From NCBI GenBank assembly GCA_021772935.1, contig JAJFLA010000013.1:1-63946 (forward strand): a DNA stretch of 63,946 nucleotides. The letters run 5' to 3'. This document shows, in pieces, positions 1-63,946 of the stretch. A program made the translations under genes and the position numbers. Each line of letters opens with the position of its first letter. Position 1 is the stretch's first letter. Origin of the DNA: Gammaproteobacteria bacterium. Lineage in GTDB: Bacteria > Pseudomonadota > Gammaproteobacteria > Xanthomonadales > SZUA-36. A model generated the notes under the pieces. The model was not told where the DNA came from. It searched no databases and was given only the letters and a program-made list of their open reading frames with translations.

Positions 1-102
1 TTAAACTTTTTACTTGTCTCATGGTTTCTCCTTAGCGTGTTGCTTGTCGGCTCACGCTTTGGAGTTACTATGAGACTCCTGTTACTGTCAAACTGTTGAT
101 GC

Positions 103-131
103 CTCCCCAGCAGAGCTGGGGGGTCTCCTTT
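103..131 (+). terminator. Rho-independent terminator of an upstream gene
   Basis: A 7-bp perfect stem (CCCCAGC/GCTGGGG) with an AGA loop spans 105-121 and is followed by TCTCC and a run of six T. This is a classical intrinsic terminator for transcription entering from the left edge. The rest of 1-182 holds no gene I can recognise. Confidence 0.8.
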
Positions 132-182
132 TTTGTCTAGAATCAATCACGAGAAGAATAGTAGCTGTCAAGGGAGACAAAT

Positions 183-638
183 ATGAAGCTTGATTGGAAG
201 GTCATCATCGGCGGTGGCATCTTAATGTACGTAGCACAGTTTATAGTGGGATTCGCTACCGGCCATTTCATACACGAAGGTGTGCTGGATCCGTTATATA
301 GGCTAACGACGGAGTTTTGGCGCCCGGAACTGAACCAGGACCCACCCGACATGGCTGCATTAATGCCGCGGTGGATCAGTATAGGGCTGCTGACTTCGCT
401 GGTTTATGCAGGTATCTATGACAACATTCGCTCTGCATTTGACGGCTCCGGCATGATCAAAGGTCTCAAGTTTGGCCTGATCATGGCCATCATTTATATT
501 TTGTTCTGCGCAGCATTTTCTGGCATTTTCAACCTTCCAAATGCCATCTGGGGCTGGTGGGCACTTGAGGGCCTTATCACTTTTCCGATCGGTGGCTTGG
601 TGCTTGGCTGGTTCGCGGGTAAATTTGCCAGTGATTAG
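183..638 (+). CDS. Four-helix inner-membrane protein of unknown function
   Basis: A 151-residue protein with about four hydrophobic segments: residues 7-27, 63-78, 93-116 and 124-146. The second half is rich in Gly, Trp and Phe, as in small integral membrane proteins. The ATG at 183 follows a good ribosome-binding site (GGGAG, 6 nt spacing) and lies just after the terminator, so it probably has its own promoter. It is convergent with the ABC exporter gene and ends 4 nt from that gene's stop. I recognise no family and no catalytic motif, so the function is unknown. That it is a real gene is supported by its start signals and consistent membrane topology. Confidence 0.7.
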   Translation: MKLDWKVIIGGGILMYVAQFIVGFATGHFIHEGVLDPLYRLTTEFWRPELNQDPPDMAALMPRWISIGLLTSLVYAGIYDNIRSAFDGSGMIKGLKFGLIMAIIYILFCAAFSGIFNLPNAIWGWWALEGLITFPIGGLVLGWFAGKFASD

Positions 639-642
639 CGGG

Positions 643-2418
643 TTACATATCCCCAAACTGCAGTTTTGCCAATTTGGCATACAACTTACTTGTTCGGATT
701 AATTCATCATGGTTACCAACCGCCACGATACGGCCTGCGTCCATCACAACAATACGATCTACCTTTTTAACCGTCGCCAGGCGGTGTGCAATAACCAACG
801 TGGTGCGATCTTTCATCAAGCCTTCCAGCGCCATCTGCACCAGGCGCTCGCTTTCGGCATCCAGTGAGCTGGTCGCTTCATCCAGTAACAGGATCGGAGG
901 GTCTTTCAAAATTGCGCGTGCGATTGCAACACGTTGGCGCTGGCCACCGGATAAACGTGTACCACGCTCACCCAGGAAGGTGTCAAAACCATCCGGTAAG
1001 GCATTTAGAAATCCATCCGCCGCCGCCGCGACTGCTGCCTGCTCAACTGCGAAATTATCGGCATCGGGCTTGCCATAGCGAATATTTTCGCGGGCGCTAT
1101 CACCAAATAAAACCGTTTCCTGGGGCACCAGGCCGATCTGTTGGCGTAAATCGGTAGGTGATAACTGTGCGATATCAATACCGTCAATCTCAATATGACC
1201 CGACTCTGGGTCATAAAACCGTAACAACATCTGGAAACTGGTGCTTTTACCGGCACCTGACGGCCCAACGATCGCAACCGTTTCGCCAGGTTCGATATCC
1301 AGGGAAAAATCTTCCAGTGCCGCAGTATCCGGCCGGGTAGGGTAATGAAACACGACCTTCTTGAACGAAATACGACCACTGGCACGTGTAGGTAGTGGTA
1401 TAGGCTTTTCCGGGGCACGGATGGCAGGTCTGGCTATTAGTAACTCTGACAGGCGCTCCATCGCCCCCGCACCTCGCTGTATTTCTCCCCAAACCTCACT
1501 TAAGCCTGCCGCTGAAGAGCCTACAAAAATTGAGTACATCAAAAACTGCGTCAATTCACCGCCTGTCATCGAGCCTGCCAGCACCGCTCGTGAGCCGGTC
1601 CACAGAATGATGGTAATCGCGCCGAATACCATGGTGATTCCAAGCGCGGTTAAAAACGCACGAGTGCGAACACGTCGAATAGCGGCTTTGAAGCTCTCCA
1701 CCACAGCCTCGCTGTAACGCCTGGACTGCAATGGCTCCAGGGTGAAGGCTTGCACGGTTTGTATCGCGTTCAGGGTTTCGTCTGCCAGGCCACTGGTATC
1801 CGCGACCCGGTCCTGGGTGGTACGGGACTGCCGTCTTATACGGCGCCCGACAATGATCATTGGTGCGATCACCACCGGAATACCTATTATGATATAAATG
1901 GTCAACTGCACACTGGTCAATGCCAACATCACCAAACCACCGAGCAGGTTGACGCTGGTGCGCAGTGCAATTGAAAGACTGACCCCTGAAACGCTTTGCA
2001 CCAGCGTGGTATCGGCCGTTAAACGGGACAACACTTCGCCGGTACGTGTCGTTTCAAAAAAAGTGGGGTCCATACGGATGACCCGGTCATAAACTTCGGT
2101 ACGGATATCAGCAACCACTCGTTCACCCAGCCACGAAACCAGGTAATAACGCAGTGCGGCAAAGCCACCAAAGAGTGCGGCGGCGGCAAAAAACCAGCCA
2201 AAGTAGCGATTGATCGTGCCCACGTCATTGGCAGCAAAGCCATTGTCGATCAGAAAACGCAGCGCCACCGGTAAAGCGAGCAAGGCGGCTGATGCCACCA
2301 GCAATGCGACAAACGCTGCAATTAAGGTACCACGATAAGCAAGGATAAACGGAACCAGTGTCCGTAATGGTTTGAGTGAACTGCCCGTGGGCCGCTCAGT
2401 GGAATTCTTTTCAGCCAT
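643..2418 (-). CDS. ABC exporter half-transporter, fused membrane and ATPase domains (MsbA/LmrA-like)
   Basis: A 591-residue type IV ABC exporter half-molecule, expected to work as a homodimer in the inner membrane. The N-terminal half (about 20-320) has six membrane helices. The C-terminal half is a complete nucleotide-binding domain: Walker A GPSGAGKST near residue 385, Q-loop, signature LSGGQ near 488, Walker B ILLLDEATSS near 505, and the H-loop histidine in VIAHRL. The length is typical for MsbA-like proteins, but substrate cannot be read from sequence; lipids or drugs are usual for the family. The ATG at 2418 lies 57 nt after the acyl-CoA synthetase gene on the same strand, so the two may be co-transcribed, which would fit a lipid-related role (inference). 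Confidence 0.9.
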   Translation of the reverse strand: MAEKNSTERPTGSSLKPLRTLVPFILAYRGTLIAAFVALLVASAALLALPVALRFLIDNGFAANDVGTINRYFGWFFAAAALFGGFAALRYYLVSWLGERVVADIRTEVYDRVIRMDPTFFETTRTGEVLSRLTADTTLVQSVSGVSLSIALRTSVNLLGGLVMLALTSVQLTIYIIIGIPVVIAPMIIVGRRIRRQSRTTQDRVADTSGLADETLNAIQTVQAFTLEPLQSRRYSEAVVESFKAAIRRVRTRAFLTALGITMVFGAITIILWTGSRAVLAGSMTGGELTQFLMYSIFVGSSAAGLSEVWGEIQRGAGAMERLSELLIARPAIRAPEKPIPLPTRASGRISFKKVVFHYPTRPDTAALEDFSLDIEPGETVAIVGPSGAGKSTSFQMLLRFYDPESGHIEIDGIDIAQLSPTDLRQQIGLVPQETVLFGDSARENIRYGKPDADNFAVEQAAVAAAADGFLNALPDGFDTFLGERGTRLSGGQRQRVAIARAILKDPPILLLDEATSSLDAESERLVQMALEGLMKDRTTLVIAHRLATVKKVDRIVVMDAGRIVAVGNHDELIRTSKLYAKLAKLQFGDM

Positions 2419-2475
2419 CTAAAGCAAATGGGGTTAATCGCCAAGTATTAAAGGCGAGCGGCAGGATGCATCCCG

Positions 2476-4143
2476 CTATAACGTAGCGATTGTCTGCTCA
2501 CGCATGATGAATTTCTGGATTTTGCCGGTTACCGTCATCGGAAACTCTTCAACTATTTTGATATGTGCTGGAACCTTGTAATAGGCTATCTGTTCACTGC
2601 AGTAATCACGGATGTCCTCTGTCGTCGCAATTTCACCATCGTGCAACCTGACCCAAGCTGCAACCACTTCACCATACTTTTCATCCGGAATACCAAATAC
2701 AGCAACCTCCTGGATTTTTGGGTGCTGGAACAGGTACTCCTCTATCTCGCGCGGATAAATATTCTCACCACCCCGGATAATCATATCCTTAACCCGACCG
2801 ACAATGTCGCAATACCCCTCTTTATCAATGACGGCCAGATCACCTGTATGCATCCAGCCTGCCGTGTCAATGTCATCTTTTGTCCGCTTCTGTTCACCCC
2901 AGTAACCGAGCATGACACTGTAACCACGGGTGCAAAGCTCACCTGAGACCCCCCTTGGTACGACCACACCCTGCCCATCGATAATTTTTACCTGCACATG
3001 TGGGTGGATACGCCCAACCGTTGACACCCGCTTTTCCAGCGGGTCATCAGTAGCGCTCTGAAAACTGACCGGGCTGGTCTCAGTCATACCGTAAGCGATC
3101 GTAATTTCAGTCAGGTTCATTACAGCAATCACTTTGCGCATGACCTCGATCGGACAAGGAGCGCCTGCCATGATGCCGGTGCGCAAGGTACTCAAATCAA
3201 AGCTGTCGAAATCCGGCTGTTCCAGTTCCGCGATAAACATGGTTGGAACACCGTGCAGGGCTGTACATCGTTCTTCACTCACCGCTTCAAGCACCGCGCG
3301 TGGCTCAAACGCCTCAGAAGGAAAAACCATGGTGGCACCATGTGTCACACAGCTCAGTACACCCAGTACCATGCCAAAACAGTGGTAAAGCGGCACCGGT
3401 ATGCAGAGACGATCCTGTCGGCTCAACTTCATTGCCTCACCTGTAAAATACCCATTATTCAAGATGTTGAAATGCGTTAATGTAGCGCCCTTGGGTAATC
3501 CCGTGGTGCCACTGGTGAACTGAATATTGATTGCATCATCGGGCTGACAGACTAATGCACGCGCAGCCAGCTGTTCCACCGCATCTGCAGGTGCCATGGC
3601 TACAATATCTTCAAACCGGAGCATACCGGAAACCGGTTCATCGCTGATCACAACCAATGACCGAAGCTCGGGCAACTCTGGCAGGCTCAATGACCCGTCG
3701 CAGGATGTGTCGATACCAGGTGCGATATCACGCATCATATCGATATAACTACTGCTCTTGAACTCACTGGCCAGGATCAAACACTTGCAGCCGACCTTCT
3801 TAAGCGTGTAACTGAGTTCAGCCTTACGATAAGCCGGGTTGATATTGACCAGGATCAGACCGGCTTTGGCGGTGGCGAACTGTGTAATCAACCATTCGAT
3901 ATTGTTCGGTGACCAGATTCCAATTCGGTCACCGACTTGCAAATCAAGCGACAGCAAGCCCGCCGCAAATGCGTCGACCGCCGCGCCCAGCTGCCGGTAG
4001 GACCAGCGGATATCCTGATGACGAACAACAACGGCTTGTTCATCACCGCATTCTTCAACCGTCTGTTGAAAGGCATCCGTAATGGTCTGGTAGATCAATG
4101 GTTGCTTGCTGCTACCACATACAAAACTCATGGGGGTTGTCAC
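2476..4143 (-). CDS. AMP-forming acyl-CoA synthetase (FadD-like)
   Basis: A 555-residue ANL-superfamily enzyme that activates a carboxylic acid with ATP and joins it to CoA. The ATP/AMP motif [11 protein letters not shown] lies near residue 206, YGMTETSP near 350, the hinge [20 protein letters not shown] in the C-terminal third, and the catalytic lysine in TVTGKIQKF close to the C-terminus. Length and motif order fit medium/long-chain fatty acyl-CoA synthetases. The start is taken as GTG at 4143, which has an AAGGA box 8 nt upstream; an ATG four codons in is possible. Substrate chain length is not predictable. The gene lies upstream of the ABC exporter on the same strand and is divergent from ilvD, with a MITE-like repeat between. 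Confidence 0.9.
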
Positions 4144-4156
4144 AGGAGGTTTCCTT

Positions 4157-4321
4157 TAAGGGGCCTCTGATTCATTCTGAACGAAGTAGATTGTGAGTCA
4201 AAACATTTAGATTCAAGGCGTGGATCGCACGTAATAGCAGGCTATTGCGAAGATTCGCAACGAAGAAGCTGGATGTTTTGGACGCAAGATATGAGTTCAT
4301 GAATAGATCAGAGGCTCCTTA
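4157..4321. repeat. MITE-like element with terminal inverted repeats (long form)
   Basis: The segment begins AAGGGGCCTCTGATTCATTC and ends with the near-complement GAATAGATCAGAGGCTCCTT, so about 20 bp at each end form an imperfect inverted repeat around some 125 bp with no ORF. The same ends recur at 10244-10260, 14369 and 16750-16805. It fills the divergent promoter gap between the acyl-CoA synthetase and ilvD. Confidence 0.7.
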
Positions 4322-4420
4322 GATCATTAGGTCCAGAAATGGAACCCGTCAAACACAATGAGTGTTACGATTCCACACCAGAACTATTTTACCTTTTTTC
4401 CCAAATTTGAAGCGTTAATT

Positions 4421-6283
4421 ATGAAGCCATTAAGATCCGATACTACCACCAGCGGCGATAGCGCTGCTGCATCCCGCTCACTGTGGCGCGCTACCGGTAT
4501 GCGCAGTGGTGACTTTGGTAAACCTATCATTGCCATCGCCAACTCTTTCACCCAATTTGTGCCCGGTCATGTACACCTACAGCATGTTGGCAGTCTGGTC
4601 GCCAGTGAAATAACCGCAGCGGGTGGTGTGTCCAAAGAGTTCAATACTATCGCCGTGGATGACGGTATCGCGATGGGACACGATGGTATGTTGTACTCAT
4701 TACCAAGCCGCGATTTGATTGCCGATAGCGTGGAGTACATGGCCAACGCCCATTGTGCTGACGCCTTGGTGTGTATATCCAATTGCGACAAAATAACACC
4801 CGGAATGTTAATGGCCGCCTTGCGGCTCAATATCCCGGCTGTATTTGTCTCTGGTGGACCAATGGAAGCTGGCCGCCTGGAGAACGCAGGCAAACCGATT
4901 CTAAGGCTTGATCTCACCGATGCATTTTCAGGTGCGGTGAACATGGACGCTTATCCGGGTAATAGTCTTGATGATGTGGAAGAAAGCGCTTGCCCAACCT
5001 GTGGCAGTTGTTCCGGTATGTTCACAGCAAATTCGATGAACTGCCTGACCGAAGCCCTTGGCCTGTCGCTACCGGGTAACGGCTCATTGCTGGCCACCCA
5101 TCGCGACCGTGGCGCGTTATTTCTCGAGGCTGGTCGGGTGATCGTAGACCTGACCAGGCGCTATTACCACGATGACGATGACTCGGTGCTGCCAAGATCC
5201 ATCGCAAATTTCGATTCCTTCAGCAATGCAATGGCAGTAGATATTGCGATGGGCGGCTCAACCAACACCATATTGCACCTACTCGCGGCCGCCCAAGAGG
5301 CCGAGGTAGATTTCAACATGTCACATATTGACGCGCTGTCGAAGCGTATCCCCCATCTCTGTAAAGTTTCACCCTCAAGCCATGATTATTTTATGGAGGA
5401 CGTGCATCGGGCCGGTGGCATGATGTCAGTCATGGGTGAGCTGGAAGGAGCGGGTCTGCTCAATACCAATGTGCCCATGGTGCATAGCACGAATCTCGAT
5501 GAAGCCCTGAGCAAGTGGGATATAGGGCGAAGCAAAAATGCCGATGCTGAACGGCTTTACAGCGCCGCGCCGGGAGGTGTGCGTACGACCAAGCCTTTCG
5601 GGCAAAACAATCACTGGGAACTCGATCTTGATCGGTCGGGAGGTTGTATCCGCGATTTGGCTCACGCCTACAGTTCCGAAGGCGGTCTCGCGGTACTTTA
5701 TGGCAACATCGCTGAAAGTGGTTGCATCGTCAAAACTGCTGCAGTAGCAGAAGCCATGTACCAGTTCAGCGGCCGGGCGCGCGTATTTGAAGAGATGGAA
5801 GTCGCCAATGAAGCCATACTGGGTGACAAAATAAAACCAGGTGATATTGTAATTATCCGCTATGAAGGTCCCCGCGGGGGACCGGGTATGCAGGAAATGC
5901 TCGGGCCCACCATGGCAATAAAATCCAAAGGTCTTGGAGAATCCTGCGCACTGATTACAGATGGACGTTTTTCCGGGGCGACCGGGGGTCTTTCAATCGG
6001 CCATGTCTCACCCGAAGCGGCCAGTGGTGGTTTGATTGCCCTGGTGGAGGAGGGTGACACCATTGCCATTGACATCCCAAATCGCAACATTGAATTGCAG
6101 GTCGCGCCCGCGGTGCTAACTGCACGACGCGTGGCCCTGGAAGCCAAAGGATCAGACCATGCCTACCGGCCGACTGCACCCCGGCGACGACGGGTAAGCA
6201 CGGCTCTGCGTGCCTATGCAGCCTTTGCCAGTAGTGCCGATCAGGGCGGCGTTCGGGATTTGAGCAAAATAGAAGGCGCCTGA
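4421..6283 (+). CDS. ilvD: Dihydroxy-acid dehydratase
   Basis: Catalyses dehydration of 2,3-dihydroxy-3-methyl acids to 2-oxo acids, the third shared step of valine, isoleucine and leucine synthesis in the cytoplasm. The protein matches E. coli IlvD almost throughout: N-terminal RSxTTxG...[30 protein letters not shown], the cluster cysteines in [12 protein letters not shown] and [19 protein letters not shown], and the C-terminal [17 protein letters not shown] and [11 protein letters not shown]. These cysteines bind the Fe-S cluster in the family. I chose the ATG at 4421 (620 residues) because family members begin there; an in-frame ATG at 4358 would add 21 unconserved residues. No branched-chain attenuator leader was seen. 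Confidence 0.96.
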
Positions 6284-6378
6284 ACATTTAGCCCGCATAT
6301 TTCACCAAGGCGGGCCTGGGCCATCCTTGGTAAAATTTGCGGGTTAGCTATCGTCACAAACAAACAGGATCAATACTC

Positions 6379-7524
6379 ATGTCTCGTCTTGATACAGCCT
6401 TCAATATAGAAGACCTGCGTAAATTAGCGCGCAAAAAATTGCCCACGCCATTATTCAACTACATTGACGGCGGCGCTGATGATGAAATCAACGTACGTGG
6501 CAACATCCATGCGTTTGACAGCGTCAGGCTGGTGCCTGAGCACCTGATTGATATAGCGAATATTGACCTCTCCACGCAGGTGCTCGGTCGCAAGATATCC
6601 ATGCCACTGTTCCTGGCACCAACCGGAATGAACCGTTTGTTTCATCCCGAGGGTGAATCTGCAGTGTCAAAAGCGGCCGCAGCTGCCGATACCTACTATT
6701 GTCTTTCCACCGTCGGTGCAACCAGTATTGAAGACGTGGCAGCCGCCTGCGATGGGCCAAAGTGCTTCCAAATCTATGTGATGAAAGACCGCGGCCTGAC
6801 CCGTGAATTCATCCAGCGGTGTAAAGATGCTAAATACGACTCGTTGGCGCTAACCGTGGATATCCCGGTGGCGGGTAACAGAGAACGCGAGCTGCGTTAC
6901 GGCTTTAGCACGCCACCAAAACTCAATTTTGCCGGTATAGCCGGTTTTGCGGCCAGGCCCGGGTGGGTATACCGGGCCCTGACAAACCCAAAAGCCATAC
7001 TCGCCAATGTGGCCCATAAAATCCCTGAGGGCAGCTCACAAAGCACCTCGCTGATGGAGTACGTTGCCAGCCAGTTTGACCCATCAGTCACCTGGGATGA
7101 TCTGGAATGGATGATCTCTGAATGGGGTGGTCCGTTTGCCATTAAAGGTGTGCTGTCGGCTTCCGATGCACGTAAAGCAGTGGATGCTGGTGTATCGGCC
7201 ATCATGGTCTCTAATCATGGTGGGCGCCAACTCGACGGAACACTGTCAGTTTTTGAAGCGCTCGGCCCGATCGTTGATGCGGTGGCTGGAGAATGTGAAA
7301 TCATCTGTGACGGTGGCGTTCGTCGCGGCACCCACGTATTGAAAGCACTGGCCCTTGGTGCTACTGCCTGTTCAATAGGTCGTCCTTATCTGTATGGTTT
7401 AGCTGCTGGTGGCGAGGCGGGTGTTGCCCGCGTACTGGAAATGCTACGCACTGAAATCGAAAGGGATATGGCGCTACTGGGCTGCCGGAAGATCAATGAG
7501 GTGAGTGGCAAACATATTGCCTGA
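6379..7524 (+). CDS. FMN-dependent alpha-hydroxy-acid dehydrogenase/oxidase (LldD family)
   Basis: A 381-residue TIM-barrel flavoenzyme that oxidises an L-2-hydroxy acid, most likely lactate or a relative, to the 2-oxo acid. Visible family marks are the N-terminal IEDLRKLARKKLP and YIDGGADDE, APTGMNRLFHPEGE in the FMN-binding region, the loop arginine region, IKGVLSASDARKAVDAG, and the catalytic histidine/arginine block SNHGGRQLDGT followed by DGGVRRGTHVLKALALGA. The ATG at 6379 gives the usual N-terminus; extension to 6337 is unlikely. It follows ilvD by about 95 nt on the same strand and could share its transcript. Substrate specificity (lactate, glycolate, mandelate) cannot be fixed from sequence. 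Confidence 0.9.
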   Translation: MSRLDTAFNIEDLRKLARKKLPTPLFNYIDGGADDEINVRGNIHAFDSVRLVPEHLIDIANIDLSTQVLGRKISMPLFLAPTGMNRLFHPEGESAVSKAAAAADTYYCLSTVGATSIEDVAAACDGPKCFQIYVMKDRGLTREFIQRCKDAKYDSLALTVDIPVAGNRERELRYGFSTPPKLNFAGIAGFAARPGWVYRALTNPKAILANVAHKIPEGSSQSTSLMEYVASQFDPSVTWDDLEWMISEWGGPFAIKGVLSASDARKAVDAGVSAIMVSNHGGRQLDGTLSVFEALGPIVDAVAGECEIICDGGVRRGTHVLKALALGATACSIGRPYLYGLAAGGEAGVARVLEMLRTEIERDMALLGCRKINEVSGKHIA

Positions 7525-7612
7525 ATTCTAATCGCACAGGGTAGGCACCGAGCCACCCACACCACGAATTCAATTCGCCCCGCGTCTGGCCCATTCTCTT
7601 GTTACTGATTGC

Positions 7613-9529
7613 TTATTTACATTCAAAACCATCAGCACCAACACGATAGCAAAAGTCGCCCCAGCCGAATTCCTGCCAGTAATCAACCAGTCCGATGTCG
7701 GTGACAAGTTCTTTAAATCCTGGCAATTGGCGAGTTTCTGACATCAGAGGCATCCAGAACAACCAGGGGTCAGGGGACCTGCGCATCGCCTTCAAGGCGA
7801 GCTCTGTTTCACCATAGTAGCTTGCCCATATCGCGACATAATAATCGGTAGAGGCAGATTTTTGATAGGTATCTCGTAGCCAGATCAATGCGGTTTCACG
7901 GTTGCCAAGCAATTCTGCCATCGTCTCGTGTACATCCTGATCTCCCGGCTGTTTGTGCTCAATTGCCCGCTGCAGCCACCGCTGCAATAAATTGCTGTCG
8001 CCAGCAGAAAGTGCGCTTACCATGCCCTCGATATTTAATGGTGGAACTATCTGGTCCAAAGCAAATCCACGTTCAAATTCAGCAAGAGCAACATCAAGAC
8101 GCCCCTGCATCGCGTAGGTATGGCCGAGGTAATGGGCAGACAATGGGTTCAGGGGGTCCAGGCGTCGTGCGCGCTCCATCAAAACGACGGCATCTTTTGT
8201 GCGGCCCACTTTCACCAGGAAGTCAACGTAAGTGACCATGGTCTGGACATCAGCGCTACCGGTCAGCCCAGCGCCCTGGTTCAAAGTCTGTTCTACATTT
8301 GACCATTGCCAGCGATCTAGTTGCTTGAACGCGATCTCATTGAGCACGACTTGTGCAGTGGGCGTCAGACTGATCGCATGAGCTAGCGCTTTCTCCCATT
8401 CTTGTTGCCAGTTATTCGGTTGCTCACTTCCGAAGACCGCAACATACGCAACCCGATATTTACCCGCAAGACTGGCCCAAGCAAGCGCGTAAGCTGGATC
8501 AATCTCAATTGCTCGCCTGTTATGCTCAATTGCTTTCAGTAAAGCGTCCGCGGTCAACTCCCGGGCGAGTGAGTTCGCTAGCATGAGCTCTTCATAAGCC
8601 TCTATGTTTGTCGTGCCTCCCACCACGTTAGCGAGACCTCCGACACCAAGCTTAATAGTGAGGGCCTTCGCAACCGCCTCCGCGATTTCTTCCTGAACAA
8701 CGAAAATATTCGTCAACGGTCGGTCGTATTTACCTGCCCATAAGTGAAAACCAGTCGCTACATCAATCAACTGAGCAGTGATTCGTAACTGATTTTCAGA
8801 TTTTCGTACACTGCCCTCCAAAACATGGCTAACGTTGAGGCTGTTGCCAATATCCCGTAGCTTGTCATTTCTACCCTTGAAGTAGAATGATGAGGTTCTG
8901 CCCGTAACCTGCAAACCTTCGAGCTGTGTAAGCCTGTTGATTAATTCTTCGGACAAGCCGTCTGCGAAATAGCCCTGATCATGAGCAGGACTCATGTCGA
9001 CAAAAGGCAGTACAGCGATGGTTCTGGTGCTATCAGAATCGCTGGATGATTGAGCCTTTCGTAAACCACTCTGATGCCAAAACAGAGCCGCTGCCAGCAG
9101 AGTTGCACCGGCACCGATAAGAAGAGTGCGTATGACGGGCCACGACTTTTTCTTATCTCTCAATCGGCCTGCTTCCAGGCTTGAAGTGCTTACGGTTACC
9201 GGCTTCCTGACCACGGGTGTAAGTGCTTGAATCAGGCGAAACCCTTTCTTCGGTATCGTTTCTATGACCTGTGCATCCCGCGCTGAATCGCCAAATGCCT
9301 TGCGCAGTTCCACCACGCATTGGGTAAGCACATCATCGGAAACAACAGCCCCTGGCCAAACGGCATCGAACAAGTCATTTCTTGAGACGACATCGCCGGC
9401 GGCTCGGGCGAGACACTCGAGCACTGCCATTGACTTGGGCTTGACACGGACGAACTCATTGCCATGCTCGATGGAGCATCTTTGTGGCCTGATAATCCAG
9501 TCACCTAAACTAAAATCCGCTCCTGTCAC
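7613..9529 (-). CDS. Membrane-anchored winged-helix regulator with TolB-like and TPR domains (CadC-type)
   Basis: A 638-residue protein with three parts. Residues 5-100 are an OmpR/CadC winged helix (VKPKSMAVLECLARAAGDVVSRNDLFDAVWPG, then IETIPKKGFRLI). One membrane helix follows near 135-155. The extracytoplasmic part starts with a TolB-like nucleotide-cyclase-associated domain (IAVLPFVDMS, YFADGLSEELINRL, VLEGSVRK, ITAQLIDVATGFHLWAGKYDR) and ends in TPR-like repeats. This layout suggests a one-component transmembrane regulator that senses outside the cytoplasm and binds DNA inside. The start is GTG at 9529 with an AGGA box 6 nt upstream. It resembles the protein at 19631-21205, which has the same TolB/TPR section but no DNA-binding domain. 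Its targets are unknown. Confidence 0.87.
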   Translation of the reverse strand: MTGADFSLGDWIIRPQRCSIEHGNEFVRVKPKSMAVLECLARAAGDVVSRNDLFDAVWPGAVVSDDVLTQCVVELRKAFGDSARDAQVIETIPKKGFRLIQALTPVVRKPVTVSTSSLEAGRLRDKKKSWPVIRTLLIGAGATLLAAALFWHQSGLRKAQSSSDSDSTRTIAVLPFVDMSPAHDQGYFADGLSEELINRLTQLEGLQVTGRTSSFYFKGRNDKLRDIGNSLNVSHVLEGSVRKSENQLRITAQLIDVATGFHLWAGKYDRPLTNIFVVQEEIAEAVAKALTIKLGVGGLANVVGGTTNIEAYEELMLANSLARELTADALLKAIEHNRRAIEIDPAYALAWASLAGKYRVAYVAVFGSEQPNNWQQEWEKALAHAISLTPTAQVVLNEIAFKQLDRWQWSNVEQTLNQGAGLTGSADVQTMVTYVDFLVKVGRTKDAVVLMERARRLDPLNPLSAHYLGHTYAMQGRLDVALAEFERGFALDQIVPPLNIEGMVSALSAGDSNLLQRWLQRAIEHKQPGDQDVHETMAELLGNRETALIWLRDTYQKSASTDYYVAIWASYYGETELALKAMRRSPDPWLFWMPLMSETRQLPGFKELVTDIGLVDYWQEFGWGDFCYRVGADGFECK

Positions 9530-9692
9530 TGGTATCCTGGTTTAAAAAATCGTGGTAGGAACTGAATTCTAACACCTTACCACTTTGTCACCGGGCCAAT
9601 GTTGAAGTGCGCTTGCAACAAATAGCTCACCTGATTGACGGTCGGCAACATGGCTCAGCTGCCAACACCACGATTCTTCTGACCCACCGGTG

Positions 9693-9968
9693 TTAAGAGC
9701 AGAAATAGTGATCTCCTTTGTGAGGGGTACCGTCGCGCGCCAGCGTGTCTTTGGCATCAATGAAAACTTGCCCCCCCCTGGCGAAGCATTGTCTTTTATA
9801 GGCAATAAATTTTTCTTTGAAGTCCGTTCGAATGCGCTCCCTGGCTTCGGTTTGCTCTTCAGAGATAGCCGCACAGCCTCCAGCGAAAAGCAAATGGGTG
9901 GCCAATAAAAGGCCCATGCCTGTTTTCCAGTGATTGCTGCTCAAGCTTGCAGTCTGTAATAAATTCAT
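9693..9968 (-). CDS. Small putative lipoprotein
   Basis: A 91-residue protein with an N-terminal hydrophobic stretch (about 15-30) ending LLFAGGCAA, which could be a lipobox with cysteine 32 as the lipidated residue; the -3 position is Ala, so this is not a perfect match. The mature part is short, charged (SEEQTEARERIRTDFKEKF) and has two further cysteines. A strong ribosome-binding site, AAGGAG 7 nt before the ATG, supports translation. I recognise no family. It stands alone between two larger minus-strand genes. Confidence 0.6.
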   Translation of the reverse strand: MNLLQTASLSSNHWKTGMGLLLATHLLFAGGCAAISEEQTEARERIRTDFKEKFIAYKRQCFARGGQVFIDAKDTLARDGTPHKGDHYFCS

Positions 9969-10265
9969 ACTTCGTCTCCTTGTTGTTACGAAAGTGTCGT
10001 GGTGACGAAGCGAATCTAAAACGTGAAGAATAATTCGGCCCGAACAAAAACCGAACGCAGCAGGAACAAAGCTGGAACAGAATATGAAAACCCATTAATT
10101 ACAGCATGTTAAGTGCTGCCAAAAAGTGGAGCCGCGAGGAGAAAACGATATGAAAATCAATTTCTGATTGCCTTTTTAATTCAAGGGTCAGCTTAGCCCG
10201 GCTCAATTTATGGGCGATGAGGCGATGGTACTCGTGTACTTAAGGAACCTCTGAGGTTCCCTAAA
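9969..10265. other. Intergenic region between the lipoprotein and sensor-kinase genes
   Basis: About 300 bp without a credible gene. It should hold the promoter of the lipoprotein gene and the 3' end of the sensor-kinase transcript. The only clear structure is the palindrome described separately at 10244-10260. Confidence 0.5.
10244..10260. repeat. 17-bp palindrome, fused ends of the MITE-like family
   Basis: GGAACCTC-T-GAGGTTCC is a perfect inverted repeat 6 bp beyond the sensor-kinase stop codon. It equals the two outer ends of the element at 4157-4321 joined without an interior. It may also act as a weak terminator for the kinase, though only a short T stretch follows on the minus strand. 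Confidence 0.6.
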
Positions 10266-12755
10266 TTATCGCTGGGGCAAGTTTTGTTGTATGACCTGAC
10301 TGATAGCCGCAACGTCAAACGGCTTGGATATCACAACTTCAACATCCAGCGCGCCCTGATGACGTAGCGAGTCAGTTTTGTCGTAGCCGGTAGCAAAAAC
10401 TATTTTGGCATTGCTATCTATCTCACGGATTAATTTGGCGCATTCGATGCCACCCATTACCGGCATGACTATATCAAGAATAGTAAGGTCAATGTTTTCG
10501 GTGAGTTCGTAGATATCGATAGCTGCCTGACCGTTTTCCGCAGTAATCGCTATATAGCCAAGAGCTCTTAGAACACCTACATGGGCTTCGAGGAAAGCGC
10601 GATCATCGTCAACAAGCAAGATCGTTTCGCCGTGACCCTTGAAGATCTCCTGGGTCACCGTGGTTGGCTCGTCTGTCTCATGGGTGCTTAACAACGGAAA
10701 ATAGATATGAATATCTGTACCACTACCGACCTTACTGTCAATTTGGATGGCTCCATGGTGTGTTTGAACAGTTCCCTTAACCATCGAAAGCCCCAGCCCT
10801 GTACCCTGACCAACCTCCTTGGTAGTAAAAAAAGGATCAAATATCTTATCTAAATGTTCTTTTTCGATGCCAGAACCATTGTCCGAAATACAGATGTCAG
10901 CCACATCCTTGAAATCACGAAGTTGAGCATGCTTTCTGGAAATGGTTGCATCAACCAGGAGGCTGCTGAGTGATATAGCGATGGTTGGTTCATGGGCATG
11001 TGCCACTGCATCAATGGCATTGGTCAGCAGGTTCAAGACGACCTGTTGAAGCAGTGTAAAATCACCCTTGACGGGCAGTGTTTTGGTGCTGATATTTTGC
11101 TTTAAACATATATTGCTTGGTATTCCGACCTTGTGCATATCGACTGCTTCTTTCACGCATGCTGTGAGTGACATACCCTTCATATCAACCACACCTTTTC
11201 GTGCAAAAGCGAGCATCTGCTGGATCATGCCCGCTGCTTTAAACGAGAGTTTTTCTACAGTTTCGAGCCTGTGAATAACCTGAGGGAGCTCAGACGCCGC
11301 TTGCTTGGCAAGGTAAAGGTTACCGGTCATGCCTGCCAGTGTATTATTAAACTCGTGCGCAACACCGCCCACTAACGTGCCCAGTGCAGCCATCTTCTGT
11401 GACTCCAAAAGCTCTTGCTCCATCAATTTTCGATGGGAATCGTTGATAATAATGCCTTCGAGTTGCTGCAGTTCTCCTTTTTCATTGACAATACCCTGAC
11501 CACGCCCCACGACCCAAACCAAATCCCCGGATGAATTAACAATACGAAATTCGCTGAAAAATGGTTGCTTGTTCTTTACACCTGTTTGCACGGCATCATT
11601 AAAAAGATGGCTGTCTTCCGAATAAATGATACTGGCCAGGGAGCGAACACTGTTATTGATAAAATCCGATGGCGGGTGACCACTAATGTTCTCTATTTCG
11701 CTGCTGATGAACTGCACTGTCAACGCGCTATCATCTAAACACTGAAAGGTCGCTCCCGGCACATTGTTGATGAGTGTTTGCAATTTTGCTTCACTCTGTT
11801 TCAGTTCGCTGGTTTTTTTTGTCACTTGCTGGCGCAATAAGAAATTCCAAAGAATGAAAATAAAAATGATAACCCCCAGGATGGAGCCAGCGATTAATAC
11901 CTTTCGGATCAACTTTTCATAACCACTGTCCCGTGGATCAACATGTCCAAACCATTTGTCGTAAATTTCATCATATTCACCACTGACCTTGACCAGCACC
12001 AGACCGCGATTGAGTAAGGCTAGTAAGTCAGCATCACCTTCATGCACAGCAAAAGCATAGCCTTTACCATAAGCTTCAAGGTGGTCACCGAAAGGTACAA
12101 TATTATCAATACCCAGCTCGTTTAATAACATCAAACCGGAAAGCTTGGGGGAAATGACAAAATCATGTTTACCTGATGAAAGCAACTTGAATGACTCGCC
12201 CACAGTGTTTGTTAACACAACCTTATCGGTGAAATTACTAAATTTGACATATTCATGCGTTGAATCATCACGCATGACAATGACTTCTGTATTACGAAGG
12301 TCTTCCAGAGACTTAAACCTGGTCTCACCCCTACGAACAAAGGCAGTTGCATAGCTGACGATATGAGGGCTGGTAAAATCGAAATACTTTTCTCGCTCAA
12401 CGGAATATGCTACCAACGGCAACGCATCAATCTCACCACGCTCCAGCTTAGCCTTTACTTCACTCCAGGGCCCTACTTCGAACCTTAGCTTAATATCTAC
12501 CTCTCGGGCTGCGGCCTTGATCAGGTCAACCGAGAAGCCATCGGCTTCACCATTTTTATCTACGGTCGCGTAAGGTGGGTAATTCAGCTCACTACCAACA
12601 ATAATGTCGTTTTGAAACCGTTTTTCAGAGTGAATGTCTTGGGCAGGTAGCGGGCAAGAGAATATCAGTATCAGAACAAAAAAAAGGCCGCCAAACAATC
12701 TGCCAGGACGGTTGATTGCTTTATGGTTTAGCCCCTGCCTTCCTTTCAACGACAC
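10266..12755 (-). CDS. Hybrid sensor histidine kinase with periplasmic solute-binding sensor and receiver domain
   Basis: An 829-residue protein. After a signal segment (about 17-38), residues 48-275 form a bacterial solute-binding domain of family 3 (amino-acid type: IIVGSELNYPPYATVDKNGEADGFSVDLIKAAA in part). A membrane helix lies near 285-307, a PAS-like domain at about 330-450, a HisKA box with the phospho-accepting histidine in GGVAHEFNNTLAG near 465, an ATPase domain (DNGSGIEKEH, GTGLGLSMVKG), and a C-terminal receiver with phosphorylatable Asp in DLTILDIVMPVMGG near 760. It probably senses a periplasmic ligand and passes the signal to an unlinked response regulator. It is divergent from the porin gene at 13230, which may be a target (inference). 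Confidence 0.92.
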   Translation of the reverse strand: MSLKGRQGLNHKAINRPGRLFGGLFFVLILIFSCPLPAQDIHSEKRFQNDIIVGSELNYPPYATVDKNGEADGFSVDLIKAAAREVDIKLRFEVGPWSEVKAKLERGEIDALPLVAYSVEREKYFDFTSPHIVSYATAFVRRGETRFKSLEDLRNTEVIVMRDDSTHEYVKFSNFTDKVVLTNTVGESFKLLSSGKHDFVISPKLSGLMLLNELGIDNIVPFGDHLEAYGKGYAFAVHEGDADLLALLNRGLVLVKVSGEYDEIYDKWFGHVDPRDSGYEKLIRKVLIAGSILGVIIFIFILWNFLLRQQVTKKTSELKQSEAKLQTLINNVPGATFQCLDDSALTVQFISSEIENISGHPPSDFINNSVRSLASIIYSEDSHLFNDAVQTGVKNKQPFFSEFRIVNSSGDLVWVVGRGQGIVNEKGELQQLEGIIINDSHRKLMEQELLESQKMAALGTLVGGVAHEFNNTLAGMTGNLYLAKQAASELPQVIHRLETVEKLSFKAAGMIQQMLAFARKGVVDMKGMSLTACVKEAVDMHKVGIPSNICLKQNISTKTLPVKGDFTLLQQVVLNLLTNAIDAVAHAHEPTIAISLSSLLVDATISRKHAQLRDFKDVADICISDNGSGIEKEHLDKIFDPFFTTKEVGQGTGLGLSMVKGTVQTHHGAIQIDSKVGSGTDIHIYFPLLSTHETDEPTTVTQEIFKGHGETILLVDDDRAFLEAHVGVLRALGYIAITAENGQAAIDIYELTENIDLTILDIVMPVMGGIECAKLIREIDSNAKIVFATGYDKTDSLRHQGALDVEVVISKPFDVAAISQVIQQNLPQR

Positions 12756-13229
12756 TTTTTTTCTCTATTTTGCTCTTCTATCGAATACGCAAAACAACTG
12801 AATATAGTATACGCCCTTCAGGTGCGTCCTGTAATAGCATTAATATATACTATTATTGGAAAAATTTGCGTTGAAAAAGCATGAAACAATGAATTCGAAA
12901 AGATCTGTTTGATCTATCCACTTGACTTAAATCATATAAATCATTGCTTGCCAAGCTCATTATGTTGCATAAGTGCAACTAAACAATAGGATTCCCAAAA
13001 GCTTTTATGGGCATGTGGGTATGTGGGCATTTACAAAAATTGGTTTCAATTTTCTGTCTACACTGCTTTTTTTGCTCCGCGCTGCCCATTCTATGCGCAC
13101 TTCCGCTATCAAAATCACTTTCACCTCAATACATCTACTGAAATGCTTTTTCGGCAGTACCGTGGGTTCACCCAATTCGTCAACAGCAGGAGCAATTCTT
13201 ATTAACCACTGACACAAGGTACAAACAAA
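12756..13229. other. Divergent intergenic region between sensor kinase and porin
   Basis: A gap of 474 bp, visibly AT-rich in its first 220 bp, between two divergent genes, so promoters for both are expected. I could not fix a convincing -35/-10 pair. Small ORFs here have no ribosome-binding site or family resemblance. A regulator binding here could link kinase signalling to porin expression, but no repeated operator is visible. Confidence 0.45.
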
Positions 13230-14369
13230 ATGCGTAATCCACTAAAAATGAGATTGATTTTACGATTAACCAGGCTGTCGAAGGTAGCTGTCCAGCCCGG
13301 TATCATATGTTTGTCAATGATGTTTGGAAATAGTAGCTTCGCCTGTTCGGATGTCAGTTTCAGTGAATCACTGAGTTCATGTATTGGCGTAGCCATTCGC
13401 CTGGAGGCAACCTGGGTTGAAGACGAAGCCGCGAATGATTCTGGCGACTCCTTTGATGTCAATGTTAATAGCGCACGTATTACAACTCATACCAGCCTGC
13501 TTCCCGGCCTGGAAATGGACCTGAACGCAGAATATGTAGAAGACCAGGGTGTTGGCATTCTCGATGCCTTTTTCAATTTCAAATTCAGTGATGCATTGCA
13601 ATTTCGAGGTGGGCGCTTAATCCCACCAAGTGACAGATCTAACCTGAGTGGTAGCTTCTACATTTATAACTGGAGTTATCCTACCGTGGTGGCGATTTTT
13701 TCACCTTATAGCCAGCGTGCAGGTCGCGACGAAGGTTTGGCAGTTTGGGGACAATTAGCTGAAAACAAACTTACCTATCAACTGGGCTTGTTCGATGGTC
13801 AACGCGTCATACTTGCTGATTCACCCAAGCCATCCGGTGAGCGTCTATTTAGCGCAAGAGTCGCTTACAACTTTTGGGAGCCTGAAGTTGGCTATTACAC
13901 CAGTTCCACCTATCACGGAGAGAAAGAGGTTCTTGCCATCGGTTTAACTCTTCAAAAACAGAGCGATGCGGCGGGAAGTGTGAGCGATAATGGTGACTAT
14001 CGTGGGGTTTTTGCCGATTTTTTACTGGAGAAACCTTTGAGCAATGGTGGCGTACCGAGCCTGGAAGCGTCCTATTACGATTACGATTACGACAATAAGG
14101 CAGCTTATGGCTCAAGAGTAGAAGGCGAAGGTTATTTCGCCTTATTGGCTTATCTGTTTCCGCAAGGTGATGGACCAGGTCGCTGGCAACCGGTGATTCG
14201 CTACCAGGAGTTCACGCCAAATTTCGATCCACAGAAAGAGCGATTGGACTTTGGCCTGAATTATATTCGGTCTGGTCACAATATGCGGTTTGCACTGGAG
14301 TGGTCAAATATCGATGATGGTTTTGGAAATTACCAGGCGCTGACTGTTGGAGCCCAATTCCAATTCTAG
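13230..14369 (+). CDS. Outer-membrane beta-barrel porin (phosphate-selective porin O/P-like)
   Basis: A 379-residue protein with an N-terminal signal region (hydrophobic to about residue 38), then alternating amphipathic strands rich in Tyr, Gly and Asp. It ends GAQFQF, the terminal phenylalanine typical of BAM-assembled outer-membrane barrels. Strand-like segments such as LEMDLNAEYVED, LQFRGGRLIPPSDRS and MRFALEWSNIDDGFGNY resemble the OprO/OprP group. The ATG at 13230 has an AAGG box about 10 nt upstream. Passage of solutes across the outer membrane is the expected role; the substrate is unknown. The long N-terminal lead is unusual, and an internal start at 13248 is possible. Confidence 0.78.
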   Translation: MRNPLKMRLILRLTRLSKVAVQPGIICLSMMFGNSSFACSDVSFSESLSSCIGVAIRLEATWVEDEAANDSGDSFDVNVNSARITTHTSLLPGLEMDLNAEYVEDQGVGILDAFFNFKFSDALQFRGGRLIPPSDRSNLSGSFYIYNWSYPTVVAIFSPYSQRAGRDEGLAVWGQLAENKLTYQLGLFDGQRVILADSPKPSGERLFSARVAYNFWEPEVGYYTSSTYHGEKEVLAIGLTLQKQSDAAGSVSDNGDYRGVFADFLLEKPLSNGGVPSLEASYYDYDYDNKAAYGSRVEGEGYFALLAYLFPQGDGPGRWQPVIRYQEFTPNFDPQKERLDFGLNYIRSGHNMRFALEWSNIDDGFGNYQALTVGAQFQF

Positions 14370-14594
14370 GGGGCCTCTGAATAAATCTATAGCCTCTCTG
14401 CGAGATCATAAGCATACAGTTGCAAGACGCACTGCGCAGCTAATGGCTGTAGTCCTTAGCAAGCAATGCAACCGTGCTAATGTGAGCTTAAGGCCTCGCC
14501 ACCTGCTGATCAAAATAGCAGAAAAAACAGCGAGTTTAGCGAAAACTACTTCACCTGAAATCCAAATACGCAGGGTGAGCCTCTTGCCCTCACT
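14369..14594. repeat. Intergenic repeat region with one MITE-like end
   Basis: Right after the porin stop the sequence GGGGGCCTCTGAATAAATC matches the outer end of the dispersed element seen at 4157. I find no clear matching second end before the DUF3014 stop codon; the sequence GAGCCTCTTGCCCTC near 14577 is the nearest candidate. The rest (about 200 bp) carries no gene I can support. Confidence 0.45.
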
Positions 14595-15386
14595 TTATGG
14601 TTTTAATTCGGCCCGTACCTCAGCCAGCTTCTCTTTAACCACCGAGGCATTAACACTGCCCATCCGCACCAGGATTTTCTGTCCCGCCGTCATTGATTCC
14701 AGCTCTGTCTCTTCAAACAGGTAGACCGCCTCTGGTTTGCTCAGGTAAACAGGGCCGGGTACATCCGGGGTTTCCAGCAACTGATCGATCACCTCCAGCA
14801 CACGCTCATTAAACGCACCTTCACCACCATTTTTCTCCCAAGCCTGCTGAAATAACGGTTGAAAACGTTGATAAAGCGTCATCACCGCCCCGGTATCTAC
14901 ATCCTGCATCAACGCAACATAACCATCATATCGGGAAAAGTTCGCTGCATTCATGACCACGTTTTCGCCTTCGGTCTTGACAATAAACTTGTTCTCGGCA
15001 GGTTTGATCGGGTTAATTAGAGCAGGTACCTGGCGACTGCTCAGACTGTCGACCATGGCCACAACTCTGCTGATTACCTGGTCCTTAACCAAATATTCTG
15101 TCAGGCGGTCGGCTCCGACAATTTCAAGCAGGGCTTTTGTGAGCTCGGGGTCACTCTCTATCAGTAGCGGCAGTGGCTCCGGGACAGGAACAGTTTCAAG
15201 TTCAGGATATTCCACAATATCGGCAATTTGTGGTTCGGGCGCCAGTGTTTCCGCAGACGTGCTCTCTGGTAAATTCGGCGGCGGTAACTCATGTACAGGA
15301 TCGGGCTGCTGGGTAAAAAAGTACCAGGTAGCCACCGCAAACAGAACGATGAGGAGCAGGAGTGGAGCTGTTTTCTTCATGATCAT
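14595..15386 (-). CDS. DUF3014 family membrane-anchored protein
   Basis: A 263-residue protein with one N-terminal membrane helix (about 6-24, ending YFF), a proline/glutamate-rich linker (25-80), and a conserved C-terminal domain that I recognise as DUF3014: LIESDPELTKALLEIVG, RVVAMVDSLSSRQVP, NFSRYDGYV, and QKILVRMG near the end. Members are found in proteobacteria; no biochemical role is known to me. The start at 15386 (ATGATCATG) may really be the second ATG, two codons in. It is divergent from the cyclophilin gene, sharing a gap of about 170 bp. Confidence 0.82.
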   Translation of the reverse strand: MIMKKTAPLLLLIVLFAVATWYFFTQQPDPVHELPPPNLPESTSAETLAPEPQIADIVEYPELETVPVPEPLPLLIESDPELTKALLEIVGADRLTEYLVKDQVISRVVAMVDSLSSRQVPALINPIKPAENKFIVKTEGENVVMNAANFSRYDGYVALMQDVDTGAVMTLYQRFQPLFQQAWEKNGGEGAFNERVLEVIDQLLETPDVPGPVYLSKPEAVYLFEETELESMTAGQKILVRMGSVNASVVKEKLAEVRAELKP

Positions 15387-15557
15387 GCACCGTCAAAAAG
15401 ATTGTGTATTGATTGTGACCTCAATGGGCTGATGGCGGTTCAATAGCCTTGGGCATGAGGTTGCTTTGCTTCATTGTAATCCTTGCACCCTCATACCGGT
15501 CTGGTATATTGCGCTTCGCCCCGAAAAGTTAACAGTATAAACCAGGAACAGCTCAAT

Positions 15558-16643
15558 ATGATTGGATCCAAACCAAACGGCATCAGTAAAACAAGCCGAT
15601 TTCTTCTAGCCACATTACTGCTCGTGGCGCTACTGACGTTACCACCAATGGCCATGGCAAAAAATGTCTTAATTGATACACCGCTTGGCACCATTGAAAT
15701 TGAATTACTGGAAGCAGATGCTCCCCAAACGGTCGCTAACTTCCTGAATTACATTCAAAGTGGGCGTTATGAGAATACGTTCATGCATCGCAGCGTGCCC
15801 GGTTTCATCATCCAGGGTGGCGGTTTTACCTTTGTAAATGGTACCGCACCAGGGGTGGAATCTTTTCCAGCGGTTGTAAATGAATTCAAGGTATCCAATA
15901 CCCGAGGTACGCTGGCCATGGCTAAACTGGGTGGTTCGCCCGATAGCGCCACCAGTCAGTGGTTTATCAACCTCGCCGATAACTCAGGAAATCTTGACAA
16001 TCAAAATGGTGGCTTTACTGTTTTCGCACGTGTCGTCGGTGACGGCATGGCGGTCGCGGACGCCATCAGCAATCTGCCAAGAGTGAATGCCGGCGGGGCA
16101 TTTGGCGATTTACCAGTTATCAATTTTTCCGGTGGCACATTTGCCCTGGAAAACATGGTTATGACGGTGGTCACTGAAAAGCCAGCCGCACCCGCGCCAC
16201 CCGCTTTTGTCATGAATGCCGGCTTGAATGATGCCTGGTTTAACCCAGCCACTGATGGTCAGGGGGTTTTCATAACAGTTTTTCCGGTGGCAGGGCTTGT
16301 CAACATGGCCTGGTTCACCTACGACACGACATTACCGGCGGCAAACGCAAGCGCTAACCTCGGTGATGCAGGTCACCGCTGGTTGACGGCACTTGGTACC
16401 ATTGAAGGCGACAGCGCTGTCATGAATATCGATATTACTTCCGGCGGGCTATTCGATGCCGCCACTGAAATCCAGCGTACCAGCCCGACTGGAGCAGATG
16501 GCACCATCACCCTGACCTTTGAAAATTGTAATTCGGGGTTCATTGAGTACGATATTACATCGATCAATCAACAGGGCATTGTACCGATTCAGCGTATTGC
16601 CCCTGACAATATTGCGCTGTGCGAATCACTGGTCGGGCAGTAA
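15558..16643 (+). CDS. Secreted cyclophilin-type peptidyl-prolyl isomerase with extra C-terminal domain
   Basis: A 361-residue protein. The signal peptide (residues 1-35, ending MAMA) leads into a cyclophilin domain: VLIDTPLGTIEIELLEADAP, NFLNYIQSGRYENTFMHRSVPGFIIQGGG, and SATSQWFINLADN. The domain speeds cis/trans proline isomerisation, here in the periplasm. After residue about 205 a separate domain of some 150 residues follows (AWFNPATDGQGVFITVFP, MAWFTYDT, HRWLTALG, and a cysteine pair near the end), a module I have seen attached to other secreted gammaproteobacterial proteins but cannot name. The ATG at 15558 gives a proper signal peptide. It stands alone and ends before a strong hairpin. 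Confidence 0.88.
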   Translation: MIGSKPNGISKTSRFLLATLLLVALLTLPPMAMAKNVLIDTPLGTIEIELLEADAPQTVANFLNYIQSGRYENTFMHRSVPGFIIQGGGFTFVNGTAPGVESFPAVVNEFKVSNTRGTLAMAKLGGSPDSATSQWFINLADNSGNLDNQNGGFTVFARVVGDGMAVADAISNLPRVNAGGAFGDLPVINFSGGTFALENMVMTVVTEKPAAPAPPAFVMNAGLNDAWFNPATDGQGVFITVFPVAGLVNMAWFTYDTTLPAANASANLGDAGHRWLTALGTIEGDSAVMNIDITSGGLFDAATEIQRTSPTGADGTITLTFENCNSGFIEYDITSINQQGIVPIQRIAPDNIALCESLVGQ

Positions 16644-16715
16644 AACCAGCTCAGATTTCTGCACCAATCAGTGTGGCCCGCTGAATACATCAGCACATCA
16701 GCGGCTGGTGTTTGT

Positions 16716-16750
16716 CTAAAAAGGTACTGTCAAATGGTTGACAGTACCTT
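16716..16750 (-). terminator. Strong hairpin terminator for the minus-strand methyltransferase gene
   Basis: A perfect 13-bp stem (AAGGTACTGTCAA at 16721-16733, its complement at 16738-16750) with an ATGG loop. Read on the minus strand it is followed by TTTTT and lies 60 nt beyond the stop codon at 16813. It may also stop plus-strand readthrough from the cyclophilin gene, but there the T-run is missing. Confidence 0.75.
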
Positions 16751-16805
16751 AGGGAGCCTCTGATCTATTCATGAAATCGTTCAGAATAAATCAGAGGTTC
16801 TTTAA
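16750..16805. repeat. MITE-like element, internally deleted short form
   Basis: AGGGAGCCTCTGATCTATTC and the complementary GAATAAATCAGAGGTTCTTT face each other across about 12 bp. Both halves match the outer 20-25 bp of the 4157-4321 element, as if its interior had been lost. It directly abuts the terminator hairpin. Confidence 0.7.
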
Positions 16806-16812
16806 TAACTTT

Positions 16813-17562
16813 TTACGGTTTTACGAACTTGATCGTCCAGCGGTCCGTGTTACCGGTTACTGTCTTGCGGCCCACTTCATAACGAAGCTCATCATCTGGC
16901 CGGAAATGAAGGTCTGAATAATCTACAAACTCAAACCCGGCAGCCTCAATTTCATGAATGGCTAAAACCGGGTCAAACCGACGCCGGTTTTCAGCATTAT
17001 CTGCTTCCATATGACGACGTGTGTGATCAACCACCGCATATGTACCGCCTGACTTAAGTGCATCGAAGGCTGCTTTGTTCATGGCCGCACGACCCTCTGC
17101 GTCAAAATTGTGGTAATTGCGGAAAGTCAGCACCATATCAACATCGCTAACACCGAACCCGTTGGTTTCCAGTGTGTACAAGCGCGCACCTTCTTTGCGG
17201 AAAAGTTTTGAATCCGTAGCAATGATCTGTATGTCTTCAAAACCAGGTTCGGTCACTAACGTGCTGGCAACTCGTCCTGTTCCCAGGGCTGCAAAATACT
17301 CACCATTATCCTTCACCACAGGGGCCAGAAGCTTGGCATACCAGCCACCGCCGGGAATCAGCTCGACAATTTTCATGTCATCACGCAGGCCAAAAAACTT
17401 CAGTGTCTCAATCGGGCGACGATTGCGATCACGCTCTTTTTCTGCGTCGGTCCTGATTGGCGCGGCCAAAGCCGTTTTGAGCTTGGCTTCAACAACGTCA
17501 AAATCATCAGCGAAAGCGAGACCGGCAGAAGCGATAAACAACACACTTAGAAAATATTTCAT
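16813..17562 (-). CDS. Exported class I SAM-methyltransferase-like protein
   Basis: A 249-residue protein with a clear signal peptide (MKYFLSVLFIASAGLAFA, cleavage after residue 18) and then a methyltransferase-like fold: KIVELIPGGGWYAKLLAPVVKDNGEY at the SAM-binding position, DMVLTFRNYHNF after strand 4, and GGTYAVVDHTRRHM with GFEFVDYSDLHF. The combination is known in proteobacterial homologues annotated as methyltransferases, but SAM is not expected in the periplasm, so catalytic activity there is doubtful. The start fits the signal peptide. Transcription probably ends at the hairpin near 16716-16750. It is monocistronic by position. Confidence 0.8.
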   Translation of the reverse strand: MKYFLSVLFIASAGLAFADDFDVVEAKLKTALAAPIRTDAEKERDRNRRPIETLKFFGLRDDMKIVELIPGGGWYAKLLAPVVKDNGEYFAALGTGRVASTLVTEPGFEDIQIIATDSKLFRKEGARLYTLETNGFGVSDVDMVLTFRNYHNFDAEGRAAMNKAAFDALKSGGTYAVVDHTRRHMEADNAENRRRFDPVLAIHEIEAAGFEFVDYSDLHFRPDDELRYEVGRKTVTGNTDRWTIKFVKP

Positions 17563-17723
17563 CAGAAATTCCTGTTATTCAGTTACAAATTTGAAGAGCG
17601 CAAGCATAAAGGATAAACCACCGTTGATCGACCCCTTCTACCACAGGGCCTTAAATACCCGCTGCTACCAGCAACGCAATGGTTTCTGTTTTCATTCTGC
17701 AGCCGCGTCACCGGCCTCTTATT

Positions 17724-18125
17724 TCACTGTAATCGTTTCTTTTTTTTCGGTGTATAACCCTCGGCTTCCACCCTGCTGAGTTGTTCGACGCGTAACGTCC
17801 ATCTCACTAAACTGGAATTGACCTGCAAACGGTAACGGCCGCTTTCGTTAAACAACTTAACGCCATTGTCCACCCATTTGGTCGTTGCGATCTTTCCCAA
17901 AAACTCTCCACTGGGTGAGCGCACCAGGCTAAGCTGCATCGCCATCGACCCCGGATAATCACCGTTCGTGCGCCAATCCACTATCCACGGGGCTTTTACC
18001 TCGAACTCGGCAGTTGTCCTGTTCCCCGTACCCTTGAATTCTCTGATCAACTCTTTGCTCATTGCGTTGGATGCAATACAACTTGAAGTGACAAAAACAA
18101 TAAGGCCGAAAATGACTCTGTTCAT
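17724..18125 (-). CDS. Small secreted protein of unknown function
   Basis: A 133-residue protein with a signal peptide (hydrophobic 4-20, AlaSerAsnAla near 18-22) and a mature domain of predicted beta strands (ELIREFKGTGNRTTAEFEVKAPWIVDW, MQLSLVRSPSGEFLGKIA, SGRYRLQVNSSLVRWTLRVEQL). The pattern looks like a small beta-sandwich carrier or binding domain. The tail is strongly basic (KKKKR). I recognise no named family. It lies downstream of the zinc peptidase gene on the same strand with a 75-nt gap. Confidence 0.6.
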   Translation of the reverse strand: MNRVIFGLIVFVTSSCIASNAMSKELIREFKGTGNRTTAEFEVKAPWIVDWRTNGDYPGSMAMQLSLVRSPSGEFLGKIATTKWVDNGVKLFNESGRYRLQVNSSLVRWTLRVEQLSRVEAEGYTPKKKKRLQ

Positions 18126-18200
18126 GTGAATCTCCTGACATCCATTTTAATAAACACATTGTCGCAAATTGCCAGACAAAATGTGTGGGCTCAACTGGCG

Positions 18201-18884
18201 TTAGCGTCTTAGCAAGGTCCACCAGCGCGCAATATTCAACAGGCTGGCCAACGAGGCGGAAAGGTAGGTCAGCGCCGCCGCCTTGAGTAGTCGCCTTGCG
18301 TGCGGCAAGTCCACCGGTTTAAGGATGGTGTTCTTTTCCAGCATCGGTAGAGCCCTGGCGAAGCTGGCATCCAGCTCGGTCGGCAGCGTTAACAGATGCA
18401 CCAGGGTGGTGGTACCAAGGCTCATAATTCCACCCAGGATCATCAACAGGCTGACAAGTGGCGCACGTGTCAGAACACCAATCAATGGCGCGGCCATTAA
18501 GATACCAGCCCCCAGCCTTTCCAACGGCCGGGTCAACATGATGAGTCGGGTTCGGATTCTCAGGGGCGCATAACCGTTGGCATCCTGCAGGGCGTGTCCG
18601 ACTTCGTGCGCAGCCACGGTTACAGCAGTTAACGATCGACCATTGAAGTTTTCAGGGGTGAGTCGAACAACCTTTTCCAATGGATCGTAGTGATCTCCAT
18701 TAGCAGTTTCTTCCACCTTTACATGTGGCAGATCATGACCATCTAGCAAGTGCCTCGCCAACTCACTACCACTGCCGTCATAACGGTCTTGAGGGCTGCT
18801 GTAACGCGACATGACTTTGCGTACCCACAGACCGGGGCCATACACGAGTGCAAAAACGAATATAAGCGGTAACAGCAGATGCAT
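18201..18884 (-). CDS. Membrane-bound zinc metallopeptidase (YugP/DUF2268-type neutral zinc peptidase)
   Basis: A 227-residue membrane protein with the zinc motif HEVGHALQ at residues 93-100, an N-terminal membrane helix (2-20), and two to three further hydrophobic segments after residue 110. The stretch SGSELARHLLDGHDLPHVKVEE before the motif and TAVTVAAHEVGHALQDANGYAPLRIR around it match the YugP family of putative neutral zinc metallopeptidases. It would cleave proteins at or in the membrane; its substrate is unknown. I took the ATG at 18884; a TTG 24 nt upstream would add eight residues that are not family-like. It probably shares a transcript with the small secreted protein downstream. 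Confidence 0.85.
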   Translation of the reverse strand: MHLLLPLIFVFALVYGPGLWVRKVMSRYSSPQDRYDGSGSELARHLLDGHDLPHVKVEETANGDHYDPLEKVVRLTPENFNGRSLTAVTVAAHEVGHALQDANGYAPLRIRTRLIMLTRPLERLGAGILMAAPLIGVLTRAPLVSLLMILGGIMSLGTTTLVHLLTLPTELDASFARALPMLEKNTILKPVDLPHARRLLKAAALTYLSASLASLLNIARWWTLLRR

Positions 18885-18949
18885 GTCTTCATCATAACCG
18901 TATATCAAACCCGATCGTGCAGAGTTAGGCAGAAAGCCGTGCTACCAGG

Positions 18950-19141
18950 TCAAAAAAATATAAATACTTCTTCAATCGGCAGGTCAAACGTTTTCGCAAT
19001 GCTATATGCCAACTGCAATGAAGGGTTGTACTTGCCTTTTTCAAGAAAGACGATGGTTTCACGCCGCACCCCAACATGCTTCGCCAGCTCAACCTGGGTG
19101 ATACCCAGGACTGCCCGCAGCTCCTTAATCCTGGTCTTCAT
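18950..19141 (-). CDS. Small XRE/Cro-type transcriptional regulator
   Basis: A 63-residue single-domain helix-turn-helix protein ([37 protein letters not shown], then a C-terminal helix ending IEEVFIFF). This size and ending are typical of YozG-like repressors that accompany a small membrane protein. Its ATG lies inside the end of the upstream membrane gene (17-nt overlap), so the two are translationally linked. It is the likely ligand of the double operator at 19549-19587 and would repress its own operon (inference). Confidence 0.88.
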
Positions 19142-19535
19142 GGTAGTGCGCTGTAATGTAACTTTTGACGCCGATTGATAACACCAACGACACCATTATG
19201 CCGCTAGCCACAACAACTGAAACATCGCTAAATCTGCCACCAAACAACCCAATAAATATCCAAACATAACCGGAAGCAAAAAAGGAGTAATAACCTGCCT
19301 TGTACTTTATCAAGGTACTCCTCTCGTCTTCGTCCGGGACACCCGTCTGAGTATCTTTGTGGCGTTTCAAAAGCTGCGTAGCAATCATTAAAAGTAACAA
19401 CACGAAGAACCCAATTGACATTACGCCCATGGCTGAAGGGTCTTTCCCCACAATAAAAACAGTAGTGGCCCCAAAAACAGACAAATACAACACGAACTCT
19501 AATACACCTCGCAGAGCACTTTTAGTTAGTTTCAT
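19125..19535 (-). CDS. Four-helix membrane protein (DUF2178-like), partner of the XRE regulator
   Basis: A 136-residue protein with four hydrophobic helices (about 10-28, 36-53, 80-98, 104-124) and a central cytoplasmic loop holding [19 protein letters not shown], the DER...KA motif that I associate with DUF2178-type proteins found beside small XRE regulators. The ATG at 19535 has a GAGGTCAG box at good spacing. It is the first gene of a two-gene operon whose promoter zone contains the double palindrome. Function is unknown; partner membrane proteins of such regulators have been proposed to sequester or modulate the regulator (inference). Confidence 0.75.
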
Positions 19536-19548
19536 GACACTGACCTCA

Positions 19549-19587
19549 TGTTAGTTATTTCTAACACAATGTTAGAAATAGCTAACA
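19549..19587. promoter_or_regulatory. Double palindromic operator of the XRE/membrane-protein operon
   Basis: Two copies of an 18-bp palindrome, TGTTAGTTATTTCTAACA (19549-19566) and TGTTAGAAATAGCTAACA (19570-19587), separated by CAA. Each has TGTTAG-N6-CTAACA symmetry, and the two are near-complements of each other (17 of 18), so the whole 39 bp is also one large palindrome. It starts 14 bp upstream of the operon's first ATG, where a repressor would block transcription. Confidence 0.75.
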
Positions 19588-19630
19588 TGACTGTCAAGTA
19601 AAATATTACTTGAAGGCCCACATTGTTGGA

Positions 19631-21205
19631 CTATTCGGGAAATCCCTTAATAATTTCCTGGTAGCGGGGGTGATGACGAATATTATCCATGTCCGAGTCG
19701 TGTTCCAACCATTCCCGGCTGATGTTTCCCACTTTGATCAGACAGTTCTCAAGACAATCCAAAGCTCGTTCGGCATCGTCTGCCAGTGAGAAGAAACAGG
19801 CGCCGTTGTACTGGATAATGGAATCCATCGGCGCGTTTTTCATCGATGTTGACATCCATTTTGTCGCTTCCTTCACCTTACCCAGACGCAACAGGGCAAA
19901 CGCGCCCAAATTCAACGCCCGGTTGTCATCAGGGTTGAGTTCGAGCACCATCCTGACCCGCTCTATACCCTTGCGGGTAACCTCAATGGCCTTGTCTTTC
20001 TGGTCAAGGCTCGTATAAAGCTGGGCCTGCAACAACACACTCTGAAAATCTTCAGGCCGCACGCTTGATGCCCGATCAAACAGCTTCAGCGCCCGATCAA
20101 GGTCGCCTTCGTGAACCTTGGCACGGCCGAAGAAATACCAGGCTTCGAAATTTTTTGGGTCCAGTTCAATGGCCTTCTCAAACTCCTTTTCAGCGTTTTT
20201 GTAATGCTGGTTCATACAGCAGGCGATACCGGATGAAACGTGTGACTCTGCCAACTCGGGTGCGAGCTTCAATGCCCGGGCACTGGTACGCCTGGCCTCG
20301 GCCCGGTTCACATTGCTGGCATTGAAATACATGTACTCGAAACCGTAGGTGTAGGCGATGCCGGCCCAGGCACGCCCAAAATCCGGCTCGATATCAATCG
20401 CCTGCTTGAACATCTGCCGGGCATAGACATTGTCCTGTGTCGTGTGTCTTGCAAAATAACTCAGACCACGAAGAAAATAGTCATAGGCTTTTGGGTCTAC
20501 CTGTTGCTGGCTCAGGTTGCGTTTACGCTTTAGTGACGCACTGAGAGCAGTGACAATTGATTTGGCTATTTCTTCCTGAATTTCAAAAATATCTTCCAGC
20601 CGCCGGTCATACTGACGCGACCAGATGTGAAATCCATCGGTGGTATTGATCAGTTGCGCAGTAATACGCAAGTGATTACCAGATTTACGCACGCTGCCCT
20701 CGAGCACCGCTTGTACCTTGAGCTTTCTGCCTATTTCCTTGATGTCAGCATTTTTAGCAACGAATTGAAATGCTGCTGCGCGAGAGGCCACCCTCAGGTT
20801 GGCAACCTTGCACAAAGCATTGAGAATCTCCTCTGCCATACCCTCACAGAAGTAGGCCTGGTTTCTTTTTTCGCTCATATCATCAAAAGGCAGCACGGCA
20901 ATGGAGGGTGCGCCGTCAGGATAGGCTTCAAATTCGGTGGTGGACTCTATGCTGGAGGTTGAATCCTTACGAATACCGTTCGGTGTTACTTCATAAGCCC
21001 AGGCCAAAACCAGCGCTATGGGTAAACCAAGCAAAATCAGAATGATCAGCAGTGTCAATGACCAGGGTGGCAGACCGAGCCCTTCGAAAACGACTTCGCC
21101 GACCTGCATGACAACCCAACCGACAACAATATAGACCAACGCAACGCGAACGACTTTGCGCTTCTTCAACTGATCCCAAAGACTTTTGACTCGCAATTCT
21201 CTCAT
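19631..21205 (-). CDS. TolB-like/TPR membrane protein (adenylate-cyclase-associated type)
   Basis: About 524 residues. The N-terminus is cytoplasmic and basic (MRELRVKSLWDQLKKRKVVR), with two membrane helices (about 22-45 and 52-72), then a TolB-like domain (IAVLPFDDMSEKRNQAYFCEGMAEEILNAL, VLEGSVRKSGNHLRITAQLI, FHIWSRQYDR) and a C-terminal run of TPR repeats (for example EKEFEKAIELDPKNFEAWYFFGRAKVHEGDL). In homologues this extracytoplasmic or linker module sits beside nucleotide cyclase or wHTH domains; here neither is present. I chose the ATG at 21205 because the preceding 20 codons are not family-like; 21211 is equally possible. A paralogous section lies at 7613-9529. The role is probably sensing or scaffolding. 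Confidence 0.82.
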   Translation of the reverse strand: MRELRVKSLWDQLKKRKVVRVALVYIVVGWVVMQVGEVVFEGLGLPPWSLTLLIILILLGLPIALVLAWAYEVTPNGIRKDSTSSIESTTEFEAYPDGAPSIAVLPFDDMSEKRNQAYFCEGMAEEILNALCKVANLRVASRAAAFQFVAKNADIKEIGRKLKVQAVLEGSVRKSGNHLRITAQLINTTDGFHIWSRQYDRRLEDIFEIQEEIAKSIVTALSASLKRKRNLSQQQVDPKAYDYFLRGLSYFARHTTQDNVYARQMFKQAIDIEPDFGRAWAGIAYTYGFEYMYFNASNVNRAEARRTSARALKLAPELAESHVSSGIACCMNQHYKNAEKEFEKAIELDPKNFEAWYFFGRAKVHEGDLDRALKLFDRASSVRPEDFQSVLLQAQLYTSLDQKDKAIEVTRKGIERVRMVLELNPDDNRALNLGAFALLRLGKVKEATKWMSTSMKNAPMDSIIQYNGACFFSLADDAERALDCLENCLIKVGNISREWLEHDSDMDNIRHHPRYQEIIKGFPE

Positions 21206-21424
21206 GATCATTACCGTACAATAACGATACACCTGAATTGGTTGCGGTGGTATGAGATATGTCACCTATATTGAAACTTTTTGAGGGTGTCCGCTATCTT
21301 TGCAGTACAGGTCACAAGCCTTGTTGGATGAACGAACTCTATTAGTGCTCCTTCAACATGATAATGTGAGCAATATTTGATAACCTTTAATCCAAATATT
21401 CATGTAAAAAAAGGTGTGTTCAAC

Positions 21425-22012
21425 TTGTCTGCCAATGTTTATAAGTCGCTCCACAAAATTATTTTTGCCGCCCTTTTGGTCTCGATCATCAACTCGACGA
21501 CCGTGTTCGCTGCGGGTAAAGGCTTACAGCAACCGTTAGCAAACCCGGAACAGGTCCAGAAAGCACTCGATACATTCAAACTTTGGACCCAGTATTTCCA
21601 GCAGGAAGAGTACCGGGAACAATTCAAGCTCGTGCATCCCCAAAAGCGTAAACACCCGCAGAGAATGACGCGTAAAGCATGGGGTAAAACGATGAAACTA
21701 AGTCTGCGAAAAAATGGCAGGTTATTGAACTACCAGGTGATCGCAAGTGATGCGATCACGGCTGCGGAAGTCCCATGCAGCGAGATGGGCCACTGTTTTC
21801 GAAAAGGCCTTCAATTGGTCGCGATTGTGGTTAGCAGTGAATATGAAAAGACCGGGAAAATCCCAAAGGAATACATCGTCATGGCCAATTCAGAAAATGG
21901 CTGGCGTTACGCGGGCGGGAATTTTCTGAATTATTTCCTGGGTGAAACCGACCTGATTTTCAGCCGTCAGGACGAACGAAGGTACCAGCACAAAAGCATC
22001 AAGGTACGTTGA
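21425..22012 (+). CDS. Secreted protein, loosely DUF4019-like
   Basis: About 195 residues with a signal peptide (KIIFAALLVSIINSTTVFA) and a mature domain with ALDTFKLWTQYFQQEEYREQFKLVHPQKR, RKAWGKTMKLSLRKNGRLLNYQVI and a final GWRYAGGNFLNYF. The W/Y-x-x-x-Q pattern and the GWR-x-GG ending recall DUF4019 but the match is weak. No ATG precedes the signal peptide: TTG at 21425, GTG at 21416 or TTG at 21377 are the candidates; an AAAGG box sits best before 21425. Function is unknown. Confidence 0.6.
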   Translation: MSANVYKSLHKIIFAALLVSIINSTTVFAAGKGLQQPLANPEQVQKALDTFKLWTQYFQQEEYREQFKLVHPQKRKHPQRMTRKAWGKTMKLSLRKNGRLLNYQVIASDAITAAEVPCSEMGHCFRKGLQLVAIVVSSEYEKTGKIPKEYIVMANSENGWRYAGGNFLNYFLGETDLIFSRQDERRYQHKSIKVR

Positions 22013-22237
22013 GTAGCTATAGCACCCTACCGATATGCCTCTTTTTCTGAACCTTTCTCTTTGCCCGATGTGAATCAGTGGCTCTTTTTAAGGGCTGTCT
22101 TTTCACAGTAGTATCAATGGGATTATGCCCAATAATCCATATTAAAATATCGGCAACGGCAGGGCTTAAAGAGCAAAGTGCTAAGCACGCCAGTTTTGCG
22201 TAAACTGGGCCTCTTTGTTTGCGACTGGAGCCCGACA

Positions 22238-25200
22238 ATGCTGCGCACAAGACGACTTGCCATATTTCTCACACTCGTTACTGTTTTCTTACCCACTGTA
22301 AGCTTCGCCGACGATCACCCGCTTGCCGGTATACCGCTACGCAGTATTGGACCAGCCCTAACCTCTGGACGTGTTTCGGATTTCGCTTTTCATCCGGGTA
22401 AAGCTCAAACGTTCTACGTCTCCATGGCCAGCGGTGGTGTGTGGAAGACTGAAAACAATGGCATCACCTGGAAAGCGGTATTTGATAATGAAAACTCCTT
22501 CGCCATTGGCGTGGTCGAGATGGACCCGCGCAACCCCAACACCATCTGGGTAGGCAGCGGTGAGAACAATGCTCAGCGTAGCGTGGGCTATGGCGATGGC
22601 GTGTACAAATCCGTCGACGGTGGTAACAGCTGGAAGCATATGGGTCTGAAAGATTCCGGGCATATTTCCATGATCCGGTTTCACCCCAAAGACAGCAATA
22701 CCCTCTTTGTGGCCGCACAGGGACCATTGTGGAGTCCAGGTGGTGACCGTGGTCTGTACCGCTCCACCGACGCCGGTGAGAACTGGGAGCACATCCTGGA
22801 TATCGATGAAAATACCGGCATCAACGAGTTTGTGATCGACCCATCCAACCCCGACGTGATCGTCGCTTCCAGCTACCAGCGTCGGCGCCATGTTTGGACG
22901 CTGATCAACGGCGGGCCGGGCAGCGGTATCCACAAGACCAATGACGGTGGTAAGAGCTGGCACAAAGTTACCGGTGATTTGCCGACCGGTGATCTGGGTC
23001 GCATTGGCCTGGCAATGGCACCATCAAACCCCACCATGGTTTATGCCATTATCGAAGCCGATGAAGAAGGCAAAGGCATATACCGCAGCACCGACTTTGG
23101 TGAGACCTGGGACAAACGCTCTGACCATGGAACCAGCAGCCCGCAGTACTACAACGAGCTTTACGTTGACCCGCACAACCCGGAGCGTGTTTACGCCGTT
23201 GATACATTCACCCAGGTTTCCGAAGATGGTGGCAAGAGCTGGGTTAAGCTTTCATTTAAACACCGCCACGTTGATGACCATGCACTTTGGATCGACCCGG
23301 ACAACACCGCCCACCTATATATCGGCGGTGATGGTGGCGTATACGAGAGCTGGGATCGTGGTCAATTATGGCGTCACGTGCGTAACCTGCCGGCAACACA
23401 GTTTTACCGCGCTACACCGGATAATGACGCACCCTTCTACAATGTCTGTGCAGGCACACAGGATAATTTCACCCTGTGTGGACCCAGCCGTAATACCAAA
23501 ACCGATGGCATTACCAACGTGGACTGGTGGGTTGCCCAGTTCGGCGATGGTTTTAAAGCACAGATCGACCCGACTGACGCCAATATTGTTTATGCCCAGG
23601 CGCAATACGGTTCACTGGGTCGTTTCGACCGCATCACAGGTGAACGTCTGCAGATAACACCAATGCCGGGCGCAGATGAAAACAACTATAACTGGAACTG
23701 GAATTCACCGTTAATTATCTCGCCGCACAACCATCGCAGGTTGTATTACGGCGCCGAGCGCCTGTTCCGTTCCGATAACCGTGGTGAAAGCTGGGTGGCG
23801 GTGAGTGGTGACTTGAGCCGGGACATCAACCGTAACGAACTGGATGTGATGGGGCGTGTTTGGAGTGTGGACGCCATTGCTAAAAACGTCTCCACTTCGA
23901 TCTACGGAACCCTGATAGCAGTAGACGAAAGCCCATTGCTGGAAGGCCTGATTTATGCCGGTACCGATGATGGCCTGATCCATGTCACAAGCGATGGTGG
24001 AGACAATTGGAGCACAAAGCAGTCATTCCGTGGTGTACCTGACATGTCATTGATTGAGGACATCATCAGCTCGCACCACTCTGCCGATATCGCCTATGCG
24101 GTGATCGACAACCATAAACGCGGCGACTACAAACCCTATGTTCTCAAGACCGAAAACCGAGGCCGAAGTTGGGTATTGATCAGCAATGACCTGCCGGAAC
24201 GCGGCACCGCACACACCATCATCGAGGATCATCTTGACCCTAAGCTGTTGTTCGTCGGTACCGAGTTTGGTCTGTTTTTCAGTAATGATGGCGGTGAACA
24301 CTGGAACAAACTGACCGCATTACCGACCGTTGCCGTCCGTGACCTTGAAATTCAACGTCGCGAGGGTGATCTCGTTGTCGGCACATTCGGGCGTGGCATT
24401 TACATCCTGGACGACTATTCGCCATTGCGCTCAAGCAATGCTGAACTGGAGGCCGAGGCAAGCTTATTCAGTGTCCGTGACGCCTGGCTGTATGTGCCGG
24501 ATGATCGCCGTGGCTGGGGTGGCAAAGGTGACTGGGGCGTTGGTCGTTACACTGCAGACAATCCACCTTATGGTGCGGTCTTTGCCTATTACCTGTCAAA
24601 AGACCTGCAGTCACTGCAAGAGCAGCGTCATGAAACCGAAAAGGAACGTGCAAAAGAAGGTGAGGATAACCCCTACCCCAGCTGGGACCAACTACGCCGC
24701 GAGGATCGCGAGGAAGCACCCTCTGTTACCCTCATCGTGCGTGATGCCACTGGCAATATAATGCGGCGTATCGATGCACCTGCAGGCAAAGGTTTCCATC
24801 GTGTTGCCTGGAACATGCGCTACCCGGCACCGGATCCAATTGAGCTTGAACCGGAAACCGACCTTGCTCCCTGGGCAAGTCCACCAAGAGGTCCGATGGC
24901 TTTGCCTGGCGACTACACCGTGAGCCTGTCAAAGCGTGTGGATGGCAAATTGGTGGAGATCGCCGCTGCACAATCTTTTGCGTTGAAGTCGCTGTATGAA
25001 GGGGGTCTGGTCACAGAAGACCGCCAGGCATTGCTCGATTTTGAGATGCAGTCAGCGGCCTTGTACCGTGCGGTAACGGGTGCTGATGGTGCAGCCAAGG
25101 AAATTCAAAACAGGATCGATCACTTGCTGCAAGCCACAACGGTTACGCCATCAGCCACTGAGGCACAGGCACAATCATTACGCGCGCTGAATACACGCAT

Positions 25201-25486
25201 GCAGGATTTGAAGGTCAAACTGAACGGCGACCGTACCATTTCAAACCGGGCCGAGCCGGTAGCCATGTCCATAAGCGGGCGCATCTACAACATCGTCGGT
25301 GGTCATTGGGATAGTCAGTCTGCTGTGACTGATAATTACCGCGATTCTTATGTCATTGCAGAGCGACAATTCCGGCAGGTACTGCTTGAATTAAATGCAA
25401 TCACAACCGACCTCGCTGTGGTTGAAGCAGCACTGCAGGCCGAAGGTGCGCCCTGGACCCCGGGCAGGATTCCCAGCTGGCCTTGA
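22238..25486 (+). CDS. Large secreted VPS10/BNR-repeat beta-propeller protein
   Basis: A 1082-residue exported protein: signal peptide to about residue 24 (SFA-DDHP), then two beta-propellers built of repeats with the Asp-box S/T-x-D-x-G-x-x-W (for example KTENNGITW, KSVDGGNSW, RSTDAGENW, KTNDGGKSW, RSTDFGETW, VSEDGGKSW, RSDNRGESW, VTSDGGDNW, FSNDGGEHW). A C-terminal non-repeat domain of about 330 residues follows. Such sortilin/VPS10-like proteins are common in gammaproteobacteria and Bacteroidetes of marine habit, usually annotated glycosyl hydrolase-like but without shown activity. I see no catalytic residues I could name. The ATG at 22238 gives a clean signal peptide; earlier in-frame codons from 22178 do not. 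Confidence 0.87.
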   Translation: MLRTRRLAIFLTLVTVFLPTVSFADDHPLAGIPLRSIGPALTSGRVSDFAFHPGKAQTFYVSMASGGVWKTENNGITWKAVFDNENSFAIGVVEMDPRNPNTIWVGSGENNAQRSVGYGDGVYKSVDGGNSWKHMGLKDSGHISMIRFHPKDSNTLFVAAQGPLWSPGGDRGLYRSTDAGENWEHILDIDENTGINEFVIDPSNPDVIVASSYQRRRHVWTLINGGPGSGIHKTNDGGKSWHKVTGDLPTGDLGRIGLAMAPSNPTMVYAIIEADEEGKGIYRSTDFGETWDKRSDHGTSSPQYYNELYVDPHNPERVYAVDTFTQVSEDGGKSWVKLSFKHRHVDDHALWIDPDNTAHLYIGGDGGVYESWDRGQLWRHVRNLPATQFYRATPDNDAPFYNVCAGTQDNFTLCGPSRNTKTDGITNVDWWVAQFGDGFKAQIDPTDANIVYAQAQYGSLGRFDRITGERLQITPMPGADENNYNWNWNSPLIISPHNHRRLYYGAERLFRSDNRGESWVAVSGDLSRDINRNELDVMGRVWSVDAIAKNVSTSIYGTLIAVDESPLLEGLIYAGTDDGLIHVTSDGGDNWSTKQSFRGVPDMSLIEDIISSHHSADIAYAVIDNHKRGDYKPYVLKTENRGRSWVLISNDLPERGTAHTIIEDHLDPKLLFVGTEFGLFFSNDGGEHWNKLTALPTVAVRDLEIQRREGDLVVGTFGRGIYILDDYSPLRSSNAELEAEASLFSVRDAWLYVPDDRRGWGGKGDWGVGRYTADNPPYGAVFAYYLSKDLQSLQEQRHETEKERAKEGEDNPYPSWDQLRREDREEAPSVTLIVRDATGNIMRRIDAPAGKGFHRVAWNMRYPAPDPIELEPETDLAPWASPPRGPMALPGDYTVSLSKRVDGKLVEIAAAQSFALKSLYEGGLVTEDRQALLDFEMQSAALYRAVTGADGAAKEIQNRIDHLLQATTVTPSATEAQAQSLRALNTRMQDLKVKLNGDRTISNRAEPVAMSISGRIYNIVGGHWDSQSAVTDNYRDSYVIAERQFRQVLLELNAITTDLAVVEAALQAEGAPWTPGRIPSWP

Positions 25487-25501
25487 ATCTGTAGGGAACA
25501 G

Positions 25502-25533
25502 TCATTCCCGCGCAAGCGGGGAGGCTGGAGTCA
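25502..25533. repeat. REP-like hairpin
   Basis: TCATTCCCGCGCAAGCGGGG has a CCCGC/GCGGG stem with a GCAA tetraloop and is followed by AGGCTGGAGTC. It resembles the common proteobacterial 'attcccgcgaaagcggga' repeat. It lies 16 bp after the VPS10-like gene and may help end its transcript, but no T-run follows. Confidence 0.5.
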
Positions 25534-25574
25534 TTTGCTGAGACCGTATCCAACCACATTCAATACCAATATAG

Positions 25575-25678
25575 GGGATATGGGGACTTTCCTCTGGGAC
25601 CGTCGCCAACAGGAAGTTGGCGACCGAGCCCCCATGGAAGGGTTCACGGCGTGTCCCAGAGGAAAGTCCCCATATCCC
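25575..25678. repeat. Nested inverted-repeat element of 104 bp
   Basis: A perfect 26-bp inverted repeat (25575-25600 and 25653-25678, beginning GGGATATGGGGACTTTCC) encloses a second hairpin, GTCGCCAAC-AGGAA-GTTGGCGAC (25602-25624), and a further 28 bp that do not pair. No ORF is present. It lies between the convergent VPS10-like and MacB-like genes. It looks like a mobile or repeated palindromic unit rather than a simple terminator. Confidence 0.7.
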
Positions 25679-25735
25679 GGTGGCAGACACTTCCTTGGCT
25701 AACCCACATATTTCGCCAGCCGGTATCGGGCTTAC

Positions 25736-26965
25736 TTATTCGTAGCGCAAAGCGTCAATCGGATCCAGTTGTGCTGCCTTGGCCGCAGGCACGATACCGA
25801 AGATAATCCCGACTGCGGCGCAAAAGCCAAAGCTGAGGAATACCGCCCATAGTGGTACGTGGGCTGCCGGGAATCCCGGCAACATCGCTGCCACCAACGC
25901 ACCCAATCCATAGCCGATGGCGACACCTACCAAGCCGCCAATCATGGTTAAAGCCAATGCCTCAATCAGGAACTGTAACAGGATGTCCTGACGTGTCGCC
26001 CCCAGTGCCTTGAGAATACCGATTTCGCGGGTTCTTTCGGTCACTGACACCAGCATAATGTTCATAATACCAATGCCACCGACCAACAACGATATGCCGA
26101 CGATACCAGCAGACACCGCCGTCACCATATTGATAACCGTATTGAATGATTCGGTTAATTGTTCAGCGGTCTGGACTTTGAAATCGTCCGGTTCGCCCGA
26201 TTTAAGCCCGTGAGCCTGACGCAGTACACGACGCACCCGGTCTTTGACCTCATCCTGGCGATTCATGTCATCCACCAGTAGTTGGATCTGGATATCCAGG
26301 TCTCTTGACGCTCCCATAATGCGCTTGGCAGTACCGTAGGGCAGCAAAACAAAATTATCCTGTGAAAAGCCCAGCAGTTCACCGCGTTTTTCGATCACAC
26401 CCACGATCTTGCACCACTCATTGCCCACCCGGAAAAACTTTCCGATGGGATCACCCGGTATTTCAAGGTCTTCAATGACATCAACACCGACCGCACAGAC
26501 CAAGCGCCGTCGCTCATCGTCGTCCTTTGTGAAAAACCGTCCTTGCTGGGGATAGACACTGTTGACATCCAGATAACTGGGGCCTATTCCTATCACACGT
26601 GAGAATGAAACCTGTGAGCGATAGCTGATACTGCCCTGGGAACCTGACTGTGTGAACAACACAGGTGTAATGTCAGAAATCCCGTCGATACGTCGGGAAA
26701 TAATCTGCATATCGCTGTCACGCAACTTTGCCAGCCGCCCCTGCAGTTGTTTCTTGAAGGGTGTGTAGGAGCGAATCGTTAAAGAGTTGCCACCCAAGCC
26801 CGCAAACTGTGCATTGATGGTGTAGGACAAGCCCTGAACGATGGATACCACCGCAATCACCGAGGTTACGCCGATGATGATACCCAGTGATGTCAGTAGC
26901 GAACGGAAACCGTGGGCTCGAATCGACTCCAGTGCGGAACGGAAACTTTCAAGCAGTGCGAACAT
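25736..26965 (-). CDS. MacB-type ABC transporter permease
   Basis: A 409-residue protein with a first membrane helix after [41 protein letters not shown], a periplasmic MacB_PCD domain (about 50-270), and three C-terminal FtsX-type helices ending in LDPIDALRYE. The sequence GIMNIMLVSVTERTREIGILKALGA is the family hallmark. With the adjacent ATPase and adaptor it forms a MacAB-like mechanotransmission exporter. The start codon overlaps the ATPase stop by one base (TGATG). An outer-membrane TolC partner is not encoded here. Substrates of the family include antibiotics, toxins and peptides; which applies here is unknown. Confidence 0.92.
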   Translation of the reverse strand: MFALLESFRSALESIRAHGFRSLLTSLGIIIGVTSVIAVVSIVQGLSYTINAQFAGLGGNSLTIRSYTPFKKQLQGRLAKLRDSDMQIISRRIDGISDITPVLFTQSGSQGSISYRSQVSFSRVIGIGPSYLDVNSVYPQQGRFFTKDDDERRRLVCAVGVDVIEDLEIPGDPIGKFFRVGNEWCKIVGVIEKRGELLGFSQDNFVLLPYGTAKRIMGASRDLDIQIQLLVDDMNRQDEVKDRVRRVLRQAHGLKSGEPDDFKVQTAEQLTESFNTVINMVTAVSAGIVGISLLVGGIGIMNIMLVSVTERTREIGILKALGATRQDILLQFLIEALALTMIGGLVGVAIGYGLGALVAAMLPGFPAAHVPLWAVFLSFGFCAAVGIIFGIVPAAKAAQLDPIDALRYE

Positions 26966-27681
26966 CAGGCTGCCACATTCTGTCGGCGGGTGTCTGATTC
27001 CACCTTGCCGTCCTTGAGACTTATTATGCGCGCACAATGTGCGGCAATATCTGGCTCATGTGTAACCATGATAATGGTCTGACCTTTTTTGTGCAGTTGA
27101 TCGATCAGGGCCATGATCTCCTGGCTTGTCTTGCTATCCAGATTGCCGGTAGGCTCATCGGCCAACAATATTGCCGGATTACCAATCAATGCGCGTGCGA
27201 TCGCAACCCGCTGACGTTGTCCACCGGACATTTGGTTGGGCCGGGAATCCAGGCGATCACCCAAGCCAACGTGCCCCAGGGCTTCACTGGCCAAACGTTT
27301 GCGCTCACTGCGCGCAATGCCACGGTAGACCAATGGTTGCATGACATTTTTTAGCGCAGATGCCCGCGTCAACAGATTGAAACTCTGGAAAACAAAGCCG
27401 ATTTCACGATTACGCGCCTGTGCCAATTCCGCCTCACTCATGTCTCCAACATTGGTGTCGTTGAGCAGGTAGTCACCTTTAGTCACGCGATCCAGACAGC
27501 CTATGATATTCATCATGGTAGATTTGCCTGAGCCGGAGGCACCTACAATGGCGACGTATTCATTGCGTGAAATATTGATATCCACGCCATCCAGCGCATT
27601 GAGTATCTGGTCACCCATCTGGTAAGTCCGGTAAACATTTTGCAGTTGGATAACCGGTGCTTCTTTTTCAACCCCCAGCAT
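26965..27681 (-). CDS. ABC transporter ATPase (MacB/LolD type)
   Basis: A 238-residue nucleotide-binding subunit: Walker [10 protein letters not shown] near residue 43, [16 protein letters not shown] after the Q-loop, signature [17 protein letters not shown], Walker [16 protein letters not shown], and the H-loop [11 protein letters not shown]. It powers the permease encoded next. The ATG overlaps the stop of the adaptor gene (TGATG), and its own stop overlaps the permease start in the same way, so all three genes are one translationally coupled operon. Confidence 0.94.
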
Positions 27682-28916
27682 CAGTCACTGACTTCCACGG
27701 ATACGCCGTTATCATCTTTGCTACTCTCATCTGAGTCGTCTGCTTCCTCAACTTCTTCACCATCGTTGAGGTTCCGCAAAACCCTGAAGGGCCCAGAGAT
27801 GACGGTTTCACCTTGCTTAACGCCTGCAATGATCTCCTGATCACTGTCACTGGAAATACCGATCTCGACATCCTTGCGCACCGCCTTTCCATCTTGCATG
27901 ACGAAGATGTAGCTTTGCTCGTTCTTATCTTTGTCTTTGTCACCTTTGCGAGTATCTTCATCAAACAGTACCGCTTGCACCGGAACGGCCAGCGTCTCTT
28001 CACTACTTTGCGTATAGATATCCGCACGTACACTCATACCCGGTCGTATCATCATGGTGTCCTGCTCATCCAACAGTATTTTTACCAGGAAAGACAGACT
28101 CGCCTGACCCTGGGTCTTGCGGGCTACGGTTGCAATCGATTGGATCGTTCCAGAAAGTGGTGAATCCGGGTAGGCGGCAGTAAATATGTCAGCCCTTTGA
28201 TCCTCCCGAACCTGGGCGATGTCGGCTTCATCTACCTGGACCTCGGTTAATGTTTCGGAGGGGTCGGCGATCACCATCATGGTGGAGCCCGGAATATTGG
28301 TGGTTCCGGCGATGACTGTTTCACCCACCTTGATATCCACCTGAATAACGACACCATCAATCGGTGACCTGATCCGGGTCTTGCTGAGTAAGTCTTCCGC
28401 TTGATCCAGTGCTGCGCTCGCTTGTAACAGGGACTCTTGCAGCGAGCGAACATCCACTCTTGCCAGTGCCAGTTCACTTTCCAGTGCTTCAAAACTGTCT
28501 TCATCCACCAGGTTTTTGGCAAACATGGTTTTCTGGCGCTCGAAGCGATCTGCGAGTGTCTTGATTAACAAACGCTGTCGTTCAATCGCGATCTGCTGAA
28601 TGCGAACCCGTGCTTCCGCCTGCTCTACCTGGGCCTGGTAAGACTTGGGGTCCAGGGTGATGACCGGGTCGCCCTTCTTGACCTGGTCCGCCTCTTCGAC
28701 ATGCAATTCGGTGACCTGGCCAATGACTTCAGAGCGCAACTGCACCTGTTCACGGTAGGCGAGGGTGCCCGAAGCAAGGATCGAACTCTTGATCAGCTTG
28801 TATTCGACCTTCTGAACCTCAACCTGTTTGGCCTCACTGCCACCGGTGAATTTCGAAATTAACGGCAAGCCGATCAGTAACACCGCCAGCGCGGCAAATA
28901 TCAGAACTTTTTTCAT
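27681..28916 (-). CDS. Periplasmic adaptor (membrane fusion) protein, MacA/HlyD-like
   Basis: A 411-residue adaptor: one N-terminal membrane anchor ([17 protein letters not shown]), a biotinyl-lipoyl-like half motif ([26 protein letters not shown]), an alpha-hairpin coiled coil (about 95-175, with [19 protein letters not shown]), the second lipoyl half ([22 protein letters not shown]), then beta-barrel domains. It ends with an acidic tail ([18 protein letters not shown]), which is unusual for MacA. It links the inner-membrane exporter to an outer-membrane channel. First gene of the three-gene operon; the Yip1 gene precedes it by 12 nt. Confidence 0.92.
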
Positions 28917-28928
28917 GAATTGAGCCCG

Positions 28929-29633
28929 TTAGACCATCAAGGCCCAAATACCAAATATAAGTACCCAGGGGGCTGCCGCGATAATCGTCGATTTCAACAT
29001 GGCGGCACCCGTCCAGCGCGCAAATCCGATACTCATCAGGAAAATTGTCCAGAAATTGATCAGGGTGACCGTACTGGCCCAGGTGAACCATGGGTCGCCA
29101 GCATTCGCGTGCACCAGCAATGAATTTAACGACAAGACCTGCAGCGCCTGTGTGGATAACTGGTTCGTATCTGCCATGAGGATTGTCACAAGTGCAGCCA
29201 ATGCTCCGAATATGCTGACAAATCCAGTCCAGACGCTGAGAGAAAACCACTTACCAAACCCAATGTCTGCACCGGTAATGAGCTTGTTGACGAGATGTAA
29301 ATAGACCGCTTGTACGGTGTAAATAAGGAATGACATGATCACGATTGCTATGACCGTTGTCCAGGTGCTGCGTCCGGGCTGCATAAAGTTCCTGACGGTT
29401 TCCGCAGCTTCTGCACGACTCTCAGCCGGCATTTGCCTGATGGTTTCTTCAACCAGCCATGGAAAATCCACCCAGCTGTAGTAGTACATGAACACACCCG
29501 ATGCCAGCAATATGGTGATCAGCAAAGGCCACCAGAGCCAGGATGTATGCAGCTTGATTTCGTCCAGGGCTTTACCCGGAGAGGCAACGATGTCCACAAT
29601 CGCATTAAATACGGAATAGGTATTTGCAGTCAT
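28929..29633 (-). CDS. Yip1-domain membrane protein
   Basis: About 234 residues with five hydrophobic helices and the YIP1-like beginning VFNAIVDIVASPGKALDEIK followed by a membrane hairpin. The charged loop RQMPAESRAEAAETVRNF separates helices 1 and 2. Such proteins often sit beside MacAB-type exporters; their role is unknown. The ATG at 29633 (MTANTYS) is more family-like than the one five codons upstream. It ends 12 nt before the adaptor gene and probably opens the same operon. Confidence 0.78.
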   Translation of the reverse strand: MTANTYSVFNAIVDIVASPGKALDEIKLHTSWLWWPLLITILLASGVFMYYYSWVDFPWLVEETIRQMPAESRAEAAETVRNFMQPGRSTWTTVIAIVIMSFLIYTVQAVYLHLVNKLITGADIGFGKWFSLSVWTGFVSIFGALAALVTILMADTNQLSTQALQVLSLNSLLVHANAGDPWFTWASTVTLINFWTIFLMSIGFARWTGAAMLKSTIIAAAPWVLIFGIWALMV

Positions 29634-29763
29634 TCTTATTTCTCCCATTTATATTGTCGACCAGATCGCATTGCACGATCCAGACCAACCTTAGTTGACC
29701 GAAACAAAGTATCTGATTTTTAAGTCCTGCACAACAGGGTCAAAAGTACTGGTCTGGTGTTTT

Positions 29764-30063
29764 TCAGAACCTTAATCTGATTTCCGTACCCTCGCCGTCC
29801 TTGCTGTTAATTCCAACCTGGCCCCGATGCAAGCGCACGATCTGACGCACCAGACTCATACCAACACCAGTACCGTGACGCTTGGTAAAAAAACGGCACG
29901 AAAATATTGTTGAGTGTTTCTTCATTCATGCCAGAGCCGTTGTCCTTCACTGTAACAATAATATGCCCCCCTATTTTTGCATAAGGGCTGTGGTACCACC
30001 TGATTGCAAATGAATCGCCCGCTTGATGCATGGCTTCGTTTGTTGCCGGTATCGTTCTTATAA
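29764..30063 (-). pseudogene. Frameshifted remnant of a sensor-kinase ATPase domain
   Basis: The minus strand encodes the C-terminal part of a histidine-kinase ATPase domain: a likely N-box (ATNEAMHQAGDSFAIRW), G1 box VKDNGSGMNEE and F-box LNNIFVPFF. Then, one base out of frame, it continues TKRHGTGVGMSLVRQIVRLHRGQVGINSKDGEG to a stop at 29764. The shift falls in a run of seven A on the plus strand. Everything before the N-box is missing. It is a decayed gene end, not a functional kinase; a sequencing error could explain the shift but not the missing front. Confidence 0.75.
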
Positions 30064-30136
30064 ATCAATTTGCGATAAAATCCACCACCTGCCGGTCGAT
30101 AACAAGTAACTCATTCTTCATATTGGAAAAACTGAC

Positions 30137-30676
30137 ATGCGTAAATGGTTATTGGTATTAATACTTGCCTTTGTTGTACCGCATAGCTACGCGGGAGATA
30201 CTGCAGCACCGGCATTTACGTTAACAAACACTGCCGGTGAGGAAGTAACGTTACCGCGCTCGCACAACGGCGTGGATGTTTATTTTTTCTGGGCCAGTTG
30301 GTGTCCGTATTGCAAAGCCCTGATGCCACATTTGCAAAGCATGCAAATCGAATATGGTGACGACATCAATATCTATGCCCTCAACATCCGTGATGACGAG
30401 GACCCGAAGGTATTCATGCAGAAGGCGGGTTATGATTTTGACGTGCTTGTCGATGCAGACTCCACCATGGCGGCTTATGGTGTACGCGGGACACCGGCGC
30501 TATTTCTTGTCGATGGCAAAGGCCTCATCCGTTTCAACCTGTATGAAACAATATTTGATCGCAGCAAAACCAAAGGCATGAGTAACAAAAAGAAAGCTGC
30601 TCACGCGGCTCCTTTCTGGGCTGCCAGGATTCGACAAAGCATCGACCAGCTTCTGCTTGAAACAAAAAGTGACTGA
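30137..30676 (+). CDS. Periplasmic thioredoxin-like protein (TlpA/ResA family)
   Basis: A 179-residue protein with a signal peptide (residues 1-19, ending SYA), a redox motif WCPYC at 55-59, and the TlpA-type surroundings APAFTLTNTAGEEVTLP, DVYFFWASWC and YGVRGTPALFLVDGKG with the cis-proline. It would reduce or exchange disulfides in periplasmic proteins, for example in cytochrome maturation. The last 45 residues are basic and longer than usual. The ATG at 30137 is 17 nt after a TTGGAAAAA stretch. The next gene overlaps its end. Confidence 0.88.
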   Translation: MRKWLLVLILAFVVPHSYAGDTAAPAFTLTNTAGEEVTLPRSHNGVDVYFFWASWCPYCKALMPHLQSMQIEYGDDINIYALNIRDDEDPKVFMQKAGYDFDVLVDADSTMAAYGVRGTPALFLVDGKGLIRFNLYETIFDRSKTKGMSNKKKAAHAAPFWAARIRQSIDQLLLETKSD

Positions 30677-30998
30677 TAAAGTCCAGGTCAGAATCTGGCA
30701 CGAGGCCAGCGGCCAGCTACTCGCAGAAGGCCCAAGGGGTTGGGGTATTACACCATTTGAGGGTAATTACTACATCCGCAAGAAATACCTGGTGGCCAAC
30801 CTGTTTCGTAACACCCCGATCCCTGGGCTGTGTCCATACAAAGGCTTATACCATTGGTTAAACCTGGTGTTACCGGGTGGACATCGCGAAGACATGCTGG
30901 CCTGGCGCTACCTCATCCCAAACCCATTGATTCCTTTCATGGCGTTCCGCATCGGCTTACCGGGAAATCATCCCGCTTTACGCTATGAAACCCGGTAA
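30669..30998 (+). CDS. DUF427-like protein
   Basis: About 109 residues with an early VRIWHEASGQLLAEG strand pair, FEGNYYIRKKYL, CPYKGLYHWLNL and PGNHPALRYETR. The order 'YYxx...CPYKGxxxxL' is what I recognise from DUF427 proteins, a small beta-rich domain of unknown activity. No ATG is available: GTG at 30669 or TTG at 30657 overlap the end of the thioredoxin gene, so the two are translationally coupled. It ends 22 nt from the stop of the convergent lysC-lysA gene. Confidence 0.6.
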   Translation: MTDKVQVRIWHEASGQLLAEGPRGWGITPFEGNYYIRKKYLVANLFRNTPIPGLCPYKGLYHWLNLVLPGGHREDMLAWRYLIPNPLIPFMAFRIGLPGNHPALRYETR

Positions 30999-31019
30999 TC
31001 GGGGGCGTGTGTGCCGTGC

Positions 31020-33653
31020 TTAGATTACAATTTCAACAGCTGGCTCTCTACGGTTGTAACTCGAACTCATAACCCGGCCATAAGCACCGACATTGGCGAT
31101 CAAAATCACGTCACCTTCTTTGCATACGGGCAACAGCCGGTCAGTACCAAGCTTGTCACCCGATTCACAAATCGGTCCGACGATATTGACAACATGAGCG
31201 GCACTCTCGGTCAACCGACTGAGATTAACAATCTCATGATGTGCACCGTACAAAGCTGGACGTATCAGTGAGTTCATGCCGGTACTGATGCCTACATAGC
31301 GCACCTCACCCTTGCCTTTTGTCTGCGTCACGCTGGCTAACAACACACCAGCTTCGGCGACAATGTAGCGGCCCGGCTCAAGCCAGAACTCATACTGTGG
31401 ACAGGCTTGCTTGAGGGCGGCAAGACTATTGTCCAGACCCTGCATGTTCAAGGCATGTTGTCCCGGTTTTTCAGGTACGCCAAGCCCACCACCCAAATCC
31501 AATACCCGCACGTCGGGGAAAGTCTGCGCAACTTCGGTCAGTGTTTCTGCAACATTCTGCCAGTTATCCGACTGCAGAATCCCACTACCGGTGTGTGCGT
31601 GTAGCCCCACGATGGAGAGCTCGTGTTTTGCAGCCAGTTGACGAACTTCATCCAGCTCGAACAATGGAATACCAAATTTGGAATGCACACCAGCCGTGCG
31701 CACGTGTTCGTGGTGACCCCTGCCCAGTCCGGTATCGAGCCGCAGAAAGACTTCATGCCCACAAAATATTTCACCCCATTGACGCAATGGGTATAGATCA
31801 TCCAGCGTCAGCCAGATACCTTTAGCCAGGGCAAACTCGTACTCGGCACGTGGCGCAAAGTTGGGTGTAAACAGGATGCGTTTGCGGTCGATATCCGGAA
31901 ACAAGCCAAGCACATGTTCTATTTCACCCGGCGACACACACTCGAAATTTAACCCGGCCGATTCGATCGTACGCAAAACATCAGGGTGATTATTAGCCTT
32001 GATGGCGTAATGGACGCGCGCGATGTTGCTTAAGGCACTCAAGCGCCCGCAGGCTTCCCTCACCGTTTCGAGGTTGTAAACAAAGGCTGATGATTGTGTC
32101 ACCCCGATCTCCAGCAGTTGTTTGGCCTTGTGTGACCACCACGGCTCTGAAACCGGTGGCGCCGGTTGCTGGTCTGCCTGTAATTCGTCCCAGGTTGGAC
32201 CAAATACAGGATCATTTTCGGTGGGGCGCACTAGAGAACTGTGCAATTTTTTCAATAGCCTGTGAGCCTGACCTTCTTCGACAACAAAGCTCAGATTCAG
32301 GTCATTGGCCGCCTGGCTTACAAGGTGGATACGGTGTTCGGCGAATACTTCAAAGGCGGGTCCGATCTCGTGTAAAAGTGCACGAATCTTTTGCCCTACC
32401 AGGCTTACAACCTCGGCATTCTCGATAATATTGACACGACATAGCGGCTCCAGTGAAGCACGCAAGCGTACCAGGGTGGAGTCATCCATGGCCTCCTGAC
32501 CCGTATCCAGCGTCACGGTGACGTTTGATTCTGCCGTTGAGATAAGATCGATGGACAAACCCAAATCGGCGAAACACTTAAACGCGTCGACAAGAAACCC
32601 TGCTTCGCGCCACATACCCAGTGTTTCCATAGACACCACCGTGATGCCTGCTCGACTTGATAGTGCCTTGAGGCCAGGGGCGTCTCTACCCGTATCAGCA
32701 CTAATCAGTGTTCCCAGCAATTCTGGTTGTGCTGTGCAACGCACCCGCAACGGAATACCCTGCTGGCGCACAGGGCGTAAACAACGCGGATGAAGCACAG
32801 CACCCCCGGTTGAGGCTATTTCCTGTGCTTCTTCATAACTCAACACATTTAGCAGTCGCGCACCTGAGACAACACGTGGGTTGGCGCTAAATAGCCCAGG
32901 CACGTCGGTCCAGATTTCCAGACCGGTCGCCGCCAGCCTGGCGGCAAAATATGCGGCAGATGTATCGGAACCACCACGACCCAGCAAAACACACTCGCCA
33001 GCTGAATTACTGGCAATGAAACCCTGCGTCAGGATGATGCCGGGCTGCGCCGCAAAACGGGCCTGCAAACCGCTATCCGGATCGGTGGTACAGCTTGCCG
33101 AAAGATAACGTGAGCGCTCGTTTTCGACTGATACATCAACACTCGTGAGCACCTCACGCGCATCTGTCCAGCTCACTTCGAGGCCTTGCGCACGAAGATA
33201 TGCGGCACCGATGGACGTCGCCATCAACTCACCCAACGACATTAACCTGGCTTTCACTCGCGGGCTTATTTCACCGACCAGGTGAATGCCGGAAAGCAAC
33301 TGCTTCAACTCGGCAAAAAAGTCTTTAAGTACGGCCACGCCATCAACACCCATACGAGTGGCGAGATCGGTATGCACGGTGATGATTTCATCCAGCTGTG
33401 TCTGGTGGTCGCCTCTTATTGCTGCCTCCAATACCGCGTCCAGTCGATTCGATACCGTTGCGAGCGCCGAGTGCACAAGTACCGGGCTAAAGCCGATGGC
33501 CTGGCGTTCACGTACCAGCTCGTGGATGATCGCCCATGCTTCTGGAGATGACACGCTGGTGCCACCAAACTTCATAACCAGCCAGTTATGGCCAGCCGCC
33601 GTATTGGCATCGCTGGTACGAGATGGAAAGGTATAATGGTCAATGGTTTTCAT
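31020..33653 (-). CDS. Bifunctional aspartate kinase / diaminopimelate decarboxylase
   Basis: An 877-residue fusion carrying the first and last enzymes of lysine synthesis. The aspartate-kinase part opens with VMKFGGTSVSS (KFGGTS at 28-33), then GRGGSDTSAAYFAARLAA and two ACT-like regulatory regions (about 300-450). The decarboxylase part starts near 490, with the PLP-lysine motif HYAIKANNHPDVL near residue 550, GLHAHTGSGI, LDLGGGLGVPE, and CESGDKLGTDR before the end. Such lysC-lysA fusions are known in Xanthomonas-type gammaproteobacteria. Lysine feedback through the ACT domains is expected. The ATG at 33653 was chosen because the 32 codons upstream are not kinase-like. No lysine riboswitch is visible in the leader. 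Confidence 0.95.
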   Translation of the reverse strand: MKTIDHYTFPSRTSDANTAAGHNWLVMKFGGTSVSSPEAWAIIHELVRERQAIGFSPVLVHSALATVSNRLDAVLEAAIRGDHQTQLDEIITVHTDLATRMGVDGVAVLKDFFAELKQLLSGIHLVGEISPRVKARLMSLGELMATSIGAAYLRAQGLEVSWTDAREVLTSVDVSVENERSRYLSASCTTDPDSGLQARFAAQPGIILTQGFIASNSAGECVLLGRGGSDTSAAYFAARLAATGLEIWTDVPGLFSANPRVVSGARLLNVLSYEEAQEIASTGGAVLHPRCLRPVRQQGIPLRVRCTAQPELLGTLISADTGRDAPGLKALSSRAGITVVSMETLGMWREAGFLVDAFKCFADLGLSIDLISTAESNVTVTLDTGQEAMDDSTLVRLRASLEPLCRVNIIENAEVVSLVGQKIRALLHEIGPAFEVFAEHRIHLVSQAANDLNLSFVVEEGQAHRLLKKLHSSLVRPTENDPVFGPTWDELQADQQPAPPVSEPWWSHKAKQLLEIGVTQSSAFVYNLETVREACGRLSALSNIARVHYAIKANNHPDVLRTIESAGLNFECVSPGEIEHVLGLFPDIDRKRILFTPNFAPRAEYEFALAKGIWLTLDDLYPLRQWGEIFCGHEVFLRLDTGLGRGHHEHVRTAGVHSKFGIPLFELDEVRQLAAKHELSIVGLHAHTGSGILQSDNWQNVAETLTEVAQTFPDVRVLDLGGGLGVPEKPGQHALNMQGLDNSLAALKQACPQYEFWLEPGRYIVAEAGVLLASVTQTKGKGEVRYVGISTGMNSLIRPALYGAHHEIVNLSRLTESAAHVVNIVGPICESGDKLGTDRLLPVCKEGDVILIANVGAYGRVMSSSYNRREPAVEIVI

Positions 33654-33786
33654 TGGGAAAGTACACCCAATGTCGATGGCAGCGTCAAGGTTTAATTTTG
33701 GTGGTTTTAAAAGTATCAGACGAAACGGTCTCGTCTGCAGATGAGGCACACATTTCCAGCATGCGAGGCAGTGTTAACGATTGCTG

Positions 33787-34932
33787 TTAGCGCTCTGCCA
33801 CCAGTTCTTCCAATGGCCGGCCATAGTAAACCTGCATGGCTTCTGGCGCTAGCTCCTTTACCCGCAACATACTGCTATGTGCGTCTGAGAACTGCCCGGA
33901 CAAGTATTGCGTTTTTGCCAATGCGAAGTGTAGAAGGTGGTCACCCCGTTTTTTTCTAATCGCGCGGCGCAACAAACTGGTGGATTCCTCGAATTGGGAT
34001 TCTTCAAGTGCCGCATTACTCAGTTTTAACAGGTGGTAAGGGTTGCCCCAACGGTAATCCTCAACTTTAGCCTGCAGTTGTTCTGCAGCTTGCAAATCAT
34101 CCTGTGCCAGGTAAAGCTCGTATAGATTGCTCATCGCAGAATATTCAGATGAATCAATTTGTAACGCCCTTTGAAAGGCTGTTTCCGCTTCTTTGAACTG
34201 ACTGTTGCGACTGAATACCACCCCCAGGTTCACCCATGGATCTGTCATCAGAGGCTCAGTGTCAATGGCCTTGCTCATGTAAGCATAAGCCGTAGGCAAG
34301 TCGCCCTTAAGCAATGCCTCAGCACCGATATTATTCAGGTACAAAGCCTTGGCGTAATTATCCCTGACGATCCGCCGACGGATATTCGGATCGATCTTGA
34401 TACCACTGGCATCGACCACGTAGGTATAACCCCGGCCCGAAACAATGACATTAATATGCTTGATCAGCAGGACGGTATCTTCGTGACTGGACCACTCCGG
34501 TCGTCTGTAAACTTCCTGGTAATCGGCTTTCAGTCCAGACCTGCGGGCCATTGCGATCACCATGTTGGCGAAACCGATACAGTTACCCGCACGAGCATCA
34601 AAGGTTTCCGTTGAGCTCAAGGTGAGCGATTCGTCGTAGTCAAAGCCCAATACACCATTGCTGGTGACGGAATGTATGAGCAGGGTCAGCCGCGTTTGTC
34701 TATCGGAATATTTCAGGATATATCGCTGCAGAAACGCTTCCATCGCAGGCGATACTGCCAACACATCAACGTCAGCAACCTTTGTTTCGACTCCGGCGTG
34801 TTGAAAAGCGGGGGGGCTGATTTGTTGCGATTGCGGTGCGGCACAAGCGCTGAGCAGCAGTAAAACGGCCAGTGGAAGCAGAGCCTTAGCCGGTATAAAA
34901 AAATGCCTAACCATGTCTATTAAAAACTTCAT
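33787..34932 (-). CDS. Lipoprotein with transglutaminase-like and TPR domains
   Basis: About 381 residues. A lipoprotein signal peptide ends LLLLSACAA, with the cysteine as lipid site. Residues about 85-210 resemble a transglutaminase/cysteine-peptidase core: DARAGNCIGFANMVIAMARRSGLKADYQEV with the likely catalytic cysteine, and LIKHINVIVSGRGYTYVVDAS with a histidine and aspartate. Residues 215-375 are TPR repeats (WVNLGVVFSRNSQFKEAETAFQRALQID and others). The arrangement suggests an outer-membrane-linked peptidase or cross-linking-type domain on a protein-binding scaffold; enzyme activity is unproven. The ATG at 34932 suits the signal peptide. It is divergent from the addB-like gene. Confidence 0.8.
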   Translation of the reverse strand: MKFLIDMVRHFFIPAKALLPLAVLLLLSACAAPQSQQISPPAFQHAGVETKVADVDVLAVSPAMEAFLQRYILKYSDRQTRLTLLIHSVTSNGVLGFDYDESLTLSSTETFDARAGNCIGFANMVIAMARRSGLKADYQEVYRRPEWSSHEDTVLLIKHINVIVSGRGYTYVVDASGIKIDPNIRRRIVRDNYAKALYLNNIGAEALLKGDLPTAYAYMSKAIDTEPLMTDPWVNLGVVFSRNSQFKEAETAFQRALQIDSSEYSAMSNLYELYLAQDDLQAAEQLQAKVEDYRWGNPYHLLKLSNAALEESQFEESTSLLRRAIRKKRGDHLLHFALAKTQYLSGQFSDAHSSMLRVKELAPEAMQVYYGRPLEELVAER

Positions 34933-35088
34933 AGTCAAATGCTTACCTATCATACGATAGACCACAAATACTCACTGCTGGTTCCTGTCTTTGTCTCCAG
35001 TCACTTGTTTGTCAAACAAGCTCAGCATTACTACAGATTTTTTTCAAACAATCTCAGTTTATGAGAACCCAAGCAGTATGATAGCCCT

Positions 35089-37950
35089 ATGACGCTTTCC
35101 AACTCAGGTCTTTCAACTCAAATACCGGGTCTTTCGGCTCAAATTATTGACTATGAGTCGCTATTCACCCGTCTGCAGTCGGGACACACGCTGATCACAG
35201 CTAATAGCCGACTCGTTCGCGTATTAAGTAACCAATATAACCAGTGGCGTATTAGTCGTGACGGGCTTCAGTGGCCGAGCCCAAAGATTATTAGCTGGGG
35301 TCTATGGCTGGATAAACTTTGGGAAAGTGCCGGTCTGCAGGCCATCGCAGGAACCAACAGGGCTGTGCCTGGCAGCAGACAGCTGCTTAGCCTGTGGGAA
35401 AGCACACTGAAAAACGAACCGCTTGCCCACGAACTTTTACGCCCGGAGTCGTTGGCAAGCCAGTTGCGTGATACCCGCAAACTAATTGCCGAGTGGCAGC
35501 TGGATTTAACAGCTTCCGCGTGGCTTGGCAGCAACAATGAAAACCATGCGGCTTTTTACTACTGGAATGCGGCCTTTGAGAAACGCTGCAATAAAGGTAA
35601 CTGGATAAACCCTGAAGACCGCGCCGCCTTGCTTTGTAAAACCATCAGGGAGCGGCTGTTAACAGTTGATGAAAACATCGATTTACTGGGTTTTGATGAA
35701 TTTAACCCCAGCCAGACCAGCTTGCTTTCCGCATTGATTGAAACCGGCAAACAGGCCTGTCACCTGACCATCAGCTCCCAGCAAAACAAAGCTGTGCTAT
35801 GGGAAAGCACGGATAGTAAAGAAGAGCTTCAACAGATGGCACGCTGGGTACGTTACTGGTTCGAGAACGATGCGGAAGCCAGCATCGCTATCGTCGTGCC
35901 CAAGCTACAGGCACGGCGGCAGGAAGTTGAGCGGCAACTGGAACAAATCCTGACACCCGACAACATTGGTCCCGGTAACAATGGTGGCAGACAGCAAGCA
36001 AAACCCTGGAATATCTCCATGGGTATGCCGCTGGCACGCGTGCCCATGATCGAAACAGCTTTTGACCTGCTTAAACTGCTGGATAAACGCATCGACATCC
36101 AGGATATTGGCCGGGTATTAAGGTCACCCTGGTTGCGGGGTGCACTGATTGAGCGCAACAGCCGCGCCCTTCTGGAAAAATGCCTGCGTGATGAATATCC
36201 GCGTCAGTTAAAGCTGAATGAAATTATCTATCGCGCCAGCGAAATCAGAACATATGATCGTCAGCACCACGAACTACCTCAAGACCAGCAGACACCCCAG
36301 TCCTGGAACAGCCCGGAGCTCACCAGGAGCCTCAATGTACTGAAGCGATTTGAACGCGATAACAAAGGGCCACGGCCCGCGTCTGACTGGGCTGGCAAGC
36401 TTGATCAATTGTTGCTGAGCCTGGGCTGGTCACTGGCAGAAGATCCGGTCAATGAGGTGCCGACCGGGGAACAAAATGGACAGAACTGGCAAGCACTGCA
36501 AGCCTGGCGGGACGGACTGCGTGAGCTGGCCTCACTCGACGCCACCATTCCCAGGCTTGGTCGCAAAGCGGCGATCAATCAGTTAAAACAGATTTGCCGG
36601 GAAAAGGTATTTCAGGCACACACAACACCGGCACGCGTTCAGGTGCTGGGTCTGTATGAAGTCAATGGTTTACGTTTTGACCACCTCTGGGTGCTTGGTT
36701 TGCACAACGACAACTGGCCCACCAGCGCCAAACCCAACCCGTTTATTCCGGGCAAATTACAACAGGCCGCGCAAATACCCAACTGCAGCCCACAACGCGA
36801 GCTGGAAGTAGCGCACACCATCACCCGGCGCCTGCTGGAAACAGCGCCAGACTGTGTTTTCAGTTATCCGGGTCAAATAGATGGCGAAACCGTATTGCCC
36901 AGCCCCTTATTTAACACTGTCGCCACTACCGCAAAAAGCGACTTGCCATGCTGGGCAGCGGACCACTGGCTAAGTGTCGTTGCCAAAGCCGAAAAACCTG
37001 AAATCGGGCCATTGTTAATGCCGGATAAGCTTACCCATGCTACCGCAAGAGGCGGTAGCTCCATACTCAAACACCAGGCGCTATGCCCGTTCCGTGCCTT
37101 CGCCAGCAACCGCCTCGGTGCCGACAGCCTGGGCACACCCGCCGATGGCATTAGCCCCATGTTGCACGGCAGCCTGGTACACAGTGTGCTGGAGTTTTTC
37201 TGGACAGAAACCAAAACCCAGGCAGCCTTATTGCTACTGGATGAAAAAACGCTTAACGCACAGGTTCGTAAACATGTGGATTACGTGACCGGCGAGGAGA
37301 GGGGGCTTAAACAACGTCCAGCATTCCGCGTCGTCGAGGCAGACCGGGTCTACCGGCATGTGAAGGATTACCTGGCGCTGGAAAAACAACGCGATGCGTT
37401 CGAGGTGATCGGTTTTGAAAAAGAAATTCTACCCATCATCGAAGGTCAGTCGATCCGCCTGATCATAGACCGGGTCGATCAGCTGGCGACAGGTGATGAG
37501 ATCATCATCGATTACAAAACAGGCAAGGTCGAGCCCAACAAGTGGTTTGGCGAACGACCCGAAGACCCCCAGTTGCCACTGTATGCCATCAGTGCGGAAC
37601 AAACCCCGGCTGCGGTGGTATTTGGCATCATTCGTGATGACGGTTGCCTCTACAAGGGTGTGGTCAAACATGACGGGCTGCTTCCCGGCTTACCGCCAAA
37701 ACAGAGCAAACCCAACCAATACCTGATTGATGCCGGTCATGAGATGACGGCGACTATTGATAACTGGCGCCAGGTACTACATCGCTTAATGGCAAATTTC
37801 CTCGCAGGCGAAGCTGCCATCAACCCAAAACACGGCTTGAAGACTTGCGAAAACAGTTATTGTGAACTGCAGTCGCTGTGCCGTATTGGTGAACTGTTCC
37901 AGCAGCACAAATCCAGTCAGCAAAGCGAATGGCCGGAGGTTTCATCATGA
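35089..37950 (+). CDS. AddB-like DNA repair nuclease (TIGR03623-type)
   Basis: A 953-residue protein that pairs with the downstream helicase, probably as a double-strand-break end-processing complex. The N-terminal two thirds look like a degenerate helicase (HTLITANSRLVRVLSNQY; LWVLGLHNDNWPTSAKPNPFIPG). The C-terminal third is a PD-(D/E)XK nuclease: IRLIIDRVDQLATGDEIIIDYKTGK. A cysteine before it (HQALCPFRAFASNRLG) and three after it (CENSYCELQSLC) match the Fe-S staple of AddB-type nucleases. The family I recognise is the proteobacterial 'probable DNA repair protein' group. It overlaps the helicase gene by four bases (ATGA), so the two subunits are co-translated. Confidence 0.87.
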   Translation: MTLSNSGLSTQIPGLSAQIIDYESLFTRLQSGHTLITANSRLVRVLSNQYNQWRISRDGLQWPSPKIISWGLWLDKLWESAGLQAIAGTNRAVPGSRQLLSLWESTLKNEPLAHELLRPESLASQLRDTRKLIAEWQLDLTASAWLGSNNENHAAFYYWNAAFEKRCNKGNWINPEDRAALLCKTIRERLLTVDENIDLLGFDEFNPSQTSLLSALIETGKQACHLTISSQQNKAVLWESTDSKEELQQMARWVRYWFENDAEASIAIVVPKLQARRQEVERQLEQILTPDNIGPGNNGGRQQAKPWNISMGMPLARVPMIETAFDLLKLLDKRIDIQDIGRVLRSPWLRGALIERNSRALLEKCLRDEYPRQLKLNEIIYRASEIRTYDRQHHELPQDQQTPQSWNSPELTRSLNVLKRFERDNKGPRPASDWAGKLDQLLLSLGWSLAEDPVNEVPTGEQNGQNWQALQAWRDGLRELASLDATIPRLGRKAAINQLKQICREKVFQAHTTPARVQVLGLYEVNGLRFDHLWVLGLHNDNWPTSAKPNPFIPGKLQQAAQIPNCSPQRELEVAHTITRRLLETAPDCVFSYPGQIDGETVLPSPLFNTVATTAKSDLPCWAADHWLSVVAKAEKPEIGPLLMPDKLTHATARGGSSILKHQALCPFRAFASNRLGADSLGTPADGISPMLHGSLVHSVLEFFWTETKTQAALLLLDEKTLNAQVRKHVDYVTGEERGLKQRPAFRVVEADRVYRHVKDYLALEKQRDAFEVIGFEKEILPIIEGQSIRLIIDRVDQLATGDEIIIDYKTGKVEPNKWFGERPEDPQLPLYAISAEQTPAAVVFGIIRDDGCLYKGVVKHDGLLPGLPPKQSKPNQYLIDAGHEMTATIDNWRQVLHRLMANFLAGEAAINPKHGLKTCENSYCELQSLCRIGELFQQHKSSQQSEWPEVSS

Positions 37951-40900
37951 ATCGTCCTGCTGATTGGCAAGCCAGGGAGTGTGGGCGCGATCTGCACCAT
38001 TCCTATATCGTGCAGGCGCCAGCAGGTTCTGGCAAAACCGAGCTCCTGACCCAACGCACACTGAGCTTGCTTGCGCGAGTTGAAAACCCGGAAGAAGTGG
38101 TTGCGATTACCTTTACGCGCAAGGCAGCAGCAGAAATGAGCAATCGATTACTTGCTCGTTTACAAGCTGCGGCGAAAGCCCTTAAAGCACCCGATGTAAA
38201 CGAAGTGCTTGAGCCCCATGAACAGGTCAGCCGCGAGCTGGCACTGGCCGTCTTAGACAACGATGCCGAGCGGAACTGGAACCTGCTCGAGCAACCCAGC
38301 CGTTTACGTGTCCGCACCATAGACAGCCTGTGCAGCGAGCTCGCGCATCAGTTACCACTGCTTTCCGGACTCGGTGGCGGTCAGCAAATTGCCCGTGATG
38401 CCAATGCCTTATATCGCCAGGCAGCTGCACGAACCATGGCCGTGATTGAAGATGATAACGATGCCCTGCAAAGTGATGTCATCCGGGTGCTGGATCGTTA
38501 CGACAACCAATATGACAAGCTGGTTGAATTATTAACTGCCATGCTGGCGAGTCGTGAGCAGTGGATTGCTCATCTGCTGGCTTCACGTCTGGGCGACGGC
38601 TTTGATCGGCAAGGCATGGAAAACGCCTTACGTTACCTGGTAGAAAACCAGCTCGAATCTGCACGGCAAGCCACACCAGACAGTTTGCTCCGTCAATTAC
38701 CCCGCTTTTACCAATATGCCTTAGGCAATTCGCCAGACAATGAAGCTGAACTGAAAGCATTGCTGCAGGTTTGTGGTGGGCTTGATTGTGATTTTCTTGA
38801 CCTGCCAACTACTGCAGAAGCCTTAACACACTGGCAAACGATGATCACCGGTCTTGTCACCGCTGCGGGTGATCTACGCAAGCGTGCCCCGGATACCAAA
38901 TCCGGCTTTCCCGCTCCATCAAGCGCAAAAGGCGAGGAAAAAGCTCGGCGCAAGGCATTTAAGGATGATTTTAAATCGTTGCTCGATGAGCACCGTGAAA
39001 ATGACCGCATGATAGAGGCCTTCAACATCATCCTCAGCCTGCCAAGCCCCGATTATGAGGATGAAGCCTGGCAGTCTCTCGAATCTCTGATGCGGATATT
39101 GCTAAGGGCTGTGGAAAGCTGGCTGATGGTGATGGCGGAAACCGGGCAAGTCGATTTTGGTGAAATTGCCACTCGTGCAATCCAATCACTCGGCTTTGGG
39201 GACTCGCCCAGTGATCTGGCCTTGCGCATGGACTATCGCATCCAACATTTGCTGGTGGATGAATTTCAGGATACATCAGCCAGCCAGGTCCGCTTATTAG
39301 ACAAGCTCACCACTGGCTGGAGCGACGGTGACGGCCGTACCCTGTTTCTGGTGGGCGATCCGATGCAGTCCATTTATCGTTTCCGCAAGGCGGAAGTAAG
39401 CTTATTCATCAAAGCCTGGCAGGGGCAGCTATTCGATCATATCCAGCTCAAAACATTACAACTTAGCGTCAACTTCCGCTCGGCCAAGCCCATCGTCGAA
39501 TGGGTCAACCAGACATTTCCCGTCGTCATGCCAAAAAATGACGACCCTGTTGTGGGTGCCGTAAGTTACAGCGAGGCCAGTACCAAACCCAACGTATCTG
39601 ATAGCGGAATCGTTGACATACACATACTACCCGAGCGCGACGATGAAGAAGAAGCACGACGGGTTATCGATGTTATCAGCCAATGTGATGAGAATGAAAG
39701 CATCGCTATCCTGGTACGCTCACGCGGCCATGCGAGCGCAATCCTGGCCGAGCTCGACAGCTTAAAACTGAAGCAGCCACGGTATCGTTACCAAACCATA
39801 AAGTTCACACGTCTGGCGGATACAAGCCTGATTCGAGACCTTGTTTCCCTGACGCTCGCATTGATACAACCCGCAGACCGGCTCGCATGGTTGGCCAGCT
39901 TGCGCGCACCCTACATCGGTCTGGACCTGGCCGACCTTGATACCCTGGTGGCGGGTAACTCTGGCAACATTATTCTGGACGCAGTGGCCAGCCGTTGCGG
40001 CAGCGTTGATGAAGGTCTGCAAGACATGCTCAGCGAGGGTGGTCAACAACGACTGCAAAGAGCCGGGCCCATCCTTGTGCAAGCAGTCAACCAGCGGGGC
40101 CGCCAATCCGTCAGATCGCTGGTTGAATCGAGCTGGCTGATGCTGGGCGGTCCTGCCTGTGTGGAAAACGCGAGCGAACTGGATGATGCCACCACCTACT
40201 TTGACTTGCTCGACTCACTGGAGGCTGAAAACCTACCCATTGATCGTGACACACTGGAACTGCATTTGAAGGACCTTCATGCCGAACCGGATGCCGACGC
40301 AAGTGGAAAACTGCAGGTTCTGACCATCTATGCCGCCAAGGGTTTGCAATTCGACACGGTGCTATTACCAGGGCTTAATCGCCCACCAAAGGGTGACAAT
40401 AATAGACTCCTGCATTGGTTTGAGCTGGCGCAAGAAGACAGCATTGTGATGTCACCAATGCGTAACCATGCTGACAAAGAGAAACAGAAAAACTCCGGTG
40501 ATCTTATCCAGTTTATAGCCAACGTTGAAAAGCAACGCCAGAGCCTGGAAGATGGTCGCCTGCTGTATGTTGCAACTACGCGCGCGATAAAAAAACTACA
40601 TTTGTTCGCCGCCATCAAGCCGAACGCCAAAGATGAAATCAAACCACACAGAAGCAGTTTGTTGGGCAGATTATGGCCAGCGATACAACAAAAGCAATCA
40701 CCATTAATCCAGCAGGCCGCGGAAAAATCACCCGTGTCAGAAGCTGATGAGGCAAACAACACCGGTGAGCCAACAGCCCTTAATTTACCGCAACATTACC
40801 GTAGGCTTAATGCCAAATGGCAATTACCAGACCCCCCTGAACCTGTTCAGCAGCTGTTAACAGAACCAACCGAAACTCAAAACTATATTGAATTCAGCTG

Positions 40901-41501
40901 GGCCGGTGAAGACGCTCGTCTGACCGGTAATCTGGTCCATCGTTTATTGCAACTGATAGGCGAACAGGGCGTGGAAACCTGGCAGGGCGAAGGTGGCTTT
41001 CGCAAATATCGTAACTGGTGCCTGCAACAATTACGCAGCGCCGGCGTGCAAAAAGAAAAAGCCGAGGCCATCATCACCCGTGTAGAGGAAGGCATCATCA
41101 ACTGCCTGGCATCGGAACAGGGTAGGTGGATACTTGCAAAGCATGAAGACGCCCATTGTGAATACGCCATCACCGCGGTATTAGGAGAGGTGACAAACGG
41201 CGACGCCAGAAACCAGTCAGGCAACGAGGCGGAAGTAGACCGAGAGGGCGGCCTGACCCAGGCCCGGCCAAGAAACATGGTCCTGGACCGCACTTTCGTC
41301 GAAGACGGTACCCGCTGGATTATTGATTACAAGACCTCAAGTCACGCTGGCGGTGATCTCGAAGGTTTTTTGGAAAACGAGGCCAAGCGTTACCGGGCAC
41401 AACTGCAACGCTACAAGGCCGCACTGGCGGTGACCGAGGCCCGACCGATTAAAACAGCGCTTTATTTCCCCATGCTTGATCGGCTACTTGAGGTCGGTTG
41501 A
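37947..41501 (+). CDS. UvrD/AddA-like helicase-nuclease
   Basis: An 1184-residue superfamily 1A helicase with a C-terminal nuclease. Visible motifs: Walker A QAPAGSGKTELLTQR near residue 25, motif Ia AITFTRKAAAEM, motif II LLVDEFQDTSASQ near 438, motif III LVGDPMQSIYRFRKAE, motif IV LSVNFRS, motif V LTIYAAKGLQFDTVLLPGL, motif VI RLLYVATTRAIKKL. The final 250 residues hold a PD-(D/E)XK domain: ARLTGNLVHRLLQ, LDRTFVEDGTRWIIDYKTSS. With the AddB-like partner it would unwind and resect broken DNA ends. The ATG at 37947 overlaps the preceding stop (ATGA). No recB, recC or recD gene is visible in this window. Confidence 0.93.
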   Translation: MNRPADWQARECGRDLHHSYIVQAPAGSGKTELLTQRTLSLLARVENPEEVVAITFTRKAAAEMSNRLLARLQAAAKALKAPDVNEVLEPHEQVSRELALAVLDNDAERNWNLLEQPSRLRVRTIDSLCSELAHQLPLLSGLGGGQQIARDANALYRQAAARTMAVIEDDNDALQSDVIRVLDRYDNQYDKLVELLTAMLASREQWIAHLLASRLGDGFDRQGMENALRYLVENQLESARQATPDSLLRQLPRFYQYALGNSPDNEAELKALLQVCGGLDCDFLDLPTTAEALTHWQTMITGLVTAAGDLRKRAPDTKSGFPAPSSAKGEEKARRKAFKDDFKSLLDEHRENDRMIEAFNIILSLPSPDYEDEAWQSLESLMRILLRAVESWLMVMAETGQVDFGEIATRAIQSLGFGDSPSDLALRMDYRIQHLLVDEFQDTSASQVRLLDKLTTGWSDGDGRTLFLVGDPMQSIYRFRKAEVSLFIKAWQGQLFDHIQLKTLQLSVNFRSAKPIVEWVNQTFPVVMPKNDDPVVGAVSYSEASTKPNVSDSGIVDIHILPERDDEEEARRVIDVISQCDENESIAILVRSRGHASAILAELDSLKLKQPRYRYQTIKFTRLADTSLIRDLVSLTLALIQPADRLAWLASLRAPYIGLDLADLDTLVAGNSGNIILDAVASRCGSVDEGLQDMLSEGGQQRLQRAGPILVQAVNQRGRQSVRSLVESSWLMLGGPACVENASELDDATTYFDLLDSLEAENLPIDRDTLELHLKDLHAEPDADASGKLQVLTIYAAKGLQFDTVLLPGLNRPPKGDNNRLLHWFELAQEDSIVMSPMRNHADKEKQKNSGDLIQFIANVEKQRQSLEDGRLLYVATTRAIKKLHLFAAIKPNAKDEIKPHRSSLLGRLWPAIQQKQSPLIQQAAEKSPVSEADEANNTGEPTALNLPQHYRRLNAKWQLPDPPEPVQQLLTEPTETQNYIEFSWAGEDARLTGNLVHRLLQLIGEQGVETWQGEGGFRKYRNWCLQQLRSAGVQKEKAEAIITRVEEGIINCLASEQGRWILAKHEDAHCEYAITAVLGEVTNGDARNQSGNEAEVDREGGLTQARPRNMVLDRTFVEDGTRWIIDYKTSSHAGGDLEGFLENEAKRYRAQLQRYKAALAVTEARPIKTALYFPMLDRLLEVG

Positions 41502-41505
41502 GCTA

Positions 41506-42372
41506 CTATTTTTGACCGCCTGTTGCGCTATTTACAGTTTCACTCGCTGGGATAAGCCGGGTTTCACCGGGCACAGTAAATATATCGTGGGCGTTTAAGC
41601 CTGCCGGTCGCCGGGCCGGGTCGACGGGTACGTGCACACCAACGCTATGGTCTGGTTTTAACCGGTTTTCAAGAATATCGGGGCCACCTTTTGAAACAAA
41701 AAACCAATACGGTGGAAAAGCCATATTGATATGCGCTTTTTCCCAGTAGGCAGCATCCCGCGCGAAATGAACATCATTGGGATCGGCATCACCCATATGC
41801 AGTACGGTGGTGGTTTCATTCAGGGTCACGCGCCAGGAAATATTTGAAACATCAAGTCGTGAAGTTGGCCAACCTGAATGTGGAATACGCACCGCTTCAA
41901 TCTTAAGACCCTCCATAGCCAGGCTCACGGGCTCGTCTTTATAAGCAAGCTCAACGGCAGTAACGCGGTTAAATAATGCCTCATCCCCTGCACCGGCAAG
42001 CTTGCGCAAGCCCGCTACCGCGTAGGCCGGCGCATATAAATGAATGCCCTGCTGCAACTTGAGCAAACGCAGGATATCCGCCGCAGAATAGTGATCTTCA
42101 TGCGCATGAGAGATAAAAACCGCATCGACGCCATCAAACGGTGGCGAGCCTGCAAACAGTGCTTCTTCCATATGCCTGGGCAATAACTGGTACTGCCCGT
42201 AGCTATTGCGGAATAAAGGATCAAACAGCACCTTGGTGTCACCCTGCACCACCATCAGGCCTTCATTGGCCATGTAATGAGCAGTTGCGCTGGTCGCATC
42301 CGGGGCTTTTGCGTGAGCAATACTGGTCGAAACGAGCAGTAACAGCAGTGTGAGAAATAAGCGTTTATTCAT
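41506..42372 (-). CDS. Secreted metallo-beta-lactamase-fold hydrolase (UlaG-like)
   Basis: A 288-residue protein with a signal peptide (MNKRLFLTLLLLLVSTSIAHA) and an MBL fold: TSATAHYMANEGLMVVQGDTKVLFDP, the metal motif HAHEDHYSAADIL, IPHSGWP, and HMGDADPND with the later metal ligands. It looks closer to the UlaG/L-ascorbate-lactonase-like branch than to beta-lactamases. The substrate is unknown. The ATG at 42372 suits the signal peptide; a longer frame from 42393 runs into the repeat array. It is convergent with the helicase gene, with a 4-nt gap between stops. Confidence 0.85.
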   Translation of the reverse strand: MNKRLFLTLLLLLVSTSIAHAKAPDATSATAHYMANEGLMVVQGDTKVLFDPLFRNSYGQYQLLPRHMEEALFAGSPPFDGVDAVFISHAHEDHYSAADILRLLKLQQGIHLYAPAYAVAGLRKLAGAGDEALFNRVTAVELAYKDEPVSLAMEGLKIEAVRIPHSGWPTSRLDVSNISWRVTLNETTTVLHMGDADPNDVHFARDAAYWEKAHINMAFPPYWFFVSKGGPDILENRLKPDHSVGVHVPVDPARRPAGLNAHDIFTVPGETRLIPASETVNSATGGQK

Positions 42373-42545
42373 AGTTTTACCATTAAGCAACATCCAGGGG
42401 TCAGATTCAAATGCGAAAACTCCGTCACCTTTACCACCACTGTCAAAACATTTGAGTCTGACCCCGGCCAGGCATCACCCCCACCCCAAGGGTCAGATTC
42501 AAATGCGAAAAACCCATCATAGCTTTGGCCATTAAGTAACATCCA
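42370..42545. repeat. REP-like 'ggggtcag' repeats flanked by a 28-bp direct repeat
   Basis: Three repeat units: AGGGGTCAGATTCAAATGCG at 42396, CATTTGAGTCTGACCCC at 42449-42465 (inverted), and AGGGTCAGATTCAAATGCG at 42489. The first and second can pair as a hairpin. The block is bracketed by two similar segments, CATAG(T/C)TTT..CCATTAAG(C/T)AACATCCA, at about 42370-42395 and 42517-42545. The right copy is the 3' end of the antitoxin gene, so the left copy is a duplicated fragment of it. Confidence 0.75.
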
Positions 42546-42801
42546 ACAAGGCGTGCGGGTTTTTGTCAGCGATCAAAAGTAATGTGCGTGCAGCCCCCGA
42601 TGGAATACGGCGCCCTTGTTCCCAATCCTGGAGTGTTCGCACCGATACTCCGAGTAATGTGGCAAATCGTGACTGTGACAATCCGGTCTTCTCACGGATC
42701 TCCGCAACGGGCGGCACATTCAGTGTCCTTCCGGTCTCACCCCGTTTGAGGTCTTGGATTCCCCACAAAATTTCGGAGCCGATATCTCTTTCTTCAGTCA
42801 T
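42532..42801 (-). CDS. HigA-like antitoxin (XRE helix-turn-helix)
   Basis: About 89 residues: MTEERDIGSEILWGIQDLKRG followed by a helix-turn-helix (IREKTGLSQSRFATLLGVSVRTLQDWEQGRRIPSGAARTLL). This is the type of antitoxin encoded downstream of RelE/HigB toxins; it neutralises the toxin and represses the operon. The ATG at 42801 overlaps the end of the toxin frame by eight bases, the usual coupling; an ATG at 42816 is also possible. The toxin gene upstream carries a nonsense codon, so this antitoxin may now be an orphan. Confidence 0.85.
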   Translation of the reverse strand: MTEERDIGSEILWGIQDLKRGETGRTLNVPPVAEIREKTGLSQSRFATLLGVSVRTLQDWEQGRRIPSGAARTLLLIADKNPHALLDVT

Positions 42802-43108
42802 TTTCAATTTCCTCACGAATCTGCCTCAAAAGATGACCTGGAATTGAGTCAGTCACATTCTTTGGATAAATCGTAAGCATCCATATGATGCCCTTTGGGC
42901 GGCGAACAAAGTAGATAACTCGATATCCGCCACGCTAGCCACGACCAGCCGCAGCCCAACGAAGTTTTCTTACACCCCCGGAGCCGCGTATGACCGCTCC
43001 GGCCGTAGGGTTTTGAATTAATTCTGCTTGTAGACGGTTGTAGTCTTCATCGGACAAATACTCTTGTACGAGTCGCGAAAACAACTGCGTCTCAACAAAG
43101 CTGAGCAT
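42794..43108 (-). pseudogene. RelE/HigB-type toxin with in-frame amber codon
   Basis: Read through, the frame encodes a 104-residue RelE/HigB-family mRNA interferase: MLSFVETQLFSRLVQEYLSDE, LIQNPTAGAVIRGSGGVRKLRWAAAGRG, then a TAG at 42935-42937, then RGGYRVIYFVRRPKG, IWMLTIYPKN and a normal C-terminus ending IREEIEND. Family members usually have a lysine at the stop position (GRGKRGG), so a single A-to-T change of AAG to TAG explains it. Residues beyond the stop, including the conserved RVIY and the C-terminal Y, are needed for activity in the family, so the truncated 57-residue product should be inactive. Confidence 0.82.
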
Positions 43109-43230
43109 GGAAATTATACGGCATTGCCGTATATTGTTAAAGATAGTGTATTCATCGGCTAAATATGCGCGAGTCATACCCCCTTAGATATCGGGAAAAA
43201 CTATTTATCTTGTAGGTGATTTTAGTCAGC

Positions 43231-43483
43231 AGGGGTCAGATTCAAATGCGAAAACCCATCACTTTTCCCACCCCTGTCAAAGCATTTGAGTCTGACCCCG
43301 ATCAGGCATCACCCCCGCCCCAGGGGTCAGATTCAAATGCGAAAACTCCATCACTTTTCCCACCACCTTCAAAGCATTTGAGTCTGACCCCGATCAGGCA
43401 TCACCCCCACTCCAGGGGTCAGATTCAAATGCGAAAACTCCATCACTTTTCCCACCACCTTCAAAGCATTTGAGTCTGACCCC
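43231..43483. repeat. Tandem REP-like array, about three units of 92 bp
   Basis: Forward motif AGGGGTCAGATTCAAATGCG begins at 43231, 43322 and 43414 (periods 91 and 92). Each is followed about 31 bp later by the inverted partner CATTTGAGTCTGACCCC (43283, 43375, 43467). The pairs match 16 of 17 bases and can form long hairpins. The filler between them is almost identical between units. The open frames that run through this array are artefacts of the repeat. Confidence 0.85.
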
Positions 43484-43499
43484 GGCATCACCCCATCGC

Positions 43500-43689
43500 C
43501 GGCTGGCGGATGATGAATACCTACCCGGTGAGATTCTCGATACAGGTGCCTATGAAGACGCACTGGCAGCATTCAGGGAGGCATTGAAGAAAAGCCATTA
43601 AATATTACCGCAATGCGCTCAAACGTGACCCGAAGCTTGCCAGTGCGTTGAGAGCGTTGGTTGAGCTGGAGAGAATGGGGAAAGAGTAA
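43500..43689 (+). pseudogene. Remnant of a TPR-containing protein
   Basis: Two adjoining frame pieces read RRLADDEYLPGEILDTGAYEDALAAFREALKKSH (stop) and, one frame over, YYRNALKRDPKLASALRALVELERMGKE (stop at 43687-43689). Together they resemble the last TPR helices of a larger protein, with no start and a frame break between. Nothing upstream supports a complete gene; the REP array replaces it. I regard it as a decayed gene end. Confidence 0.5.
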
Positions 43690-43819
43690 CAACTGCACCG
43701 CTTTGCACCGGGCCCTTCATAACTTGAAGCCTCAATCAAAGAATGCATTGTGTGCTGTTTCACCTTCGGAAAGGAAAATTATCGCGGCTCTCGTGTAGCG
43801 GGTCTTGAGAGTATGGTAG

Positions 43820-44032
43820 TTAAGCGGCGACTTCCACAAAATCGAATGAAGACGCGGGGGGCGGGATTTCTTCTCCATGCTCTTTCAAGCTCTGGAGGTG
43901 GAGTTCAATTGCTTCCTGGATGAGTTTAATAACTTCTCTCCGGGACTCTCCCACAACAGCACAGCCAGGAAGATCTGGCGCGTAAGCGCCGAAACTCTTT
44001 GAGCCTTTTTCAATGACTATGGCGTATTTCAT
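43820..44032 (-). CDS. HicB-like antitoxin
   Basis: A 70-residue protein with the HicB core: YAIVIEKGSKSFGAYAPDLPGCAVVGESRREVIKLIQEAIELHLQSLKEHGEEIPPP. It is the antitoxin of the HicA toxin encoded 3 nt upstream. The short form, without a C-terminal DNA-binding domain, is common. It should bind and block HicA; operon repression would need another factor or a complex. Confidence 0.9.
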   Translation of the reverse strand: MKYAIVIEKGSKSFGAYAPDLPGCAVVGESRREVIKLIQEAIELHLQSLKEHGEEIPPPASSFDFVEVAA

Positions 44033-44035
44033 TAA

Positions 44036-44227
44036 TTAATCATACTTCAATTTGGCTTGTTTAAAGATATTTTTCAGAGTGCCGATTGGAATATCAACGC
44101 CGTACTTTCCCGCAACAGTTACGGTACCAGACTTTTCTGGATGACGAAACTGGCGATGACTACCCTTCATACGCACTTGTTCCCAGCCATCTTGGCGCAG
44201 CAACTTAAGAACATCCCTGACTTTCAC
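44036..44227 (-). CDS. HicA toxin
   Basis: A 63-residue double-stranded-RNA-binding-like mRNA interferase: VKVRDVLKLLRQDGWEQVRMKGSHRQFRHPEKSGTVTVAGKYGVDIPIGTLKNIFKQAKL. The catalytic histidine lies in GSHRQFRHP. The start is GTG at 44227, the usual HicA N-terminus; an upstream in-frame ATG at 44293 would add 22 unrelated residues. First gene of a two-gene operon with hicB, order toxin-antitoxin. All key residues are present, so the module looks intact. Confidence 0.9.
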   Translation of the reverse strand: MKVRDVLKLLRQDGWEQVRMKGSHRQFRHPEKSGTVTVAGKYGVDIPIGTLKNIFKQAKLKYD

Positions 44228-44499
44228 AAGCAGAGCTTGCCATATGGTGAGGTTTGCTGGCATTGGCAGATCACCTAACGTTTTGTAGGCCATTTTAGTC
44301 TAGCGAGTCCAGCTCAATTCATGGTCAGTTCCCTCGCGCTTACAACAAACACGCTGTCAGTTTGGAAGATTAGATGTTGCTGTCGGGGCTTTCGTCAGTT
44401 TTTTTAATGACTTTCTTGTATAGCCAAATTAGGCAGGTATTTAACTTAAGCCTGGTTTAGACTGTGGCGAAATTTGCCTCTAGCCTGAAGGGTTTGTGT

Positions 44500-46380
44500 A
44501 TGAAGAATCTCCAATCGGTGTTTAACCTGCTGTCATTTATTCTGGTATTTCAGTTTACTCAGCCAGTACTGGCTGCTGAGCAGAAAGTGGTTCCTGCAAC
44601 TCTGGAGGAATTAAAAACAGCCGTTGCTGACGTCATTCAGGAGAAAGACGTTCCCGCCGTAGGCATTGCCATGGTCGATGAAAATGGACCGGTCTGGATT
44701 GGCGCGCTTGGGAAAGCCAATATCGAGAGTGATGTTGATGCAGACGAACATACCCTGTTCCGTATTGGATCAACCTCAAAAATGTTTGTTGCGTTGTCAA
44801 TACTTAAGCTGGTTGAAGAGGGCAAACTGTCATTGGATGATCGTGTTGCCGATTTGGCGCCGGGCGTGGTTTTTGAAAACCAATGGGAGTCAACAGACCC
44901 GATACGCCTGGTCCACTTGCTGGAGCACACCACCGGCTGGGATGATATCCACCTGCCGGATTACGCGCACAACGACCCAACGCCAGCCACATTGAAAGAG
45001 GCTCTCGACAATCACCCGCATTCACGTATTTCCCGCTGGAAGCCCGGCACACGTATGTCCTACTGCAATGCCGGCCCGCCCGTAGCCGCCTATATCGTTG
45101 CACAGGTTACGGGTCAGAACTTTGAACAGTATGTACAGGAAAATTTCTTTGCGCCCATGGGCATGGATACCATGACCTATTTGCTGACCGATGATGTCCG
45201 GCAACAGGGCGCCACCCTGTACGCCAATGGAAATCAGCCGCAGGAATACTGGCATATCAGCCTGCGACCTTCGGGTTCAATCAATGCTTCGCCCGTTGAT
45301 ATGGCTAAGTTTGTGCAGTTCTATCTGAATCGCGGTGCTGTTGACGGGCAACAATTGATTTCACGCAGTTCACTTGAACGCATGGAAACCGTGACCTCAA
45401 CCAGTGGTGCGAAGGCCGGCCAGTCAACGGGTTATGGTCTCAATAATTATTCAGCGACGTATAAAAGCTGGGTATACCGTGAGCATAACGGTGGCGTGAA
45501 CGGGGGCCTTACAGAATTCTCTTATCTTCCTGAAGCCGGTGCCGGTCATGCGATCATGATCAATTCTGACAGTGGAGAAGCATACCGGGAAATATCCAGG
45601 CTGGTTCGTGCCTATGAGACCCGTAACTTAGCGCCGAAAGTTGTTGAGGCAGAAATGGAGGTTACGCCAGCAAACCGTGAAATCGAAGGTTTTTATTACG
45701 CAATCAACCCCCGTCAGCAAATGGCATTTTTTATGGAACGCGTGATGAATGTTCAGCAACTGTCTTTTGAAGGCAACCGACTACAACGCAAAGGGCTGTT
45801 CGATAACAAGCCCGTGTATTACTTTCCGGTCAGCGATGAGCTGTACAAATCAGCAAAAACCGGACTGGTTTCCCTCTCCCGTACGACAGACCCCCTGGCC
45901 GGTGCCGTTGTGCATTCCAATATGGCCACGCTTAAGCCGGTGAGCGCAATCATGGTCTACGGCCAGCTCAGTATAGCGGCATTGTGGGGGTTTTTCATTG
46001 CCAGCTCCCTGCTGTTTTTCCCGGTTTGGCTGGTGCGACGCCTGCGTGGAAAAATCAAGCCCGGTGCAGCGATCAAAATCCGCCTGTGGCCTTTGCTGGC
46101 GGGTGTCTCAATGCTGGTTATGATCGGCTTGTTCATGCAGGGTATATCAGACCCCTTCAAGCAACTCGGTGAGCCCACGACAATATCAATCGGCATTATG
46201 CTCTCAACCCTGACGTTCGCGCTATTCGCGCTTATGGGATTGAGCCGCTGCTGGCGTGAGAGAAAAACGAGTATGAACCGTGTTGCATACTGGCATTCCA
46301 CAGCGGCCACGATGTTGCACGTTATCCTGGCGCTTTATTTTCTGAGTTTTGGCGTTATTGGTTTGATGACCTGGGCTTGA
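44500..46380 (+). CDS. Membrane-anchored serine hydrolase of the beta-lactamase/class C family
   Basis: A 626-residue protein with a signal peptide (to about residue 26, LAA). Its class-C-like domain has the nucleophile motif SxxK in GSTSKMFVAL (about residue 104), YxN in MSYCNAGPPVAAY, and a third motif in REHNGGVNGGLTEFSYLP. After residue about 380 comes a second domain, then four membrane helices at the C-terminus. Members are esterases, D-Ala-D-Ala-acting enzymes or peptidases rather than antibiotic-resistance enzymes; substrate unknown. I chose the ATG at 44500, with AAGGG 7 nt upstream, over the GTG at 44464. It sits alone inside the toxin-antitoxin island. Confidence 0.86.
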   Translation: MKNLQSVFNLLSFILVFQFTQPVLAAEQKVVPATLEELKTAVADVIQEKDVPAVGIAMVDENGPVWIGALGKANIESDVDADEHTLFRIGSTSKMFVALSILKLVEEGKLSLDDRVADLAPGVVFENQWESTDPIRLVHLLEHTTGWDDIHLPDYAHNDPTPATLKEALDNHPHSRISRWKPGTRMSYCNAGPPVAAYIVAQVTGQNFEQYVQENFFAPMGMDTMTYLLTDDVRQQGATLYANGNQPQEYWHISLRPSGSINASPVDMAKFVQFYLNRGAVDGQQLISRSSLERMETVTSTSGAKAGQSTGYGLNNYSATYKSWVYREHNGGVNGGLTEFSYLPEAGAGHAIMINSDSGEAYREISRLVRAYETRNLAPKVVEAEMEVTPANREIEGFYYAINPRQQMAFFMERVMNVQQLSFEGNRLQRKGLFDNKPVYYFPVSDELYKSAKTGLVSLSRTTDPLAGAVVHSNMATLKPVSAIMVYGQLSIAALWGFFIASSLLFFPVWLVRRLRGKIKPGAAIKIRLWPLLAGVSMLVMIGLFMQGISDPFKQLGEPTTISIGIMLSTLTFALFALMGLSRCWRERKTSMNRVAYWHSTAATMLHVILALYFLSFGVIGLMTWA

Positions 46381-46639
46381 TTACAAGGGATGGGGCCGGC
46401 TGGCCGAGGTGAAAGTGCGCGATTAGGGCGACTCCTTCTATTGGCAAAATATAATAACCATTGAAAGGTTGCTTGAATGTGAAGACGGTATCTATAGTCC
46501 TGCTAATTGAATAAATGTATCCGGCCCGTTTTTTCGATGGGCTCTACCTGCCCCATTATTTCTGGAGCCTCGCCCTACCCAATGCCCGGCTTGCCGATGT
46601 TTTACTGCTTCGTGCCCTCCGGGTTTGGCCATCAACCCA

Positions 46640-47059
46640 TCACGGCGCCGTCAGTTGTTGAACAGCTGCCGCCACTGTTTGAGCGGCTGCAACCAAATCA
46701 GTCACCAGGCGTTCATCCACATTCAGGTCTCCCTCGTATTCTCCCAAGTTGCGGGTGTCATGCGCTTTTGCCAAAATCCGCCAAACTTCAGGGCCCAACC
46801 CAAGTGTACGCGGCACCACTTGAAATACGATGTAACGATGTTTTGCACGATAGCCGTGACTTCTTAAAGCAGCCAAACATAATGCATGTGCAGCGTTATA
46901 GGCCAAATCAAAGCGGCTTTCCAAAGAGAGTCCTGTATTTGCGGCATCATGCAGGCGGGCAAGACCAGAACTTTTCAGGCCATTGAATTCATTGCGATCA
47001 GGCGGTTCCGCTGCCAACGGTCCATTATGTCCTGTCAGATTATCCAGTTGGGAGTTCAC
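46640..47059 (-). CDS. HEPN-domain protein (SAV_6107-like), partner of the nucleotidyltransferase
   Basis: A 139-residue helical protein: LARLHDAANTGLSLESRFDLAYNAAHALCLAALRSHGYRAKHRYIVFQ, and AKAHDTRNLGEYEGDLNVDERLVTDLVAAA near the end, the 'H-x-x-R-N-x-x-E-Y-x-G-D' block seen in HEPN proteins paired with MNT nucleotidyltransferases. HEPN domains often act as RNases or as substrates of the paired enzyme. Start is GTG at 47059, overlapping the MNT gene's end by 20 nt. Second gene of the operon. Confidence 0.8.
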   Translation of the reverse strand: MNSQLDNLTGHNGPLAAEPPDRNEFNGLKSSGLARLHDAANTGLSLESRFDLAYNAAHALCLAALRSHGYRAKHRYIVFQVVPRTLGLGPEVWRILAKAHDTRNLGEYEGDLNVDERLVTDLVAAAQTVAAAVQQLTAP

Positions 47060-47675
47060 TGTCCTTGCCTATGATCCAAATTTTAGGTTGCCCCAGCACG
47101 CGCTTGATAAACGAATTGTCGGATTGAATCCTTTTAGTCAGCTCTTCCAGTGAGTAAATGGTTGGCTGGACGTTCCTTTGTAATTTCTCGGAAACCTCTT
47201 CCAGGGCCGGGAATATGTCAGCATAAGTCAGACTATCGCTGATAATCATCAGATCAATGTCACTGGATGCCGTATCGCTTTTTTTTGCCACTGAACCATA
47301 CACAAATGCCAACTCAGTATGCGACAAAAATGGCTGTAATACAGCTTTAAGAGGCTCAAGCAAAGCCGCCGTTTTGTTAATAATGGAACAAAGCTCTGCA
47401 AACAATGGTGCATCTGGATTGGCCTGATAGTGATTTTGCGAACCAATACGTTTTACTGTCGCCAGGCCACTACGCACCAGACGGGAAAGCTCCCTTTGAA
47501 CCGCACCAGAACCTCCACCTGACTTTCTGATGATCTCATTGGTGTAGAAGCTTTGCCTGGGTTGCCCAAAAAGCAGTGCAAGGACATTTTGTTGTATTTT
47601 GGAAAAGAGTGCGTCCACCATACTGAGTGGCTTACCCTGTTCTGACCTGATAGGTGCTGTGCCCATATTGGGCAT
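47040..47675 (-). CDS. Nucleotidyltransferase with N-terminal winged helix (MNT antitoxin type)
   Basis: About 211 residues: winged-helix DNA-binding domain (ALFSKIQQNVLALLFGQPRQSFYTNEIIRKSGGGSGAVQRELSRLVRSGLATVKRIG), then a minimal nucleotidyltransferase (LAFVYGSVAKKSDTASSDIDLMIIS), with the GS...D-x-D triad intact. In known MNT/HEPN pairs the nucleotidyltransferase AMPylates or otherwise silences the HEPN toxin. The start is uncertain: ATG at 47675 or 47696; both lie within a double palindrome that the winged helix probably binds (see 47660-47695). It is coupled to the HEPN gene by overlap. Confidence 0.85.
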   Translation of the reverse strand: MPNMGTAPIRSEQGKPLSMVDALFSKIQQNVLALLFGQPRQSFYTNEIIRKSGGGSGAVQRELSRLVRSGLATVKRIGSQNHYQANPDAPLFAELCSIINKTAALLEPLKAVLQPFLSHTELAFVYGSVAKKSDTASSDIDLMIISDSLTYADIFPALEEVSEKLQRNVQPTIYSLEELTKRIQSDNSFIKRVLGQPKIWIIGKDSELPTG

Positions 47676-47695
47676 GATAATGCCTATATTGGGCA
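47660..47695. promoter_or_regulatory. Double operator overlapping the MNT start codons
   Basis: TGCCCATATTGGGCA (47660-47674), a perfect palindrome around its central base, and TGCCTATATTGGGCA (47681-47695), with one mismatch, are repeated 21 bp apart, two helical turns on the same face. Read on the minus strand they also encode MPNIGIIMPNMG. Binding here would block both transcription and start-codon access, giving tight self-repression (inference). Confidence 0.7.
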
Positions 47696-47971
47696 TTTTC
47701 AAGTGAAGTATTCGCCATGCGAATTGTTAAACAACCGCTTGAAGTTTTGTGGATACATATTCATTGGCCAAATATGCACGAATCACCCGACTCAGGATAT
47801 CGGCGAGTGACTCTACACTTTGTAGGTAAATTCTGTTCAGTGACTTCGGCTTGCGCCAGAACTAACAAGCTCGCCGCGTGATTATGGCTCAAAGATGATT
47901 CTGCTTACAAAGCGGCAAATGGGGCCTGGGATCTGGATAGAACTATCTGGGAAAACTGCTAGACTCAGAAT

Positions 47972-48595
47972 ATGAAGAAACAAACACTGGTTCTTAAAAT
48001 TGTTTTCAGCTCTGCAATTCTGGTTCTGATTTCAATAGCCTGGCCTGTTATTGGCACAGCTGCGAATGGTCAGCAATGCGCTGCCACGAGTAAGGCCAGA
48101 GGACAATTTTGCAGCTCGCCATTCGGTGGATTTCCCAATCAGGCACAATGCATTGCCGCCTACAATGGCTGCCTTAATGCCATGCCGAGATTGATACACA
48201 ATTTTTGTGTGCAAATCGATCAACCCAATTGCAATCAGAATGACGATTGCCCCCAAGGCTCGTGTTGTAACGTCCATCCCGTTAATCAGCAAAACAGGAT
48301 TAATCTTCAGTGTTTTCAGGATCAACAGAATCGATGGCAGTTTGAGATATTTGATGTTGCTGATTGCAAATGTGATTGCTCTAAAGGTGTGTTTCCAGTA
48401 CCCGAGAATCCGGAAGGGCCTGAGGTGATCACTCTTTCCTGTGAGGCTGGCACCCTCGATTGTTCAGGTTGCACAGAACCCGGCGATGAGGAAACTAAAG
48501 ACACTCAGGTTTGTGCCGGGGAAACAGTGCCCTGGGGCGAATCAGTCGAGATCGAAGAGCAGACTGAAATCAGACAAGAATTGCTTCAAAAATAG
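47972..48595 (+). CDS. Cysteine-rich secreted protein of unknown function
   Basis: A 207-residue protein with a signal peptide (MKKQTLVLKIVFSSAILVLI..., cleavage near TAA-NGQQ) and some 18 cysteines in the mature part, in motifs such as CCNV, CKCDCSK and TLDCSGC. The spacing suggests several disulfides. The tail is acidic (EPGDEETKDTQVCAGETVPWGESVEIEEQ). I recognise no family. It stands alone between MNT/HEPN and BrnTA, and could be a structural, binding or inhibitor-like exported protein; no catalytic motif is visible. Confidence 0.6.
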   Translation: MKKQTLVLKIVFSSAILVLISIAWPVIGTAANGQQCAATSKARGQFCSSPFGGFPNQAQCIAAYNGCLNAMPRLIHNFCVQIDQPNCNQNDDCPQGSCCNVHPVNQQNRINLQCFQDQQNRWQFEIFDVADCKCDCSKGVFPVPENPEGPEVITLSCEAGTLDCSGCTEPGDEETKDTQVCAGETVPWGESVEIEEQTEIRQELLQK

Positions 48596-48715
48596 CAAAC
48601 TCTTTAACTACTCTGTGTTGGTCGCTAGCGCGTTGCGCACGCTTGGGAGCGGCAAATGAGGAAACCGGCCGCGGGTTTCGCGCTCAAAAAGGGGCCGCCG
48701 ACTAGCCGTATCCGG

Positions 48716-48967
48716 TCAACTGGTTTTATCAAGCTCTTCACGAAGAATGCGCCTGAGCGTTTTACTATCCAAGGGTTTACTTGCGCTGGACAGGTACCGG
48801 CGCAATGCATCATTGATGAGTGTTTGGTACCCGCAGCTTGCTGCCTCTGCTTTTACACGGAAAGCCTCTATCACATCATCATCAAGGTGAATCGTGATCC
48901 GGGTTTTACCCCGTGACTTAAGCACTGCACCTCGCTTCCCCTTACTAAAATCGTATTCCTTTTTCAT
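48716..48967 (-). CDS. BrnA-like antitoxin (ribbon-helix-helix)
   Basis: An 83-residue protein: basic start MKKEYDFSKGKRGAVLKSRGKTRITIHLDDDVIEAFRVKAEAASCGYQTLINDALRRYLSS, a ribbon-helix-helix with the family start 'YDFSKGKRG', ending LRRILREELDKTS. It neutralises BrnT and should bind the operon promoter. Its ATG lies 23 nt inside the end of the brnT gene, so it is translationally coupled. Confidence 0.9.
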   Translation of the reverse strand: MKKEYDFSKGKRGAVLKSRGKTRITIHLDDDVIEAFRVKAEAASCGYQTLINDALRRYLSSASKPLDSKTLRRILREELDKTS

Positions 48968-49223
48968 AATACTTTTGCTCAGACCTGCTAGCTTTACGGG
49001 CGGAAATCAGCCGAATCGTGTTTCCCCGATAGGTATAGACGACAACAACTATCCGCTCCAATGCATCCAACCCAATTACTACGTATCTAGCCTCTTCTTT
49101 TGATGCCAAATCTTCAAAACTTATTGCATCAGGATCGTAAAACACCGGTTCAGCCTCCGAAAAGAAAACCCTGTGTTTTAGCCTGTTTGATTTTGCTTTT
49201 ACGGAGTCCCATGTGATTTTCAT
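48945..49223 (-). CDS. BrnT-like toxin
   Basis: A 92-residue ribonuclease toxin with the BrnT pattern: ITWDSVKAKSNRLKHRVFFSEAEPVFYDPDAISFEDLASKEEARYVVIGLDALERIVVVVYTYRGNTIRLISARKASRSEQKYYEKG. The RLISARKASRxEQxxY block holds the usual catalytic and RNA-contacting residues. First gene of brnTA. The ATG at 49223 is only 16 nt from the 3' end of the broken gene upstream, so the promoter must lie inside that gene's end. Confidence 0.9.
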   Translation of the reverse strand: MKITWDSVKAKSNRLKHRVFFSEAEPVFYDPDAISFEDLASKEEARYVVIGLDALERIVVVVYTYRGNTIRLISARKASRSEQKYYEKGIRF

Positions 49224-49235
49224 TTGATGGTATGT

Positions 49236-49256
49236 ATATTATATGCATATGTCAAT
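49236..49256 (-). promoter_or_regulatory. Probable brnTA promoter/operator
   Basis: An AT-rich stretch with a -10-like TATAAT (minus strand, 49243-49238), the palindrome ATATGCATAT (49241-49250) and TTGACA (49255-49250). The TTGACA lies too close to serve as the -35 of that TATAAT, so the exact pairing is unclear. BrnA-like antitoxins bind palindromes in this position. Confidence 0.35.
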
Positions 49257-50087
49257 GAATGACTTCATCCTCATAGGGTGCGACCTGACAGAAGGAACCG
49301 GTAGTGGGATCTTGTGCTGATCTCTGTGGGAGATTTCAGTCGAGATATGTAGTTTTTGTACAGAATCGCCGCGTTGAGCCATGGTCAGCTCCCAATGATG
49401 AATCTGCCCTTTCCATCTTTCTTGAACCAACTTCACGATCGCTTCATGAAAACGCTGATGCTCTGGCTGCAGTGCCATTAGAAACACAACGTTAGATGTT
49501 GAGAACGCCTCCACAAACGAGTCAGGTGTAGCCTTTGCCAGAGCCCCCAGCATGCGCTGAACATAATCGAGCCGGTTTTCACGAATAAAGTGTTGGTATA
49601 TCAATAATGATTTACCAACAGCCCAAAGGGCTTCTACTTCACGCCAATATAGGAATTTTGATGAATTCTTTCGCCCGTAAGGCCTCGACTTCACTTCCAA
49701 CCCATTATCTGGATCAAGGAAAACAAAGCTGTAAGCTTTCACTCGATCTGAGAGTGAGTCAAATCACGCCTCTCGACCGGGGGCGTTGTCGGGTACAAAA
49801 TCAGAACAATATTCAACTCCTTGTAGAAGGCCCAAGTTTTCAATCAGATTTACCCCTCGGGTCTGTTCGCCGGTCAAAATCTGCTTTAACTCACGAAATA
49901 AAACCGGATCATAATTTGACCATTTCTCGGGACTCTCAAGATAAGCGGTAAATTTTCCATCAGTGCTTCCGTCATCCGGCGTGAGCATCCAGGCAACCAA
50001 TAATCGTAACTCACTCACCTGGTTTATCGAGCGTAGCAGACCGTATTTTCGGTAGTCATTTATGTCACCGAAATATTGATTTTTCAT
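49239..50087 (-). pseudogene. Conserved protein (MKNQYFGDxxDYRKYGLLR family) split by an in-frame opal codon
   Basis: The frame opens MKNQYFGDINDYRKYGLLRSINQVSELRLLVAWMLTPDDG and runs to NAPGREA, then a TGA at 49764-49766, and continues in the same frame FDSLSDRVKAYSFVFLDPDNGLEVKS, GRKNSSKFLYWREVEALWAVGKSLLIYQHF to a normal stop at 49239. Homologues I know have one polypeptide with tryptophan at the stop position (a TGG-to-TGA change). The conserved FDPDNG block, probably part of the active site, lies after the stop. A GTG at 49742 could restart translation, giving two pieces. Function of the family is unknown. I call it a pseudogene or, less likely, a two-polypeptide gene. Confidence 0.75.
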
Positions 50088-50116
50088 AGCGCGCCTATTA
50101 CTCAGTCTAGGTTATC

Positions 50117-50869
50117 ATGTCTCACATCATGCTCAAATCACTAGAACACTACTATCGATCAAAAGGCATCCTTTCAACAGATTTTACTTGCCCATACAAG
50201 AATAAGTGCAGTTTTGACTGTAGTGCCTTTACTGGACCCAAATCTGCATTTGTAAGCACTGGCTATGAAGCAAACCAACTGCCCCGCCTGCTGTTTCTTT
50301 CGCTAGACTCTGGAATTGGCAAACAAAATTACCTAGATAGACTACCGACTGCTGTACGGCAGCAGAACGAAGTTGACACGGATACTCTAGTTTTACACAA
50401 GCACAAACACTGGTACCGGACCCACGAATTAGCCCATTACATACTACGACGGTTTAAACCTGATCTTACCGTGGAAGATGCTAAGCACTATTTTGCCCAT
50501 GCTAACTCTGCAAAATGCTGCATGAATAAAAAGCAAAAAAAACAAGCTGACAAGATACTTTTTAAACACTGTCGAGAGTACCTGGATGAAGAGCTAGCGA
50601 TCCTGGACCCAAAAATAATCGTTACGCAAGGCAACGAAGCGAAATTCGGGATTGAACGATTTCGAGAAAAAACCCTAAAAGTCTTAGACAAGTATGCACA
50701 AACGATTGAGCTCAACCGGAAGTCGGTGTTTTGGCTCCACACCTATCACCCAAATAATTGGGGCGCGTTCAATCGACAAAGAAATTTCGATAAAGAAAAG
50801 CAAGAAGCGAAAGGCTGGATTACCTATTCAGATATGATCTACCAGTTTGCAAATCAAAAATCAGAGTAA
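50117..50869 (+). CDS. Uracil-DNA-glycosylase-fold protein with Fe-S-type cysteines
   Basis: A 250-residue protein. The start HYYRSKGILSTDFTCPYKNKCSFDC carries three cysteines. LLFLSLDSGIG takes the place of the 'fvGeaPG' loop, YFAHANSAKCCMNKKQKK resembles the 'tNavkCrP' segment, CREYLDEELAILDPKIIVTQGNEAKFG matches 'C.pyL..el..l.PkvivalG..A', and LHTYHPNNWGAF the 'THPs' motif. Together these are the marks of family 4/5 uracil-DNA-glycosylase-like Fe-S proteins, although the catalytic loop has diverged. A nucleic-acid role is likely; enzymatic activity is open. It is divergent from the broken gene (29-nt gap) and its end overlaps the DUF429 gene by 16 nt. Confidence 0.6.
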   Translation: MSHIMLKSLEHYYRSKGILSTDFTCPYKNKCSFDCSAFTGPKSAFVSTGYEANQLPRLLFLSLDSGIGKQNYLDRLPTAVRQQNEVDTDTLVLHKHKHWYRTHELAHYILRRFKPDLTVEDAKHYFAHANSAKCCMNKKQKKQADKILFKHCREYLDEELAILDPKIIVTQGNEAKFGIERFREKTLKVLDKYAQTIELNRKSVFWLHTYHPNNWGAFNRQRNFDKEKQEAKGWITYSDMIYQFANQKSE

Positions 50870-51882
50870 TAAACCATCTCCATCGGTATTCCTTCCTCAT
50901 CATTTACCGGCTCAGGGGGTAACGTCGATAACCGTGGATAATACATAGCCGTTACAGCGCCTACCATCGCATCCAGAATGTCATCCGTTGCGACTTCTTT
51001 GACCAAGTACTGCTCTCGTGCCTTGAGAAAACATTCTTTAGCACGCGGATAGTGCCGCGTGAGAATGCTGAGTCGCTCATCAATTCCGGCCTTTTCCTTT
51101 TTCTTGTGGTTTAATACTTCTTTACCATTCAATGCCCAAAATGCAACTTCCGGGTGCATTTCACGGACCTTATCCCCAGGCCTTACACTGCGCATAAAAT
51201 CATCCACTTCTTTGATCTTTGGCGCAATGGCCCAGCTTTGCGTGGAAAGACCCTTGTTCAATTGCCGCCGGTTTTCCTGGCTGCCCTCTTGGTATGAGAG
51301 CATCGTAAGAGCTGATCTCGCCGGTACAGAAAAAACCGATGATGCCCGTGGAGAAAGTGCTTTGCGGGCATCGGCATCACATAGGCGTGTTGTTTGACCG
51401 TGCCAGGGTAACCCGATTGGCATATCAACCAAAATCAATTTTGCATATTCCAATAACTGGCCGAGTTCTTCGAACTTCTCAAGCACGCGAAACTGAAATT
51501 CGCCCTCTTCATCAACTCCTATGAAAAACCACCCTGCTTTACAACCATCCAAGCCATAGAAAATTGGTTTGATTGCATCACCACCAAATTTTCTATCATG
51601 AAAATTTTTCGCTCTTTTCCGTGGAGGATCCATTATTCCGACTATAAGTTGCTTGAATCTCTTTTCCCTGGATGCTGAAGTGAGCTCGACGGGAATGGCA
51701 ACACACCGCCCCAAGCCAGCGTTTGATTGAGCCTCGTCGACGGAAGAGGAAAGGTAAACATTGCGCTCACAACTGTCGCAAAAGCGAATTGATGTAATGT
51801 TGGTTTCGAGCAGTTTTCCCCAAGTTTTAGGGCATTGGTATTCGAATGTGCAAGGTTCAATTTTTATGTTGTTGTTGGTCAT
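50854..51882 (-). CDS. DUF429 (RNase H-like) protein with N-terminal zinc ribbon
   Basis: A 342-residue protein. Residues 1-65 contain CTFEYQCPKTWGKL and RFCDSCERNVYLSS, four cysteines in a zinc-ribbon arrangement. From about 108 a DUF429 domain begins: FYGLDGCKAGWFFIGVDEEG, LILVDMPIGLP, LCDADARKAL, SSVFSVPAR, VREMHPEVAFWALNG, and a final TDDILDAMVGAVTA. The acidic residues fit the predicted RNase H-like nuclease fold. The zinc ribbon in front is not usual for DUF429. It is convergent with the UDG-like gene and follows the GIY-YIG-like gene. A nuclease with its own nucleic-acid-binding module is the simplest reading (inference). Confidence 0.8.
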   Translation of the reverse strand: MTNNNIKIEPCTFEYQCPKTWGKLLETNITSIRFCDSCERNVYLSSSVDEAQSNAGLGRCVAIPVELTSASREKRFKQLIVGIMDPPRKRAKNFHDRKFGGDAIKPIFYGLDGCKAGWFFIGVDEEGEFQFRVLEKFEELGQLLEYAKLILVDMPIGLPWHGQTTRLCDADARKALSPRASSVFSVPARSALTMLSYQEGSQENRRQLNKGLSTQSWAIAPKIKEVDDFMRSVRPGDKVREMHPEVAFWALNGKEVLNHKKKEKAGIDERLSILTRHYPRAKECFLKAREQYLVKEVATDDILDAMVGAVTAMYYPRLSTLPPEPVNDEEGIPMEMVYYSDF

Positions 51883-51905
51883 TACTTCATGCGCACATTT
51901 AATAT

Positions 51906-52310
51906 TTAGTTGGATCTGCCGGGGTTACGGTCATCGACCAGCTCATACAAAATACCCAATACATCAAGGGTATCAATTGCAATTCTCAAAACATCTAAAT
52001 GGCTAATGCCCTCCAACCACTCGTTCTTACGTCCTGTCCTCCCTCTTATTCGATAAGGATCAAGTCTAGCTAGTATTACTTTTTCTGCCTGGGAAATATC
52101 TTCAATAAGCGCCACAGGCATAAATTTTACATTGTGTTCACCGAATACTTTGAAATAGTTCTTTTCTCGAACTTTGAGGCTCTTGGCCTTCCCAAATTTG
52201 CAGTTGGGCTTGGTCACTTTAATTGCCTTATGCGCAATTCTGCAATCCTGGGCATTAACAGAAATTGGCTCGCTGTTATTTAGAGTAACGATGTAAATCC
52301 CGGACTCCAT
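51906..52310 (-). CDS. GIY-YIG-like nuclease domain protein
   Basis: A 134-residue protein starting MESGIYIVTLNNSEP, with CKFGKAKSLKVREKNYFKVFGEHNVKFMPVALIEDISQAEKVILARLDPYRIRGRTGRKNEWLEG after it. The GIYIV strand, the lysine/arginine helix, and the glutamate in NEWLEG follow the order of GIY-YIG nucleases (GIY-YIG replaced by GIY...FGK). The ATG at 52310 has GGGG 7 nt upstream. It lies 24 nt upstream of the DUF429 gene, so the two probably form an operon. The match is by motif order only. Confidence 0.6.
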   Translation of the reverse strand: MESGIYIVTLNNSEPISVNAQDCRIAHKAIKVTKPNCKFGKAKSLKVREKNYFKVFGEHNVKFMPVALIEDISQAEKVILARLDPYRIRGRTGRKNEWLEGISHLDVLRIAIDTLDVLGILYELVDDRNPGRSN

Positions 52311-52360
52311 AAAGCACCCCTGGCAATATTTTTTACGCAAACCCTGATAGTTAAACTCGA

Positions 52361-53026
52361 TTAATCAACCACCGGATAACAAGCATCACCCCATACCCGC
52401 TGATAATCATTCATCATCAAGTGGATCACGATAGGCACTACTCGGCCCATAATGTCTGCGCCCTGAGAAATCTGGTTACGGTTGACGCTGCTGTTCCAGG
52501 TCGCACCACCGTGTAGAAGTTGATTGCGCAGCGTGTACAGACGATCGAACATCACCCCCATCACTTTTTGTGTATCCATATTGCCTAGTGCACGGTGGGT
52601 CGCCGCCTTACTGTTTTGAAATGCCAGTTGCCACGCCTCTTCCGTTATCTGGCCATTGTGGTAGTCCCAGAAAGGCTGGAAGACGTATTGATTGTCAATC
52701 ATTAGGCGAATTGCACCGGAAAACTGATCCCAGACGAGTTCGTAAAGCAGCTTATTAGCATCGGAATCGATCAGGCGGCCGAGGAAGTTTTGGAAAAGAT
52801 TTCTTTCAGAGAAGTTTTGGCGGTCGGTGATGTCGTTTGCGTAGGCTGCGTTGAAGGCGACCCAAAGGAAGATGAATTTGGCGTCATTGTCGACAGACTC
52901 TTGTTCGGCTCGGCTAAGCCAGCTCAAAGCACGATGAACGCGCAAACTCAGTGGCTGTGGAAATTTGTCTCGGATGGCTCGCTGACGAGCCTTCAGGTGT
53001 TGAAAGTCGAGTGTTTGTTCACACAT
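52361..53026 (-). CDS. Large HEPN-domain protein
   Basis: A 221-residue helical protein: RVHRALSWLSRAEQESVDNDAKFIFLWVAFNAAYA at the start, MFDRLYTLRNQLLHGGATWNSSVNR near residue 180. RNQLLH is the R-x4-H signature of HEPN ribonucleases and RNA-binding domains. Such 'HEPN in a 220-residue shell' proteins are common in defence islands. The start at 53026 (ATG) is preferred to GTG at 53047, which adds seven residues; neither has a strong ribosome-binding site. It lies upstream of the GIY-YIG-like gene on the same strand with a 50-nt gap, and could be part of the same operon. Confidence 0.8.
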   Translation of the reverse strand: MCEQTLDFQHLKARQRAIRDKFPQPLSLRVHRALSWLSRAEQESVDNDAKFIFLWVAFNAAYANDITDRQNFSERNLFQNFLGRLIDSDANKLLYELVWDQFSGAIRLMIDNQYVFQPFWDYHNGQITEEAWQLAFQNSKAATHRALGNMDTQKVMGVMFDRLYTLRNQLLHGGATWNSSVNRNQISQGADIMGRVVPIVIHLMMNDYQRVWGDACYPVVD

Positions 53027-53130
53027 GCCCGTCAGTTTCACACACACTGGCTATGCGTGTGTAGTTTTCTTGAATCTGCCGATCAGACAAACTGCTATAG
53101 AACTAATACTGTCCTTTCCAAACGGCAGAG

Positions 53131-53205
53131 TCAGCTGTTTTCTTCGGATGAATAAGCGCCGGTAACTAAGACAGCCTCCCTGTTTCGCTTGGTAATGTTG
53201 GACAT
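53131..53205 (-). pseudogene. Tiny Phd/YefM-like antitoxin remnant
   Basis: A 24-residue frame, MSNITKRNREAVLVTGAYSSEENS, with an excellent ribosome-binding site (GGAGG about 9 nt before the ATG). The first 14 residues resemble the start of Phd/YefM-type antitoxins (ITxRN-x-EAVLVS), but the rest of that fold is missing. It may be the decayed front of an antitoxin gene whose toxin is gone. It could equally be a short unrelated peptide. Confidence 0.3.
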
Positions 53206-53918
53206 GTTTTTTTGGCCTCCTCTTCACTAATTAAGACTTAAGAGCGTTGTTTTTTAGAATTTGAGCTGACTCCACAGCGAGGAGTCGATTAGGAAAAATT
53301 GACCTAAAGCAGTTTGACTGTCCGAAAGTTGTGCGTAATGATTGGGGGTATGTTGAAATGGTTGCTCATCGACACATAGATAATTAATAACACTCGGGAA
53401 TTTTAATCGCGAGAAAGCAGGGGAAGAACTCAGGGAGGGGATTCTTGGTGCGACAGGCCAAAATTGTCAAAATTCTTACCGAATTGCCCTGGCAGGTCCT
53501 GGCGGTTCTTGCCTTATTGGGCAAGCTATACACTAAGCTCTTAACGGGTTTCACAATTCCAAGTTTATTTCTAAACTGCCGGCATTTTGCTATTTTGATT
53601 CTTTGGCGACTGTTAATTTCAGTAGCTGTAACGGCTTCACTCATCATGAAGTACAACACTCGCGATTATTCCAAACAGTACCTTTATATCGGAGAGGCAC
53701 AACTTGTTTTGGCGTAAATATTTGCCAATTCGGGCACGCTATTCTCAATTCGTTTCAATACAAGAGCTTTTTTGTGTTCACCAATTGGCTGTTTCGATCA
53801 AACCTACATACCTTAAAAGCACTACTGTAGCTGCTGACTGTACTATGCTTGCACATTTGGAAGATGAATTATTCATTATGTTAATTGGACTAAATGTAAT
53901 TTGCCGGAACAAAAATAG
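53206..53918. other. Gene-poor, AT-rich leader region of the dpt operon
   Basis: About 710 bp. Short frames on both strands (for example a hydrophobic 90-residue frame at 53445-53717) have no ribosome-binding site and no family I recognise. The promoter of dptF should lie in the last 150 bp, but I cannot fix the boxes. The change from mixed to AT-rich composition falls within this stretch and marks the island's left edge. Confidence 0.5.
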
Positions 53919-55508
53919 ATGCGATTAAGAAAAGCTTTAGCAATGCTGTCAAAGTCATCACCATATGCTGTGTCAACGGCAGCCGAATGGACTGACCCTG
54001 AGTTTGAGAAGATTAAAGAGTATTTATATGTTGAAACTGACATAGAAAGGGAATTCAAAACAAAACTCGAGAAACTGAAACCTCATGAAATTGTCTTTTT
54101 GTGTGGTAGCAGCGGAGATGGCAAGTCTGAAATTTTAACTCGCTATAACCAAGAATATAAGAATATCGCCGATTTTCATCTAGACGCTACCCATAGCTTT
54201 GAGCCCAAAAAAACAGCCGTAGAAACTCTAGATAGTATTTTCAGTGAGTTTAATTACTCAGATAAACCGCTGGTCGTGGGAATAAATATAGGAATGTTGG
54301 GTAATTATGAGCGAGAGGCAAGCAAAGAACACATTGCAATTAAATTGGCGATAAAGGAGTTTTTAGATGGAAAGGCAGTTGAGGGAGACTATACGTTTAT
54401 TGATTTTGAGTCATTTCCCAAGTTTCAGATTAAGGAAAGTGAAGTTAAATCCGAATTCTTTAGTTCGCTACTGAATAAAATAGTCAGTGACGATAGCAAA
54501 AATCCGTTCAAAAAATATTTTGATAGTGCCATATCAATAGGTACCGATAAAAAAATACTTGCGAATTTATTACTACTTAGAAATGAGCTTGTGCAAAAGA
54601 CAATCATTGAGCTTCTTCTCAGTGCTCGTGTCAGGAAAGACCAGTTTATTACCGCGCGTATGTTGCTTGATTTTGTTTATTGTATTTTGACTGACCCTGG
54701 TTATTTATTTGACAACCTTTTTGCGGGTGGAAAGAACGAGCTTTTGTTGGTGTTACAGAGTTTTGATCCAAGTATTATCCGAAATAAGAAATTGGATTTA
54801 TTTGTTATTCATAGAACGCTCGGTTTTAAAGAAGACTTATATACTAAACTCATAAACGAATTAAAATCTGAATTTAAGATCATTGAGGAGCTTTCTCCAC
54901 ACTCAATGATTCGGTGCTTTTTCCTACTTAAGAACACAGATCTAGAAAATAATTATCATCAGGACTTTATAGATTCATTTGATGAAAGCGCGCTAACTCT
55001 ATACAAAAGAACATGGCAATTACACAAAGACTATGATGGGGCTGATGAAAAAAAAGCAGAGCTTAAAAAGTTCTATAACGACATAGTTTTGCTCGCGATA
55101 AACAAATATGCAAACAAAGATGCACCTTATCTCAGTAAGGATGAGTTCTATATTTCGTCACATGGTGGATCAGATCTGGCAGCAGAAGTTGACCTTTCTG
55201 TTTCATACGGTGACATAGAAAATGACAACCTACATGATATCTCTAATTTCAAGCTACATATCACGGTGAATGATGAGTTATTACCTTCGATTCAAATTAA
55301 TGTAAACCTCTTGGCTATGATGCTAAGTATTGTTAATGGGTTTAGACCTAACAAGCATGATAAGAACAGTGTGGTGCTGCTGGATGACTTGATCAATAAA
55401 ATTGCCGAGCACGCCAGCAACTCGAAAGTGCTTTTCCTTCACCGAAATGATGTCCGTATAAAGCTAAAAGACAATCCGGATGGTGATATTCGAGTCAGTG
55501 GGCTATAG
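53919..55508 (+). CDS. dptF: DNA phosphorothioation-dependent restriction protein DptF
   Basis: A 529-residue P-loop ATPase of the dnd-associated DptF family. Residues 1-60 (MLSKSSPYAVSTAAEWTDPEFEKIKEYLYVETDIEREFKTKL) match the family start; Walker A is FLCGSSGDGKSEIL (GSSGDGKS at 63-70), and the family segment YTFIDFESFPKF follows near 165. With DptG and DptH it forms the restriction arm of the Dnd system, attacking DNA that lacks phosphorothioate marks. The ATG at 53919 has GGAAC about 11 nt upstream. It is the first gene of the operon and clearly lower in G+C than genes left of 53 kb (one sampled 60-base line has 20 G/C). Confidence 0.9.
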   Translation: MRLRKALAMLSKSSPYAVSTAAEWTDPEFEKIKEYLYVETDIEREFKTKLEKLKPHEIVFLCGSSGDGKSEILTRYNQEYKNIADFHLDATHSFEPKKTAVETLDSIFSEFNYSDKPLVVGINIGMLGNYEREASKEHIAIKLAIKEFLDGKAVEGDYTFIDFESFPKFQIKESEVKSEFFSSLLNKIVSDDSKNPFKKYFDSAISIGTDKKILANLLLLRNELVQKTIIELLLSARVRKDQFITARMLLDFVYCILTDPGYLFDNLFAGGKNELLLVLQSFDPSIIRNKKLDLFVIHRTLGFKEDLYTKLINELKSEFKIIEELSPHSMIRCFFLLKNTDLENNYHQDFIDSFDESALTLYKRTWQLHKDYDGADEKKAELKKFYNDIVLLAINKYANKDAPYLSKDEFYISSHGGSDLAAEVDLSVSYGDIENDNLHDISNFKLHITVNDELLPSIQINVNLLAMMLSIVNGFRPNKHDKNSVVLLDDLINKIAEHASNSKVLFLHRNDVRIKLKDNPDGDIRVSGL

Positions 55509-55510
55509 GC

Positions 55511-56854
55511 ATGAGCATCTTGAAACAAGAAATCACTGTGTCCAATGTCAATTCACTAAAAGGTTTTTTTCCGGTGAGAACCAAAAGCAGTGATGAATCA
55601 TTTGATTGGGGGGTGGCACAGGGAATCGTGGTACGAAATCTCTATAGAAAAGTGCTAGCGAAGAATTTGCATGTTAAGGATGGTGACGGGGTCAGCTATG
55701 AAAAATTCAAGGAGGTTTGTCGATCCGACTTTGGTAAACGCCTAGATGACATGCAGTTGTGGGAATACTTAGAAGATATGTATTTTTCCAGGGATACGTT
55801 TTACCGTATTGCACCTGAATGCCTTCTCTTTAAAATAGCAACGTTGACGTCAAGCTCGCCAAAAAATCGGTTAGGAGATCTTTTTTCGAGTCTAATGCAA
55901 AATTACTTCAATGAAAGTCCAGAAAGGATGAAAAGAAATTTTCTGGAACAGCAGGTTGTCAGCTCGCTTAGATCACAGAATACGCTTAATGACTTTTCAG
56001 AATCCAGATATTCAAATGGTATTGAGGAACGCCCATTCCTTCCGTTTTTAACAGCATATTTCCGCAAAGATATTGCTTTTTTATCGAATCACCCAGCATA
56101 TCTCATTGAGCACCTCGAAGAATTTTTAAAGCTTTACGCCTACCTATATACGGCTCAGCTTGGATTGAATATTAAAGGCCTGACCCGTGAACCATCCTCT
56201 AGGCCACTATATTTTATTATGGAGAACGAGACTGCAAGCCTCGAGAGAACAGATCTGCAAAGAAATGGGCATCGAAAAGTTTCCGTTAATATTGGGTTGA
56301 TATTTCCATATTTGACCATGGCTGAAACATTGATAAATGTTGAGCCTGGTGACACTAGGTTACCTTTATGGGAAATTACTTCGCAATTGACTCAGAGTGA
56401 TGTCCCTGTCTTAAGGGACTATGCCAAAGCCTTCGCCAAGCACCGGAACCTAACAACTAAATTTGAAAACAACAATCAGGATCCTGTTTACTGGTTAGAA
56501 AAACTATTGGAATTATCCACCCTTCAGTTTGGTAAAGGTGAAACTCGCGCTGCCGCCCAGGGGAAATTTGTAAGGACCACCGAAGTTGAATTGTGTGGCA
56601 CTTTTGTAAGAAACCGTGGACGCGCAGGCAAAATATTGGTGATGAATCAGGACTATCTCTCGTTGCTTACTAATTTGGCAGTAGGAAATGAAGAGCGGCT
56701 ACGATTTCATGAGTTGTTGGATGAATTCAGGGCTCGCGGGGTTTATTTCGATAAGAAATCACAGCAATCGTTGATTAAGTTTTACGAACGCATAGGAAAT
56801 GTTGAACGCATGAGTGACAGTGGAGATGCAGTATATGTCCGTAAAACCGTTTGA
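55511..56854 (+). CDS. dptG: DNA phosphorothioation-dependent restriction protein DptG
   Basis: A 447-residue protein of the DptG family, recognised from its position and the overall pattern (ITVSNVNSLKGFFPVRTKSSDESFDWGVAQGIVVRNLYR; CLLFKIATLTSSSPKNRLGDLFSSLMQNYF; a C-terminal helical region VGNEERLRFHELLDEFRARGVYFDKKSQQSLIKFYERIGNVERMSDS). The last part looks like a winged-helix/helical end. No nuclease motif is evident; it is required for restriction in described systems. It starts 2 nt after dptF and overlaps dptH by 20 nt, so all three proteins are translated as a block. Confidence 0.87.
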   Translation: MSILKQEITVSNVNSLKGFFPVRTKSSDESFDWGVAQGIVVRNLYRKVLAKNLHVKDGDGVSYEKFKEVCRSDFGKRLDDMQLWEYLEDMYFSRDTFYRIAPECLLFKIATLTSSSPKNRLGDLFSSLMQNYFNESPERMKRNFLEQQVVSSLRSQNTLNDFSESRYSNGIEERPFLPFLTAYFRKDIAFLSNHPAYLIEHLEEFLKLYAYLYTAQLGLNIKGLTREPSSRPLYFIMENETASLERTDLQRNGHRKVSVNIGLIFPYLTMAETLINVEPGDTRLPLWEITSQLTQSDVPVLRDYAKAFAKHRNLTTKFENNNQDPVYWLEKLLELSTLQFGKGETRAAAQGKFVRTTEVELCGTFVRNRGRAGKILVMNQDYLSLLTNLAVGNEERLRFHELLDEFRARGVYFDKKSQQSLIKFYERIGNVERMSDSGDAVYVRKTV

Positions 56855-59800
56855 AGATTTCATCACTTCATACTTTCTGGAATGGGCGTCCACTGGCGTT
56901 GAAGCGGGCTTCCGCTATCAATTCCCATCACCAAACCTAGACAACAGCCTAAAACTCTACAAGTCTTTGATTAATTCTGCATTAATTTCAGGTGTTATTA
57001 GCACCAAAGGCTGCACGCTAGCATATACCAACTGCGGCATCACCAAACTGATACCAGTGGTTCATGATGACCAGCCTGGTCGGCCCGGCTACACAGAGAA
57101 TTTCATTTCTTTTTTGCGTGATGAGGTAGCGGCACAACAAGGAGAGTTTAAGTCTACGGCGTTGCTTATCATTCATAACAGTCTTTTGGATACTATTATA
57201 AATAGTGCTGAGGATCTAACCGGCTCTGATTCTGTATTTGATCCGCATGAGATCAAGTCGTCACTAAAGAAACTGGTTGATGAAAATCGCAATCAAGAAA
57301 GCGCACTAATTTCCAATATCTTGCTCGATTATCAGTTTGATTTAATCAAAGAAGATCAAGGCAGCATGTTCGGTTTTGAAACCTTATATAAAGCTATTGC
57401 TGATGGTGTAATTGAGTTTGAAGAACTTAATTTATTACCCGACCCGGCCATTAGACAAACGAAAGGCTCACGCGCGGAAGTCCAGATAAGACTTCGTCTT
57501 GATAAGAATCGTGAGCTTTATGAGCAAATCGGAAATGTGTTGGAGCACTACCCAGATCAATTGTCAGGCAATTTACCATATCTAAGCGCTTCATTTATTG
57601 AAAAGAACTTTTCCCCAGAAGCACCGGAAGCTTGGAAATCGGTTACATACGATGAATTCCTGAAGGAACAAAATCGAAACCGTGATCAAAATCTGCAAAT
57701 CAAGAGAGAATCGTCTGCTACGGGCGAACTTATTGTAAGGACAAATGGGACAACAAAGGCCGCGCAGAGAGGAAGGCACTTACTACTGGAAGTTGATCCC
57801 GAAAGAGAAGATTTCGACATAGCTTTGGAGTTTATTGGTGGCAAGGTTAAACAGGCTGAATTGAAACTGATAGATAAGTGTTCAATTGATAAAATCTCAA
57901 AAGACAATATTAGCCTCTCTGGCGGTAACGTTAATACCTCATTAATCATCACTGGTGAAATGCGTGAGCAACCACGTTTCTTTCGTCTCGAATTGAAACG
58001 TGACAAAACCTCCGAAAATTACAAGTTTCATTGTCTTGTTGTTAAAAAACGCCATTTCAATATAACCGCCATAAAGAATCACTACTTAATAAACGTCACC
58101 AAACCACAAATTAAGCTACAAACTCTGGAAACAACCCTGGAAATATCAAATAGGGGTAGTGGTATTACCAGTACATTGAGGGACGTGGGGCAATCTTTCA
58201 ACGTTTTAGACCAAGATCAAATCGACTTCACTGATCTATCAAATGAAGTTGATCGAATTTCATTTGATGTGACCAATGGTGAGGCGAGATTAACTTTTGA
58301 TGTAGAAGGGGCAGCAGCAACGGAAGTGCTTTCTTTGCCACTTATTCTGGATTTATCGAAGAAATCACATTTATTCACCGACACTCTATATGGTGTTTAT
58401 AACCTGAGCAAAGAACGTGTCTACATCAATAACCAAGAGGTTAAAGGCTCACCGCGCGTTACTCAACTATTAAATCATGAGAAGCATCTTGTTGATAACA
58501 AGTTACTTTTTTGCAATGACGAAACAGGTGTGACTCTTACTTATTCAGAGTTAGAGATTGATGCACCAGCTTTGGCCGACGCTTACAGTGATCTCTTTCG
58601 GTACTATGTTCAGAACAAAACGTTGCCTTCATTATGTGGCTGGGGACCAAGCTATCAGCGACTTGTTGCTGAAGTTGTTAAAGAATATCAACTCTATTTG
58701 AAGTCTATCCCACAGAAGCAATATCTAGAGGATTCACAAAAACGTGTCTTGAAAGTTGGAATGGGATATTTTCAAGGGAAAGAATACATACTACCTTTTC
58801 ACCCTTTGGTGCTTTCTTACTACTACTTTCTGGTTACCTCTGCGATTAGTGATGAATCAAATAGCTTTCTGAAGTTGCCCCCCGTTACCGTGGAAAGGCT
58901 AAATCCTCAGGGCCTATTGCCCTTTATTTATGATTCGAACCATGAATTCTCCTATGTAAAGGCCGAAGAGGATAATTGTTTTTGGCTGCATTGCGTCCCG
59001 CAAAAGGACACCAAATACAGCTATATGACAAAATTAGTGAGAGACAAAATATCGGAATTCTCTACGGCTTTTAGTTCTCTATTTGAAGCACCGACTTCAG
59101 TCGATGCAAGAACTACATTAATTATAAACTCAGTCAACAATTATGATAACCACGAGCTTTTCATGGGCATCGTTGGGCATGTGACTAAAAACCGCGCCAA
59201 AACCTTCAATGTCCACATTAACCTCTATGATGATGGTTTGATGGAAACGGAATTCGACCGTTTTGCAAATATGGCAAGTTATGATCGCATTAAACAGCGA
59301 TATGGTTTGAATAAAGGAACTGCCAAGGACCATGCGGATACGATTGTTGACATGCTGCGAACCAGGGTGACATACAGCAAATTTCGACATCCAGAGTGTG
59401 ATGCTCAGGCCTATGCTCACTTAACATTTTTCAGAAACAATCAAAAAGTAAAGGTTATCAATGTTAATCCTACAGAAAAACTATCGGGAGTCTGCTGTCA
59501 CGGCCTGATTAATGGGGAGGCATCTGCGAGTGAGCAAGGTAATTACATTACTGGGTTTGGTCTCAAAAACGTTGAGCACAAAGACTTACCCCATGTCGAG
59601 ATTGCTAAACTTGTCGGTCGGATGATTCGACCTGCCAGGGAGTCAACCGTGGAGTATCGCGAAAATAGCGCGATAGCCCTTGCTGTTGATGATCAATTCA
59701 AAGAACTATTGGAACGTTCATACGATAGCTCTATTTGGACATCCATTATCGACCCCAAGGTCACTTTGGATTTTTTTGAGCACAGTGAAAACATGCTACT

Positions 59801-61988
59801 GATTCACTACTCAGATCAATACACAAGCTCTGCCAGTTATGATGCAATTACAGTGACACGCCAAACGGATCTTTACGATCAAGTGTTAGCAAGAGAAGGT
59901 GGTGGGCTGATAGGTGAATTCAATGCGTTTAATGGCGAGTGGCTGCTGCAGATGGTGACAGCTGCAAGCAATATCCGTAAAGAACGTAAGGGTATTTTGG
60001 CAGCCTATAAATTAGTCAGTTGTCTGCTAGCTGATTCAGATGTTACCTGGGTACCGATGTCTGCGGCTGAAATGATACGGGTGTCTGGCAACATCGGCCT
60101 CAATATGTCTGAATCTGAACTTTCCAGGCACGTGCAGGGCTATACATCTGGAGCTATTTCAGACGATGTCCTTTTTGTTGGCATAAAAGAAGACACGTTG
60201 TTTTTACTTCCGCTGGAAGTAAAAACCGGACGTAGCTATAACGCGACCAAGGCCGTCAAGCAAGCACAAGAACTGGCACGTTATTTGGTTGAGGACGTGC
60301 TTAGCGGTGACGCCCTTGAAAGAAAGCTTTATCGCAGTCTGTTTATCCGCCAGTTATTGATGCAGGTAGACAAGTATTTGCTCTACTCAGTTTATCCAGA
60401 AGGTTACTTCGACCCGTTGCTAGACACCAAAGAGTGGTGGCTACAGGGTGATTATAAGGTGGCAGCAATTGCCAATTATCCCAGAGGGTTTGTAGTTGCT
60501 AATTTAGAGGGTGATAGTTGTCTTGAGACCCGTACGGAAGAGGCGGATGGTATACTAAAAATTGAAATACCCTATAGTTTTATTCCCCAGACTATTTCAA
60601 CCAAGTTACAGCAGCTGAAGATTAACATACCATCGACTGCGATCGCTGCGGTGGATAATAAATACTTTCTGAAGGAAGTGCGGGCAGAAGAGTTTAACTA
60701 TGACGATTCTGTGGACGAACTGGAAGAAGGTGGCAATGATGCATTAGCAGATGATTCACAAGAAATACAGCCAATTGTTAGTAAGTTGGAGCCATCAGAC
60801 ACTGAAGATGATGGGAAAAGTGATGAATCGTTTTCAGGTGTAGCCACTCCCGTTTCTGAAGACTCCCTAAAAATACTGATAGGCCATGAGGTCAAGCATG
60901 GCGAGGCCGTCTATTGGGAGCCGACGAACACTTCGAAATTCATGAACACAAACTCCGGCATCATTGGCACCATGGGTACTGGTAAAACCCAGTGTACTAA
61001 ATCAGTAGTGACCCAGCTTTATAGAAATCAACATAAAAATGTTGATGCCAAGCCGATTGGCATACTGATTTTTGACTATAAATCTGATTATGTTGATGAC
61101 AAGTTTGCGAAGGCGACTTCTGCGAAGAAATTTAAACTCCACAAGTTACCCTACAACCCACTAAGCCTATTTGGTGATACCCCAATGCTGCCCGTACATA
61201 CGGCAAGAGGCTTTTCAGAAACTATGAGTAAGGCCTTTGGTTTGGGGCAAAAACAACAGTTGCGCTTAAGAAAATTGATTGCTGATGCCTATGAACTTGC
61301 GGGTATTAGTAAATCAGATGCAAAAACCTGGTCCAAGTCACCACCAACAATTGCCGATGTTTGGACTTTGTTTATTGATCAAGAAAAGGTTGAGGAGGAT
61401 TCGCTTTACGCCGCACTTGAGAGTTTGCATGAGCTCGAGATTTTCGAAGATGACGTTACAAAATGCACCAGCCTATATCAGCTAATTGACGGCATCACAG
61501 TGATCGAATTGGCGGGTTACCCCACTCAGATTCAGAACCTGGTGGTGGCATTAACCCTAGATTTGTTCTATTCACAAATGCAGAAACAAGGCAAGCCAAA
61601 GGTTAAAGGTGATTTCCGTCAGGTGACTAAGTTAGTTTTGGTGGATGAGGCCGATAATTTTATGGCGCAGGATTTTCCAAGCCTACGTAAAGTGCTCAAG
61701 GAAGGCCGAGAATATGGTGTCGGTGTGATTCTGTCCACACAGGACATTACTCATTTTAAAACCAAGGAAAATGACTACTCGGCTTATATTCTAAGTTGGG
61801 TTATACATCGTGTTTCTCAAATAAAAAACCAAGATATTAAATCTCTGTTTAACAAGGATAATAAAGGTGAACAGGATCACTTAATGAAAATCATACGCGA
61901 ATTGGATAAGCACTTTAGCTTGTATGTGGATGGGAATAAGAGGATAAAAAAAGTCCGAGACAAGCCATTTTGGGAATTGTTGAATTAA
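56835..61988 (+). CDS. dptH: DNA phosphorothioation-dependent restriction protein DptH (HerA/FtsK-type ATPase)
   Basis: A 1717-residue protein, the motor of the restriction complex. The first about 1290 residues are family-specific with no domain I can name. An acidic linker (about 1290-1340, with DDSQEIQPIV and SDTEDDGKSDES) leads into the HerA-like ATPase: Walker A GTMGTGKT at 1378-1385, IGILIFDYKSDY, Walker B LVLVDEAD with D1604/E1605, and STQDITHF as sensor. The end DKPFWELLN is family-like. The ATG at 56835 follows GGAG by nine bases; upstream GTG at 56814 is unlikely. It overlaps dptG by 20 nt. Confidence 0.92.
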   Translation: MSVKPFEDFITSYFLEWASTGVEAGFRYQFPSPNLDNSLKLYKSLINSALISGVISTKGCTLAYTNCGITKLIPVVHDDQPGRPGYTENFISFLRDEVAAQQGEFKSTALLIIHNSLLDTIINSAEDLTGSDSVFDPHEIKSSLKKLVDENRNQESALISNILLDYQFDLIKEDQGSMFGFETLYKAIADGVIEFEELNLLPDPAIRQTKGSRAEVQIRLRLDKNRELYEQIGNVLEHYPDQLSGNLPYLSASFIEKNFSPEAPEAWKSVTYDEFLKEQNRNRDQNLQIKRESSATGELIVRTNGTTKAAQRGRHLLLEVDPEREDFDIALEFIGGKVKQAELKLIDKCSIDKISKDNISLSGGNVNTSLIITGEMREQPRFFRLELKRDKTSENYKFHCLVVKKRHFNITAIKNHYLINVTKPQIKLQTLETTLEISNRGSGITSTLRDVGQSFNVLDQDQIDFTDLSNEVDRISFDVTNGEARLTFDVEGAAATEVLSLPLILDLSKKSHLFTDTLYGVYNLSKERVYINNQEVKGSPRVTQLLNHEKHLVDNKLLFCNDETGVTLTYSELEIDAPALADAYSDLFRYYVQNKTLPSLCGWGPSYQRLVAEVVKEYQLYLKSIPQKQYLEDSQKRVLKVGMGYFQGKEYILPFHPLVLSYYYFLVTSAISDESNSFLKLPPVTVERLNPQGLLPFIYDSNHEFSYVKAEEDNCFWLHCVPQKDTKYSYMTKLVRDKISEFSTAFSSLFEAPTSVDARTTLIINSVNNYDNHELFMGIVGHVTKNRAKTFNVHINLYDDGLMETEFDRFANMASYDRIKQRYGLNKGTAKDHADTIVDMLRTRVTYSKFRHPECDAQAYAHLTFFRNNQKVKVINVNPTEKLSGVCCHGLINGEASASEQGNYITGFGLKNVEHKDLPHVEIAKLVGRMIRPARESTVEYRENSAIALAVDDQFKELLERSYDSSIWTSIIDPKVTLDFFEHSENMLLIHYSDQYTSSASYDAITVTRQTDLYDQVLAREGGGLIGEFNAFNGEWLLQMVTAASNIRKERKGILAAYKLVSCLLADSDVTWVPMSAAEMIRVSGNIGLNMSESELSRHVQGYTSGAISDDVLFVGIKEDTLFLLPLEVKTGRSYNATKAVKQAQELARYLVEDVLSGDALERKLYRSLFIRQLLMQVDKYLLYSVYPEGYFDPLLDTKEWWLQGDYKVAAIANYPRGFVVANLEGDSCLETRTEEADGILKIEIPYSFIPQTISTKLQQLKINIPSTAIAAVDNKYFLKEVRAEEFNYDDSVDELEEGGNDALADDSQEIQPIVSKLEPSDTEDDGKSDESFSGVATPVSEDSLKILIGHEVKHGEAVYWEPTNTSKFMNTNSGIIGTMGTGKTQCTKSVVTQLYRNQHKNVDAKPIGILIFDYKSDYVDDKFAKATSAKKFKLHKLPYNPLSLFGDTPMLPVHTARGFSETMSKAFGLGQKQQLRLRKLIADAYELAGISKSDAKTWSKSPPTIADVWTLFIDQEKVEEDSLYAALESLHELEIFEDDVTKCTSLYQLIDGITVIELAGYPTQIQNLVVALTLDLFYSQMQKQGKPKVKGDFRQVTKLVLVDEADNFMAQDFPSLRKVLKEGREYGVGVILSTQDITHFKTKENDYSAYILSWVIHRVSQIKNQDIKSLFNKDNKGEQDHLMKIIRELDKHFSLYVDGNKRIKKVRDKPFWELLN

Positions 61989-62020
61989 TAAATACTCTGG
62001 GTTGAATTTGGGGAAGAAGT

Positions 62021-62491
62021 TTGAATTATTTAAAATCGTTTTTTCTAAGAACATGGAATGCTTTTTTCGACATCCACTTTTGGATTGAGTTCATAATTGT
62101 ACTTCCTTTTTCAGCACTAGGCGTTTGGATTCCTTGGTCCTTTGATTGGGGCGGAAAAAGCAATTTTTTATTGCCAGCACCATGGTTTACTTTCGGTATG
62201 ACGACATTGGTATTAGTTTTTTTCAGACGATTTTTCATGGAAGAAAGTGAAGATAGGTATCTTATTGCCAATAGGTTTCTGATAGTATTTCCTATAGTTG
62301 GCGCGGCATTTCTTTACACCAAGTCAGCATTGAACTACTTGGTCGTAGACCCTTCATTGATACCCGAATTTGAGTACAAATATACAACATATGCGATTTG
62401 CTTAACCACAATTGTTTGGCTTGTCAATTTTGTCCAGATTAACAAATACGACTCAACGGATAAATTAAACCCTTTGGGTGGAAGACTATGA
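62021..62491 (+). CDS. Unrecognised four-helix membrane protein inside the Dnd operon
   Basis: A 156-residue protein with four hydrophobic segments (about 17-37, 50-66, 84-100, 121-139) separated by short charged loops (FFMEESEDRYLIANR, DPSLIPEFEYKYT). The start is a TTG at 62021 with an excellent ribosome-binding site (GGGGAAG 6 nt upstream), 32 nt after dptH. Its stop overlaps the next gene's ATG (ATGA at 62488-62491), so translation is coupled to the DGQHR protein. I know of no dpt or dnd gene of this kind. It might anchor the restriction complex or report membrane damage (inference only). It shares the AT-rich composition of its neighbours. Confidence 0.75.
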   Translation: MNYLKSFFLRTWNAFFDIHFWIEFIIVLPFSALGVWIPWSFDWGGKSNFLLPAPWFTFGMTTLVLVFFRRFFMEESEDRYLIANRFLIVFPIVGAAFLYTKSALNYLVVDPSLIPEFEYKYTTYAICLTTIVWLVNFVQINKYDSTDKLNPLGGRL

Positions 62492-63714
62492 AGCCATATT
62501 TAGATTTACCAGCAATCAAGGTAGTGCAGCCACTGGGGATTTTCTACTCGGTTATGATCCCTGCCGATAAGCTGGAGAAGATTACTTACGTTGCGAGAGC
62601 AAAGTATAAAAAAGGCGGTGTCTTTAACAGTGTTTTTTCTCCAATTGAAGGAACACAGCGAGAAGCAAGCTCTAAACGTGAACGTCAAATAGCAGATTAT
62701 ATAAATTCAACAGAAAGTGCACTTCCCAACACTGTAATTCTGGGAGCAAATATAAAAAAAGACGGCAGTCTGGTCGGTGAAGAAAAAAGTTGGTTTGTTA
62801 AAAAGATACCAGGCGGTTTCTACCGCCTAATCATACCCATTGAGGAGGAATTAGCTTCGGTTATAGATGGTCAGCATAGGCTAAATGGGTGCATCGCTTC
62901 GGAGAGGAAAAGCTTCGAGCTATTATGTTCGATCTATTTGGATATTCCTGCCCCCTATCATGCTTACCTATTTGCGACGATAAATGCTAATCAGAAGCCA
63001 GTAGATAAAAGTTTGGCGTACGACCTTTATGGGTTTGGACTCGATGAAGAGTCACGAGACACTTGGTCGCCCGAGAAATTCGCCGTGTATGTTGTGCGTA
63101 AATTAGCCGCTGCAGGGCCAATGCAAGGTAAAATATTGCTAGGGGCACAACATGATGATGAAGACCAAGGCATGATCTCATTGGCCGCGCTGGTTGACAG
63201 TATTTTGTCACTAATAAGTTCAAACCCGAAAAAAGATCGAGACGCCATCCTTTATCAAAAGAATACGCTTGGAAGAAAGGCGCTAGAAGTTACTCATCGT
63301 TCACCGCCTCTGCGTCAAAAATTTGTTGATGGAGACGATGCTTACATTGAAGCTATGTTGACAACATTCATATCTGATATTTTTAGTATAGCTATGGACA
63401 CTCAAGCCAAGAATTCATTTTTATTGAAGACGGTTGGCATTCAAGCTTTGTTCGGTTACCTAAAAATGAAACTGAAAGCTTCCGATGGCCTATACAGTGA
63501 CTCTGATATTCAAAGTGACTTGGAGACTATAAGTGAGCTAGATTTTGAAAAGACTTTTTACAATGCGTCGGGAATGGGTTTGTCAAGAATTCGAAATGTA
63601 ATATTGCTCGCAACGGGTCTAAAAAATATCCATGATCTGGAGAAGAGTAGAGATTACAAAAATTATGTCGAGCTATTTGAGTCAGAGATTAGTGTTTTGG
63701 CAGATATTGACTAA
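62488..63714 (+). CDS. DGQHR-domain protein, DndB-like
   Basis: A 408-residue protein with the signature VIDGQHRLNGC (DGQHR at 127-131) and the family surroundings VQPLGIFYSVMIPADKL at the start, RERQIADYI, ATINANQKPVDKSLAYDLY and a C-terminal helical part. In Dnd systems DndB is the DGQHR protein that represses the modification operon and tunes phosphorothioation; other DGQHR proteins are linked to defence islands. Being larger than typical DndB (about 350-380 residues), it may be either DndB itself or a Dnd-associated DGQHR protein. It is the last gene before an IS66-type element. Start overlap ATGA with the membrane protein. Confidence 0.82.
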   Translation: MKPYLDLPAIKVVQPLGIFYSVMIPADKLEKITYVARAKYKKGGVFNSVFSPIEGTQREASSKRERQIADYINSTESALPNTVILGANIKKDGSLVGEEKSWFVKKIPGGFYRLIIPIEEELASVIDGQHRLNGCIASERKSFELLCSIYLDIPAPYHAYLFATINANQKPVDKSLAYDLYGFGLDEESRDTWSPEKFAVYVVRKLAAAGPMQGKILLGAQHDDEDQGMISLAALVDSILSLISSNPKKDRDAILYQKNTLGRKALEVTHRSPPLRQKFVDGDDAYIEAMLTTFISDIFSIAMDTQAKNSFLLKTVGIQALFGYLKMKLKASDGLYSDSDIQSDLETISELDFEKTFYNASGMGLSRIRNVILLATGLKNIHDLEKSRDYKNYVELFESEISVLADID

Positions 63715-63891
63715 TACTGGGGCGTAACAAAGTTAACTAATGTGTTAAAGAAATTTTCAGGCTAAGAGAGTAAGGGGGGGTGTAAGCCTAGCTGTGTGAC
63801 TGCTGGGTAAGCGGTTAACAAACCACACCCTGTTATCTTGACCTGGTTCCGGTCAGTCTTTGCGCTCACGATAAAACAGGAGCGGTGAGCA
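63715..63891. mobile_element. Junction and probable left end of an IS66-type insertion sequence
   Basis: The first 50-60 bp after the dndB-like stop are AT-rich island DNA. From 63770 the sequence turns GC-rich and begins GTAAGG, with a second GTAAGCC at 63782; IS66-family ends begin GTAA, so one of these is likely the IS border. The remainder is the IS leader with a strong ribosome-binding site (AGGAG) for the next frame. Confidence 0.5.
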
Positions 63892-63946
63892 ATGCAAAAA
63901 ATGATTCCGGCGCTGACAAAGCGGCAACAGTTTTGGCTGGAGCATA
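63892..63946 (+). CDS. IS66-family accessory protein, start only (cut by window edge)
   Basis: The first 18 residues read MQKMIPALTKRQQFWLEH. 'Lxx-R-Q-x-FW-x-x-H' is how the IS66 accessory protein TnpA usually begins. AGGAG lies 8 nt upstream of the ATG. The frame runs off the window, so identity rests on this short stretch. Confidence 0.55.
   Translation, partial: MQKMIPALTKRQQFWLEH

What the first reader, a model, noticed from the sequence alone, without database searches (positions are those of the whole stretch)
53919..63714. Dnd restriction operon with an extra membrane gene: dptF-dptG-dptH-(4TM)-DGQHR
Five genes on one strand with gaps or overlaps of +2, -20, +32 and -4 nt form one coupled block. 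The first three are DptF, DptG and DptH by family sequence. The fourth, a four-helix membrane protein, is not among the Dnd/Dpt components known to me, and is translationally tied to the DGQHR protein. A membrane partner could tether the restriction machine, sense phage adsorption, or add an abortive function. This would be a new variant of phosphorothioation-based defence.
Basis: partly seen in the sequence, partly recalled or inferred. Interest (0 to 1): 0.82.

Follow-up and report, generated by a model that had tools for sequence, protein, structure and literature searches.

The report
Membrane partner of DNA-marking defence genes
A small four-helix membrane protein sits beside a ParB-like protein next to DNA sulfur-marking defence genes in many unrelated bacteria, and in E. 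coli this pair shares one gene slot with nuclease cassettes, which suggests a swappable second weapon that may act at the membrane.

Summary
The five-gene block is real: dptF, dptG, dptH, a four-helix membrane gene (TM) and a DGQHR gene. The contig ends inside an IS66 element whose other end, with the same 8-bp duplication, opens the contig carrying dndEDCB.

The membrane gene is not peculiar to this operon. In a scan with DGQHR protein 1 (80 loci, eight phyla, one archaeal), all 78 loci with upstream sequence have a TM gene of one family directly before DGQHR (broken in one), usually touching or overlapping it. The pair goes with phosphorothioation modification genes; only 16 of 80 have dptFGH. 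A sister DGQHR clade has a different membrane protein, mostly beside an adenine methyltransferase.

In E. coli the place between dptH and dndE holds TM+DGQHR, or GmrSD_N(DGQQR)+AAA nuclease, or an Mrr-type nuclease; Salmonella Cerro 87 has dndI. I read TM-DGQHR as an exchangeable effector cassette: ParB-fold sensor plus membrane effector. The module is well supported; the mechanism is inferred. DGQHR's link to phosphorothioation has been published since 2011; my searches found no mention of the membrane partner.

The parts
53919..55508 (+). dptF (DndF)
   Evidence: TIGR03238 462.2 bits, cut-off 50
55511..56854 (+). dptG (DndG)
   Evidence: TIGR03236 274.5 bits, cut-off 20
56814..61988 (+). dptH (DndH), HerA-like ATPase in its C-terminal part; earliest start codon given
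   Evidence: TIGR03237 1316 bits, cut-off 620.65; Pfam DUF87/HerA 30.2 bits
62021..62491 (+). TM: 156-aa four-helix membrane protein, TTG start; member of the DGQHR-partner family
   Evidence: four hydrophobic segments; family profile built without it and L027 finds it at E 3.9e-12; AlphaFold2 pLDDT 80.5
62488..63714 (+). DGQHR protein, TIGR04172-like, ParB-like fold
   Evidence: TIGR04172 384.6 bits (cut-off 450), TIGR03187 142.7; Pfam DndB 30.4 bits, cut-off 29.1; AlphaFold2 pLDDT 92; Foldseek ParB/Noc
63799..63946 (.). 8-bp target duplication (63799-63806) and left end of an IS66-type element (from 63807) that runs off the contig; its right end opens contig C53, which carries dndEDCB
   Evidence: inverted ends share 20 of 30 bases, same 8-bp duplication on both contigs; IS66 C-terminal domain at the C53 start, 35.8 bits

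Best explanation
TM and DGQHR form a two-gene cassette that travels with DNA-marking defence genes, above all phosphorothioation (PT) modification genes, and is not a subunit of DptFGH. Shown by sequence: one homologous TM family directly before this DGQHR clade, tight spacing, a ParB-like fold and invariant DGQHR motif, predicted cytosolic termini, association with modification genes under several restriction types, and interchange at one E. coli slot with ParB-like-NTPase+nuclease or nuclease cassettes. Inferred: the DGQHR protein is an NTP-binding sensor that reads marked or unmarked DNA, as DndI and SspE do, and its output is the membrane protein, which when switched on disturbs the membrane and stops phage growth as a second line behind DptFGH. 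It would be the membrane counterpart of DndI.
For: TM before DGQHR in 77 of 80 loci and, broken, in L090; the other 2 have no upstream sequence. One family: 86 of 86 recovered in 5-fold cross-validation against 3594 other ORFs. Spacing median -4 nt. dndC/dndD in 67 of 80 held flanks, dptFGH in 16. Context swaps on the DGQHR tree, also beside the window. E. coli slot alternatives beside dptH 96.7-98.2% identical to L115: TM+DGQHR, or GmrSD_N(DGQQR)+AAA nuclease; beside more diverged dptH an Mrr nuclease. dndI in Salmonella Cerro 87 lies in the same place and works as a PT-sensing effector (PMC11662687, section 17 and passages). ParB/Noc are the best Foldseek matches. Sister clade beside D12 methyltransferases, 6 of 7.
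Against: No function was measured. No pore or toxin family matches the TM protein. The Foldseek matches have E of only about 3e-3 and low TM-scores. Most listed E. coli copies have a split DGQHR gene (25 of 30 rows), so the pair is dispensable there. A ParB-like protein can equally be a regulator (DndB is described as a repressor; PMC4507180, passages). 6 of the 16 loci with other DGQHR families were read with short upstream flanks, and one of them (L014) has a larger 5-TM ORF upstream, so membrane partners may be more general than I state.
Confidence: 0.5

Rival explanations
1. Membrane-anchored regulator: DGQHR is a DndB-like, NTP-dependent DNA-binding regulator or clamp held at the membrane by TM (as Noc links DNA and membrane), and it sets the level or place of modification rather than killing.
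For: Pfam DndB domain; own DndB found by the DGQHR profile only weakly, E 1.6e-5; ParB/Noc fold matches; the pair follows the modification genes; a DndB-like protein binds ATP and GTP (PMC12704722, passages).
Against: A separate dndB is present in 25 of 80 loci and in the window's genome, so it does not replace DndB. In E. coli the same slot holds nuclease cassettes.
Confidence: 0.25
2. Tether or subunit of DptFGH.
For: Same operon here and in E. coli; 3 of 3 sampled genomes with DptH over the cut-off have the pair behind it.
Against: dptFGH in only 16 of 80 loci with the pair; 4 of 7 plasmid records with dptF lack it; E. coli dptFGH loci with other genes in the slot.
Confidence: 0.07
3. Toxin-antitoxin-like stabiliser: TM is a membrane toxin held in check by DGQHR, which keeps the modification island from being lost.
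For: Two overlapping genes, one small and membrane-bound; some copies on plasmids.
Against: In E. coli the TM gene is still annotated beside a DGQHR gene in two pieces in 25 of 30 listed rows, which should be lethal if DGQHR were the antitoxin and TM were expressed.
Confidence: 0.1

Closest known systems
DndI of Salmonella Cerro 87 (PMC11662687)
   Same: Gene behind dptH/dndH and facing dndE; ParB-superfamily NTPase domain (DGQQR there, DGQHR here); goes with PT modification.
   Different: DndI carries its own HNH nickase; here no nuclease domain is matched and the partner is a separate membrane protein.
TIGR04172, DNA phosphorothioation-associated DGQHR protein 1 (PMC3226654)
   Same: The fifth gene matches it over nearly its whole length (384.6 bits).
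   Different: Below the curated cut-off of 450; the model says nothing of a membrane partner.
DndB (TIGR03233)
   Same: Same ParB-like superfamily; Pfam DndB domain at 30.4 bits.
   Different: The genome has its own DndB at 513.9 bits; this protein does not match TIGR03233 at E <= 1.
Noc and ParB CTPase switches
   Same: Best Foldseek matches; Noc is described as coupling DNA and membrane binding (PMC12704722, passage).
   Different: Low TM-scores; nucleotide use untested; membrane part is a separate protein here.
RexA-RexB of phage lambda (recalled, not tested)
   Same: Works-like analogy: cytosolic sensor plus small four-TM membrane effector.
   Different: No sequence or structural relation was tested.

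Membership tests
DptFGH (DndFGH) restriction system | DptF, DptG and DptH over curated cut-offs, in one operon | tested here: met
DptFGH (DndFGH) restriction system | PT modification genes in the same genome | tested here: met
   dndC 593.4 bits, dndB 513.9 on contig C53; contig ends match across an IS66 element
DptFGH (DndFGH) restriction system | TM and DGQHR as obligate DptFGH components | tested here: not met
   16 of 80 loci have dptFGH; 4 of 7 plasmid records with dptF lack the pair
TIGR04172 DGQHR protein 1 | score over 450 bits | tested here: not met
   384.6 bits; its relatives L027 and L116 score 402.6 and 390.3, so the cut-off looks strict for this branch
TIGR04172 DGQHR protein 1 | next to PT modification genes | tested here: met
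   IS66 junction; 67 of 80 related loci with dndC/dndD
DndI | HNH nuclease domain fused to the ParB-like domain | tested here: not met
   no nuclease family among Pfam matches at E <= 1
AgrB (name that RefSeq gives the E. coli TM protein) | Pfam AgrB match over the cut-off | tested here: not met
   none in the window protein; AgrB not among the 24 families matched by any of the 70 members of A3; the E. coli allele alone reaches 23.9 against 23.0
ParB-CTPase fold | fold match | tested here: inconclusive
   ParB/Noc rank first, probability near 1, E 2.8e-3, TM-score to query 0.19-0.27
ParB-CTPase fold | nucleotide binding or hydrolysis | not testable with these tools
   DGQHR residues invariant in 68 sequences, no assay
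Membrane abortive effector | membrane damage or growth arrest on infection | not testable with these tools
   none

The most novel reading that the evidence does not exclude
TM-DGQHR is a new class of DNA-mark-reading abortive effector: a ParB-fold NTP switch that senses whether DNA carries the cell's own mark (phosphorothioate in one clade, probably adenine methylation in the other) and opens or disrupts the membrane when the mark is missing. It would be the sole effector in loci with modification genes but no known restriction genes.
Probability: 0.22. Interest if true: 0.88.

Novelty: new variant of a known kind. Interest (0 to 1): 0.64.

Why it matters
Many phosphorothioation gene sets lack DptFGH, and what enforces them is an open question (PMC10853773, abstract and section 17, proposes assorted nucleases). 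A conserved sensor-plus-membrane pair that takes the place of nuclease cassettes at the same slot would mean that DNA marks can control the membrane as well as DNA cleavage, and it can be tested directly in laboratory E. coli. It also suggests that the E. coli protein named 'accessory gene regulator B family' is misnamed.

Tried and rejected
Direct search with the 156-aa protein gave nothing outside its own genome: 0 of 60 relatives, none in viral contigs or plasmids. It diverges too fast for single-sequence search; using its neighbour worked. These negatives therefore do not show absence.

DndE-TM fusion (L034): one MAG protein joins a DndE domain to the TM segments. The dndD part before it runs on from a frame that looks like a sugar-phosphate epimerase (recalled, not searched), so I treat the locus as rearranged or misassembled and do not use it.

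AgrB annotation in E. coli: rejected, see Membership tests. Structure search of the TM model: no PDB match with E <= 0.001. VIA-align was not available. The PF18736 search was an uninformative guess; nothing rang in its controls.

Limits of the counts. The 80 loci come from two degenerate patterns and are the best 80 of 84 confirmed. They hold near-duplicates (L084/L085; L076 is the same plasmid stretch as L019). Neighbour labels rest on tblastn with 24 query proteins, so 'modification only' does not prove that no restriction gene is there. The RE query is a helicase-containing protein that scores TIGR04095 at 642.9; weak hits to it may be other helicases. The TM profile search of 398 genomes gave 3 strong hits, all beside DGQHR, and 12 of 27 bits or less that I take as chance and did not inspect; it missed G629, whose TM gene scores 37.2 bits with my profile, so it is not a sensitive test for TM genes without DGQHR. 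Two of its 3 strong hits lie on contigs with the same lengths as those of L065 and L070 and are probably the same loci. The four E. coli cassette counts were not checked for overlap between genomes. TM segments were predicted by a hydropathy window only (threshold 1.5, 1.4).

Other DGQHR families. Of 16 such loci (L007-L009, L011-L015, L121, L122, L141-L146; L010 and L016 are parts of the L143 genome region), 1 (L014) has an ORF of 3 or more TM segments directly upstream (352 aa, 5 segments) and 3 (L011-L013) have an upstream ORF with 2. So a membrane partner is typical of the two clades but not strictly confined to them.
Full report
OBSERVATION. The five ORFs exist at the reported coordinates and spacings. 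Family models confirm DptF, DptG and DptH over their cut-offs; the fifth is a DGQHR/DndB-like protein that scores 384.6 against TIGR04172 (cut-off 450). The fourth is a 156-aa protein with four hydrophobic segments and no usable family match. The window is a whole contig, C5.

WHOLE LOCUS. dndC lies on contig C53, with dndB (513.9 bits), dndD-like and dndE-like genes and a divergent cysteine-desulfurase-like gene, close to the start of that contig. C5 ends in an IS66-type left end and C53 starts with the matching right end: 20 of 30 terminal bases agree in inverted orientation, and the same 8-bp duplication lies outside both ends. The C53 start encodes an IS66 C-terminal domain. So the chromosome most likely reads dptF-dptG-dptH-TM-DGQHR > [IS66] < dndE-D-C-B. 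Apart from the IS this is the order seen in E. coli.

THE MEMBRANE GENE IS A FIXED PARTNER OF DGQHR. The TM protein itself finds nothing in 60 relatives, viral contigs or plasmids. Its neighbour does: tblastn of DGQHR against plasmids found 36 records, and all of the 10 that I opened first have a short ORF directly upstream; 9 of them show 3-4 hydrophobic segments and the tenth, L021, belongs to the same family by sequence. A scan of genome contigs with the DGQHR alignment A1 gave 80 loci: 56 Pseudomonadota, 15 Bacteroidota, 2 Thermodesulfobacteriota, 2 Campylobacterota, 1 each of Acidobacteriota, Nitrospirota, Verrucomicrobiota and a methanogen, 1 unplaced. 77 of 80 have an upstream ORF of at least 90 aa; 74 of these 77 have 3 or more predicted TM segments and 3 have two, against 17 of 276 other ORFs of similar size. 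Of the 3 others, two (L094, L098) have no upstream sequence and one (L090) has the TM gene broken by a stop.

ONE FAMILY. The 86 TM proteins (window, 8 from plasmid records, 77 from the scan) form one phmmer component. In 5-fold cross-validation 86 of 86 were recovered at E < 1e-3 against 3594 other ORFs. In the run without the window and L027 the only strong non-member was L090's broken copy, in truth a member; the next was a reversed sequence at E 0.067, and the window protein was found at E 3.9e-12. Conserved features are a G-[IV]-W after the first helix, W-W in the fourth and GG in the tail. Positive charges favour cytosolic N-terminus, 2-3 loop and C-terminus. The gene pair overlaps or nearly touches in 76 of 77 cases, median -4 nt. 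The AlphaFold2 model has pLDDT 80.5 and no PDB match at E <= 0.001.

WHAT IT TRAVELS WITH. tblastn with 24 neighbour proteins shows dndC and/or dndD in 67 of 80 held flanks; of the other 13, 6 have a TIGR04095-like gene and 7 none of my markers (several of them at contig ends). dptFGH genes are in 16, TIGR04095-like restriction genes in 19, DndE-FtsK genes in 17, and 21 have modification genes without any of these. A separate dndB is present in 25 of 80. On a quick tree of 97 DGQHR proteins the six context labels change 33 times (shuffled mean 60; least possible 5), so contexts cluster but are swapped often. The window's sister, L027 from Citrifermentans bremense, has a TIGR04095-like gene and no dptFGH in its held stretch, and carries TM-DGQHR directly before dndBCDEA. 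From the other side: 3 of 397 sampled genomes have DptH over the cut-off (own genome included), and all 3 have TM+DGQHR after dptH; a second draw of 340 genomes added none. Of 7 plasmid records with dptF, 3 have the pair and 4 do not (in the Aeromonas record my queries found only DptF and DptG). In 398 genomes the TM profile gave 3 strong hits, all beside DGQHR; it missed G629, so this is a weak test for lone TM genes.

A SISTER CLADE BESIDE METHYLTRANSFERASES. Seven further loci carry a DGQHR protein of one separate clade (support 100), each with a 3-5 TM ORF of 157-212 aa directly upstream. In 6 of 7 the gene before that is a D12/Dam-type adenine methyltransferase, by Pfam in five and by annotation in L119. 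The seventh, L120, has an MT-A70 methyltransferase and a BglII-type endonuclease nearby; L026 also has a BglII-type endonuclease. Three of the seven are from viral-contig records. This clade's TM proteins are not detectably related to the first family (hhalign probability 10.5), and their own leave-one-out E-values run from 6.8e-29 to 0.0083, so even their unity is weak for L120 and L026. Of 16 loci with other DGQHR families, 1 (L014) has an upstream ORF of 3 or more TM segments, of a different size (352 aa), and 3 have an upstream ORF with 2; one of the 16 is a DpdB by NCBIfam (L143). So a membrane partner is typical of two DGQHR clades rather than of the whole superfamily.

THE E. COLI SLOT. 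dptH matches in 203 of 5426 E. coli genomes, in 176 over at least 80% of the query. I opened 7 loci. Between dptH and dndE they hold TM+DGQHR (L021, L115, L164), a GmrSD_N protein with DGQQR motif plus an AAA-type ATP-dependent nuclease (L162, L163, L165) or an Mrr-type nuclease with HARE-HTH (L166). DNA matches to these cassettes: TM+DGQHR allele 1 in 123 genomes (109 over at least 80% of the query), allele 2 in 19, the L162 cassette in 31, the L166 nuclease in 9. L021, L164, L162 and L163 have dptH 96.7-98.2% identical to that of L115 over at least 5042 of 5055 nt, so the cassette was exchanged beside an almost unchanged dptH; L166 and L165 have more diverged dptH (81% and 77% over about 3840 nt). 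Overlap between the genome sets was not checked. In Salmonella Cerro 87 the gene in this place is dndI, a ParB-superfamily (DUF262) NTPase with an HNH nickase, cotranscribed with dndFGH, which gives phage protection with dndBCDE alone (PMC11662687, section 17 and passages). The other occupants of this slot are thus mark-reading or nuclease effectors, which is my main reason to read TM-DGQHR as an effector cassette whose output is at the membrane.

DGQHR PROTEIN. The motif DGQHR is invariant in 68 sequences. The model is confident (pLDDT 92, pTM 0.86). Foldseek puts ParB and Noc first, at probability near 1 but with E 2.8e-3 and TM-scores to the query of 0.19-0.27, as only the N-terminal part is ParB-like. 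Sequence search of the PDB found nothing. That DndB is an ATP-dependent repressor and that a DndB-like protein binds ATP and GTP comes from passages.

DECAY. In E. coli 55989-like loci the DGQHR gene is in two pieces: of 30 listed rows (of 123 records) 25 are annotated as split, 1 carries an IS1, and 4 show a single DGQHR protein 1. I saw the stop itself only in L021 and intact copies in L115 and L164. In Methylophaga (L090) both genes are broken while dptFGH give long matches. The pair can therefore be lost without loss of the rest, which fits an optional effector or a dispensable regulator.

LITERATURE. TIGR04172 was defined in PMC3226654 as a family next to DPT genes with or without DptFGH (passages). 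PMC4373003 notes 1-3 hypothetical proteins between dpt and dnd in E. coli, found only in dnd-positive genomes (passages). PMC10853773 argues that modification and DptFGH are commonly decoupled and lists nucleases in these neighbourhoods (abstract, passages, section 17); in its main text 'transmembrane' occurs once, in a reference title. No paper in the library holds both DGQHR and transmembrane, six hold DGQHR, and I saw no description of the TM partner in the listings, whose papers I did not open beyond those named here. Supplements could not be read.

VERDICT. The module is near certain; the mechanism is an inference at about even odds.

Noticed in passing
window 63799-63946 and L005 (C53) 1-148: IS66-type element between DGQHR and dndE, with an 8-bp target duplication, breaks the assembly into two contigs.
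   Followed up: yes
L090:8276-10062: Methylophaga sulfidovorans: TM and DGQHR are both broken while dptF, dptG and dptH give long matches.
   Followed up: partly
L021:8998-10161 and the rows: The common E. coli DGQHR gene is annotated in two pieces in 25 of 30 listed rows; intact copies exist (L115, L164).
   Followed up: partly
L021:8479-9000: RefSeq names the E. coli TM protein 'accessory gene regulator B family'; it rests on a marginal Pfam AgrB match (23.9 against 23.0 bits) that the window protein and the 70 aligned relatives do not show.
   Followed up: yes
L034:8175-8981: DndE domain fused to the TM segments in one MAG; the locus looks rearranged.
   Followed up: partly
L121:5875-7745 and L122:2350-4303: Another DGQHR family is followed by a related partner of about 300 aa without TM segments (phmmer E 2.7e-8 between the two); L122 also has a NotI-family endonuclease. 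L142 and L145 have partners of similar size.
   Followed up: no
window 43820-44293, 48716-49223, 46640-47702: Small gene pairs that look like HicAB, BrnTA and a nucleotidyltransferase/HEPN-type pair (from reading the translations, recalled, not searched); the contig may be a defence-rich region.
   Followed up: no
L014:2236-3291: A 352-aa ORF with 5 predicted TM segments directly upstream of a distant DGQHR gene; may be a third kind of membrane partner.
   Followed up: no
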